IMG/VR virus record: IMGVR_UViG_3300031576_000184
Coordinates: 1-37,255 of that record
Strand: one strand, 5' to 3'
Length of the DNA: 37,255 nt
Source of the DNA: a virus
The notes beneath the pieces were generated by a model, which was given only the letters and a program-made list of their open reading frames with translations, searched no databases and was not told where the DNA came from. Position numbers and translations under genes: made by a program. Shown in pieces: positions 1 to 37,255 of the stretch. How positions within the stretch are numbered: position 1 is the first letter of the stretch; every line of letters begins with the position of its first letter.

Positions 1-1
1 C

Positions 2-316
2 TTGAAACCGACGCTACGGGAAATGCTCAGCCTGGCGCGAGCGGAAGTGGGCGTGCCACAGCGCCGCACGCTGAGCGTCAATGGCGGCCTGGTGGTGGAA
101 GTCAAGCAGCAGCAAAATGGGGAAATTTTCCTGGCGCTGTGCCAACCGAACCACACGCCGAGCGTGACCCAATGGCGCGATGTCCTGTATGCTTGGCCGG
201 AACCGATCCCCGAAAGCGGGCCTGTGGTGATCACGCGCAAAGAGGGGGGTGTCTACCGTTCGGTGCTGCACTGGCCGCGGCCGGCACGCGCCAGCGCCGG
301 TAGAGACAGTCTTTAG
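2..316 (+). CDS. Small phage protein of unknown function, 5'-truncated copy
   Basis: Function not recognised. The reading frame matches the complete gene at 36464-36799 from its fourth residue (L-K-P-T-L-R-E-M), so the true ATG and first residues are cut off by the window edge; the TTG at 2 is not a convincing start. The core (V-N-G-G-L-V-V-E-V, then Q-W-R-D-V-L-Y-A-W-P-E-P-I-P-E) is conserved between copies, while the last ~12 residues are unrelated. Many differences are synonymous, so the protein is under purifying selection. In the circular view it lies just upstream of the structured RNA and the zinc-ribbon gene. Confidence 0.7.
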   Translation: MKPTLREMLSLARAEVGVPQRRTLSVNGGLVVEVKQQQNGEIFLALCQPNHTPSVTQWRDVLYAWPEPIPESGPVVITRKEGGVYRSVLHWPRPARASAGRDSL

Positions 317-380
317 CGGGAGAGAATCGTGTTTTTGAATCGGCTATCCCGAAGGGGCTACGCGGGCCATAACACGCTAC

Positions 381-741
381 GCGAAATCAAGTCGACAATT
401 TTATATGGGGGATGGGGGGCGAGAGACCCGGAGATGCGCGCTGAATCAGTAAGCCCGCGCCGGCCATAGAACAACCCAGACCTAGAGAAACCCGTCCTGT
501 GGGGCGTGAGCTCCGGGGCGGTGCGGAGAGCGGTAACAGCAGACCTGGGCGCGTTTGATCCGCACCGAATGAGCGTTCGCCGGAAACGATACCGGCGGCC
601 TCGGGTGGAGTTCCCTGTAAAGACTCCCGGCTCCGAAGCAGAAAAACTCTTCCCGCTTCAAAGGGGAGAGTCCGCCTACACCTCACCAAAGCAGAAAGAG
701 ACGAGCAGGAAAAGGAACAAAACGAGACGCGAAGCGGGAAG
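381..741 (+). ncRNA. Putative structured RNA, left copy
   Basis: No convincing ORF lies between the stop at 316 and the ATG at 742, yet this block is conserved with the right copy (36821-37178). Visible stems: 519-527 with 559-567 (9 bp), 578-583 with 592-597 (6 bp), 607-611 with 623-627 (5 bp), and 646-654 with 663-671 (9 bp). Between copies the first stem changes A527-U559 to C-G and a G-C to G-U, the second changes a C-G to U-G, and the fourth changes U-G to C-G and loses one base on each side. Pairing is kept each time. CCCAG near 475 could pair with CUGGG near 545. I do not recognise the family. Strand and ends are inferred from the flanking + genes. A DNA origin or packaging structure is an alternative. 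Confidence 0.6.
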
Positions 742-990
742 ATGAAGGATAAAGGAACACTGCGAGGCATCGCATTTGGCGACCGGCCACCGACACGAGG
801 TCAGCGCGTCCCCTACTGTCCCATGTGCGGCGCGGTCATGGTCAAGCGCATCCCCAAAGCAGGCGCATACAAGAAATTCAAGCCGTTTTGGGGCTGCATT
901 CAGTACCCGGACTGTAAGGGCATGCGGGACCTATTCGGGCAGGCCGGGGCCGATGATGAGTGGTGGTATGTGGAAGGAGAGTTAGAATGA
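742..990 (+). CDS. Topoisomerase-type C4 zinc-ribbon protein
   Basis: An 82-aa protein. The core has C-P-M-C-G near residues 28-32 and, after a K/R-rich stretch, W-G-C-I-Q-Y-P-D-C-K-G. This is the layout of the C-terminal zinc finger repeats of bacterial DNA topoisomerase I, which bind single-stranded DNA. Here it stands alone, without a topoisomerase domain, so a small nucleic-acid-binding accessory role is likely (inference). The ATG directly follows the structured RNA, which may be its 5' leader. Its stop overlaps the next start as ATGA at 987-990. The first 77 nt recur at the right end of the window. Confidence 0.75.
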   Translation: MKDKGTLRGIAFGDRPPTRGQRVPYCPMCGAVMVKRIPKAGAYKKFKPFWGCIQYPDCKGMRDLFGQAGADDEWWYVEGELE

Positions 991-1457
991 GCACCCTACG
1001 CAAGCGCTTGACGGCGGCCCTGGTCGAGCACGGGGTAGACGCTGAAACGGAACTTCTGGACAGCCTGGAAGCCGCGGTGAAGGCGCATAGGGCCGAGGCA
1101 CGCTCTGAGCAATCGGAATTGATCGAGGCGTTTTGTGAACTCACGCATCTGGCGGCGCCGGCCCCGGCCACGGCGAAGGAGCGGAAGGCGGCGGCGGAGT
1201 TGTGGTATCAGCCGTGCCGCCGGCTGGTGGAACTGGCGGACGGGGAATCGCTCTCCGTTGTGCGCGCGGCGGTGGAGCGCATGCGCGGCCAGTCGCTGAC
1301 GATCTACAGCCCGAAATCTGTAGAGAAGGTGGCGACGGCGATTTGGGCCGAGCGATACACTCAGGGGCGCACGCCGGGCGCACGCGCAGCGCGTGGGGAA
1401 GATTGGGGAACGCGCTTGGATGACTATCTGAGCCGGAGGGCGGATGCGGGCCGGTAG
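987..1457 (+). CDS. Hypothetical protein, possible replication-associated
   Basis: A 156-aa protein. I chose the ATG at 987 because it overlaps the previous stop (ATGA) and has GGAGA seven bases upstream. The N-terminal half is charged and helical; the second half has W-Y-Q-P-C-R-R-L-V-E-L and L-T-I-Y-S-P-K-S-V-E-K-V. That pattern resembles small phage proteins near DnaD/replication-initiator-like genes, but the likeness is weak and I would not assign a function from it. Confidence 0.65.
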   Translation: MSTLRKRLTAALVEHGVDAETELLDSLEAAVKAHRAEARSEQSELIEAFCELTHLAAPAPATAKERKAAAELWYQPCRRLVELADGESLSVVRAAVERMRGQSLTIYSPKSVEKVATAIWAERYTQGRTPGARAARGEDWGTRLDDYLSRRADAGR

Positions 1458-1488
1458 CCTGTTCTCCGTCTATTATTTGAAAAGCGAT

Positions 1489-1533
1489 ATGAATAATTTG
1501 GAGGGTAGCGCGGCCGTGGTGGAGGCAACGTAA
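1489..1533 (+). CDS. 14-codon leader mini-ORF coupled to the next gene
   Basis: ATG at 1489 opens a 14-residue frame whose TAA overlaps the ATG at 1533 (TAATG). It lies in the 75-nt gap between two + strand genes and contains the GGAGG at 1521-1525 that serves the next gene. It could be a coupling leader peptide or chance. No function can be assigned. Confidence 0.2.
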   Translation: MNNLEGSAAVVEAT

Positions 1534-1796
1534 TGCGTGACCGCACACGCCGTAGCGGGCGCACCATCGGCCAGGCGGTGGCCGACCTGCGGGCGCACGT
1601 GGCGCGAAACCGGGCGGAGAAATTCAACGTCGCGGCGCTCCAGCGCGCGCTCCCGCTTGGCAGCCGTTGGCTGTGGGGAGACGTGGGGCGGCCGGACTGC
1701 AGGGTGTGTCTCGGTCTGGGTTTCGTGCGGCTCGACGTGCCGGTGGGCCACCCGGATTTCGGGCGGCTGTTTTTGTGTGACTGTTGTGAACGTTGA
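1533..1796 (+). CDS. Small zinc-binding protein resembling the DnaC/helicase-loader N-terminus
   Basis: An 87-aa protein. The start is supported by GGAGG at 1521-1525. Its C-terminal half reads C-R-V-C-L-G-L-G-F-V-R-L-D-V-P, then H-P-D-F-G-R-L-F-L-C-D-C-C. This matches the CxxC-G-x-G ... H-P-x-F-G ... C-x-C zinc motif found at the N-terminus of many DnaC/IstB-type helicase loaders. No AAA+ ATPase domain follows, so it is either a stand-alone zinc module or a remnant of a loader. It ends 10 nt before the next likely start. Confidence 0.6.
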   Translation: MRDRTRRSGRTIGQAVADLRAHVARNRAEKFNVAALQRALPLGSRWLWGDVGRPDCRVCLGLGFVRLDVPVGHPDFGRLFLCDCCER

Positions 1797-1806
1797 GCCG
1801 CGCGGG

Positions 1807-2097
1807 ATGAGTCTGGACGAGGCGCTTGCTTGCGTGGGCGCGGGCTGGGCGGGTCTTGTGCGCGAGGCGTATGCGGGCCTGCCGGTGGGCGCGGTGGTTG
1901 ACGATGTGAAAGAGAAGTACGGCGGCCTCAGGATTTACTTATCGATGATCCGGCTTCCGTTCGAGGACGTAGTGGACGAGATAGAACGACGCTCAATGCG
2001 CTTGTGCGAGGTGTGCGGCCAGCCGGGGGCGCTGCGGGCGCTACCGTGGATCAAGACGCTGTGCGAAGCGCACTACCAGGAAAGGCGGAAAGAATGA
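1807..2097 (+). CDS. Conserved phage hypothetical protein with C-terminal zinc knuckle
   Basis: A 96-aa protein from ATG 1807; a GTG at 1786 in frame is an alternative. The layout (G-x-G-W near the start, V-K-E-K-Y-G-G-L-R-I-Y in the middle, then C-E-V-C-G-Q-P-G and L-C-E-A-H) is common among small phage proteins of unknown role. The four Cys/His near the C-terminus probably bind zinc. The stop overlaps the next ATG as ATGA. Confidence 0.65.
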   Translation: MSLDEALACVGAGWAGLVREAYAGLPVGAVVDDVKEKYGGLRIYLSMIRLPFEDVVDEIERRSMRLCEVCGQPGALRALPWIKTLCEAHYQERRKE

Positions 2098-2426
2098 GAG
2101 TGGTTCCGTTTGCGGAGTTGAAGCAGCAATATCCGAAGCCCGTTTCTTCCAGGAATAGAAATTCCAACCTGTTGGGTTACTACTGTGTCGGTGGAGCCTT
2201 CTGCTTGGCGCATGGGTATACCGATTATAACTTTCCTAGATCGCGCAAGTTGGCCGAGATCATAGTGCAGGTCTTTGGAATCGAACTGGATGGCGATGTT
2301 CACTTAGTTAGAGAGAAGGCCCATGCGGTTACGATTAAAAATGACAATCTGCTTCTAGATCAGGCCTGGGACGCTCTCCGGGCGGTGTATGACGCCTATG
2401 GGCCGGGCCGCAGGCATGAGCGTTGA
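2094..2426 (+). CDS. Hypothetical protein, AT-richer than neighbours
   Basis: A 110-aa protein. The start at 2094 overlaps the previous stop and lies behind AAAGGCGGAAAG. Base composition from about 2120 to 2360 is clearly less GC-rich than either side, suggesting recent acquisition. The protein contains a short G-Y-Y-C-V-G-G-A-F-C stretch and no domain I recognise. Its 3' end overlaps the next gene's start by 11 nt. Confidence 0.6.
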   Translation: MRVVPFAELKQQYPKPVSSRNRNSNLLGYYCVGGAFCLAHGYTDYNFPRSRKLAEIIVQVFGIELDGDVHLVREKAHAVTIKNDNLLLDQAWDALRAVYDAYGPGRRHER

Positions 2427-2673
2427 CTTCGAGTTCGCCGTCGAGCGCCTGCGCGCCCTGCGTGAGGGCGACGACCTGAGCCGATGGGGGGCGGGCGATG
2501 CGGTGGTGGTGGGTCCAAGGGCGGCCCGCTACCGCGTCTCACATCTGATGCTGCCGGATGGCCGGGTGGCCTCGCCGCGCAAGCGGGCAAACGATGAACT
2601 GGTGGAGGCCTTGCCGGCTATGCTGCTTTTGAATGCGGGGTCGCTTCGCGGCGCGCATCGGCAATCCGCATGA
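2416..2673 (+). CDS. Small hypothetical protein upstream of Dam-type methyltransferase
   Basis: An 85-aa protein. An upstream in-frame ATG at 2389 exists, but ATG 2416 fits the tight packing better. It ends in a 4-nt ATGA overlap with the methyltransferase, so the two are probably translated together. Nothing in the sequence identifies its role; it may help or precede the methyltransferase. Confidence 0.55.
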   Translation: MSVDFEFAVERLRALREGDDLSRWGAGDAVVVGPRAARYRVSHLMLPDGRVASPRKRANDELVEALPAMLLLNAGSLRGAHRQSA

Positions 2674-3536
2674 CACACGTTCGCCGGCCCGCTCTCCGCT
2701 ATCACGGGGCCAAGTGGCGCCTGGCCCCATGGATCATCCGCCACCTTCCGCAGCACGTCTGCTACGTCGAGCCCTTCGGCGGCGCCATGGGCGTGCTGCT
2801 GCGCAAGCCGCCCTCGCACCTCGACGTCTACAACGACCTGGACGGCGAGGTGGTCAACTTCTTCCTTTATCTGCGCGACCGCCCGGCGGATCTGATCCGC
2901 GCCATCGAGCTTACCCCCTTCTCCCGCGCCGAACTGGACCATGCCCAAGGGCCAACCCAGGGCCTGGGCGAACTGGAGCGCGCACGCCGCTTCTACGTGC
3001 GCGCCTGGCAGGCCATCGGAGGGCCGCGAACTCGGTGGCGCCCCGGCTGGCGCTTCCAAAAGAACGAGGCTCACGGCAAGGGAAACATATCCGACTGGAC
3101 CGACACCGGACGCCTGTATGCCGTCGCCCAGCGCCTGCGCACCATCTACTTCGAGAACGACGAGGCCCTGCCCATCATCGCCCGCTACGACGCGCCTACC
3201 ACCCTCTTCTACTGCGACCCGCCTTACCCAGGCCGCACACGCTCCGAAGGGTGGCGCGCCACCTACGCCCACGAGATGGACGACGACGCCCACGCCCAGC
3301 TCGCCCACAGCCTGCAGGCGATCCAGGGCATGGCCATCATCAGCAGCTATCCCAGCAGCCTGTACGACGACCTCTACGCTGGCTGGCAGGTCCACACCAC
3401 CAGCGCCCGAACCAACACCTACCGCACTGGCGCCGGCAAAGCCACCGAATGCATCTGGATCTCGCCCAACGCCGCCCGCCGAGGGCAACTCACGTTCGCG
3501 CTAACGGGCCTGACGCCAAGATTGATGCCGCTATGA
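2670..3536 (+). CDS. D12-class (Dam-like) N6-adenine DNA methyltransferase
   Basis: A 288-aa protein that should transfer a methyl group from SAM to adenine N6. The D12-class signature is clear: R-Y-H-G-A-K at residues 10-15, the SAM-binding Y-V-E-P-F-G-G at 32-38, and the catalytic D-P-P-Y at 183-186 within L-F-Y-C-D-P-P-Y. Length is normal for the family. There is no cognate restriction enzyme beside it, so protection of phage DNA against host restriction is the likely role (inference). Both ends overlap neighbours as ATGA, placing it firmly in the + operon. Confidence 0.93.
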   Translation: MTHVRRPALRYHGAKWRLAPWIIRHLPQHVCYVEPFGGAMGVLLRKPPSHLDVYNDLDGEVVNFFLYLRDRPADLIRAIELTPFSRAELDHAQGPTQGLGELERARRFYVRAWQAIGGPRTRWRPGWRFQKNEAHGKGNISDWTDTGRLYAVAQRLRTIYFENDEALPIIARYDAPTTLFYCDPPYPGRTRSEGWRATYAHEMDDDAHAQLAHSLQAIQGMAIISSYPSSLYDDLYAGWQVHTTSARTNTYRTGAGKATECIWISPNAARRGQLTFALTGLTPRLMPL

Positions 3537-3754
3537 CTCATCCACAAGCATTCCGTCTTGCTATTATCGCCCTGCGCGTTCAAATTCACCGCCTGGCCTA
3601 CGAAGCCAACCTGTATCGCGTCTACCGCGTCCCCTACGCCCAGAAGAGCGCTCAACAATATCAGGCGTATCAACAAGCGCTGGAAATTCTGCAAGAAGAG
3701 ATCAGGGGAGACGCGATGCGGAAAAAGCGTAATCGCCATGCCAAGAAAGTCTAA
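3533..3754 (+). CDS. Small helical hypothetical protein
   Basis: A 73-aa protein that starts at an ATGA overlap with the methyltransferase. It is rich in Tyr, Gln and Arg, with a likely amphipathic helix (Y-Q-A-Y-Q-Q-A-L-E-I-L-Q-E-E) and a strongly basic tail. It overlaps the next gene's start by 17 nt. A small DNA- or protein-binding helper is possible, but no family was recognised. Confidence 0.55.
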   Translation: MTHPQAFRLAIIALRVQIHRLAYEANLYRVYRVPYAQKSAQQYQAYQQALEILQEEIRGDAMRKKRNRHAKKV

Positions 3755-4136
3755 GGGCGGCCCCTATCCCCCAGATTGGCCCCAGATCGCCAGGCGGATC
3801 AAGGACGAAGCCGGCTGGAAATGTGTGCGCTGTGAGCATTCCAATCAGCCCTCGCAAGGTCGGACTCTCACCGTTCATCACTTCGACATGAACCCCTCCC
3901 ATAATGTCTGGTGGAACCTGGGTGCACTTTGCCAGGCGTGCCACCTGCGTATACAGGCAAAGGTGATTATGGAGCGCCCATGGATGTTTGAACACAGCGA
4001 CTGGTTCAAATCCTATGTGGCTGGCTATTACGCCGCCCAACATGGATTCCCCGACGACCGCGAATATGTCCTGGCGCATTTGGATGAGTTGATTGCGCTG
4101 GGCCAGGGAAGAAAACACAATGACTTATCAGACTAA
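3738..4136 (+). CDS. HNH endonuclease
   Basis: A 132-aa protein starting at ATG 3738. It has C29-x2-C32, then V-H-H-F-D at 46-50, N60 in W-N-L-G, and C65-x2-C68-H, the zinc-braced beta-beta-alpha-metal HNH fold. Such proteins nick or cut DNA in phage packaging or as homing enzymes. It is not beside the terminase, so a packaging role is less obvious. It overlaps the next gene by 17 nt. Confidence 0.85.
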   Translation: MPRKSKGGPYPPDWPQIARRIKDEAGWKCVRCEHSNQPSQGRTLTVHHFDMNPSHNVWWNLGALCQACHLRIQAKVIMERPWMFEHSDWFKSYVAGYYAAQHGFPDDREYVLAHLDELIALGQGRKHNDLSD

Positions 4137-5220
4137 ACTTGGTATTAAGATGATCCTCTCTGGCGGCGACGGCGCGCGCATCTGTCTCCACGCGCGCCCG
4201 ACGGTCGCGGCCTTCGTGGATGGGGGATGGGAACTCGCTCACGAATTCGCCGCCGACAAACCGCTCTGCATCGGGCGCGTGACCGAAAATTTCTTTGATC
4301 CCAACCGGCCCGAATTCAACCAGCAAAGCCCGGAGGCCGTGGCGCGTTGGTATGTCGAGACTTACCTGGCCGAGACGATCCGCGCCCAGCCACAAATGGA
4401 TGCCTGGGAATCGAACAATGAACCCGTCATCACCGATTTGGGCGTCATGAATTGGCACGCGCGTTTCCTGGCCGAGTTTGCGCGCATCCTGCGCGTCGAG
4501 TTCAACCGCACGGCAGTCATCGGAAATTGGAGCGTCGGCAATCCCGATTATCCGATGTGGGCGCAGTACGGGCCAGCGCTGGAGGCGACACTGCGTTATC
4601 GCGCTCTCTTGGGCCGGCATAATTACGCCGGGCGTGACCCTAATACCTGGCCGTTTTTGCTGCTGCGCCATCGCGCGGATAATCAGCGCTTCAGTGCGAT
4701 GGGTTATCCCAACCTTCCTGTCGTTCTAACGGAATGTGGCGCAGACGGAGTTCCTTCATTCCGTGTTCAAAATCCAGCGACGGGAGAATGGTACGACTCT
4801 GAGCCCGGCGCGTCCTGGCGCGATCTGTATGGCGATGACGGGGCGCGCTATTGGAACGAGATCCTGCTGCCCCTGGAACAGGAACTGCGCTCCGATCCTT
4901 ACGTGATCGGCGGCACGGTTTTCAATTCGGGCTATAACTGGGGCCGGCACAACATTGACGGCACGGCCATCGCGCAGCTGTGGATTGATTACGCCATGAG
5001 CGCGCCGCCCATCGGCGACGCTGAGACGCCGCCACCCGCTCCCGAATTCCCCTATCTGGCCCGCGTCGGCGGCCTGCTGGGCCGCAATCTGCGCAACGCA
5101 CCGGGCGGTGACGTGGTAGGGTTAGCCTACCGGGGCGGCCTCATCACCATCGTCGGCCAGGATGGCCCCTGGCTCGAAACGCGACTGCGCATCCACGAGT
5201 CGGGCGTGACCCGGCTGTGA
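4120..5220 (+). CDS. Clan GH-A-like glycosidase with C-terminal SH3-like domain (putative lysin)
   Basis: A 366-aa protein. The N-terminal ~300 residues look like a TIM-barrel glycosidase: W-E-S-N-N-E-P around E101 is the NEP acid/base motif, and V-V-L-T-E-C-G around E205 fits the nucleophile strand. The last ~50 residues (R-N-L-R-N-A-P-G-G-D-V-V-G ... W-L-E-T-R) match a bacterial SH3 cell-wall-binding domain. No signal peptide is visible. Together this suggests hydrolysis of cell-wall or envelope glycans; whether it is an endolysin or a virion-associated depolymerase is not decided. It sits between an HNH gene and a C5 methyltransferase. Confidence 0.7.
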   Translation: MTYQTKLGIKMILSGGDGARICLHARPTVAAFVDGGWELAHEFAADKPLCIGRVTENFFDPNRPEFNQQSPEAVARWYVETYLAETIRAQPQMDAWESNNEPVITDLGVMNWHARFLAEFARILRVEFNRTAVIGNWSVGNPDYPMWAQYGPALEATLRYRALLGRHNYAGRDPNTWPFLLLRHRADNQRFSAMGYPNLPVVLTECGADGVPSFRVQNPATGEWYDSEPGASWRDLYGDDGARYWNEILLPLEQELRSDPYVIGGTVFNSGYNWGRHNIDGTAIAQLWIDYAMSAPPIGDAETPPPAPEFPYLARVGGLLGRNLRNAPGGDVVGLAYRGGLITIVGQDGPWLETRLRIHESGVTRL

Positions 5221-5241
5221 CCCCCGGCCTACCTAACGGTT

Positions 5242-6162
5242 ATGCAAATCATTGACCTCTTCTCAGGCATCGGCGGGTTGTCGTACGGCTTCCAGCAAGC
5301 GGGACACACCCTCCTGGCCGCCTACGACGACGACCCCACCGCCGTCGAATACTACAACCGCAACCTGGGCGCCCATGCCCGCGTCGCTGACATTCGCGAA
5401 CTAGACGCAGCTGCGCTGCCCGACGCAGACGCCATCATCGGAAGCCCGCCGTGCCAGCCGTTCAGCAACGGAAGCCGCAACTACAAAACCAAAGCCCAGA
5501 AGGGCCCGACCGACGAGCGCAACCTCATCCCGCACTTTGTTCGCCTGGTCCTCGCCAGGAGACCCACCTTCTTTCTCATGGAGAACGTAGTCGGCTTGCT
5601 CACCTACACCGGCTTCCTGGCCGAACAACTCCGGCTGCTCTTCCAAGCCGGTTACTTCCCGGTGATCACCGTGCTCAACGCCGCCCATTACGGCGTGCCC
5701 CAGGATCGCAAGCGTGTCTTCATCGCAGGCTACCGCGACCGATTACCCCTGTGGCCCGCGCCGACGCACAACGGCCCCGACGTCGTCACCACCCGCCGCG
5801 CACTCGGCGAGCTATTCCAAAACCAGCCAGGCCGCCCACTCCCGCCCTACCTCAAGCACTTTACAGGGCGCGAGCTGCTTATCGACACCCAAAACCGCTC
5901 TCAGCTCGCCGGCGGCACACGCCACTACCATGCTCGCTCATTAGACACACCCGCTTATACCGTCACCGCCAGCGAGCGCCACGGCTCCAAGCGCGCCATC
6001 CTGGGCAATCTCGTCGTCAGCCTGAGCGTCAAACACAACCGCATCTTGCAGACCTTCCCGCCCGACTGGCAACTACCGGCCAACCCGAAGGAAGCCTTTC
6101 GCCTCATCGGAAACGCCGTGCCTCCATTGTTCGCCAATCACATCGCAAGGGCCATCACGTGA
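5242..6162 (+). CDS. C5-cytosine DNA methyltransferase
   Basis: A 306-aa protein with the ordered motifs of Dcm/HhaI-type enzymes: D-L-F-S-G-I-G-G at 5-12 (SAM binding), G-S-P-P-C-Q-P-F with catalytic C71, M-E-N-V around 113-116, Q-D-R-K-R-V-F near 153, and a C-terminal R-L-I-G-N-A-V-P-P. The target recognition region lies between Q-D-R-K-R and the last motif; its specificity cannot be read. It probably marks phage DNA against host restriction. The stop overlaps the lysozyme start (GTGA at 6159-6162), coupling methyltransferase and lysin translation. Confidence 0.93.
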   Translation: MQIIDLFSGIGGLSYGFQQAGHTLLAAYDDDPTAVEYYNRNLGAHARVADIRELDAAALPDADAIIGSPPCQPFSNGSRNYKTKAQKGPTDERNLIPHFVRLVLARRPTFFLMENVVGLLTYTGFLAEQLRLLFQAGYFPVITVLNAAHYGVPQDRKRVFIAGYRDRLPLWPAPTHNGPDVVTTRRALGELFQNQPGRPLPPYLKHFTGRELLIDTQNRSQLAGGTRHYHARSLDTPAYTVTASERHGSKRAILGNLVVSLSVKHNRILQTFPPDWQLPANPKEAFRLIGNAVPPLFANHIARAIT

Positions 6163-6806
6163 CCACCATCGCGCCCGCCCCCTCCGCCCCCGGCATTGAC
6201 GTCTCCCGCCACAACGGCCTCATCCACTGGCCGCGCGTCAAGCGCCTTGGCATCCAATTCGCTTATGTTCGCGCCACGCTGGGCGTGGGCGCGCAGGGTC
6301 GCGATTCACAGTTCGATGCCAACTGGCAGGGCGCCCACGGCGCCGACATCCCCTTTGTCGGCGCCTATCACTATCTCACCCTGGCTCACAGCGGGGAGAG
6401 TCAAGCGCAGAATTTCATCTCCAATTTTAGAAACGTCCCCGCGGGCGCGGGCGCGGGGAATCTCCCCCCGGTCGTAGACGTCGAGCCGCGCTATAACGAA
6501 ATGCTCGACGACGTCCAGCGCCAGGCATTCACCGCCCAGCTACACCGATGGCTCCAATTCGTCGAGAGCGAGACCCTGATGCGCCCTGCGATCTACACCA
6601 GTTTTTCTGCCTGGCCGGCCATGACCACGTTGCCCCCCTGGGCCGCTAACTATCCCCTGTGGGTCGCCCACTACACCGATGACCCTCAGCCCCGTCTCCC
6701 CGCTGCCTGGCAGGATTATCTCATCTGGCAGTGGACCGACAAAGGCCGTCTGTATGGAATTGCCGCAGGGAATGTTGATTTGAACCTGTGGCGGGGATTA
6801 GGGTAA
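6159..6806 (+). CDS. GH25 muramidase (endolysin)
   Basis: A 215-aa protein from GTG 6159, which overlaps the previous stop. It is a GH25 (Chalaropsis-type) lysozyme: G-I-D-V-S-R-H-N-G at 12-20, F-A-Y-V-R-A-T near 34-40, Y-H-Y-L near 70, and the catalytic V-V-D-V-E-P with D107 and E109. The C-terminus W-Q-W-T-D ... V-D-L-N closes the barrel. There is no signal peptide, so a holin is needed for export; holin-like genes are on the opposite strand near 28 kb. It is the more convincing of the two lysins in this operon. Confidence 0.92.
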   Translation: MTTIAPAPSAPGIDVSRHNGLIHWPRVKRLGIQFAYVRATLGVGAQGRDSQFDANWQGAHGADIPFVGAYHYLTLAHSGESQAQNFISNFRNVPAGAGAGNLPPVVDVEPRYNEMLDDVQRQAFTAQLHRWLQFVESETLMRPAIYTSFSAWPAMTTLPPWAANYPLWVAHYTDDPQPRLPAAWQDYLIWQWTDKGRLYGIAAGNVDLNLWRGLG

Positions 6807-6816
6807 TCCTGTTACC
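6799..6816 (+). other. Small hairpin over the lysozyme stop codon
   Basis: GGGTAA, a 5-nt loop and TTACCC form a perfect 6-bp stem that includes the stop codon. No T-tract follows, so a factor-independent terminator is doubtful. Confidence 0.35.
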
Positions 6817-6822
6817 CTGTGA

Positions 6823-6851
6823 TGGACAAACCTCGAGAAATATCCTATCAT
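6823..6851 (+). promoter_or_regulatory. Sigma-70-like promoter upstream of the pseudoknot RNA
   Basis: TGGACA (6823-6828), a 17-bp spacer and TATCAT (6846-6851) each match the consensus at five of six positions. The expected start, seven bases downstream, is G6858, exactly the first base of stem A of the interleaved-stem RNA. Confidence 0.6.
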
Positions 6852-6857
6852 ACGGGC

Positions 6858-6970
6858 GTCGAGGGTCAATGGGCGTTTTAGCTTTCGCCTACAAATATCC
6901 GTCGTCGTGCGCAGCGTCCATTGGCCCTCGACAAGCCTGTGGCGAACGCACGGCGGCGGATTTTTGTGTG
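6858..6970 (+). ncRNA. Putative small RNA / leader with two interleaved long stems (A-B-A'-B')
   Basis: Stem A (6858-6875) pairs with A' (6915-6932): 18 bp with two G-U pairs and no mismatch. Stem B (6891-6911) pairs with B' (6947-6967): 20 of 21 positions, with two G-U pairs and one U-U. The order A, 15 nt, B, 3 nt, A', 14 nt, B' is either an H-type pseudoknot or two mutually exclusive hairpins. Four G-U pairs that would be mismatches in DNA point to selection on RNA. It begins at the predicted +1 of the upstream promoter and ends just before the HNH gene. It could be a switchable 5' leader or a free small RNA. Confidence 0.6.
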
Positions 6971-6974
6971 TCCT

Positions 6975-7391
6975 ATGAAAAAAAAGGGGATAGCCCTCAT
7001 CCATCCAGATGAAATTCTAGAGAAAGATAGACGAAAATGCCGATATTGTGAACATCCACTCACTCTGAGAATCATGGTGATAGATCATGTCATTCCCAAA
7101 ACTAAAGGGGGAACAGATGATGAGAGTAATCTTGCAGCGAGTTGTTTTATGTGCAATTCCCAAAAGGGCAGTAAGACCTTAGAGGAATGGGATAAGTCTC
7201 GCAGGACTTATCAATATGAGACGGATAAGGACTTTGAAAAAAATTTGAAGGAGTGGGTCGCGTTAGAAAAGGAGCGTATCCGTCTGGCTGGCGATCCGCG
7301 TCAACAAGAGGTATTGAAATGGTGTCGGGACGGTTTGGAACGAGCTAAGCGGCGTCAAGGTCGTCGCGTTAGCACAGGTAACACATGCTAG
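6975..7391 (+). CDS. HNH endonuclease preceded by structured RNA
   Basis: A 138-aa protein. I chose ATG 6975 because an earlier in-frame start would read through the structured RNA. The N-terminal HNH domain has C22-x2-C25, I-D-H-V-I-P with H38, G-G-T-D-D-E-S-N-L with N52, and C57-x2-C60-N. The tail is charged and helical. DNA from ~6975 to ~7290 is much AT-richer than its neighbours, which with the separate promoter suggests a transferred unit. It lacks RuvC and the IscB N-terminal motif, so it is not a typical IscB. Confidence 0.85.
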   Translation: MKKKGIALIHPDEILEKDRRKCRYCEHPLTLRIMVIDHVIPKTKGGTDDESNLAASCFMCNSQKGSKTLEEWDKSRRTYQYETDKDFEKNLKEWVALEKERIRLAGDPRQQEVLKWCRDGLERAKRRQGRRVSTGNTC

Positions 7392-7401
7392 GTGGAATGG
7401 A

Positions 7402-7707
7402 TTGGATAGAAGCGGCCTAGCGACCCGGATTCTGTTGTGGCGGTGGGCAGAGAGCGGTTCTTGGGACAAAGTGGGGCATGAGCTTGGTTTTAATCGCGGC
7501 TACTTGTGCGCGGTAGCCCATGGTCTCAGACCGGTTAGCAAGAGGTTGAGAATCGCGCTTGACCTGCATTACGGGGGTGTATCCGATATGCCGGCTTCCC
7601 TGCTCGCCTGGAAAATCAAAAATCGGCAGCCCCTCATGGCCCCGACTGGTGCAGAAATGCACCCCGCGAATGCGCGCCATCAGACGTCAAAGAACGAGCG
7701 CGTCTGA
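7402..7707 (+). CDS. Small helix-turn-helix protein
   Basis: A 101-aa protein with a TTG start behind GGTGGA at 7391-7396. Residues ~14-50 (W-D-K-V-G-H-E-L-G-F-N-R-G-Y-L ... R-P-V-S-K-R-L-R-I-A-L) fit a lambda-repressor-like HTH with a Gly-turn and recognition helix, so it may bind DNA. It is the last + gene and overlaps the convergent structural gene by 28 nt. That leaves no room for a terminator between the two opposing operons. Confidence 0.55.
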   Translation: MDRSGLATRILLWRWAESGSWDKVGHELGFNRGYLCAVAHGLRPVSKRLRIALDLHYGGVSDMPASLLAWKIKNRQPLMAPTGAEMHPANARHQTSKNERV

Positions 7708-8396
7708 TGGAACACGGATTGGAGCAATGCGTCTGGCAAATCGTCGGCGCAAATAAAAAACGGCGCAGCACGACCAGACAGAAATGCGCCGCCCGTGTCC
7801 CGATTGCGGCCTGCGTCGAAAGCCGTCGCATTATCGCTGAGTGAGGCTAGCGTACTCACATTCACGGTCTCGACACCATCCACCCAGATGTTGGCTTGGG
7901 AGCTGGGAGTGAACACGCCCAGGACCAAATGCCAGGCGCTTTCGCTGACCGCGCTGCCACTATAGGTTGTGACCGTCGTGCCATCGCTGAGACTGAGACG
8001 AGCTATTCCCGCATTGACATCTAACAGGTACGAGCGTGTGGCCGCGGTCGCGCCCCACTTGCTCATCAAGGCGCGCTGCGCGGTCGTCTCATCATCCCAA
8101 AACCACCCACCAAAGGTCAACGCCCCTGTGATAGAAAGGTCCACTTCGTCTGCTCGCGTTAGCTCGCTGCTCGAGCCATTGAAACCGCCGAACGCCACGA
8201 AGTCATTATAGATATTGGCGGTGACGCCCGTGCTAGTCAGAGTGCGTCCTTGGCTGGACAAGTCGTACACGTCCCCGCCCGCATTGCGGCTCGACATAGG
8301 CCAGAAGCCGCGCAATCCTGGCAGCGCCAGGAATACACTGATGAGATCGAACGGTGTACGGGTGAGGCGATCAGGCGGCAGCGAAAACATAATCAC
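7680..8396 (-). CDS. LamG/concanavalin-like virion protein (putative receptor-binding)
   Basis: A 238-aa protein. After ~40 residues it shows a LamG-type jelly roll: Y-N-D-F-V-A-F-G-G-F-N-G-S-S-S-E-L-T, then L-T-F-G-G-W-F-W-D-D, S-A-W-H-L-V-L-G-V-F and I-W-V-D-G-V. These domains bind glycans and are common at phage tail tips. It is the last gene of the late operon, where tail fibre genes usually lie. GTG 8396 overlaps the preceding stop; ATG 8390 is an equally good start. Confidence 0.75.
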   Translation of the reverse strand: MIMFSLPPDRLTRTPFDLISVFLALPGLRGFWPMSSRNAGGDVYDLSSQGRTLTSTGVTANIYNDFVAFGGFNGSSSELTRADEVDLSITGALTFGGWFWDDETTAQRALMSKWGATAATRSYLLDVNAGIARLSLSDGTTVTTYSGSAVSESAWHLVLGVFTPSSQANIWVDGVETVNVSTLASLSDNATAFDAGRNRDTGGAFLSGRAAPFFICADDLPDALLQSVFHQTRSFFDV

Positions 8397-9490
8397 ACAG
8401 GATGAGATGGCCCACGCCGTCCCAGAGTCACCACATCCATATCCATAGCGATTAGTCCAGGAAGCGGCTGTTCTGGCGTGACGGCAATCGAATCCGTGTC
8501 TGCAAAGTAGTGCGTATCCCCAATTCTGAATGACCGGATACGATCAATGTCTACCGAGGCTGTCGGCGGGAGGTTGCGCATCGTGATCGTGTCGCCGTTG
8601 TGCGCTGACCAGTTCGGCCACCGAGTCCCGTAGGCGTCGTAAAGGCGGTCGAAAGTGATCGCCGCCCGCGCTGGCGGATCGCGATGGTCCTCCAGGAATG
8701 CATCGCGCGTTTTCTCAGCGACGGCGGTCTCCGTGGTGCGCACGCTGACTGACGCTCGCCGCGTCAGGCCGGAGCGGTCAATGCTGGGCTGATTGCTGGC
8801 CGTGCTGGTCACGCGCCGCTGATTGGCCGGGTCCGAGTACACGCCATAGACGCTGTTATAGAGTGTGTCTAGCGTCCTCTGTAGTTGCATGGCGCTCACG
8901 TCCACGTACCAATCGCGCTCCACGTCTCCGCGAGGCCGGAAGTACAGCACCTTGTCGTCGTAGACTCCCGCCTCCCACACGCGCGGTGGAGTCTGGCTGT
9001 CGCCCAGGTTCTTCAGCCGATCTAAGATTTCGCCTGGTCGTTTGTCCTCATACACTTCAGTCTTGAGCGTCACGCCCGGATTTTGCGCCAGGCCCGTGCT
9101 GGCGCTCATAAACGAGTTGAGTGCGTTCACTGTGCTGATGAGGTCGTTGACGATGGCCTGGGCGGTCACTGAGACATGCGTTTTCGTGTACGGCGCATCC
9201 AGGTAGCCGCGCCAGTAGCCCAAGGCTTGCAATCTGACGCCGCCGGCGATGCTATCAATCTCGACGTCCTCGAGCCGCCCATTCCAGACGGTGACGCCGT
9301 CTGCCGTGCACAGCACTTCAGGCAATCCTGGACGGTCAAAGAGCAAGAATGATTCTTCCAGCGACATGGGCACGAACACCGAGAGCGCCTCGTAGCCGTG
9401 ATCGCCCGTGCTGAATTCCATATCGCGCATCGGGCGCATAGGGTCGAGCAACGGCCCATTGGCCGTGAAAACATAGAGCGAAAGAATCAC
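8393..9490 (-). CDS. Tail-tip/baseplate-like protein
   Basis: A ~365-aa protein. The upstream gene stops at 9493, and GGAG at 9496-9499 precedes GTG codons at 9493 and 9490; I prefer 9490. The order beta-rich N-terminus, central conserved L-T-R-R-A-S-V-S-V-R-T, and beta-rich end with M-D-M-D-V-V-T-L-G resembles siphophage tail-tip/hub proteins that follow the tape measure. No enzymatic motif is visible. Function is inferred from position. Confidence 0.65.
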   Translation of the reverse strand: MILSLYVFTANGPLLDPMRPMRDMEFSTGDHGYEALSVFVPMSLEESFLLFDRPGLPEVLCTADGVTVWNGRLEDVEIDSIAGGVRLQALGYWRGYLDAPYTKTHVSVTAQAIVNDLISTVNALNSFMSASTGLAQNPGVTLKTEVYEDKRPGEILDRLKNLGDSQTPPRVWEAGVYDDKVLYFRPRGDVERDWYVDVSAMQLQRTLDTLYNSVYGVYSDPANQRRVTSTASNQPSIDRSGLTRRASVSVRTTETAVAEKTRDAFLEDHRDPPARAAITFDRLYDAYGTRWPNWSAHNGDTITMRNLPPTASVDIDRIRSFRIGDTHYFADTDSIAVTPEQPLPGLIAMDMDVVTLGRRGPSHPV

Positions 9491-9492
9491 CA

Positions 9493-10941
9493 CTACTCCG
9501 GGGAGACGTAACTGATATAGCGATCTGCGACCATCGTACCCGATAAAAGTGCATCTGCTATTGTTGCTTGCCGCCAACGGTCTTGGCTCACTGAACCACC
9601 TGTACCAAGCCAGACAGCATAAATTGTTGTTGTCCGAGTTGGCAAGTACAGATTGCCTACATAAGGTATAACGTCTGTCGTTGTGCCAGTGACAAAATAT
9701 ATCACGGGGCGGTGTGGACCAAATCCACCTGATTCAGAGATCAACAAACGTGGGTCAACAACATAACGATAGGTATTGTCTCCCGCCGCTACACCAGTAG
9801 CATCATTGCGTACCTCAATAACTTGGCTATGATTTGTTAAATCAACCAATACGATTGAGTCTATGTCAAAACTTCCAGAAATGGCCGAAGCTTGAATGTG
9901 AACAAAGAGTCCAGTAGGCTGAACTTGCAAGGAAACCGAACCGACGAATGTCCATTCAGGGCGAGAATTTGCCGTGCCAGGAATAAGTTTTCGTGGCGTA
10001 AAGTTTTGGGGTTCCAGAGCCGCAATGGTTGCACCTGCAAAAATACTGATGCGCACATTGAATGAGGTCGTAGTCGAATTGTTGCGCTGATTGATAAAAA
10101 CGGCGAATAATCTGGCATCTGTTTCTGAGGTGAAATTGATATTGCTGGATTTCCGTTCGGTGACTACAGTTGGTGTGAAACGCAGGACATTTGTGTTGCG
10201 TGCAAGCTGTGTCCCATTGGCAACAGATGAATAATCTGTTGCTGGAACCGCGCCTTCCGCATTGAGAATGATGATCCCGTTCGCCTTTTCGCTCATCGCC
10301 AAAAGTCCTGAAGGAACGTTCAAGCCAGAACGCACGCCATTGATTCTTAGCTTCGTGACGCTCGGATATTTGAGCGCCGCCCCGAACGCCAGCGTGTGCA
10401 AGTCGCCGTTGGTCTGGCTGGTGCTGGTCACCGTCTGCACTGTTGTCAGCGTCCACCAGCCGCGCCGCACAAAGCGCATCCGCCCATTGACGATGTATTT
10501 CCCGTCCGTGAGTAGTGGCCCGGTGAACTCAGGCGGCAGCTGAAGGCAGGAGGCATCCCCAGGCGCGCGGCCATAGATCGGAGCGCGCAACGGTTCGGAT
10601 GGGCTGCTCACCGTCGCCCCCTCGGGCGAGTAGCGCATCTCCACGACCGCGGCATTATCGCGCCGCAGATACCAACGCTCGGCCTGGTCAAGTAGCGCTG
10701 AGAGCGTCTGCCAGTTGAGCATCGCCGCCGCAGCCGTCGCGCCCTTGATGTGAATCAACAGGTCTTCAACCACGTCCACGAACAGCCCGGCTGAGGCCAG
10801 CGGTGAGAGCGATAGCCCACCCTGCGCTGGCGCCCAGCCCTCGGCCGCCACTTTGTAATTCGTGTCGCCAGGCGGCGTGGCCCCATCCGCAAATAGGGCG
10901 CTGGTCGTACCGTCGGTGATCGTCAGGTATTGCGTACCCAT
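9493..10941 (-). CDS. Distal tail-like protein with mosaic C-terminal half
   Basis: A 482-aa protein directly after the tape measure, overlapping its stop (TAATG). The first ~200 residues are GC-rich and contain W-A-P-A-Q-G-G-L-S-L-S-P, R-Y-S-P-E-G and R-R-G-W-W-T-L-T, a pattern typical of tail-tube-proximal proteins. The rest (about 9500-10330 in DNA) is clearly AT-richer, with beta-rich, Asn/Thr-rich sequence suggesting a carbohydrate-binding region acquired by recombination. Position supports a distal tail or receptor-binding role. Confidence 0.65.
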   Translation of the reverse strand: MGTQYLTITDGTTSALFADGATPPGDTNYKVAAEGWAPAQGGLSLSPLASAGLFVDVVEDLLIHIKGATAAAAMLNWQTLSALLDQAERWYLRRDNAAVVEMRYSPEGATVSSPSEPLRAPIYGRAPGDASCLQLPPEFTGPLLTDGKYIVNGRMRFVRRGWWTLTTVQTVTSTSQTNGDLHTLAFGAALKYPSVTKLRINGVRSGLNVPSGLLAMSEKANGIIILNAEGAVPATDYSSVANGTQLARNTNVLRFTPTVVTERKSSNINFTSETDARLFAVFINQRNNSTTTSFNVRISIFAGATIAALEPQNFTPRKLIPGTANSRPEWTFVGSVSLQVQPTGLFVHIQASAISGSFDIDSIVLVDLTNHSQVIEVRNDATGVAAGDNTYRYVVDPRLLISESGGFGPHRPVIYFVTGTTTDVIPYVGNLYLPTRTTTIYAVWLGTGGSVSQDRWRQATIADALLSGTMVADRYISYVSPE

Positions 10942-12431
10942 TATGTGGTTCGGCGCAGGATGTCAGCGCGCCGCCCGCCCTCGGCCAACACGCGGCGCAT
11001 CACGGCCTCGATCATGGTCGCCGTCATGCTGGCCCCGCGCGCGTCGATGTGGAATGTCTGCGCCGCTGGCGTCACCGTCACCCGCTCGCCAGAAGTCAGG
11101 CCGACCCGGAAAGAGTCATTCGGGAAACCGGGTGGGACGATGAAGCTGCCGCCGTGCTGCAGAGGCACAGGGCTCTGTCCCGGCCCTGGCCCACTGGGGT
11201 ATAAGTCCTGATGCACCGTGGTAATGGTCACGGTCTTGCTCTCCAGCGCGTCTATATTAGCCTTGAGCGCGGCCACAGCCGCGCTGTAGCCACTGGTCGC
11301 CTCACCCGCCGAGATGGCGCCATCCCTATTCACATCATACTTAGACTGCAACGCTTCGATGGCCTGGGCCGCAAGCAGCGCCCGCGTGTCTACCACGCCC
11401 AATTCAATCCCCAGAGCCAGGGCCGCCTCAGCATCCAGATTGGCGGACGCCTTATTGAACAGCAGTTCATCTGAATATTTGCGCATCCCAATCGAAAGAA
11501 GGTCAGTCGCCGTCAGTTGTACCCGATGGGCTTCCGTCAGTCCCTCGGTCGAGGCTCTAAGTCCATCGGCATTCCCGGCCGCGGCTAACATCCTAAGCCC
11601 CATGTCGCTTGTCCGATCCCCCAGATCGGTCGTGCCCCTGCCCAGATCAACACCCGCCAAGCGATTCGCCTCCATCACTGCTGTATCGTGATCAATGACG
11701 CCCGTTTTCTCCCGTATCACAATCGAAAGCGCCTTGCCGACGTTGATCAGGTTGGTCATGCCCTCAGCCGCATCCGAGAGGACTGGAACCAACGCAGTTC
11801 CGATCTGGATTTTGAGACCCTCTACCGTGTCATTCAGGCCGTCCATCGCGATCTCATAGTCACGCGCCGCTTGAACACCCTGCTCGTCCATCACTAAGCC
11901 CGCTGAAATCGCGCTGCCCTCTAACTCTTTCAACCCCTCGCTACCCGCCTCTAGAATCTTGGTCATCTCCAGACCGGCGCGCCCAAAGTTTTTGATGGCG
12001 AATTCTGTGCGTTTCACCGGGTCTTCAATCGTGCGGTACTCGTCGGAGAGAGCGCCAAGCGTCTCGATGTTCGGGACGAGGCCCTGCTTGACCATCGCCT
12101 TAATAGATTGAGTGAGCGTCCCGTAGTCCACCTTGAGATCGTCAGCCACCTGGATCAGCAACCCCGATTGCTCAATCGTCGCGCCAGTATTGCGCGCTAA
12201 GTCACGCTGTTGTGCCGCGAGGGCAATGGTAGGATTGATGACTGACTCCACGGCCCCCTTGAGCGTGTTGAAGTAAGTCCCTGCCAGATTGACGGCTGAG
12301 TTCATCTCCGTGAAGGACAATCCTGCCCTCTTGGTAGACGAACCGCTGCCCTCGATGGCGCTGTCCATGCGCTTCACGTCACGGATGGCGTCCTCTACAG
12401 CGGCCTGATACTGAATTCGTATGTTAGTCAT
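10941..12431 (-). CDS. Tape measure protein
   Basis: A 496-aa protein. The N-terminal ~130 residues are helical (V-E-D-A-I-R-D-V-K-R-M-D), the middle has D-P-V-K-R-T-E-F-A-I-K-N-F-G-R-A-G, and the end has Q-H-G-G-S-F-I-V-P and L-T-S-G-E-R-V-T-V-T-P, all typical of siphophage tape measures. Its length implies a short tail. Unusually, residues ~363-377 form an EF-hand/dockerin-like loop (D-V-N-R-D-G-A-I-S-A-G-E). It follows the tail chaperone pair, as expected. Confidence 0.88.
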   Translation of the reverse strand: MTNIRIQYQAAVEDAIRDVKRMDSAIEGSGSSTKRAGLSFTEMNSAVNLAGTYFNTLKGAVESVINPTIALAAQQRDLARNTGATIEQSGLLIQVADDLKVDYGTLTQSIKAMVKQGLVPNIETLGALSDEYRTIEDPVKRTEFAIKNFGRAGLEMTKILEAGSEGLKELEGSAISAGLVMDEQGVQAARDYEIAMDGLNDTVEGLKIQIGTALVPVLSDAAEGMTNLINVGKALSIVIREKTGVIDHDTAVMEANRLAGVDLGRGTTDLGDRTSDMGLRMLAAAGNADGLRASTEGLTEAHRVQLTATDLLSIGMRKYSDELLFNKASANLDAEAALALGIELGVVDTRALLAAQAIEALQSKYDVNRDGAISAGEATSGYSAAVAALKANIDALESKTVTITTVHQDLYPSGPGPGQSPVPLQHGGSFIVPPGFPNDSFRVGLTSGERVTVTPAAQTFHIDARGASMTATMIEAVMRRVLAEGGRRADILRRTT

Positions 12432-12687
12432 AGGGGTTCATCGCAGACAGAAGCAAGCTATTCAGCTGGGGATTTTGCTGCGCCCAGGCAACCCAATCGC
12501 TTGCCCTGGCACGTTCATGATAAGCCGAGACGACAGCCTCAGCATACCAGATGCGGCGCAACTCACCGTAGCCCAAACTCCGCCCATAAACGGCCTGCGC
12601 GCCAAAGCGGGTTATGAGTTGACCCGCCAAGAGTTCATCCGACAGGGGGCCATCGCCCTGGGCATAGGCATATGCCCCTCGGATCAC
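12424..12687 (-). CDS. Tail assembly chaperone, frameshifted part (T-like)
   Basis: An 87-aa frame located where lambda-type phages carry the T part of the G/GT chaperones. It overlaps the upstream gene by 4 nt and could start at GTG 12687, but a -1 shift at the heptamer CCCAAAA (12696-12690) would fuse it to the upstream protein. It ends 8 nt inside the tape measure gene. The sequence contains F-G-A-Q-A-V-Y-G-R-S-L-G and W-V-A-W-A-Q-Q-N-P. Confidence 0.7.
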   Translation of the reverse strand: MIRGAYAYAQGDGPLSDELLAGQLITRFGAQAVYGRSLGYGELRRIWYAEAVVSAYHERARASDWVAWAQQNPQLNSLLLSAMNPYD

Positions 12688-13034
12688 TCTTTTGGGAGTT
12701 CTTCCTCCCCCATCACGATTTTACGAATCTCGCTGACCAGCCAGATCACCAATTGCACACTGGCTACTACGGGTGTCGAAGGGAAGGTCTCCGGTGTGAC
12801 GATCTCAGGCAAGCCCTGCAAATTCCAGGTTTGAACACACCCACACACGCCAGGGAGAATCAAGACGGCGTTCTCAGTGATTCCTGATTCTGCTACAAGC
12901 AAATCATGTCCATTCGCTTCCGCTGCTCTGTCCAGGCCTTGCTTCCAGGCGAGGTATTGCGGGAAATTTAGCGGCTCGTAAAGTGTGACTATACCCGGCC
13001 ACTTTGCAACGGGCGAGGTAATGACCCGAGGCAT
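12684..13034 (-). CDS. Tail assembly chaperone (G-like)
   Basis: A 116-aa protein starting at ATG 13034, which overlaps the preceding stop (TGATG). It sits between the tail tube genes and the tape measure, the standard place for the G chaperone that recruits the tape measure during tail assembly. The final codons CTC-CCA-AAA-GAG before TGA carry an in-frame C-CCA-AAA slippery heptamer. Sequence alone does not show a known family. Confidence 0.7.
   Translation of the reverse strand: MPRVITSPVAKWPGIVTLYEPLNFPQYLAWKQGLDRAAEANGHDLLVAESGITENAVLILPGVCGCVQTWNLQGLPEIVTPETFPSTPVVASVQLVIWLVSEIRKIVMGEEELPKE
12690..12696 (-). other. -1 ribosomal frameshift heptamer CCCAAAA
   Basis: On the minus strand the heptamer reads C-CCA-AAA in the zero frame, the X-XXY-YYZ form. 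It lies one codon before the TGA at 12686-12684. Slipping back one base joins the upstream chaperone to the 12424-12687 frame, as in lambda G-GT. Confidence 0.7.
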
Positions 13035-13537
13035 CAGACGACCTGCGCCGTGCCCCACACCGGCAGAGCGCTGCCCGGATACAGCACGTAGCGCGCTGAG
13101 TAGATCATGCCGCTTGCATCTACGGTGTATTTGACCAACAGATAGCCGCTCGTCGCGCTGGAGGTCATGGTGAACACCGGCTCGCCCGTCTCCCAGAAGT
13201 GACGCACACCGAAGTCAACGCCCAATGATAGGGGCACGCTCAGGCCGTTGATCGGATTGAGCACCGTATGCGAGCCAGACAGCACCGGGGCCGCGCCGCT
13301 GCCTGCAATCGCTGCCGCCGCTGAGTTGTCCCAGGGGCCGCTGACTTCAATCGGCGCGTCGGGCATGTTCGGCAACCGCCCCATGACGGCGTCTTGAAAC
13401 GCGGTCACGTCCTGCTCGGCGTAAGTAATCCCTACGACCGAGAGTGAATTGATCGGAACTTCGCGCAGCGTGCCTGCCGAATCGTCAGTAATGAAGCGTA
13501 CCCACTTTGAAACTGTTCGCCCTGTTTGTGCCGCCAT
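13034..13537 (-). CDS. Tail tube-like structural protein 2
   Basis: A 167-aa, beta-rich protein. Its N-terminus T-G-R-T-V-S-K-W-V-R matches that of the next upstream tail protein, suggesting paralogy or a shared arm. It contains L-S-V-V-G-I-T-Y-A-E-Q-D and several short strands typical of tail tube or capsid-associated folds. Position between a tail protein and the chaperones supports a tube or tube-cap role; which of the two paralogues is the major tube protein is unclear. Confidence 0.65.
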   Translation of the reverse strand: MAAQTGRTVSKWVRFITDDSAGTLREVPINSLSVVGITYAEQDVTAFQDAVMGRLPNMPDAPIEVSGPWDNSAAAAIAGSGAAPVLSGSHTVLNPINGLSVPLSLGVDFGVRHFWETGEPVFTMTSSATSGYLLVKYTVDASGMIYSARYVLYPGSALPVWGTAQVV

Positions 13538-13540
13538 AGG

Positions 13541-14293
13541 TTATTTTCCTCTCACAAATGACATGGCAAAGCTAACGCTAGTTGCTGTCCCGAAGACGAT
13601 CTGCCAGCGCAGGAACTGGCGCACCGTCGCTGTGTTGCCAATCGCCACAATCGCGCCCCGGCGTACCGTCATATCGAGTACGCCGGTCGTCGCCCCTGCC
13701 AGGTCAGCCCAGGCTCCGCCGGCGCTGTCTTCGACTTTGAGCGTGGCCGTGCCATTGCCGGCCGTGACTTGATAGCCCATGTAGCCGCCCAGGGCCGTTG
13801 CCGCGCCATTGTCTACGCCAGTAGCTACATTCACGACCGTCTCAGCCGCAAGCGCGTGCAGCAGCACGCCCCAGCCGCGCGGATACGTCTTGCTTACCGC
13901 CTCGCCCGACCACTCGCTAAACGGGATCGTGACCGTCACCGCCCCGCCCTCCTCGGAGGCATAGTAGGCAAGTTGTTGCTGAACGGCGTTGAACGTAGGG
14001 TCGCCCTGCGCCGGCGCAGCCCTCACACCCACCACGACCATCACCGTCCGCTCGGCTGGGAAAGTCCTGAAATCATGAATTCCGAGCCCCACGGGATCGA
14101 ACACGCCATTAAGCGTCCCGGCCTTGATATGCCCGTGATTGGGCAAAAAGCCCTTGCCGGCATCGGCAATCGTCGTCAGGTCAGCCTCGTCAAAAGACTC
14201 TTCCAGCGGCCCAATGCTGCGCGTATAGCCGCTCAGGTCATACCCCGCCACGTAAGCCCGCACCCACTTGCTGACCGTCCTGCCTGTCGCCAT
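13541..14293 (-). CDS. Tail tube-like structural protein 1
   Basis: A 250-aa protein beginning M-A-T-G-R-T-V-S-K-W-V-R. It shows D-L-S-G-Y-T-R-S-I-G-P-L-E, A-D-L-T-T-I-A-D-A-G-K-G-F-L-P and a Gly/Thr-rich second half, as in several siphophage major tail proteins. The start overlaps the upstream stop (TAATG). It is the best candidate for the major tail tube protein. Confidence 0.7.
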   Translation of the reverse strand: MATGRTVSKWVRAYVAGYDLSGYTRSIGPLEESFDEADLTTIADAGKGFLPNHGHIKAGTLNGVFDPVGLGIHDFRTFPAERTVMVVVGVRAAPAQGDPTFNAVQQQLAYYASEEGGAVTVTIPFSEWSGEAVSKTYPRGWGVLLHALAAETVVNVATGVDNGAATALGGYMGYQVTAGNGTATLKVEDSAGGAWADLAGATTGVLDMTVRRGAIVAIGNTATVRQFLRWQIVFGTATSVSFAMSFVRGK

Positions 14294-14745
14294 TAGTTCA
14301 CAAACTCCATCACCGTTAGCGCCAGGTCCGCGCCGTGAAACTGGTTGCCGCTGGGGTCGGCGACGCCTGCTGAGAAATTAGGAATCTCAACTGCCTGCAA
14401 GTCAATCTGCCCTGCCAGCGCGTCGTTGGCGATGATCGCGTCCAGGAACAACGCCGCTTTCGCCACCAGGTCCTCATACACGTCGAACAGCCCACGCCCC
14501 GCGCCGACTGGCGAATGCAGATAGCGATAGTTGAGCGTGTAGAATACAGTCTTCTTCGCCTGCGCACTGCCAAACGAATCAATACGCACGTTCAAATCGC
14601 TGATATATCCGTCTGGCTTCGGGTAGATCAACGGCAGATCACGCACCAGCGCGTTATCCGGTATCTGGCTGAGGTCGGCGATATGTACGCCGTCCACTGC
14701 CAGGGCGCTGATCTCGCGCGCAATCTGCACCACGTTGAGCGCCAT
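14293..14745 (-). CDS. Tail terminator / head-tail joining protein
   Basis: A 150-aa protein from ATG 14745 (TAATG overlap with the connector gene). It lies between the head-tail connector and tail tube genes, where the tail terminator is usually encoded. It contains V-Y-E-D-L-V-A-K-A-A-L-F-L-D and ends H-G-A-D-L-A-L-T-V-M-E-F-V, an alpha/beta pattern like terminators. Assigned mainly from position. Confidence 0.55.
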   Translation of the reverse strand: MALNVVQIAREISALAVDGVHIADLSQIPDNALVRDLPLIYPKPDGYISDLNVRIDSFGSAQAKKTVFYTLNYRYLHSPVGAGRGLFDVYEDLVAKAALFLDAIIANDALAGQIDLQAVEIPNFSAGVADPSGNQFHGADLALTVMEFVN

Positions 14746-15398
14746 TAGGCGAGCGCGCCTCCCTGTTTGGCGTAACCCTTGATCGCCTCCCAAGCATCCC
14801 GCGGTATCCCCTGAGGCGTAATGACGACGCCCGCAGGTGTCATCTGCGCCACACCCTCGACGCCCTGCCCAAATCGCTTTTGGTACAGACTCTTGGCGAT
14901 GCTCAGACAAGCGCGGTGAGTATTGCGGACGATCTCTACGCTCTTCGGGTCGGTCAGGGAGCGATTGACGTAGCCCCACGTCCCGACAACGCTGATGACT
15001 TGCTCCAGGTTGCCATTCGTGTCCGGCTCCCAGGCAATCGTGGCCGATGGTTTGATACGGATTGCGTATTTCGAGGGCGCATTAGCCGGAAGGAGAATGT
15101 AATCGGCGCTGGCAATCACGGTCGCGTCGCCATTGGTCAGCGTCGTGATCGTAAGCAGGTCGGCATCGAGCAGGAGCTGGCGCGTCGCGCCGGGCGCGGG
15201 CACAGGCACATCGTATTTCCGCGTCTCGCTCGCGCTGTAGAACCAACGTCCAGCACAGGCAGCGTCTACCAGACGGCTCGCATCTGTGATGAAGCCATCT
15301 ATCACCGCATCGTCAATCACATGCGGGTTATAACCCGTGAGCAGCGCGACCTCGTCCAGAAACTCCCGCTGCGTGGCGTAACCGTTCGTGATCGCCAT
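14745..15398 (-). CDS. Head-tail connector (gp6-like adaptor)
   Basis: A 217-aa protein from ATG 15398. The N-terminal A-T-Q-R-E-F-L and D-D-A-V-I-D-G-F-I-T-D-A-S-R-L-V-D-A, followed by Y-D-V-P-V-P-A-P-G and repeated strands, fit HK97 gp6-like adaptor proteins. A GTG at 15437 would extend it by 13 residues and place the strong hairpin at 15406-15431 inside the coding region. No Shine-Dalgarno is visible before 15398 because the hairpin occupies that space. Confidence 0.65.
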   Translation of the reverse strand: MAITNGYATQREFLDEVALLTGYNPHVIDDAVIDGFITDASRLVDAACAGRWFYSASETRKYDVPVPAPGATRQLLLDADLLTITTLTNGDATVIASADYILLPANAPSKYAIRIKPSATIAWEPDTNGNLEQVISVVGTWGYVNRSLTDPKSVEIVRNTHRACLSIAKSLYQKRFGQGVEGVAQMTPAGVVITPQGIPRDAWEAIKGYAKQGGALA

Positions 15399-15405
15399 CG
15401 CACGA

Positions 15406-15431
15406 GGGGGGAGGGCATTGGCCCTCCCCCC
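15406..15431 (-). other. Strong GC hairpin between capsid-proximal gene and connector
   Basis: GGGGGGAGGGC, loop CAAT, GCCCTCCCCCC: a perfect 11-bp stem, read on the minus strand. No T-tract follows, so it is not a standard intrinsic terminator. It buries the only G-rich ribosome-binding candidate for the connector gene and could act as an mRNA stabiliser or translational brake. Confidence 0.6.
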
Positions 15432-15437
15432 GCACAC

Positions 15438-15881
15438 TCAGTAAACGTTCTGCGCTACGGCTGCCAGCTGCGCGCCAGGCATGTAGCGCGGCACGGCCAG
15501 CAACACCGCCGAAACAATCGTCACGGTCCCGCCCGCGCCGGTGGTGATCTTGGCGCGCACAAACTTCTCGCTCGCGTCGCCAATTTCGTCTGCGCTAACC
15601 TCGATAGTCTTGATCGTGTTGTCGTCTGTCGCCGACCACTGCGAGGTCGTCTTGCCCGTGATCGTCGTGGGCGAGGCGAAGCCGGACGCCGTGTCGCTCT
15701 CCAGCAATGCGTCCACCGTCCGGTCTGAGTTGCCCACCGAGACAATCGCAATCAAGCGAACTTTGTCCTCCATATCTACGGCATCGGAGGTGAGCGTGGC
15801 GGATGCGCCCGCACTCGTCGGATCAATCTTAGCGACAACGGGCAAGTCCTGATAGATGTGGGCCGCAAAACCCTTTGGCAT
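15438..15881 (-). CDS. Capsid decoration-like protein
   Basis: A 147-aa protein directly after the capsid gene. It starts M-P-K-G-F-A-A-H-I-Y-Q-D and has a run of beta strands (A-S-A-T-L-T-S-D-A-V-D, R-L-I-A-I-V-S-V-G, F-V-R-A-K-I-T-T-G-A-G). This resembles the small beta-sandwich proteins encoded behind many HK97-type capsid genes, thought to decorate or stabilise heads. Only fold-level similarity and position support this. Confidence 0.5.
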   Translation of the reverse strand: MPKGFAAHIYQDLPVVAKIDPTSAGASATLTSDAVDMEDKVRLIAIVSVGNSDRTVDALLESDTASGFASPTTITGKTTSQWSATDDNTIKTIEVSADEIGDASEKFVRAKITTGAGGTVTIVSAVLLAVPRYMPGAQLAAVAQNVY

Positions 15882-15891
15882 TTCAGACTCC

Positions 15892-17958
15892 TTAAGTCAA
15901 ATAGACGTAGGCCGAAACGGTGTTCGTCGCGTCGGCCAGCGTGATCGCAGCGTTGAGCCAGGGCTGACCGTCTACGCGGTGCGTGAAACGCCAGGCCACC
16001 TGGTCATTTGTGAAAAAGGCGTGTTCGCTGAAAGCGATTTCCAACATGCGCCGATCCCCAATCACGTAGTATGACCAATCCACCAGCGCCACATCGAACG
16101 CCGTACCCGAAGCCGCCATCTTCTCCGAGAACAGCACGGGCAGGCCGTAGAGCGTCGCCGGCGCGCCCTTCGTCACGTCAGGCGCCCAGGCGATCACGGT
16201 GTTCGTCGCGGAGAGTTGCAGCAGCGAGTCAATGATGAATGGGTGCACCACCCACACGGCGCGCTTGTGGCTCGAAGGTACGAGCCGCTTCAGCATGGTG
16301 CGCGCGTCTGCCAGCTCAAAGTCCGCGCCCGCCGCAACGCGCGTGACGGAGATGGACGCGGCCGCATTCTCAACGCCCAGTGGCTTGCCCACTCCGTTGC
16401 CGCGCAGGAAAGCGTAATCCTCATACCAGCCAATCGCGCCGCCAAACAGCCGCAGCAACAACTGCTCCAGGGCCACCGCACTATCCTCGCGTAATTCGCT
16501 GTCCGCTTTCGTGTAACCCGCCAGTTTCCAGGCCGTGAGCTGCATTGAGCGGAATTTGGGTTCGCGCTCCGTGATCGCCGCCGCCTCCTCACTCCAGCCT
16601 GCAACCAGTCCGCCATAGAAAGCGGTGTTGCCCGCTGTGGGCGCAGTCGTCTGGTCGAGGACCGGTAGCGTCGCCGTCCTCCCCATCATGGGCCGTATGA
16701 ACGCACGCGAGCGCACAATCGCCTCTTCCGCCGCGACCTGATACAGTTGCGGGATAAACTGGTCAGGGACGAGATAGCCACCCACCGTGCCAGAAGCCTC
16801 GCCCAGGGCCTTGACCTCATCGCGCTCGTTGACAGTCTCCGTCTTGTAGACCGTCGTCAGGCGCTTCACGTCGCCGCGACGCAGCGCCATGAGGAAGTCG
16901 CCAAAGCTCTTGACCTCCTTATCTTTCGCCCCGCCGTCGTCGCTGATATAGCCTGAGCTCTTGATGGCGGGTGCGTCCTGCGCGTGCTTGAGCAGCTTTT
17001 CTACTGACTCGGTGAGCGCCTTGACTTGCTGGCCCTGCTCAGCGAGCGCGGTCAAGATTTCATTGTCCATAGCCATGTCCTCACTTTCAGAATCCAGAAC
17101 GGTTACAGTAGTTCCAGCGCCTGCCTTCACTTTGGAGCCATCCGGCTCGGCCCGTCCGGGCCAGTCCAGCGATACAGGCGCGTAAGATTTCAATGGGATC
17201 GCCTGGTTGCGCGGCTCAGATGGGCCAGGCGTTAGCGAGGCGTCCAGGCCCAACGGCCATTTCACGATATGCTTGGCCTTCCCCTGCGGTTGGCGGTCTA
17301 CCAGGTATGCCGCCGTGCCCGATGACCAGCCGAGTAGATTTTGTTTGCCAGCCGCAATGACTTCTTTCTCATACTCGCTTCGGTTGTAAAGCAGCGCGTC
17401 AATCAAGATGCCCTTTGTGTCGCGCGTGAGCGTCGCCTCGCCAATCGAGTCACGTAGGACAATACTCTTGCCGTCTTTCGTAGGGAGCGGTTGGCGGTGA
17501 TTGAGGTAGACAGGACTGTTAGCCGACTCCGCAAAACCGAAGTCCGTGCGCGCGTCAAAATAGTCGCCCGCGAGGTCGGTGTCTGCCGCGTCCGTGAAGC
17601 GAATGAGATAACCGCCGAAATGACCATTAGCGAGAGCCTTCACCTCGCCACCAAACGAGATCAAGGTCTTGGCCAGGTCAAGCACTTCCTCGACCTCATG
17701 CCCCAGGTCAAGCGCCGCCTGGCTTATTTCGCCCGCCCTGTCGTGAATCCCCTGGATGAGTTTCCGGTCGCTATCGCTGTGGCGCGCGCCAAGTTTCATG
17801 CTCTTCTCGTCCGCGTTTGCGTATAGCGCCGCCACCTGTGCTTGCGCTTTCTCGCGCGAGGCGTGGCAGCCCAGCGATTCGCCCGTCTTCTCGCGCGTGT
17901 CCGCATCTAACTTGTAAACGCAGTATTCACCATTTTTTTCAAACGTAGCCCAGGGCAT
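15892..17958 (-). CDS. Prohead protease-major capsid protein fusion
   Basis: A 688-aa protein from ATG 17958 with GGGAGA just upstream. Residues ~1-50 form a small domain (G-E-Y-C-V-Y-K-L-D ... G-C-H-A-S). The HK97-type prohead protease follows, with Y-L-N-H as the likely catalytic His and G-W-S-S-G-T as the Ser. A helical scaffold-like stretch spans roughly 290-360. The C-terminal ~320 residues are the HK97-fold capsid (G-G-Y-L-V-P-D-Q-F, R-T-A-T-L-P-V-L-D, A-F-L-R-G-N-G-V-G). ATGs at 17076 and 17070 could start capsid alone, but their ribosome-binding site is weak. Confidence 0.88.
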   Translation of the reverse strand: MPWATFEKNGEYCVYKLDADTREKTGESLGCHASREKAQAQVAALYANADEKSMKLGARHSDSDRKLIQGIHDRAGEISQAALDLGHEVEEVLDLAKTLISFGGEVKALANGHFGGYLIRFTDAADTDLAGDYFDARTDFGFAESANSPVYLNHRQPLPTKDGKSIVLRDSIGEATLTRDTKGILIDALLYNRSEYEKEVIAAGKQNLLGWSSGTAAYLVDRQPQGKAKHIVKWPLGLDASLTPGPSEPRNQAIPLKSYAPVSLDWPGRAEPDGSKVKAGAGTTVTVLDSESEDMAMDNEILTALAEQGQQVKALTESVEKLLKHAQDAPAIKSSGYISDDGGAKDKEVKSFGDFLMALRRGDVKRLTTVYKTETVNERDEVKALGEASGTVGGYLVPDQFIPQLYQVAAEEAIVRSRAFIRPMMGRTATLPVLDQTTAPTAGNTAFYGGLVAGWSEEAAAITEREPKFRSMQLTAWKLAGYTKADSELREDSAVALEQLLLRLFGGAIGWYEDYAFLRGNGVGKPLGVENAAASISVTRVAAGADFELADARTMLKRLVPSSHKRAVWVVHPFIIDSLLQLSATNTVIAWAPDVTKGAPATLYGLPVLFSEKMAASGTAFDVALVDWSYYVIGDRRMLEIAFSEHAFFTNDQVAWRFTHRVDGQPWLNAAITLADATNTVSAYVYLT

Positions 17959-17970
17959 TGGTTCTCCCAA

Positions 17971-18006
17971 AAACAAAAATCGCCAAGCGATAGACCCGCT
18001 TGGCGA
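17971..18006 (-). terminator. Intrinsic terminator ahead of the capsid gene
   Basis: On the minus strand TCGCCAAGCG, a 7-nt loop and CGCTTGGCGA form a perfect 10-bp stem followed by TTTTTGTTT. It lies 13 nt upstream of the protease-capsid start, inside the late operon. A second small hairpin with a C(UACG)G loop lies at 18011-18024. Confidence 0.75.
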
Positions 18007-18053
18007 AGGTGACACCCCGTAGGGTGAGCTAATTCAATTATGCAGCGTGAGCG

Positions 18054-18263
18054 CTACGGTTCTATGCGCCCCGCCGGCTCGGCCCGGAACACGAGCAGCG
18101 CGCCGTCCTCAGTGACGAAGATGATACCACGCACACGTTGCGCACGCAAGCGTTCAACTTTGCGGATCAAATCCGCCTGCCACTGTGCGCGCTCGGCAAT
18201 CACAACCTCACTCAGAAAGTGGGCTGGCTGAGCTATAATGTACCCGCTGCGGCGCTCGTTCAT
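18054..18263 (-). CDS. Small hypothetical protein upstream of capsid
   Basis: A 69-aa protein whose ATG overlaps the previous stop by 4 nt. It has a charged helix (R-A-Q-W-Q-A-D-L-I-R-K-V-E-R-L-R) followed by a short beta pair (G-I-I-F-V-T-E-D-G-A-L-L-V-F-R). No family recognised. It is the last gene before the terminator at 17971-18006. Confidence 0.5.
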   Translation of the reverse strand: MNERRSGYIIAQPAHFLSEVVIAERAQWQADLIRKVERLRAQRVRGIIFVTEDGALLVFRAEPAGRIEP

Positions 18264-18472
18264 GGCCCTAATCTATACTCCTGCCGTACCCAAGACTGTT
18301 CTTCACTCGTTTCATACAGTGCCAAATAATAAAGGGCTACGGCTACTTCAGTCAAACTCGTCATATCAATTTTGAAGCCAAACAAGGACGAATCCTGAAG
18401 TTTAGGCGCTATCTTTTCGTCAAATATTTGGCGAATCAAATCCTCATAATAAGTCCGCTGCAAGTCGCTCAT
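18260..18472 (-). CDS. Small hypothetical protein in head-tail region
   Basis: A 70-aa, acidic, helical protein (Y-Y-E-D-L-I-R-Q-I-F-D-E-K-I ... V-A-V-A-L-Y-Y-L-A-L-Y-E). It overlaps both neighbours by 4 nt, which supports it being real. Role unknown. Confidence 0.55.
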   Translation of the reverse strand: MSDLQRTYYEDLIRQIFDEKIAPKLQDSSLFGFKIDMTSLTEVAVALYYLALYETSEEQSWVRQEYRLGP

Positions 18473-18900
18473 GGCCCGATCCCCTGTTCGCGCGCCTCGC
18501 GCTTGATCTCGGCGTTGATTTCAGCCACCAGCGGGTCAATCTCCTCGTCTACCGCCTCGCGTGCCAGCTTCCAGCGACCCACGTGCATCCAGGCCCGGCC
18601 CGAACCATCCGCCATGCCGCCCACGTAACGGGTATAGCGCGTGCCGGTTGGCGAGACGGCATCCGAGACGAGAGTATACGTCAGGCCGCTCTCATTCAGA
18701 GCGTAACTGCGGCCATATGTGCCGGTGCGGACGTAAGTTTGACCAGGGCGCTCGGGCGGGTAGCGGATGATCTTCTTTCTCGCCCGCTCCATTGCTACCT
18801 TGATTATCTTCTTTGTCAGCGGAGCAAGAGTCTTGCTGAAATTATTGAGGCCCCGGCGCACCGTGTCCGCCCCCTCCAGGCGCACGCTGATTTGTGTCAT
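18469..18900 (-). CDS. HK97 gp10-like tail completion / head-tail joining protein
   Basis: A 143-aa protein. V-R-L-E-G-A-D-T-V-R-R-G-L-N at the start, K-I-I-K-V-A-M-E-R-A-R-K-K-I, then R-P-G-Q-T-Y-V-R-T-G-T-Y-G-R-S-Y and Y-T-R-Y-V-G-G match the gp10-like family, which joins head and tail in HK97-like phages. It is unusual that it is encoded before the capsid gene. Confidence 0.75.
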   Translation of the reverse strand: MTQISVRLEGADTVRRGLNNFSKTLAPLTKKIIKVAMERARKKIIRYPPERPGQTYVRTGTYGRSYALNESGLTYTLVSDAVSPTGTRYTRYVGGMADGSGRAWMHVGRWKLAREAVDEEIDPLVAEINAEIKREAREQGIGP

Positions 18901-18904
18901 GGTA

Positions 18905-19339
18905 TCACCCTTTCCCCGTCAGTGGAGCGCCACACCCTTGACACCATACGGAAGATTTGAGATTCGCCACGCTACAATAGCGACAAAAGGCATCAAGTAT
19001 CGCCTCCTGATGCAGGGGAATGAAATCCATTCCATATTCCAAAATTATCGGCTTCCTACTGCCCATTTCCCACACGAGTAGACTATCAGCCAACTCCTTC
19101 TTGATCCGGTGAAAGTCTGCACGGGACAAAACCCGTGATAACTGAAATACGCCGAATGGAAAAGGAATATAATCTCTGTCCATTATAGTGTCACTCGCAC
19201 CCCCGTGCGTGGCACAACGATGTGATTCATCTGTTGCGGTACTATTGTCTGCGTCCAGGCTGTTTGACTCTGTCACGTCAACCAGGCGGCCAGGCTCGTC
19301 ATTGTGTCCATCGTTCCCCCTTGTCTGTGTATAAGTCAT
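18905..19339 (-). CDS. Hypothetical protein with C-terminal zinc ribbon
   Basis: A 144-aa protein if it starts at ATG 19339, which overlaps the MuF-like gene by 41 nt. A shorter start at ATG 19183 (92 aa) is also possible; neither has a clear ribosome-binding site. The N-terminal part is polar and probably disordered. The C-terminus has C-R-Y-C-S-V and C-Q-G-C-G-A-P, likely a zinc ribbon. Role unknown. Confidence 0.5.
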   Translation of the reverse strand: MTYTQTRGNDGHNDEPGRLVDVTESNSLDADNSTATDESHRCATHGGASDTIMDRDYIPFPFGVFQLSRVLSRADFHRIKKELADSLLVWEMGSRKPIILEYGMDFIPLHQEAILDAFCRYCSVANLKSSVWCQGCGAPLTGKG

Positions 19340-19961
19340 GCTGGCACGTTTGCCATCGACCACAGCCAAAGTTCTCGTTGCCGTTGCGCCGCACCAGATC
19401 GCGCTTGAGCCACCATTTCGCCGAGTGGCGCGTATCCTTGTATCGCTGGCATTCGGGGCAACTCTCCTGCCCGTCGTCGCCATCAAAAGTCAGCATGATA
19501 TTCTCATTGCCGCGCAACTTGCCCTCATTGTAAGCCGAGTCGAGCGCCGTTGCAAAGCCCTCAGCGTGGCGGTCAATCTCATCACGTGCATCGCCGCCCG
19601 CATCCTTGATTTCCAACAGGCACTCAAACAGGTCATCAACAAATCCCTGTTGGCGGCTCGTCTCGCGCGTAATCCAGCGCTCATCATCCGGCTCGGTCTC
19701 CTCGCCGCCCGCATCAGCATAGCCGGTGTAGAATGCATTGGGGAATGAGTCAGCAATCAACGTGCGAATTCGGCTCTTGCGTTGTGCTACCGCACGGCCC
19801 GCCTGCTCCATAAATCCCAGAGCGACGGCCTGGAGTACGTTGAAGAAATCGCCGCGAAGATCGTCATAGCCGCCGCCGAAATCGCCAACCTGTGTACGCG
19901 CCTTGACGAGCCGCCCAGCACGATCCAGCAAATGAGTGAGATGTAGCCGCGGGTCAAGCAT
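19299..19961 (-). CDS. MuF-like head morphogenesis protein
   Basis: A 220-aa protein from ATG 19961, preferred over an in-frame TTG at 19982. The C-terminal half has G-N-E-N-I-M-L-T-F-D-G-D-D-G, C-P-E-C-Q-R-Y-K-D-T-R-H-S-A-K-W-W, and C-G-R-W-Q-T-C-Q-H. These match the minor head proteins of SPP1/Mu type encoded next to portals; the Cys/His residues probably bind zinc. It overlaps the portal gene end by 8 nt. Confidence 0.7.
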   Translation of the reverse strand: MLDPRLHLTHLLDRAGRLVKARTQVGDFGGGYDDLRGDFFNVLQAVALGFMEQAGRAVAQRKSRIRTLIADSFPNAFYTGYADAGGEETEPDDERWITRETSRQQGFVDDLFECLLEIKDAGGDARDEIDRHAEGFATALDSAYNEGKLRGNENIMLTFDGDDGQESCPECQRYKDTRHSAKWWLKRDLVRRNGNENFGCGRWQTCQHDLYTDKGERWTQ

Positions 19962-21369
19962 TTTGGGGTCGTAGGGGCGCAACCCCTAGTGCCTCACGCG
20001 CCTGGCGTATCTCGTCCGCCAGCACCAGCATTGGGTCTTGGGGGGGACGCGGTTTCCCTTCTCTCGGCCAGTGGCGCTCAAAGACGGCGCGTATCTCTCC
20101 GGCGCTGCGCGCCACTTTCAGATCGCTTTGGATTGCGGCGGCGAGCATAAGCGGCACAGAGGCGGGGGGGCGCGCCCCGCGTTGGTGTAGAGTCGCCTTA
20201 CGCCAAGTGGCCAGCGACGCGGCAATCTCCGGCTCTGGGATAATCTCCGGCTCCGCATTCTCCGCTGCGTCGTAGCCTAGAATCTCACGCGCTTCATCGC
20301 GCGTCAGGATCGAGGCATTGAACAGGTCAGTTACCGTCTGCGCTTGTTCGAGTTGCGCTGATTGCATGATCTCCAGCCTGGACGGTTGCGATTCAATTCT
20401 CACGCCAAAGCGTGAAAAGTATTGCTCGGTCAGCACCTCGTCAATCAACTCCGCTTCAGGGATGACCGTCGTGAGATAGAATCCAAACCACTCGCTGTTG
20501 GCGGTGGCGAAGTTGGCCGCCTGGCCGTCAATGACCGTGGGCGGGACGCCTGCGGCAACTGCCACGTTGCGCCGCTGCTGCTCAGTGAGTTCGGGCGCTT
20601 CCGTGTTGCGGATGGTGTGCCCGATGTTCGTGAACTTTGTGCCGGAGCGCACGCCAATCGCTCGAAACGCATTCCGTAGACCGGCCATGCGCCTTTCAAA
20701 CCAGCTTTCAACGCGCTTGATTTCCTCATCCGCCGTCCCGGTGGGTAGTTCAATCGCCGTCACGGGAACCGCGCCGCCCCGGAAATAGGCGGAGGCGAAC
20801 CGCTCGATGCTGTAGAGCAGGCCCGCAGACTCCAGTGCCGTGACGCCCGGAGGCGCGCCCGGCTCGACTTCGCTTTCGTGGTTGGGCAGCCAGACCCAAA
20901 TGATCTCATCCAGGTCATAATGCTTTTGCCCATTAGAGAATGAGACGATGAACCCCGTCAGGCCAGAGTCGCTCCTAATTTCAGGCCGCACCATTGGCGC
21001 AGGAATGTGGCGCAGGCGCGCATTCAAGCCGAAGGCGTTCGCTTCGGGCAGGAAGTACGCCGCGCCATAGTTGAATAGCGATAGCTCGGCCAGCTTATAC
21101 AAGCGCGTCTCCTGCTTCACAAGGCTGGCGTATTTCGGGCTATCCGTCACCTCGTCGTCGCCGGACAGAATGGCGCGCGGGATACCGGCGACAGCGTTGG
21201 CACGCAGCGTACAGGCGCGCGCATACCAGGGGACGCGCCGATAGGCGCTGCGCGGTGAGAAAGCCAGGGCGCCCGTTTCTTCGCCGCGCAGCCAGAGCGT
21301 GCGGAAGGATTCGAGCGAGACACTTTTGAGTTCACCGAAGGACAGCAGGTTGATGCGGTTCACGTTCAT
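19954..21369 (-). CDS. Portal protein
   Basis: A 471-aa HK97-type portal. Diagnostic stretches are Y-A-R-A-C-T-L-R-A-N-A-V-A-G-I-P, L-S-L-F-N-Y-G-A-A-Y, A-S-A-Y-F-R-G-G-A-V-P, and E-Q-Q-R-R-N-V-A-V-A-A-G-V-P-P. It forms the ring through which DNA enters the head and which docks the terminase. It overlaps the terminase gene by 4 nt. The C-terminal ~90 residues are Ala/Pro-rich and probably flexible. Confidence 0.9.
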   Translation of the reverse strand: MNVNRINLLSFGELKSVSLESFRTLWLRGEETGALAFSPRSAYRRVPWYARACTLRANAVAGIPRAILSGDDEVTDSPKYASLVKQETRLYKLAELSLFNYGAAYFLPEANAFGLNARLRHIPAPMVRPEIRSDSGLTGFIVSFSNGQKHYDLDEIIWVWLPNHESEVEPGAPPGVTALESAGLLYSIERFASAYFRGGAVPVTAIELPTGTADEEIKRVESWFERRMAGLRNAFRAIGVRSGTKFTNIGHTIRNTEAPELTEQQRRNVAVAAGVPPTVIDGQAANFATANSEWFGFYLTTVIPEAELIDEVLTEQYFSRFGVRIESQPSRLEIMQSAQLEQAQTVTDLFNASILTRDEAREILGYDAAENAEPEIIPEPEIAASLATWRKATLHQRGARPPASVPLMLAAAIQSDLKVARSAGEIRAVFERHWPREGKPRPPQDPMLVLADEIRQAREALGVAPLRPQNA

Positions 21370-22586
21370 CCAAACAGCACTACCGGGCCAGCCAATAGCG
21401 CCGCTTGCCAGGCCAGGCCCAGGCTAATCACACGGTCATCAAACGCGCCCTCAGGCGCGCCAAAGGCGGACGCGCCTGAGGGCTTGATGTCTACCTCGAA
21501 AGCGCGCAGCTCCTCGGCGTAATCGCACGGCACGCGCACCTGCTCGCGCTCCAGCGCCAGAGCTAACGTCTCAATCAGGATCGGCTTGTTCGCGGCAGTC
21601 ATATTCCAGCCGAGAAGGTCATCAAGACCGGGTAAGACAGGCAGGCGCTCTGCCACAAGCTCCTCGATGTTCGGCGCGCCCATTGCGTTGCGCTCCGGCA
21701 GGATGCTGACCACGTTCCACATCTCAGCCAATCGTTTGAGGCGCGCGCGCTGAGAACGGTACTCCATACCGCCCATGCGCTCCCAGTCTACGACACGGCT
21801 ACATTCGCGGCACAAGAGAGTGAGCACGGTGAAATCATGAATGCGCCCCCAGTCCACGCCCATAACGACGTGGTGGCCCTGGTGTTGATCGGGGCGGTCT
21901 GGCGCCTCGACGACGGCGCAGGCGGCGACGTTCTGAAAATACGCGCCGCTCTCCACGAACTCGGCCAGCCACTCTTGGCGGTAGGTGCGCTCCGGCACAC
22001 GCTCGCGCGCCAATTGTGCGGCGCGCTGTATCTGCGGCGAGGGGTTGTCTGACGAAGGAAAGCGCCAGGCGGCAATCGCCTTGTGGTCTGCGCGCTGGAA
22101 CTCCTGGTAAAACCAATTCAGTCCTTTTGGCGTCGAGATAGCGACTTCCGTCCCCTCGGTATCCGCCAGCGTGGGCAGAATCGCATCCTCGCGCGCTTCC
22201 TGCGAGATGCGCGCCGCCTCGTCCAACACGACCAGGTGAAACGTCTCGCCGCGAATGGCGTCGGCGTTATCGGCGCTGTAGATTGCGAGCAGCCCGCCGT
22301 GCGGTGTTGTGATAGTGCGCTCCGAGCGAGACACGTCTAGCATCTTCTGACTCTCCAGCGGACGGCACAAGCCCTCGGCCATGCGCCACAGGGCGCGCCC
22401 ATTCTTATAGGAAGGCACGACCCAGGCGGCCCGCCCGTGCTGGCGCATGACGTTAAGCGCCAGCGTCCCGCCCATGACCGTTCCCCCCCACCTTCTCCCC
22501 TTGACGATGATCTTCGTTCGGGCTGGGTGCAAGGCGGTACTCATCTGGTCGGGCCTCAATCGTGGCAAGGCCATCGCGATAGTCAA
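21366..22586 (-). CDS. Terminase large subunit
   Basis: A 406-aa packaging motor. The ATPase half has L-V-V-L-D-E-A-A as Walker B and A-I-S-T-P-K-G as the coupling motif; the nuclease half begins V-M-G-V-D-W-G-R with a metal-binding Asp. The Walker A region reads K-G-R-R-W-G-G-T, so the usual lysine (G-R-R-x-G-K-T) is absent. The region is a G-rich run, so an assembly error there is conceivable. It overlaps the small subunit gene by 134 nt if it starts at 22586; ATG 22574 or 22544 are alternatives. Confidence 0.88.
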   Translation of the reverse strand: MTIAMALPRLRPDQMSTALHPARTKIIVKGRRWGGTVMGGTLALNVMRQHGRAAWVVPSYKNGRALWRMAEGLCRPLESQKMLDVSRSERTITTPHGGLLAIYSADNADAIRGETFHLVVLDEAARISQEAREDAILPTLADTEGTEVAISTPKGLNWFYQEFQRADHKAIAAWRFPSSDNPSPQIQRAAQLARERVPERTYRQEWLAEFVESGAYFQNVAACAVVEAPDRPDQHQGHHVVMGVDWGRIHDFTVLTLLCRECSRVVDWERMGGMEYRSQRARLKRLAEMWNVVSILPERNAMGAPNIEELVAERLPVLPGLDDLLGWNMTAANKPILIETLALALEREQVRVPCDYAEELRAFEVDIKPSGASAFGAPEGAFDDRVISLGLAWQAALLAGPVVLFG

Positions 22587-23055
22587 CGGCGATCACTCCA
22601 ATCTGGAACGCACCCCCGTCCTGTCCGGTGATCTCAGAGCGCACCGGCGCGAAGCCGCCCACGATCTTCAGTCGCATCTCAATGCAGCGCAGGATGCCCT
22701 CCAGAAAGCGCGGATCGCCGGCTTGGCTACGCTTGCTCAGACTCATTCTTGTCTTGTCGCCCGCCTCCGCCTGCGTCGCTGTCTCGCTGTCGGCCTGGCT
22801 ACGCTCCCAGGCGCGCCAGTACTCGCGCTCGACGTGATCCAGGCGCGCCAGTTCCCGCGCCTTGTGCGCCTCGAGCTTCTCAGCGTGCCGCGTCTGCCAA
22901 ACCGTGTTGAGTTTCGACAGATAATATGTGACGCTCTGATGCCGGACGCCTAACCGCGCAGCGATAGCAACTTGCGGCTGACCGGTGAAGTACATTTCCT
23001 CCACCACCCGCAAGTTGGACTCCATTTGAGCCTTTGTGAATTTTGGCGCAGCCAT
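22453..23055 (-). CDS. Terminase small subunit
   Basis: A 200-aa protein. The N-terminal E-M-Y-F-T-G-Q-P-Q-V-A-I-A-A-R-L-G-V with H-Q-S-V-T-Y-Y-L is a helix-turn-helix, followed by a helical oligomerisation region (A-R-L-D-H-V-E-R-E-Y-W-R-A-W). This is the usual layout of TerS, which recognises the packaging site. It lies directly upstream of the large subunit. Confidence 0.8.
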   Translation of the reverse strand: MAAPKFTKAQMESNLRVVEEMYFTGQPQVAIAARLGVRHQSVTYYLSKLNTVWQTRHAEKLEAHKARELARLDHVEREYWRAWERSQADSETATQAEAGDKTRMSLSKRSQAGDPRFLEGILRCIEMRLKIVGGFAPVRSEITGQDGGAFQIGVIAVDYRDGLATIEARPDEYRLAPSPNEDHRQGEKVGGNGHGRDAGA

Positions 23056-23064
23056 CGCAAACCC

Positions 23065-24315
23065 TTATGCAGACCCGATGAGTTCCGGCGTGCGGCCGGT
23101 CATATCAGCCCAGCGTTGGAGCGTGACGGCGCAATACGTCGGAGAGATTTCAATGCAGCGCGCTCTGCGATCTAGATGTTCGCAAGCCATAAGAGTCGTA
23201 CCACTCCCCACAAATAAATCCATTACGACTTCGCCCATCCGCGATGAATTTTCTATTGCACGAGCGATGAGTTCAATTGGCTTCATTGTGGGATGCTCAG
23301 GAGATTTCAACGGGCGATCAATATTCCAAACCGTATCTTGCTGCCGACCACCATAATAACGATGCCCAGCATTGGGGAGCCAGCCATAGAAAATGGGTTC
23401 AGCCCGCCAATGATAGTCCACGCCCAATGGCGCAAAAGTAGCGTTATTCTTCACCCACTGAATAGTCTGGCGCCATATTCCACGATCTTTCAACACCGAT
23501 CCGAAAAGAACGTGTAGCGGCCCCGGCGGGGCCGCTACATACCAAGCAGCCCCGGCGGTGCAAACGGCAATGCCGTTGTCAAAAGCTGCACTCAACATCG
23601 CCACAAGTTCAGGATCAGACAAAGTATCGTTCTCAATATTCTCCTCAACGCGATTGCTCGGAGCAATCGCGTTGAGGTATTTATTTTTGTCGCCAATCGC
23701 CACGCCATACGGCGGATCAGTCCATACCATCTCGGCCTGCTCACCCGCCATCACCCTCTCCACATCTTCGCGCCGCGTGCTGTCACCGCACAAGAGTCGG
23801 TGATCGCCTAGACGCCACAACTGGCCCGATTCGACGCCCCACTTGGCGCGCAATTCTTCGGCCCGATCCAACTGCGGTCCAGGGTCTTCCAGCAGCGGCC
23901 CGCCATTCACCCCCAGGCGCGCGAATTCCTGCTCGCTGAACAAATGCTTCATCCGCTCCGGGAAGGCAGCGCGTAGTTCGGCCAGCCGCTCAGTATTCCA
24001 CGCAGCGGTCTCTGCGGCGCGGTTATCGTACAGCGCCAACATCGCCTTCTGCTCACCCGTCAGCCCGGAGCGACGCACGGCAATGAGCGTCTCCCCATCA
24101 GCGTCCACGACCTGCACGCGCTCGATGCCTGCTTGCGCAGCGGCTTCGATGGTCGCATTGCCCGCCAACACCACGCCGTCCTCGTCTACGACGATGGAGC
24201 GTGCCGCGCCGACCTCGCCCAGCGCGCGCTCGATCATGCCCACGTTGCGCGGGTTGTGGGCGCGGGCGTTCTTCGGGTCGGGCGTCAGGTCTTTCAAATG
24301 TATGATCGTCTTCAT
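23065..24315 (-). CDS. ParB-like domain fused to beta-class N4/N6 DNA methyltransferase
   Basis: A 416-aa protein. Residues ~1-110 form a ParB/Srx-type domain (L-T-P-D-P-K-N-A-R-A-H-N, V-V-L-A-G-N-A-T-I-E-A-A). The methyltransferase follows in beta-class order: T-D-P-P-Y-G (motif IV), then H-P-T-M-K-P-I-E-L-I and V-M-D-L-F-V-G-S-G-T-T-L near the end (motif I). Such fusions are common in phages beside TerS. It gives the phage a third methyltransferase. The DNA encoding the middle of the protein holds three perfect inverted repeats (see repeat entries). Confidence 0.88.
   Translation of the reverse strand: MKTIIHLKDLTPDPKNARAHNPRNVGMIERALGEVGAARSIVVDEDGVVLAGNATIEAAAQAGIERVQVVDADGETLIAVRRSGLTGEQKAMLALYDNRAAETAAWNTERLAELRAAFPERMKHLFSEQEFARLGVNGGPLLEDPGPQLDRAEELRAKWGVESGQLWRLGDHRLLCGDSTRREDVERVMAGEQAEMVWTDPPYGVAIGDKNKYLNAIAPSNRVEENIENDTLSDPELVAMLSAAFDNGIAVCTAGAAWYVAAPPGPLHVLFGSVLKDRGIWRQTIQWVKNNATFAPLGVDYHWRAEPIFYGWLPNAGHRYYGGRQQDTVWNIDRPLKSPEHPTMKPIELIARAIENSSRMGEVVMDLFVGSGTTLMACEHLDRRARCIEISPTYCAVTLQRWADMTGRTPELIGSA
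23513..23539. repeat. Perfect inverted repeat inside ParB-methyltransferase gene (1)
   Basis: 12-bp arms (TGTAGCGGCCCC and its complement) around GGC. On the minus strand it encodes part of Y-V-A-A-P-P-G-P-L. Confidence 0.85.
23563..23577. repeat. Perfect inverted repeat inside ParB-methyltransferase gene (2)
   Basis: 7-bp arms AACGGCA and TGCCGTT around a single base, encoding part of D-N-G-I-A-V. It is short and significant mainly because of its two larger neighbours. Confidence 0.6.
23643..23677. repeat. Perfect 35-nt inverted repeat inside ParB-methyltransferase gene (3)
   Basis: 17-bp arms (CCTCAACGCGATTGCTC and its exact complement) around one G. Read on the plus strand it is followed by TATTTATTTTTGT, the form of an intrinsic terminator for antisense (+) transcription. 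On the minus strand it encodes L-N-A-I-A-P-S-N-R-V-E-E. Confidence 0.9.
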
Positions 24316-24608
24316 CAGAAATCTACCTGAATCAAATATCTGACAGCTTTTTTTTCGCCGTTGCTCATGGTCGCGGTCACATCCAGGTAGTGCACACCCG
24401 TGACCGACAGCGGCCCCAAGCGCGCGGTGACGTTGGGCGTGGCAACGGTGGGCGTGATGGTGTCGGCTCCGCCGCTTGGCGGCGTGTGGGTCCCGGTTGC
24501 AGTTGAGACGGTGACGCCTGCTTGCAGCCAGTCTGAGTAATCTGTAACGTAGTCAATGTCGTCGGCAAGTTTTTGTTTCTCGTAGAATGTATCCGAGACA
24601 GTAGTCAT
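24315..24608 (-). CDS. Ig-like beta-sandwich virion protein
   Basis: A 97-aa protein. D-Y-V-T-D-Y-S-D-W-L-Q-A-G-V-T-V, then alternating Thr/Val strands ending with V-R-Y-L-I-Q-V-D-F, match the small Ig-like structural proteins found with phage fibre genes. The W-L-x-x-G-x-T core is characteristic. It sits just upstream of the methyltransferase gene and probably encodes a neck, head-fibre or fibre-support component (inference). Confidence 0.6.
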   Translation of the reverse strand: MTTVSDTFYEKQKLADDIDYVTDYSDWLQAGVTVSTATGTHTPPSGGADTITPTVATPNVTARLGPLSVTGVHYLDVTATMSNGEKKAVRYLIQVDF

Positions 24609-24808
24609 CAGTCCTTGACCTTCTGCGGGCGTGCGCTTGTGGCTCGATGCGGCGCGCGATCCGGCTTATGCGCCGTATGAGCCGAGACGATGTGCAGGCG
24701 GCGCTCACCTGGGCCAGTGGCGGGCACAGTCAGCGAAGCCCCATCTACCATCAGCGGCGTCAGGAACGCGCCAAACGAGCCGAGAGTCCGGCCGCGAGTC
24801 GCTGCCAT
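24608..24808 (-). CDS. Small protein with G-R-T N-terminal arm
   Basis: A 66-aa protein starting M-A-A-T-R-G-R-T-L-G-S-F-G-A-F. The G-R-T start recalls that of the tail tube-like proteins and of the next gene, suggesting a shared N-terminal arm. The C-terminus is basic. It overlaps the upstream gene by 49 nt, unusual for this operon, so one of the two may have a misread boundary. Confidence 0.45.
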   Translation of the reverse strand: MAATRGRTLGSFGAFLTPLMVDGASLTVPATGPGERRLHIVSAHTAHKPDRAPHRATSARPQKVKD

Positions 24809-24999
24809 AAGGGACGTCGTCCTTTCAACCCTGAGAAGTGGAACTTGCCTACAAAATCATTCCACCCCTGAATGGTCGCATGGCCCCAAATGCGTAGCCA
24901 CACGGGTTGACCGGTAGGAGCAGGGGGCGCACTCCCCGCGTCAATCTGGAACTCGCCGAATAGTTGCCCTGCTGATGAGACTGTGCGTCCGCGCGCCAT
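24760..24999 (-). CDS. Small structural-type protein with G-R-T-V-S N-terminus
   Basis: A 79-aa protein starting M-A-R-G-R-T-V-S-S-A-G-Q-L-F-G-E-F. The first ~55 residues look like a compact beta protein (W-L-R-I-W-G-H-A-T-I-Q-G-W); the rest is basic and may be extra. Its start abuts the fibre gene stop. Confidence 0.5.
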   Translation of the reverse strand: MARGRTVSSAGQLFGEFQIDAGSAPPAPTGQPVWLRIWGHATIQGWNDFVGKFHFSGLKGRRPLWQRLAAGLSARLARS

Positions 25000-26657
25000 C
25001 AGACCGCTCCGCCTAACTCGTCAATGGGGGCGTTCGCGGCGTCAGTCGTGATCGGCTGACTGGCGTGTATTGTCGTACCGTTGCTGCGGTAGATTTCAAG
25101 CGTGCCCGTCAGGTCGCGAATTCGGTGCACCGCTTTCATCACCGCGGTGCCCAGGCTCTTGACCGGCGCGGTCGCCTCCCAGTTGGACGAGGCGCGCGTC
25201 ATGATCCCGTCGGCAATCTCGTTCACGGCGTCGGCAGCCAGTTCGCTTGCGCCAATGGCGTCGGCGGCGATTGCGGCTGCGTCAATCGCGCCTGCGCCGA
25301 AGCTGGCGGCCACGATGCCGCCTGCTGCCGGGTTAGCAGTCAAGGTTTCCGTGACATTGAACGCGGCGTTATCAATTGCGCCTGCTGCGAATGCGCCAGA
25401 TGTAATGACCGCGGCTGCCATTGCGCCTACGAAGGCATCTACTCGCCCTGCCTGAAGCGCGTTAACAGCAGTGCCCAACCACAGGGCGACATCCGCGCGT
25501 CCGGCGGGCAGGATTTCATAGGTCTGCGTGCCCACGGCCTGCGTTGTCGCAGGCGCGAACGTGATCGTATCCGTCGCCGGGTCGAAAGCGGTAATCAAAC
25601 GGCACTGGTGGATGATTGTGCCTGAGGTGAACAGGATCCAGTTGCCCTTCCAATAATCCGCATCGGCCTCGGTGCGCGCCGCATCTACCATCGTCGTCGT
25701 CGTGCCGCTGTCAGATGTGCCGGAAACCAGGGAGCGGATCTCAGTCACGGCATCGGTAGCCAATTCGGCGGCCCCAATAGCATCTGTCGCAATCGCCGCG
25801 GCATCAATCGCCCCGGCCGCGAATTTCGCGGCGGTGATTGCGCCGGTCGCAATTGCGGCGGCGTCAATGGCCCCAGCCGCAAATGTGGCCGCGTCAATCG
25901 CGGCGCTGGCGATAGCCGCAGCCGTGACCACGTCAGCAGACATCGCCGCGGTACGAGTGTCTACGCGCCCGTTCGCATCCTGATTGATCTGGCCTGCACC
26001 CGCGCCGCGGGTGTACAGCCCGCCGGCCGCCTCAGCAGCAGCGTTGGGGATGGCGGTTGGGGAACCCAGGCCGCGCACCGGGTCGACGAGCATGGTCCAC
26101 TCGCTGATGAGGATCTCGAAGGTGCTGGCGCTGGAGGGGTTAGTGCCCCATGTGCCCTCAATCGTGGCGACCTTTGTGCTGCCCACGTAATCCGTAATCA
26201 TGCGCGCCTGGCCGAGGGCACCCACTGGGCTGTCGTTGGTGATGTTGACCCAGCAGCCGAGATAGAAGTCGTCCACGGCGGAGGCGCCAGAGTCGAGGGT
26301 GATGGTAGAGGCGGCGCCGGCCTGGGCTGTGCCGGTACGCAGGATGGGTAGGCGTCGGGGGTAGAGCACGAGCGGCGTTGTCTTCATGCCCGCCGTCGCG
26401 GATTTAGCGATGATGGCAGTGGAGCGTGTGTCCAGTTCTGTGCCGATGAGGTCCAGATAATACATGCCTGATGAGGTCGCTAATTCGGTTGACTCATTGG
26501 TGGCGTCGGCAAACGTGCCGCTGTCCTGCGACAGTTCGGCATCCGGCGTCGCTGCGCCAGTCACCAAGTCGCCATCCGCATCGAAGAACGGGAATGTGAC
26601 GCGGAAGCGCGCGTTGTAGATGGGGTAGGGGTGGGCGTCATTCGCGGAGACAGTCAT
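24999..26657 (-). CDS. Fibre-like structural protein with Ala-rich repeats
   Basis: A 552-aa protein. The N-terminal ~200 residues are beta-rich (F-P-F-F-D-A-D-G-D-L-V). Two blocks of short repeats of the type A-G-A-I-D-A-A-A-I-A, near residues 235-310 and 410-470, are typical of trimeric phage fibre shafts. The DNA is internally repetitive (about 25.2-25.4 and 25.74-25.95 kb). The end holds a small folded region (I-R-D-L-T-G-T-L-E-I-Y-R). It overlaps its downstream and upstream neighbours by 1-4 nt. A head or tail fibre is likely. Confidence 0.7.
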   Translation of the reverse strand: MTVSANDAHPYPIYNARFRVTFPFFDADGDLVTGAATPDAELSQDSGTFADATNESTELATSSGMYYLDLIGTELDTRSTAIIAKSATAGMKTTPLVLYPRRLPILRTGTAQAGAASTITLDSGASAVDDFYLGCWVNITNDSPVGALGQARMITDYVGSTKVATIEGTWGTNPSSASTFEILISEWTMLVDPVRGLGSPTAIPNAAAEAAGGLYTRGAGAGQINQDANGRVDTRTAAMSADVVTAAAIASAAIDAATFAAGAIDAAAIATGAITAAKFAAGAIDAAAIATDAIGAAELATDAVTEIRSLVSGTSDSGTTTTMVDAARTEADADYWKGNWILFTSGTIIHQCRLITAFDPATDTITFAPATTQAVGTQTYEILPAGRADVALWLGTAVNALQAGRVDAFVGAMAAAVITSGAFAAGAIDNAAFNVTETLTANPAAGGIVAASFGAGAIDAAAIAADAIGASELAADAVNEIADGIMTRASSNWEATAPVKSLGTAVMKAVHRIRDLTGTLEIYRSNGTTIHASQPITTDAANAPIDELGGAV

Positions 26658-27040
26658 GATTCTCTCTCGGCCAGCTTGCGGAACAGATCACGATGCAGGT
26701 ACTTGATTCCCAAGCGGCGTAGGCCAGCATACCAGGGTTTACGCCTGGCGATAATAGGCGGGGCTGTCTGGAAGGGTTGCCGAGCTTGCTGCAAGTGCCA
26801 ATCCCTGCCCTCGAGTAGGTCTAGTTCCAAGATGAACGAGGGGCGCAGCGCCGTTTCGGTCCACTGAGCATTAGCGGCGCGCGCGAGTCTCTCCTGGCCT
26901 GTGCCGGGCCGCGTGTCGAAACGGAACACCCACAGCAATGGGTCGTGGGCATCGCCCGGCTCAGTGCGCGTATGCTGAGCGATGAATTGCCCCTTGCGCT
27001 TGTGCATCAGACGGTAGACAGCACCCACGATTGGTTGCAT
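26654..27040 (-). CDS. Hypothetical phage protein
   Basis: A 128-aa protein from ATG 27040 (TAATG overlap with the upstream gene). It contains D-P-L-L-W-V-F-R-F-D-T and a basic C-terminus (I-A-R-R-K-P-W-Y-A-G-L-R-R-L-G). It lies between two fibre-type genes, so a virion or assembly role is possible. No family recognised. Confidence 0.55.
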   Translation of the reverse strand: MQPIVGAVYRLMHKRKGQFIAQHTRTEPGDAHDPLLWVFRFDTRPGTGQERLARAANAQWTETALRPSFILELDLLEGRDWHLQQARQPFQTAPPIIARRKPWYAGLRRLGIKYLHRDLFRKLAERES

Positions 27041-27789
27041 TAGAGTCCTCCTCGGATTGACATGCCCGGCGCGTGCGGTACGCCCCAAGTGCGCACAAAG
27101 GCGGGCTGCCCAGCGGGCGCGCCGCCGGGCGGCTTGAGGGCGACGACGAAGTGCCACTTGTAGGCGCTGGTCGCCTTGGTGTAGGTCGTGGCGCCGAACA
27201 GGCCAGCGCTGGCCTTCTCGCCGGTGGCCATGCCCAGGTGGCCGCCGTTGCCGGAGTTGCCGGCGTTGTCGGCGCGCTCGAGGATATTTGCCAGGTCTAC
27301 GTTGGCCCAGGCGGAGACTTCGGCGGTACCCAGGCTGTCGGGCTTGGCCGCTCCAACACAGACGGCGACGAGACAGTCGGCCATTCCTGTTGTGCCGCCG
27401 GTGGCCGAGCCGGAGGTATCTTCGACGGCCTCCGAACTGGTGGGCAAGATGTCCCACGGGTCGCCGGTGGTGATGCAGCCGGAGAAGGCGTAGCGCTGGG
27501 CCAGGATGTGGTTGCCGGGGTCGTTGGTGACCGGGTTTCCCTGGCCGGCGTAGCGCCGCCAGAAGCAGGCGCCGCGCGTGGCGATGGTGGCGGTGGCATT
27601 AGGCACGGAGATGGGCGAGCCGGGGACTTCGACGAAGCCGTTGGCGGTGGTGAGCGAGATGGCTTCATCCTGCGACTCGCAGATCAGAAGCTCAATGTCA
27701 TCGGTGGCCAGGCCGGCGGGGGCGGCGGGGGTGACGCCGACGGTGTCGTGGGCGAGGGCGCCGGCGGCGCGGAAGACGGGGAGGGCCAT
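27040..27789 (-). CDS. Fibre-associated structural protein
   Basis: A 249-aa protein from ATG 27789. Sequence: V-T-P-A-A-P-A-G-L-A-T-D-D-I-E-L-L, then A-T-I-A-T-R-G-A-C-F-W-R-R-Y-A-G, and G-Y-K-like strands near the end. This pattern is seen in many phage proteins of fibre or decoration loci. No catalytic motif is visible. Confidence 0.6.
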   Translation of the reverse strand: MALPVFRAAGALAHDTVGVTPAAPAGLATDDIELLICESQDEAISLTTANGFVEVPGSPISVPNATATIATRGACFWRRYAGQGNPVTNDPGNHILAQRYAFSGCITTGDPWDILPTSSEAVEDTSGSATGGTTGMADCLVAVCVGAAKPDSLGTAEVSAWANVDLANILERADNAGNSGNGGHLGMATGEKASAGLFGATTYTKATSAYKWHFVVALKPPGGAPAGQPAFVRTWGVPHAPGMSIRGGL

Positions 27790-27802
27790 TAGAAGATACC
27801 TT

Positions 27803-28084
27803 TCATGGGGCGAGCTTTCGTATGGCATCTACCACGCGCGCATCGTGGGTGATCAGCAGCGCGTTCATGGCCGCGATCTGCTGCGCCAAGAGTTTCACTT
27901 CCTCCGCAATGCGGCTGATGGCCTCGTTATTCCGTTCGCGCTGCTGGCTGAGGAAGTCCCGCCATTCGTGGTCGCGGCGCGCGTCATTGGCGCTCTGCCG
28001 CTTGAGGAGTTCCAGCGTGAACCAGACGAACAAGACCGTAATCGGGACCTGGCCGACAATGGGCAGCCAGTCGAAATTCGTCAT
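27803..28084 (-). CDS. Small membrane protein with coiled coil (holin-associated type)
   Basis: A 93-aa protein from ATG 28084. One membrane segment (V-P-I-T-V-L-F-V-W-F-T-L-E-L-L) is followed by a charged coiled coil (E-E-V-K-L-L-A-Q-Q-I-A-A-M). This is the build of XhlA-like proteins that partner a holin. It directly follows the three-segment holin-like gene. Confidence 0.6.
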   Translation of the reverse strand: MTNFDWLPIVGQVPITVLFVWFTLELLKRQSANDARRDHEWRDFLSQQRERNNEAISRIAEEVKLLAQQIAAMNALLITHDARVVDAIRKLAP

Positions 28085-28094
28085 GACGAAGCAG

Positions 28095-28403
28095 TTACGC
28101 ACCCGGCTTTGGACTCGCCAGGAAAGTGGCCTGGTTAGCGATCAGGGCCGATAGGAAGAGTTCAAACAGGCCTGAAGCTCCGGCCCGAGTGCACTCCACA
28201 CTCGCCACGAAGGGTAGGTCATACAATCCTGCGCAACTGGCGCCATACAGGCCGAGCGTCACCAGTGCCAGGGCTGCCAGCATCACCAGCCGCTTATGAT
28301 CTGCAGCGAGTGCGTCATATCGCTGGCGCAGGCCAGGCACGTAAGAAAATAGCAGAGAGAGAACAGTGCCGGCGATGAGGGCGAGAGAATTGTCTGCGGT
28401 CAT
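28095..28403 (-). CDS. Holin-like membrane protein
   Basis: A 102-aa protein with three probable membrane segments: about 8-26 (A-L-I-A-G-T-V-L-S-L-L-F), 38-60 (V-M-L-A-A-L-A-L-V-T-L-G-L-Y), and 78-95 (L-F-E-L-F-L-S-A-L-I-A). Size and topology match class I holins. AGGAG lies seven bases before the ATG. It is the first gene of the late operon, right behind the terminator at 28424-28465. Confidence 0.65.
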   Translation of the reverse strand: MTADNSLALIAGTVLSLLFSYVPGLRQRYDALAADHKRLVMLAALALVTLGLYGASCAGLYDLPFVASVECTRAGASGLFELFLSALIANQATFLASPKPGA

Positions 28404-28423
28404 GAATGACTCCTGTCGAAATG

Positions 28424-28465
28424 CAAAACGCCCCGACTCTCTCTCAGGAGAGAGAGTCGGGGCGT
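28424..28465 (-). terminator. Strong intrinsic terminator between lysogeny and late operons
   Basis: A perfect 18-bp stem (arms 28428-28445 and 28448-28465) read on the minus strand and followed by TTTTGCATTT. It ends the integrase transcript and leaves only ~25 nt before the first late gene. Confidence 0.85.
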
Positions 28466-28518
28466 CGAGCTGGGGTAGACACCCGGGGCCGGAGTTTGGC
28501 CCGGCCGTTAGGTTTCGA

Positions 28519-28845
28519 CTATTCTAAAGCGGTGAGCGGGGTGCTGTCAAGCGGCGCGGGCGCGTGATCGGGTGTGTAATCTAAACGTTCGGGGGTCGAA
28601 ACCACTTTCTCAACGATCTGGGGCGGCGCCAGGCTCAGGACGATGCGATCCATGCCCGCGTGCCGCAGTTGGCGCAATCTCTTGATGAGCCTGATTTCCC
28701 ACGGCTCGCACGCAAACAGGATTCGCCCAGATGCATCGGCCATGCGCCCCAGTATACACCCTCGCGTACAGCCTGGTTCGGTTGCGGGTGGGCAACCGTG
28801 CGTAATATAAGTTGTATTAGCAGAAGCGTTAGTGGCGTTAGGCAT
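28519..28845 (-). CDS. Hypothetical protein after integrase
   Basis: A 108-aa protein if it starts at ATG 28845; an internal ATG at 28743 (74 aa) has GGGG close upstream and may be the true start. The core I-R-L-I-K-R-L-R-Q-L-R-H-A-G-M-D-R-I-V-L-S-L is basic and helical, compatible with DNA binding. It may be an excisionase-like helper because of its position, but no family was recognised. Confidence 0.45.
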   Translation of the reverse strand: MPNATNASANTTYITHGCPPATEPGCTRGCILGRMADASGRILFACEPWEIRLIKRLRQLRHAGMDRIVLSLAPPQIVEKVVSTPERLDYTPDHAPAPLDSTPLTALE

Positions 28846-28865
28846 AGGTGGTTGACGCCACTAAC
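28828..28865. repeat. Inverted repeat at integrase 3' end (candidate attachment or operator site)
   Basis: Perfect 11-bp arms GTTAGTGGCGT (28828-28838) and ACGCCACTAAC (28855-28865) around a 16-nt spacer. It covers the integrase stop codon and the next gene's start. Serine-integrase attP sites are quasi-symmetric and lie beside the integrase gene, so this is a candidate; an operator is the alternative. Confidence 0.4.
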
Positions 28866-30453
28866 ACTTAGACTCCGGCGTCAGGCCCGCTGGCGCGAAC
28901 GGCGGCGGCGGCACGAGACGCCCTCCCCGCACCCACAGCGCCGGGAGACTATCCCGAAGCAGCTGCTTCAGTTCCGAATAAGGCATTTGGCTCAAGTCCC
29001 CATAGTCGCGCAGAGCGATCATGCGCTGGCGCAAGGCTTCGCGACCAGGCGCCTCAGGCGGCGCCGACGTGGCCGCCGCATCGTAGGCCCGGGCCAACTG
29101 GAGCCGCTGGGCCTGGACAGATCGGATCTCGCGCGCGATCAACTCCGCGGCCGCGGGCGCCAGATCAGCGTGGTCAGAGACCAGATCCATGCCGGCTTGC
29201 AGCTCAGCCAGCCGGGCGTCGTGCTGATCTAGCTCCGCTTGCATCGCTTCGAGGCCGCGCGCCGGCGCCGGCCGGTCAGAGACCGGGGCCACGAGTGCGT
29301 ACACATCCAGCATTGAATCCACACGGTTATCGGACACGTATTGAAGAAGCGCCACAAGTTGCCGCAGCAGCTTCCGCTCGGAGATAGAGTTCGGTTCGTG
29401 CGGCACTTCTCCGGGTACTGCCAGCCCGCTGCGCACATACGGCGGCCGGTTGCAGTGATAACTGCGACTATGATACCTCTCCGCGCCGCCCCCCGCTGCT
29501 AATGGCCGACCGCAAATGCCGCAGCGCACGATGCCCGCGAACAGATACTCCCACCGCCGGTTGCGTGGCCCACGCCTGCCTAGTCCGCGCCGCCGCTCAA
29601 ACTCACGATCAATGGCGCTGATGACCTCAGGCGTCCAGGCCGGCGCATGGACCGCCTTGGCGCGGATGATGTGCTCGGGCCTCCGCCTGCTCCGGCCGAA
29701 CGCGATCTGCCCCCGATAAAAGGGATTGGCCAGCATGTCACGCAACGTCCGCTGATGCCATGCCTTCCCCGTCTCAGGGTTGGGCGACAGCCTTCGCCCG
29801 ATCCCGGCCAACGGGACACCCGCAATGAACAGCTCCGCCAGATGGTCGAAGAAACTGCGCCAGGCGGAATCAAACTCGTAGCCGACGCTCTTGCCGCTCG
29901 CATCGCGCACCACATCGTATCCGCGCGGCTGCCCTCCAACGTGCAGGCCCTTGCGCGCCCGCCCTTCCCAACCCATATTGATCCGGCGCATCATCCCGCG
30001 CAGCTCCAGGCCGCCGAACGCGCCGAGTATCCCCAGTGTCTCGCGGTCAAAGTTCTGCGTCACCAGCTCGACCGTGATCCCCGTCTGATCCAGGCAGTCC
30101 TCCAGCATCCCGGTCGTGGTGGCCCCTCTCACGATCCGGTCCAGCCGCCAGGCGACGAGCACGTCGAACTCGCGGCCGGCCTCGCCGAGCATCTGCTGGA
30201 AGCCTGGCCGGTCCGAACGCTTGGCGCTGGGCTGCACCATCCGCCCCGTGAGGGGGGAGCGGTAGGCGCGGTTGTCGGTGTAGACGCGGGTGACGAGCCA
30301 GCCGCGCTCAACGGCGCGCTGGCGGCACAGGGCGAGTTGCTGGGGGATGGACACCGCGCCCCGGTCCTGGGCTTCGGAGGAGACCCGCGCCAGGATCGCG
30401 GCGCGCAGCCGGTCAGGGACCGCCTGACCGGGTGCAGCACCGGGCGGGGTCAT
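28861..30453 (-). CDS. int: Large serine recombinase (integrase)
   Basis: A 530-aa protein from ATG 30453. The catalytic domain has A-R-V-S-S with the nucleophile Ser near 25, and V-A-W-R-L-D-R near 107-113. A recombinase domain follows (I-G-R-R-L-S-P-N-P-E-T-G-K), then a zinc-ribbon region (V-R-C-G-I-C-G-R-P-L ... Y-H-C-N-R) in which a second C-terminal Cys pair is not obvious, then a coiled coil (E-A-M-Q-A-E-L-D-Q-H-D-A-R-L-A-E-L). This is the phiC31-type layout; it integrates the phage without host factors. ATGs at 30498 and 30492 are alternative starts. Confidence 0.9.
   Translation of the reverse strand: MTPPGAAPGQAVPDRLRAAILARVSSEAQDRGAVSIPQQLALCRQRAVERGWLVTRVYTDNRAYRSPLTGRMVQPSAKRSDRPGFQQMLGEAGREFDVLVAWRLDRIVRGATTTGMLEDCLDQTGITVELVTQNFDRETLGILGAFGGLELRGMMRRINMGWEGRARKGLHVGGQPRGYDVVRDASGKSVGYEFDSAWRSFFDHLAELFIAGVPLAGIGRRLSPNPETGKAWHQRTLRDMLANPFYRGQIAFGRSRRRPEHIIRAKAVHAPAWTPEVISAIDREFERRRGLGRRGPRNRRWEYLFAGIVRCGICGRPLAAGGGAERYHSRSYHCNRPPYVRSGLAVPGEVPHEPNSISERKLLRQLVALLQYVSDNRVDSMLDVYALVAPVSDRPAPARGLEAMQAELDQHDARLAELQAGMDLVSDHADLAPAAAELIAREIRSVQAQRLQLARAYDAAATSAPPEAPGREALRQRMIALRDYGDLSQMPYSELKQLLRDSLPALWVRGGRLVPPPPFAPAGLTPESKC
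29172..29182. repeat. Dispersed palindrome GGTCAGAGACC, copy 1
   Basis: Inside the integrase gene, flanked by T and A, which extend the pairing arms. Confidence 0.7.
29274..29284. repeat. Dispersed palindrome GGTCAGAGACC, copy 2
   Basis: Inside the integrase gene, flanked by CC and GG, which extend the pairing arms. Confidence 0.7.
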
Positions 30454-30466
30454 GTCCACGGAATTG

Positions 30467-31315
30467 TCAGCCCGATTCGCAGCCGACCCCATCCCCATCG
30501 TTATCAAACCTATGCGGGTCTGGTGGCAATACCCGGAAGCGCCGAAAGGAGATATCGCCGCAGTCCAGATCGGGCGGCGGTGGTGGAATGCACACGTCGG
30601 GATACGATGGATCGCAGTTCGCCGCTGGCGGCGCTGTTTGGGTGGGCAGCGCTTGCGCGAAAGTCGGGGTAGGCGCAGGCGGGAGCGTTGCCGGGGATGG
30701 CGAGACACCTGGGCCAAAGCTACCCATGGCGTAGCAATTCAAATTCGCCGCGCGTGCTTGCCGTTCCAGGCTTTCGAGAATGCTGGCTTGTGCTGTGTCG
30801 GGTGGATACTCAACCGCCTCTGCATATCCTTGCGTCACCAATTCCGCGTTCACAAACACATCGCCGACGTACACATAGCGCAAGAGCCGCCCGAATTGGT
30901 CTGTCTCGCTCACATCTTTGATCAGCGTAACAGCCTGACCAGAGAGGAGCGCAGCATTGGCGGCGGTGGCCTCGCTTCCACATGCTTCCCCGGCCTCTGG
31001 CGTGTTGATCCCGATGTAGCGCACCCGGAAAGTTTGGCCGCCGATATTGACATCAATGGTGTCCCCATCAATCACGCCCGTTACGGTCGCTGTTTCGTCA
31101 GTTTCAGTCGGTTCACTGGTGATGACTCTCTCTTCGGTTGGGGTAGGCGGGCGCTCGGTAGCTGTAGGCGATGGAGCGGGTGTATTCGTTGGTGCAGCTG
31201 TCCACGTCGCCGCCCGCGTCGGCAACGGGGCCTGTGGCGCGGAACAAGCGGCAGCCAGGACGATCAACAATAATAAGCTCAAACGCGCGATCACGGTTCG
31301 CCTTGTGACTCCCAT
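30467..31315 (-). CDS. Secreted lipoprotein thermonuclease with Excalibur domain
   Basis: A 282-aa protein. A signal peptide with a lipobox (L-A-A-A-C24) anchors it outside the membrane. A Pro/Thr-rich linker leads to an SNase domain: V-I-D-G-D-T-I-D-V, R-Y-I-G-I-N-T-P-E and F-G-R-L-L-R-Y keep the catalytic Arg/Glu/Arg positions, with Asn in place of Asp40 of the S. aureus enzyme. After a second Pro-rich linker comes an Excalibur calcium-binding motif (D-N-D-G-D-G-V-G-C-E). It lies between repressor and integrase, so it is probably expressed in lysogens as a conversion gene. Confidence 0.88.
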   Translation of the reverse strand: MGVTRRTVIARLSLLLLIVLAAACSAPQAPLPTRAATWTAAPTNTPAPSPTATERPPTPTEERVITSEPTETDETATVTGVIDGDTIDVNIGGQTFRVRYIGINTPEAGEACGSEATAANAALLSGQAVTLIKDVSETDQFGRLLRYVYVGDVFVNAELVTQGYAEAVEYPPDTAQASILESLERQARAANLNCYAMGSFGPGVSPSPATLPPAPTPTFAQALPTQTAPPAANCDPSYPDVCIPPPPPDLDCGDISFRRFRVLPPDPHRFDNDGDGVGCESG

Positions 31316-31521
31316 TCCCCCCCGATGACCACCGGCGGCCAGGCCCAATCCCAGGCCAGGAATAGCCGCGGCCGCGGATGCGCCAGATCAAAGGCAAAGA
31401 GCGTCAATAAATAAAGCCGCTCATTTGCGCTGAGCCTTCCCCACCCGGCGACGAGCAGGCTCAGCAGCGCCGCGTTCAACTGCCCGCTGGAATAGTTCCA
31501 CCGCCTCGGATCGGGTTTCAT
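31291..31521 (-). CDS. Possible small protein between repressor and nuclease
   Basis: A 76-aa frame that overlaps the repressor gene end by 101 nt and the nuclease start by 25 nt. The middle contains L-S-A-N-E-R-L-Y-L-L-T-L-F-A-F-D-L-A and a Trp-rich C-terminus. It could be real, since otherwise 105 nt are left non-coding, but the large overlap is a warning. Confidence 0.35.
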   Translation of the reverse strand: MKPDPRRWNYSSGQLNAALLSLLVAGWGRLSANERLYLLTLFAFDLAHPRPRLFLAWDWAWPPVVIGGEWESQGEP

Positions 31522-31798
31522 CTCGCACCTGGCCCCAATTCTCGATGATGTACTGCAAGCCCGGATCGGGGCGCGTCATTTCTAGGGCATCGTAAACCGC
31601 GTCGCCCAATTTCACGGCCAACTTATCCACAATCTCTCGACTCTCTGGTTTACGTTGACCATTCAGCCACCGACTCACAGTCACACGCTGATACCCCAGA
31701 AATTCAGCGAATTTTTCAATCGTCCGACTTCCGCCTTCTCGTCGTTGCCACTCGACGTATTGGCGATCCAACCATTCCCCAAACTTTCCTTGCGCCAT
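31421..31798 (-). CDS. XRE-family repressor-like regulator
   Basis: A 125-aa protein from ATG 31798. Residues ~27-65 (I-E-K-F-A-E-F-L-G-Y-Q-R-V-T-V-S-R-W-L-N-G) are a lambda-repressor-type HTH, and L-A-V-K-L-G-D closes the domain. No protease or dimerisation domain of the CI/LexA type is present. It is transcribed away from the Cro-like gene, with the integrase module downstream, so it is the best candidate for the lysogeny repressor. Confidence 0.8.
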   Translation of the reverse strand: MAQGKFGEWLDRQYVEWQRREGGSRTIEKFAEFLGYQRVTVSRWLNGQRKPESREIVDKLAVKLGDAVYDALEMTRPDPGLQYIIENWGQVRDETRSEAVELFQRAVERGAAEPARRRVGKAQRK

Positions 31799-31817
31799 TG
31801 GAACAATTATTGCCTTG

Positions 31818-31847
31818 ATTTTAGGCAAAGTAAATGGGTATTGACAA
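31818..31847 (-). promoter_or_regulatory. Promoter of the repressor / lysogeny operon
   Basis: On the minus strand TTGTCA (31847-31842), an 18-bp spacer and TAAAAT (31823-31818). Each box is one base off consensus. Its -35 box overlaps that of the opposite promoter. Confidence 0.65.
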
Positions 31848-31870
31848 TTTTGTGACAGTGGATGTATAAT
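31841..31870 (+). promoter_or_regulatory. Promoter of the rightward (Cro-like) operon
   Basis: TTGACA (31841-31846), an 18-bp spacer and TATAAT (31865-31870), both perfect consensus boxes. The expected start at ~31877 is only 1-2 nt before the ATG at 31879, so the mRNA should be leaderless; no ribosome-binding site is visible. TGACA occurs twice, 11 bp apart (31842 and 31853), and may form operator half-sites. Confidence 0.85.
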
Positions 31871-31878
31871 GTTCCACG

Positions 31879-32181
31879 ATGGTTACAAAAGATACCTTGA
31901 GCGGCACGGTGATCACAGCCCTAATCCAGGGCTGTCGGCAACGTCAAGAAATGAGCCTGCGCGAATTTGGGAACGCCCTGGGCGTCTCTCACATGCAGGT
32001 TAGAAATTTCGAGAAGGGCATCGCTGCGCCAGACAATGAGCGCCTTCTGTCGTGGACGCGCAGCGAAACACCCTGGATCAAACAACTCGGCCAAGAGATT
32101 TTCGCCGCGCGCTACGTGCCATTTGTTGAGGCATTGCTTCGCTCCGCAGGCGCATACGCGGCGAAGCGAGTCCCCGGCTGA
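31879..32181 (+). CDS. Cro-like HTH regulator
   Basis: A 100-aa protein. Residues ~25-50 (M-S-L-R-E-F-G-N-A-L-G-V-S-H-M-Q-V-R-N-F-E-K-G) form a clear XRE helix-turn-helix. It is the first gene of the + operon, divergent from the repressor-like gene, the usual place of Cro. Its start codon lies at the predicted transcription start, which implies leaderless translation, as for lambda cI from PRM. Confidence 0.8.
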   Translation: MVTKDTLSGTVITALIQGCRQRQEMSLREFGNALGVSHMQVRNFEKGIAAPDNERLLSWTRSETPWIKQLGQEIFAARYVPFVEALLRSAGAYAAKRVPG

Positions 32182-32183
32182 GC

Positions 32184-32381
32184 ATGCCCCGCCCTCCCCG
32201 CCGCCGCGCCGCCTACCGCCTACTCGTCTACGCCCCTGACGGCGTACCGCACACGATCCAGCACGGCAGCCGCGACCAGGTGATGGGCCGCATGTGCTCC
32301 AGCCGACTCGCTGAAACCCTGGCCGCCGAGGGCTGGACGGCCTGGGAGTTCAAGCGGGACAAATTCCCCTATGAACACTGA
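32184..32381 (+). CDS. Small hypothetical protein
   Basis: A 65-aa basic protein two bases after the Cro-like stop. R-L-L-V-Y-A-P-D-G-V-P-H-T-I and G-W-T-A-W-E-F-K suggest a small alpha/beta fold. Role unknown; it overlaps the next gene by 11 nt. Confidence 0.55.
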   Translation: MPRPPRRRAAYRLLVYAPDGVPHTIQHGSRDQVMGRMCSSRLAETLAAEGWTAWEFKRDKFPYEH

Positions 32382-32637
32382 CCTATACACCGCCCTCCAC
32401 CCGCACGACCCGCCCGATCCGCGTCCGCGCCTGCCGGAGCAGACGAGTTTCAAAGTCTGGGCTGTCCTCCCGCCGACGTTGACCGGGCTGTTCGTGGTGG
32501 CGTACTCTGGCCCAAACGTCGTCGCTTTCCTGGGACCCTTCCTGGGCATACGCGCCGTCGAGGCCTTGATCTTCCGCATCTTTGACGCCGCGCGCGCCCT
32601 GGGCGCCGATAGCTACGAGATCGCGCGCAAGGAGTGA
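32371..32637 (+). CDS. Small hydrophobic hypothetical protein
   Basis: An 88-aa protein with a hydrophobic middle (V-W-A-V-L-P-P-T-L-T-G-L-F-V-V-A-Y and V-V-A-F-L-G-P-F-L-G-I) that may form one or two membrane segments. The N-terminus is Pro/His-rich. Function unknown. Confidence 0.5.
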   Translation: MNTDLYTALHPHDPPDPRPRLPEQTSFKVWAVLPPTLTGLFVVAYSGPNVVAFLGPFLGIRAVEALIFRIFDAARALGADSYEIARKE

Positions 32638-32639
32638 CC

Positions 32640-32858
32640 ATGCCCAAATTCCTGCCCGGCGACCAAGTCGAGATTGACCCCAACCTCAGCCTGTTGGACA
32701 GCAGTCGGTTCCAGGGCCTCGTCGGGACCGTAGTCGGCTATGGCGCACAGAACGCCCGCGGTCAGTGGGTCTTCGTCGACGTGGACGGCGAGAAACTTGT
32801 CCCATTCCTCGAAATTGAGCTGCGCCGCGTGGCGGACGCCGTTGACGCACACCGGTAA
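32640..32858 (+). CDS. Small KOW/SH3-like protein
   Basis: A 72-aa protein. AAGGAG at 32629-32634 sets the ATG at 32640. The sequence F-L-P-G-D-Q-V-E-I-D ... G-L-V-G-T-V-V-G-Y-G ... W-V-F-V-D-V-D-G suits a small beta barrel of the KOW/SH3 type. Role unknown. Confidence 0.6.
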   Translation: MPKFLPGDQVEIDPNLSLLDSSRFQGLVGTVVGYGAQNARGQWVFVDVDGEKLVPFLEIELRRVADAVDAHR

Positions 32859-32860
32859 CT

Positions 32861-33079
32861 ATGGCGACTGTTACCCTCCCCATCCCTGAACATCACCTGC
32901 TCGACTTACTCCTGAGCGCCGCCCTGTGCCGCGAGGGCTACACCGCCGAGCAGGCCGCCGTCATCATCCGGCGCTGCCGGGACGCAAGGCAGCTATCCGA
33001 CAATGAGAGTGTGCACCCAAATGGGGAAATTGGGGAAGATTCTGACCGAATCCAAACTGGGGCGCTGGCTGGCGAATGA
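32861..33079 (+). CDS. Small hypothetical protein
   Basis: A 72-aa protein starting two bases after the previous stop. A helical H-H-L-L-D-L-L-L-S-A-A-L-C-R-E-G-Y region is followed by an acidic tail. Its last 77 nt overlap another possible small gene in a different frame. Confidence 0.5.
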   Translation: MATVTLPIPEHHLLDLLLSAALCREGYTAEQAAVIIRRCRDARQLSDNESVHPNGEIGEDSDRIQTGALAGE

Positions 33080-33176
33080 TCGTGTTCAGAACGTCATCAT
33101 CGCCGTCACCGTCACCCTGGCACTGACGCAATGTCTGCTCTCGTGGTATTTGGCCTCGTATTGTTCGTGTCGGTAG
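33003..33176 (+). CDS. Possible small membrane protein
   Basis: A 57-aa frame from ATG 33003 (ATG 33021 gives 51 aa). It has a basic amphipathic start and one membrane segment, N-V-I-I-A-V-T-V-T-L-A-L-T-Q-C-L-L-S. It overlaps the flanking genes by 77 and 46 nt but fills the gap between them. No clear ribosome-binding site. Confidence 0.4.
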   Translation: MRVCTQMGKLGKILTESKLGRWLANDRVQNVIIAVTVTLALTQCLLSWYLASYCSCR

Positions 33177-33442
33177 TGATGGTGGGCGCCCTGCTCTACG
33201 TGGAGCGCGGCCGGCGCGAATTGCTGGAGCAGCGACAGCAGGAATTTAACGAGAGAATGAGCGCGATGGAAAAAGAACTGGCAAATTTAGGGCGCGTGGC
33301 TCGCAACCGGCTCTATCGTGAGGCGTTGGAAGATATTGGTTTCGGCGCCGTCCAGGCTGCGCTCAGGTTATCGGTGGCGCTCGAAGAAATTGAGACGGCG
33401 CAGCGCATCCTCGCGCCGCACCTGGGGAACTGGAAGAAATGA
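33131..33442 (+). CDS. Membrane-anchored coiled-coil protein
   Basis: A 103-aa protein. Residues ~3-23 (A-L-V-V-F-G-L-V-L-F-V-S-V-V-M-V-G-A-L-L-Y) form a membrane anchor, followed by a long charged helix (R-R-E-L-L-E-Q-R-Q-Q-E-F-N-E-R). The layout recalls i-spanins, but also many small phage membrane proteins, and no partner spanin is evident. It overlaps the next microgene as ATGA. Confidence 0.6.
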   Translation: MSALVVFGLVLFVSVVMVGALLYVERGRRELLEQRQQEFNERMSAMEKELANLGRVARNRLYREALEDIGFGAVQAALRLSVALEEIETAQRILAPHLGNWKK

Positions 33443-33543
33443 AACGGTTATTCAGTTTATTGGGGATGTGCCGGCGCTGCTGGCTCGCGTGCCTGGGCTA
33501 CGGGCGCGGTCATTGTGGGCATTGCTCTCGGTGTTGCAAATGA
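33439..33543 (+). CDS. 34-aa cysteine-rich microprotein
   Basis: M-K-R-L-F-S-L-L-G-M followed by seven Cys (11, 14, 18, 26, 29, 32, 33) and His 25 and 28. The spacing C-x2-C-x3-C-x7-C-x2-C-x2-C-C suggests zinc binding. It starts in an ATGA overlap with the preceding gene and stops in an ATGA overlap with the following one, so translation is probably coupled on both sides. No family recognised. Confidence 0.6.
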   Translation: MKRLFSLLGMCRRCWLACLGYGRGHCGHCSRCCK

Positions 33544-33764
33544 AGTCCTATCCGCACAGCAATAAGCATGAACCGGGGACATGGAAGGGCTTGCAAACTC
33601 CAAGTGGTCGCAAGGCGAGTTTTACCTGTCCAAATTGTGGTCAATACGGTTCACTTTCAGACCATGACATCGCTGCCGATGGCACGGTGACGCCCAGTGT
33701 GGTGTGTCCATATGAGTGCGGATTCCACGAATTTATCAAGCTTAATGATTGGGCATCTCAATAA
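33540..33764 (+). CDS. Small zinc-ribbon protein
   Basis: A 74-aa protein from ATG 33540 (ATGA overlap). F-T-C-P-N-C-G-Q-Y-G and V-V-C-P-Y-E-C-G-F-H form a two-knuckle zinc ribbon. It is likely a nucleic-acid- or protein-binding accessory factor; no specific role can be read. Confidence 0.6.
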   Translation: MKSYPHSNKHEPGTWKGLQTPSGRKASFTCPNCGQYGSLSDHDIAADGTVTPSVVCPYECGFHEFIKLNDWASQ

Positions 33765-33956
33765 TGGCCGAGTCATCCGGGAACAGGCCCCACGAGATGA
33801 TAGCCTCGCCGACCATCGAGGGTCGGGCGGCCACTGGTAAAAAAATGCCCGCCGTGGTTGAGCACGAGCGGGCGGGGGCATGGGCGGTGGGACGGTGGGA
33901 GATCATCACCGGTCACCGCCGATGCCCCCCTAGTGTATCACACAAAGGAGATCACC
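33765..33956. other. 192-nt intergenic region
   Basis: No gene is supported here. It holds a CCGACC/GGTCGG hairpin near 33809-33827, the minus-oriented terminator at 33839-33873, and AAAGGAG at 33944-33950, the ribosome-binding site of the next gene. No strong promoter was seen. Confidence 0.6.
33839..33873 (-). terminator. Intrinsic terminator for leftward transcription
   Basis: On the minus strand GCCCGC, T bulge, CGTG, 6-nt loop, CACG, GCGGGC, A, then TTTTTTT. It faces against the + operon and would stop antisense transcription. Confidence 0.65.
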
Positions 33957-34253
33957 ATGACGTGCTATTTGTTGCATTTCAACCAGCCCATCCCGCGCGG
34001 CGTCTCACCCCACACCGGCAAGCCGCTGCTGTGTGGGCACTACCTGGGAAGCGCGGACGACGTGGAGACGCGCTTGGAACAACACCGCAACGGCCAGGGC
34101 AGTCGCCTCATGTCGGTCCTGGCCGAGCGCGGCATTGACTGGGTCCTCGCCCGCACCTGGAAGGGCGGGCGCATCGAGGAGCGACAGCTCAAACGCCGCA
34201 AGAACTCGCCGAAACTGTGTCCCGTTTGCCGGGAGGCGCGCCATGTCCGCTAA
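33957..34253 (+). CDS. GIY-YIG-like endonuclease-domain protein
   Basis: A 98-aa protein behind a strong AAAGGAG. Y-L-L-H-F and G-H-Y-L-G stand for the two tyrosine-containing strands, A-D-D-V-E-T-R-L-E-Q-H carries the Arg helix, and I-E-E-R-Q-L-K holds the metal-binding Glu, followed by C-P-V-C. This is the compact phage form of the GIY-YIG fold. It may act in recombination or DNA breakdown; here it lies two genes before RecT. Confidence 0.7.
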   Translation: MTCYLLHFNQPIPRGVSPHTGKPLLCGHYLGSADDVETRLEQHRNGQGSRLMSVLAERGIDWVLARTWKGGRIEERQLKRRKNSPKLCPVCREARHVR

Positions 34254-34683
34254 ACACTTCATCGGCTTCGGCCTCCTCGAAGATTGGCGCTGGGCCATTG
34301 ACCCCGCGCGGCCGGTACAAGCCGACTGCATCGTGGACTCCAACGGTCACGCCAAGAACGTCAGCCTGACTTACTGGAAGCAGGTGATCGTCGTATCTCA
34401 GTCCAAAGACGGCGACGTGGCCTACTGCCGGATCGTCGTGGACACCTACAAATCGATGAACGGCGTCACCCCCGCTTTCGAGGCAGACAAACACCGCCGC
34501 CACGCCAAAACCGCCTGGGCCGTTATCCAGACCTGGCTCGCGGAGCAAGGGCTGAGATGGCAGCGCGCCGTCGTCGCCACACCGCGCAATCTTAAAATGC
34601 TAGAGGGCTACGCCGACTGCTTGCGCTACGACAAGACGAGCGATAGCTGGTTGCGCGCCGACCCGCAAGGAGTCATCTCATGA
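34243..34683 (+). CDS. Hypothetical protein upstream of RecT
   Basis: A 146-aa protein from ATG 34243 with GGGAGG upstream. It overlaps the nuclease gene by 11 nt and RecT by 4 nt (ATGA), so the three are co-translated. An alpha/beta pattern is visible (V-S-L-T-Y-W-K-Q-V-I-V-V, V-A-Y-C-R-I-V-V-D-T) but no exonuclease motif. It is in the place where RecE or a YqaJ-type nuclease would usually sit. Confidence 0.6.
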   Translation: MSAKHFIGFGLLEDWRWAIDPARPVQADCIVDSNGHAKNVSLTYWKQVIVVSQSKDGDVAYCRIVVDTYKSMNGVTPAFEADKHRRHAKTAWAVIQTWLAEQGLRWQRAVVATPRNLKMLEGYADCLRYDKTSDSWLRADPQGVIS

Positions 34684-35894
34684 CAGACCAAACCTTGACC
34701 GCCGCGGCGGAACCGCGCTTGCCTGCGGCAGCGCCCGGCAGCATCCGTGATCTGCTACAAACCGCCCAAGTTCGCAAACGCTTCGAGCAAGTCTTGGGCC
34801 CTCGTGCCGGGCAATTCATCGCCAACGTCGCCAGCGTCGTGTATCGCTCGCCTCAGCTGCGCCAGTGCGATCCGAGCAGCATCATCGCAGCCGCCCTGAT
34901 CGCCGCCTCGCTCGACCTACCGATTGATCCAAATCTGGGATACGCCGCCATCGTGCCCTACAAGGCCCAGGCACAGTTTCAGATGCAGTGGAAGGGTTAC
35001 GTGCAACTTGCTCACCGCACGCGCCAATATGCGGCGATTCACGTGACTGAAATCTACCAGGGACAGATCAAATCGGCCAATCCCTTCACCGGAGCTCTTG
35101 AATTCGGTGAACGCTTGGGCCCGCAAGCGGCCATCACCGGCTATATGGCCTACTTCCGGCTGACGAATGGTTTTGAAAAGTACCTGTACATGACTCTGGC
35201 CGAGATCGAGGCGCATGGCAAACGCTATTCCAAGAGTTTCGACCATCCCAACGGCGCCTGGAAGACAAACCGCGAAGCGATGCTGCGCAAGACGCCGATC
35301 AAATTACTCCTCAAGACTTGGGGCGTGCTCTCCGTCGAGATGCAGCAGGCCATTGAAGCCGAAACGCCGCCGGATGAATCCCTGCCCGCGTCTGAGCGCC
35401 CGACCGGCGACGACCTCGCGGACCACGAACAGCGCCAAGCGGCGCACACGGCGCTGTGGGGCGACGACGCGCCCAGCGCGAGCGAGCAGGCCTCATCGGG
35501 CGGCGGAGGCGCGCCCGCCGGTCAGAGACCGGCCGCGCCTGGCGCCGGTCAGAGACCGGCCGCGCCTGAACAGCGCGAGATGCCGCCTGAACCGGCGCCA
35601 CAGCCTGAGCCACCATCGCCGCCCGCTCTCGCGCCAACGCCTGCGCCCGCTATCGCGTCGCTGCGCGGTAAGGTCTCGGCGAAATTTGAAAGATTAGCCG
35701 CGCAACATGCCTCCACTTTCCCCGCCTATCAGCACAAGAACGGCCATCCCGATCTGAACCATATCCTGGCCGCCGCCGCGCGGGAAGGCTTCCCGACGAT
35801 CACGTCTGAGAACGTGGATACCCTCTTCGATGTCCTCAGCTCGCGGGCGCTGGAAGCACGCCGGGCGCAGGAAGGGCCGCATGGACGCCAATAA
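34680..35894 (+). CDS. recT: RecT-family single-strand annealing protein with C-terminal extension
   Basis: A 404-aa protein. The RecT core (~20-225) has I-I-A-A-A-L-I-A-A-S-L-D-L-P-I-D, N-L-G-Y-A-A-I-V-P-Y, Q-F-Q-M-Q-W-K-G-Y-V-Q-L-A and M-T-L-A-E-I-E. It anneals complementary strands in phage recombination. Unusually, ~100 residues of Pro/Ala-rich linker follow, containing two 9-residue repeats (A-G-Q-R-P-A-A-P-G/E) built on the GGTCAGAGACC palindrome, and then a ~70-residue helical domain. Typical RecT is ~270-330 aa. Confidence 0.88.
   Translation: MTDQTLTAAAEPRLPAAAPGSIRDLLQTAQVRKRFEQVLGPRAGQFIANVASVVYRSPQLRQCDPSSIIAAALIAASLDLPIDPNLGYAAIVPYKAQAQFQMQWKGYVQLAHRTRQYAAIHVTEIYQGQIKSANPFTGALEFGERLGPQAAITGYMAYFRLTNGFEKYLYMTLAEIEAHGKRYSKSFDHPNGAWKTNREAMLRKTPIKLLLKTWGVLSVEMQQAIEAETPPDESLPASERPTGDDLADHEQRQAAHTALWGDDAPSASEQASSGGGGAPAGQRPAAPGAGQRPAAPEQREMPPEPAPQPEPPSPPALAPTPAPAIASLRGKVSAKFERLAAQHASTFPAYQHKNGHPDLNHILAAAAREGFPTITSENVDTLFDVLSSRALEARRAQEGPHGRQ
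35520..35557. repeat. Dispersed palindrome GGTCAGAGACC, copies 3 and 4 in a 27-nt tandem repeat
   Basis: Copies at 35520-35530 and 35547-35557, each flanked by GCC and GGC, within the RecT linker. The 27-nt period adds nine residues per copy. Confidence 0.75.
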
Positions 35895-36471
35895 CATCGC
35901 TTGGGTCGTCAGCCACCATCAGGACGGCTACCCGCCAGGGGGTTTCTTCCAGTGCGTGCTCGACATGATTTTCTCACCGCCGCCCGATGCGCGGTATCGG
36001 CTATGGCGGCTCGTGGAGATATTCAATCTGGCAGACGAGACGCGCACCCGCGATTTGGAATCCGCGCTGGGCGTGCCGGACGCGAAGGCGCTTCCGGTTC
36101 TGTTTCAACTCTATCAAGGGAATGGCGGTGTGGACGAAGCGCACGCACTCGATGCGCTGGCCGCGACGCTGCAAATCCTGCCGCAGCTGCTCACCCGAAT
36201 GCCCGAAGTGGCGGCGGCGCTCGACGAGTATCGCCTGCGCGACCGGGTCAGACGCGGTAGCGGGTCGCGCCAGACCGGGCGCTCTACGCCGGATGCGGTG
36301 AAGACTGATTCGGGATCAACGCTGTGGGAACATCCGGCGCAGAACGCGCGGCCCAGCACGCGACCGTTAGGCGGCCTGACGCCGAGCGGGCCGCGCCCTC
36401 CAAGATGCCCCCGCTTCTCGCGGTCAGAGACCGGGGGAGCGGGGGCGAAAGGGAGTCATCGGAATGCCTAA
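35881..36471 (+). CDS. Hypothetical protein downstream of RecT
   Basis: A 196-aa protein from ATG 35881 (GGAAGG upstream; 14-nt overlap with RecT). The N-terminal ~130 residues are helical (G-F-F-Q-C-V-L-D-M-I-F, Y-R-L-W-R-L-V-E-I-F-N-L-A). The rest is low-complexity and its DNA holds the hairpin at 36407-36446. Function unknown; its place in the recombination cluster suggests a DNA-metabolism role. Confidence 0.6.
   Translation: MDANNIAWVVSHHQDGYPPGGFFQCVLDMIFSPPPDARYRLWRLVEIFNLADETRTRDLESALGVPDAKALPVLFQLYQGNGGVDEAHALDALAATLQILPQLLTRMPEVAAALDEYRLRDRVRRGSGSRQTGRSTPDAVKTDSGSTLWEHPAQNARPSTRPLGGLTPSGPRPPRCPRFSRSETGGAGAKGSHRNA
36407..36446 (+). other. Nested stem-loop near the 3' end of the post-RecT gene
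   Basis: GCCCCCGCT (36407-36415) pairs with AGCGGGGGC (36438-36446); inside, CGGTC-AGA-GACCG forms a second hairpin. No T-tract follows. Confidence 0.6.
36422..36432. repeat. Dispersed palindrome GGTCAGAGACC, copy 5
   Basis: Flanked by C and G and enclosed by a larger 9-bp stem (36407-36415 with 36438-36446). Confidence 0.7.
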
Positions 36472-36799
36472 CTTGAAACCGACGCTACGGGAAATGCTCA
36501 GCCTGGCGCGAGCGGAAGTGGGCGTGCCACAGCGCCGCACGCTGAGCGTCAATGGCGGCCTGGTGGTGGAAGTCAACCAGCAGAAAAATGGCGAAGTTTT
36601 CCTGGCGCTGTGCCAACCGAACCAGACCCCCACCGTGACCCAATGGCGTGACGTGCTCTACGCTTGGCCGGAACCCATTCCAGAAATCGGCCCCGTGGCC
36701 GTCACGCGCAAAGAGGGGCGCGTTTATCGCTCGGTGCTGCATTGGCCGCGGCCGGCAGTAGCAGGTCCAGGTGTGCACTGCGATCAAATGACGCGCTAG
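36464..36799 (+). CDS. Small phage protein of unknown function, intact copy
   Basis: A 111-aa protein, the complete form of the truncated gene at 2-316. It starts M-P-N-L-K-P-T-L-R-E-M-L-S-L-A-R-A-E and shares the Q-W-R-D-V-L-Y-A-W-P-E-P core, but has its own C-terminal ~12 residues. It overlaps the preceding gene by 8 nt. No function recognised. Confidence 0.7.
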   Translation: MPNLKPTLREMLSLARAEVGVPQRRTLSVNGGLVVEVNQQKNGEVFLALCQPNQTPTVTQWRDVLYAWPEPIPEIGPVAVTRKEGRVYRSVLHWPRPAVAGPGVHCDQMTR

Positions 36800-36820
36800 C
36801 GCGGGCCTATAACCCGCTAG

Positions 36821-37178
36821 GCGAAATCAAGTCGACAATTTTATATGGGGGAGGGGGAATGAGAGACCCGGAGATGCGCGCCGAATCAGTAAGCCCGCGC
36901 CGGCCTGAGTATCCCAGACCTAGAGAAACCTGTCCTGTGGTTAGGGGGGGCCAGGGCGGTGCGGCGATGCGGTAATAGCAGACCTGGGCGCGTTTGAGTC
37001 GCACCGAATGAGCGTTCGCTGGAAACGATACCGGCGGCCTCGGGTGGAGTTCCCTGTAAAGACTCCCGGCTCCGAAGCATAAAGACTCTCCGCTTAGATA
37101 GGGAGAGTCCGCCTACACCTCACCAAAGCAGAAAGAGACGAGCAGGAAAAGGAACGAAACGAGACGCGAAGCGGGAAG
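36821..37178 (+). ncRNA. Putative structured RNA, right copy
   Basis: Stems correspond to the left copy: 36957-36965 with 36998-37006, 37017-37022 with 37031-37036, and 37084-37091 with 37102-37109. Compared with the left copy there is a compensatory A-U to C-G change, G-C to G-U and C-G to U-G changes, and a coordinated loss of one base on each side of the last stem. The conserved loop GCGGTAAYAGCAGACCTGGG is nearly unchanged. Confidence 0.6.
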
Positions 37179-37255
37179 ATGAAGGATAAAGGAACACTGC
37201 GAGGCATCGCATTTGGCGACCGGCCACCGACACGAGGTCAGCGCGTCCCCTACTG
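37179..37255 (+). CDS. Zinc-ribbon protein, truncated second copy
   Basis: The first 25 codons match the gene at 742-990 (M-K-D-K-G-T-L-R-G-I-A-F-G-D-R); the rest lies beyond the window. Confidence 0.7.
   Translation, partial: MKDKGTLRGIAFGDRPPTRGQRVPY

What the first reader, a model, noticed from the sequence alone, without database searches (positions are those of the whole stretch)
6823..6974. Promoter driving a two-stem interleaved (pseudoknot or switch) RNA next to an HNH gene
Seen: an 18-bp A/A' stem and a 20-of-21 B/B' stem in the order A-B-A'-B', with four G-U pairs. A TGGACA-17-TATCAT promoter places +1 on the first base of stem A. An AT-rich HNH gene follows. The two stems either interlock or exclude each other, which suits a regulatory switch or a compact functional RNA. 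HEARO/IscB loci are a known precedent for RNA beside HNH genes, but this HNH lacks RuvC and the IscB N-terminal motif. A new RNA-HNH unit is a real possibility (inference).
Basis: partly seen in the sequence, partly recalled or inferred. Interest (0 to 1): 0.8.

Follow-up and report, generated by a model that had tools for sequence, protein, structure and literature searches.

The report
Interleaved-hairpin RNA leader of phage nuclease
An uncultivated phage carries, just in front of a small DNA-cutting (HNH) gene, a short stretch whose RNA would form two long hairpins that cross each other; it is real and unusual but has no detectable relatives, and it most likely controls when the nuclease gene is expressed rather than being a new RNA-guided nuclease.

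Summary
At 6858-6967 two long stems lie in the order A-B-A'-B' (18/18 and 20/21 pairs, four G-U, no A-C on the + strand). They are the two strongest + strand stems in the window, and the strongest interleaved pair in about 1.5 Mb of comparison DNA. A good sigma-70-like promoter puts +1 on the first base of stem A. B' ends 7 nt before the ATG of a 138-aa HNH gene (6975-7391). The A-folded and B-folded RNAs have equal predicted energy (-53.7, -54.0 kcal/mol). 'RNA-HNH mobile unit' is not supported: no relative of the RNA was found in phages, plasmids, viral-contig searches or 400 bacterial genomes; HNH genes up to about 50% identical lack the stems; the two nearest phage relatives lack both RNA and HNH; Rfam, including HEARO, gives nothing. 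The HNH domain is of Cas9/IscB type but stands alone, without RuvC or PLMP. Best reading (0.42): a cis-acting, bistable or pseudoknotted 5' leader limiting expression of an acquired free-standing HNH endonuclease, working like the leader hairpins of T4 I-TevI, segB and Aeh1 mobE but of different topology. Main rival: terminator hairpins whose interleaving is incidental. With one sequence, covariation cannot be tested.

The parts
6823..6851 (+). sigma-70-like promoter TGGACA-17-TATCAT; +1 expected near 6858
   Evidence: consensus scan, 10 of 12 matches, best of six in 5.2-8.4 kb; not mapped
6858..6875 (+). stem A, 5' arm (pairs with 6915-6932)
   Evidence: duplex -33.9 kcal/mol for 18 bp, -36.6 for 6858-6877/6913-6932
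6915..6932 (+). stem A, 3' arm (A')
6852..6857 (+). 6-bp extension of stem A lying upstream of the expected +1 (pairs with 6935-6940 across a 2-nt bulge); present only in read-through transcripts
   Evidence: duplex -45.7 kcal/mol with the extension; read from sequence
6891..6911 (+). stem B, 5' arm (pairs with 6947-6967); lies in the loop of stem A
   Evidence: duplex -32.1 kcal/mol
6947..6967 (+). stem B, 3' arm (B'); its GC-rich part is followed by ATTTTTGTGTG (terminator-like); ends 7 nt before the HNH ATG
6881..6889 (+). third interleaved match C (GCTTTCGCC with GGCGAACGC at 6941-6949)
   Evidence: duplex -10.5 kcal/mol; may be chance
6822..6881 (+). possible 19-codon leader ORF (MDKPREISYHTGVEGQWAF) overlapping the 5' arm of stem A, in frame with the HNH gene; may be chance
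   Evidence: read from sequence
6975..7391 (+). HNH endonuclease gene, 138 aa, Cas9/IscB-type HNH domain with four Cys and a C-terminal helical tail
   Evidence: Pfam PF01844 1.3e-12; NCBIfam IscB 2e-15, below cut-off; Cas9 HNH in PDB; model pLDDT about 90 over residues 11-70

Best explanation
The block 6823-6974 is the promoter and structured 5' leader of a free-standing phage HNH endonuclease gene, and it controls expression of that gene in cis. Shown by computation: the two long interleaved stems, the promoter whose +1 falls on stem A, the B' arm ending 7 nt before the ATG, and two nested folds of equal energy. Inferred: the leader makes HNH synthesis depend on which promoter made the transcript and on whether the leader is being translated or transcribed quickly. 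Stem A forms first as the RNA emerges and encloses B, so B' cannot easily make the long B/B' helix. B/B', whose GC-rich part ends in a run of U and which covers positions -28 to -8 of the HNH start, would end transcription or block ribosome entry. The two stems share no bases, so A/A' and part of B/B' may also coexist as a pseudoknot. The purpose would be the one known for T4-type homing endonucleases: little endonuclease from read-through transcripts, more from the gene's own promoter at the right time.
For: Stems far beyond chance. G-U pairs favour the coding strand. Promoter on the same strand with +1 at stem A. A-fold -53.7 and B-fold -54.0 kcal/mol; stem A dominates from position 6926 on, before B' exists. 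B' is adjacent to the HNH ATG. Constrained folding leaves B' (6947-6967) 25% unpaired in the A state and 7% in the B state. Precedent: RNA structures sequester the RBS of I-TevI, I-TevII, I-TevIII, segB and mobE, and for I-TevI a late promoter makes transcripts too short to form the structure; seg43(25) has a very stable hairpin just upstream of its RBS (PMC2988022). Three of six HNH-type genes examined in contigs sharing this phage's capsid family have strong stems just upstream of or over the start (L110 -96 to -11, L123 -87 to -20, L114 -33 to +28; the others are L085, L101 and the window's own second HNH), although those HNH proteins are another subfamily and L110 and L123 are close relatives of each other.
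Against: No relative of the leader, so no covariation. In the folding model the last 15 nt before the ATG are paired in both states (86% and 83%), so a clean on/off of ribosome access is not reproduced. There is no good Shine-Dalgarno at the ATG to sequester. The 35-nt loop of B is long for an intrinsic terminator, and the terminator scan, limited to loops of 3-8, does not list it on the + strand. HNH homologues elsewhere lack strong upstream stems. About 9% of all genes in the capsid-related contigs also have a strong stem upstream.
Confidence: 0.42

Rival explanations
1. Ordinary intergenic terminator hairpins: B/B' with its U-run ends the rightward methylase-lysozyme transcript (and A/A' adds stability or protects the 3' end); the interleaving has no function and the HNH gene simply landed downstream.
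For: The position just after the lysozyme gene and close to the convergent junction with the leftward tail genes is where terminators sit. The GC-rich part of B' is followed by ATTTTTGTGTG. Long intergenic hairpins are common in capsid-related contigs: 9% of genes have a stem of score 29 or more within 130 nt upstream.
Against: B has a 35-nt loop; two crossing near-perfect stems are not needed for termination; such strong stems are rare in the window itself; a promoter lies exactly at the foot of stem A.
Confidence: 0.3
2. DNA-level element: the palindromic arms are a binding, cutting or recombination site (for example operator or homing-site remnant of the HNH protein next door, acting on its own promoter as I-TevI does), and RNA pairing is secondary.
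For: Autorepression through an operator resembling the homing site and overlapping the promoter is known for I-TevI (PMC2988022); stem A abuts the promoter.
Against: The departures from perfect palindromes are four G-U and no A-C on the + strand, as expected for RNA pairing (1 in 16 by chance); arms of 18 and 21 bp with 35-39 nt between them are not typical operators; no second copy of the arms in the window.
Confidence: 0.13
3. A separate small noncoding RNA (about 115 nt, own promoter and terminator) acting in trans, its link to the HNH gene incidental.
For: Own promoter-like site, 5' end in a stable stem, U-run at the 3' side.
Against: No long antisense match to another phage gene (longest unrelated match 13 nt); no Rfam match even at E 10; no homologue.
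Confidence: 0.09
4. A new RNA-HNH unit in which the HNH protein binds this RNA and uses it for targeting or activity (HEARO/IscB-like or unlike).
For: The HNH domain is closest by profile and fold to those of IscB and Cas9; RNA before gene as in OMEGA loci.
Against: No RuvC, PLMP, bridge helix or other recognised RNA-binding domain in 138 aa; no HEARO match; no second instance; both arms of each stem are internal, leaving no obvious guide; HNH homologues have no such RNA.
Confidence: 0.06

Closest known systems
Leader hairpins of T4-type homing endonuclease genes (I-TevI, I-TevII, I-TevIII, segB; mobE of Aeh1; seg43(25) of Aeromonas phage 25)
   Same: phage endonuclease gene, stable RNA structure in the leader next to the start codon, own promoter at or inside the structure so that short and read-through transcripts can fold differently
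   Different: two crossing stems rather than one hairpin; no good Shine-Dalgarno to sequester; the promoter transcript still contains both complete stems here; several of those endonucleases are GIY-YIG rather than HNH
HEARO / OMEGA (IscB with omega RNA, Rfam RF02033)
   Same: structured RNA directly upstream of a gene for a Cas9/IscB-type HNH domain
   Different: no RuvC or PLMP, 138 aa only, RNA does not match the HEARO model, no mobile-element ends seen
Ribosome- or ligand-dependent attenuators (alternative 1-2/3-4 type hairpins; from general knowledge)
   Same: mutually exclusive long stems with a terminator-like last stem; a possible 19-codon ORF overlaps the first arm
   Different: the competing stems share no bases, so exclusion is topological, not by strand exchange

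Membership tests
HEARO / OMEGA IscB system | HNH domain of IscB type | tested here: inconclusive
   best NCBIfam match is IscB, 2e-15, residues 12-110, but 56.7 bits against a cut-off of 175
HEARO / OMEGA IscB system | RuvC nuclease parts and PLMP motif in the same protein | tested here: not met
   138-aa protein, only HNH families in Pfam; no room upstream in frame (stops at 6804-6806 and 6879-6881)
HEARO / OMEGA IscB system | omega RNA matching Rfam HEARO upstream of the gene | tested here: not met
   cmscan of 6780-7050 with permissive filters: no match up to E 10; 6000-7800: two irrelevant matches. Caveat: only 65% of HEARO nuclease 5' UTRs had an Rfam hit (PMC9755519)
T4-type regulated homing endonuclease leader | stable RNA structure directly upstream of the endonuclease start | tested here: met
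T4-type regulated homing endonuclease leader | structure sequesters a Shine-Dalgarno in read-through transcripts, promoter transcript escapes it | tested here: not met
   no good Shine-Dalgarno at the ATG; both stems remain complete in the promoter transcript; the last 15 nt are paired in both folds
T4-type regulated homing endonuclease leader | protein is a site-specific homing endonuclease | not testable with these tools
   HNH fold only; no empty allele close enough to define an insertion site
Group I intron or other known ribozyme / riboswitch | match to an Rfam covariance model | tested here: not met
Intrinsic terminator | GC-rich stem directly followed by a U-run | tested here: inconclusive
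   B/B' fits except for its 35-nt loop; not listed by the short-loop scan

The most novel reading that the evidence does not exclude
A compact phage RNA with an unusually long-stemmed H-type pseudoknot (18 and 21 bp) that works together with a minimal, RuvC-less Cas9/IscB-type HNH nuclease as a new RNA-protein unit.
Probability: 0.06. Interest if true: 0.85.

Novelty: new variant of a known kind. Interest (0 to 1): 0.36.

Why it matters
If the leader really switches between two equally stable, topologically exclusive helices, it would be a compact natural riboregulator of a phage nuclease with a design not described for T4-type endonuclease leaders in the review read here (PMC2988022). It would give a simple reporter-testable case of regulation by topological exclusion rather than strand exchange. 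If it is only a terminator, it is ordinary.

Tried and rejected
HEARO/IscB, group I intron and all other Rfam families: no match. DNA homologues of the RNA in phages and plasmids: none, only 32-34-nt chance pieces at E 0.5. Exact pattern of stem A in viral contigs: seven stretches whose flanks do not match the element; several are coding (the pattern reads V-E-G-Q-W in frame), so chance. RNA-HNH block in 400 genomes of the phylum of an Anaerolineae bin: none (the host is a guess and there was no positive control). Related phages through terminase and lysozyme: none close. Through capsid: L069 (76%) and L070 (72%), whose whole records lack RNA, HNH and lysozyme; in L070's record a cytosine-methylase gene overlaps a homologue of the window's HTH gene with nothing between them. 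A search by that HTH protein found only the same record. Antisense targets in the window: none. The idea that all HNH genes of this kind have leader stems: rejected. Repeat-built interleaved hairpins of related phages as the same kind of thing: rejected, most arms there are short tandem repeats. Retron HNH (TIGR02646): only 21.5 bits against a cut-off of 52.

Full report
What is there. The window is a whole virus record of 37,255 bases. Rightward genes at 0.7-7.7 kb (including N6-adenine and C5-cytosine methylases and a GH25 lysozyme ending at 6806) meet leftward structural genes near 7.7 kb. Between the lysozyme and a small HTH-like gene (7402-7707) lie the reported element and an HNH gene. 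The HNH start codon is ATG 6975-6977; the ORF is 6975-7391, 138 aa.

The stems. Stem A 6858-6875/6915-6932 pairs over 18 of 18 positions and stem B 6891-6911/6947-6967 over 20 of 21, with four G-U pairs in all. They rank first and second among + strand stems in the window. The shuffled region never gave a stem above 30 or an interleaved pair above 20, against 37 and 35 here. On the opposite strand the interleaved pair falls to 25 because G-U becomes A-C, which favours pairing of the + strand RNA; with four cases this is suggestive only. A third match C/C' makes the order A-C-B-A'-C'-B'. Stem A gains 6 bp in transcripts that start upstream.

Promoter and folding. TGGACA-17-TATCAT is the best promoter-like site in 5.2-8.4 kb and puts +1 at about 6858. 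Fold of 6858-6990 with A forced: -53.7; with B forced: -54.0 kcal/mol. Other 5' and 3' ends keep the two within about 4 kcal/mol, with the sign varying. Stem A is complete once 6932 is transcribed; B needs 6967. A and B share no bases, so neither displaces the other by strand exchange; they exclude each other by topology or coexist as an H-type pseudoknot with linkers of 15, 3 and 14 nt. By length those linkers could span helices of 21 and 18 bp, but forming both fully needs threading of about two helical turns. This is inference; no 3D modelling of the RNA was done. A test of a simple ribosome-access model was negative: 6960-6974 is mostly paired in both folds, though B' as a whole is 25% unpaired in the A state and 7% in the B state.

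The protein. HNH, Pfam PF01844. The closest named profiles and folds are IscB and Cas9 HNH domains and the Gme HNH nicking enzyme. The predicted model is confident over the HNH core and shows two further helices with lower confidence. There is no RuvC or PLMP. The gene is AT-rich (45% G+C against 61%), consistent with recent acquisition; the RNA segment itself is 58%.

Relatives. HNH proteins up to about 50% identical over the domain occur in many phages, plasmids and genomes; none examined has the interleaved stems, and most have no strong stem upstream. Exceptions in contigs sharing the capsid family are L110, L123 and L114, in which a long hairpin lies just before or over the start of an HNH gene. 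This fits leader structures on phage HNH genes in general, but with a background of 9% for all genes in those contigs it is weak and was seen after the fact. The two nearest phage relatives lack the whole block, so it is an accessory of this phage. The tools warn that records very near the window may be left out, so closer relatives may exist.

Conclusion. The most likely function is cis-regulation of the HNH gene, by analogy with T4-type endonuclease leaders (PMC2988022); its own steps (which fold is on, termination or ribosome block) are not shown. Terminator hairpins without switching are the main rival. Membership in HEARO/OMEGA is rejected on tested features. Nothing excludes a new RNA-HNH unit, but little beyond adjacency and the type of HNH domain supports it.

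Noticed in passing
470-566: Match to Rfam EGFOA RNA (RF02955), 39.2 bits against a gathering score of 37.7; a diverged second copy appears to lie in the repeat near the right end. Function of EGFOA not found in the papers held.
   Followed up: partly
1-818 and 36472-37255: The two ends of the record are an 86%-identical direct repeat of about 0.8 kb, as if the assembly ran past the joint of a circular or terminally redundant genome into a strain variant, or a real diverged duplication.
   Followed up: partly
L083 5393-5528, L126 2593-2725, L124 4721-4798, L120 10700-10842, L111 16787-16916, L097 3913-4051: Contigs sharing the capsid family carry long intergenic palindromes whose arms are built of degenerate 7-8 nt tandem repeats, with a different unit in most phages.
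   Followed up: partly
L127, L116, L119, L151 and others, upstream of genes: Recurrent near-perfect hairpins of the type CGTTTAGC...GCTAAACG upstream of genes in capsid-related contigs, shared between different phages.
   Followed up: no
L110 788-873, L123 1904-1971, L114 3840-3901: Other HNH-type genes with a strong hairpin directly before or over the start codon.
   Followed up: partly
3558-4136: A second, different HNH-type gene (ZorE-like HNH domain); no interleaved stems upstream.
   Followed up: no
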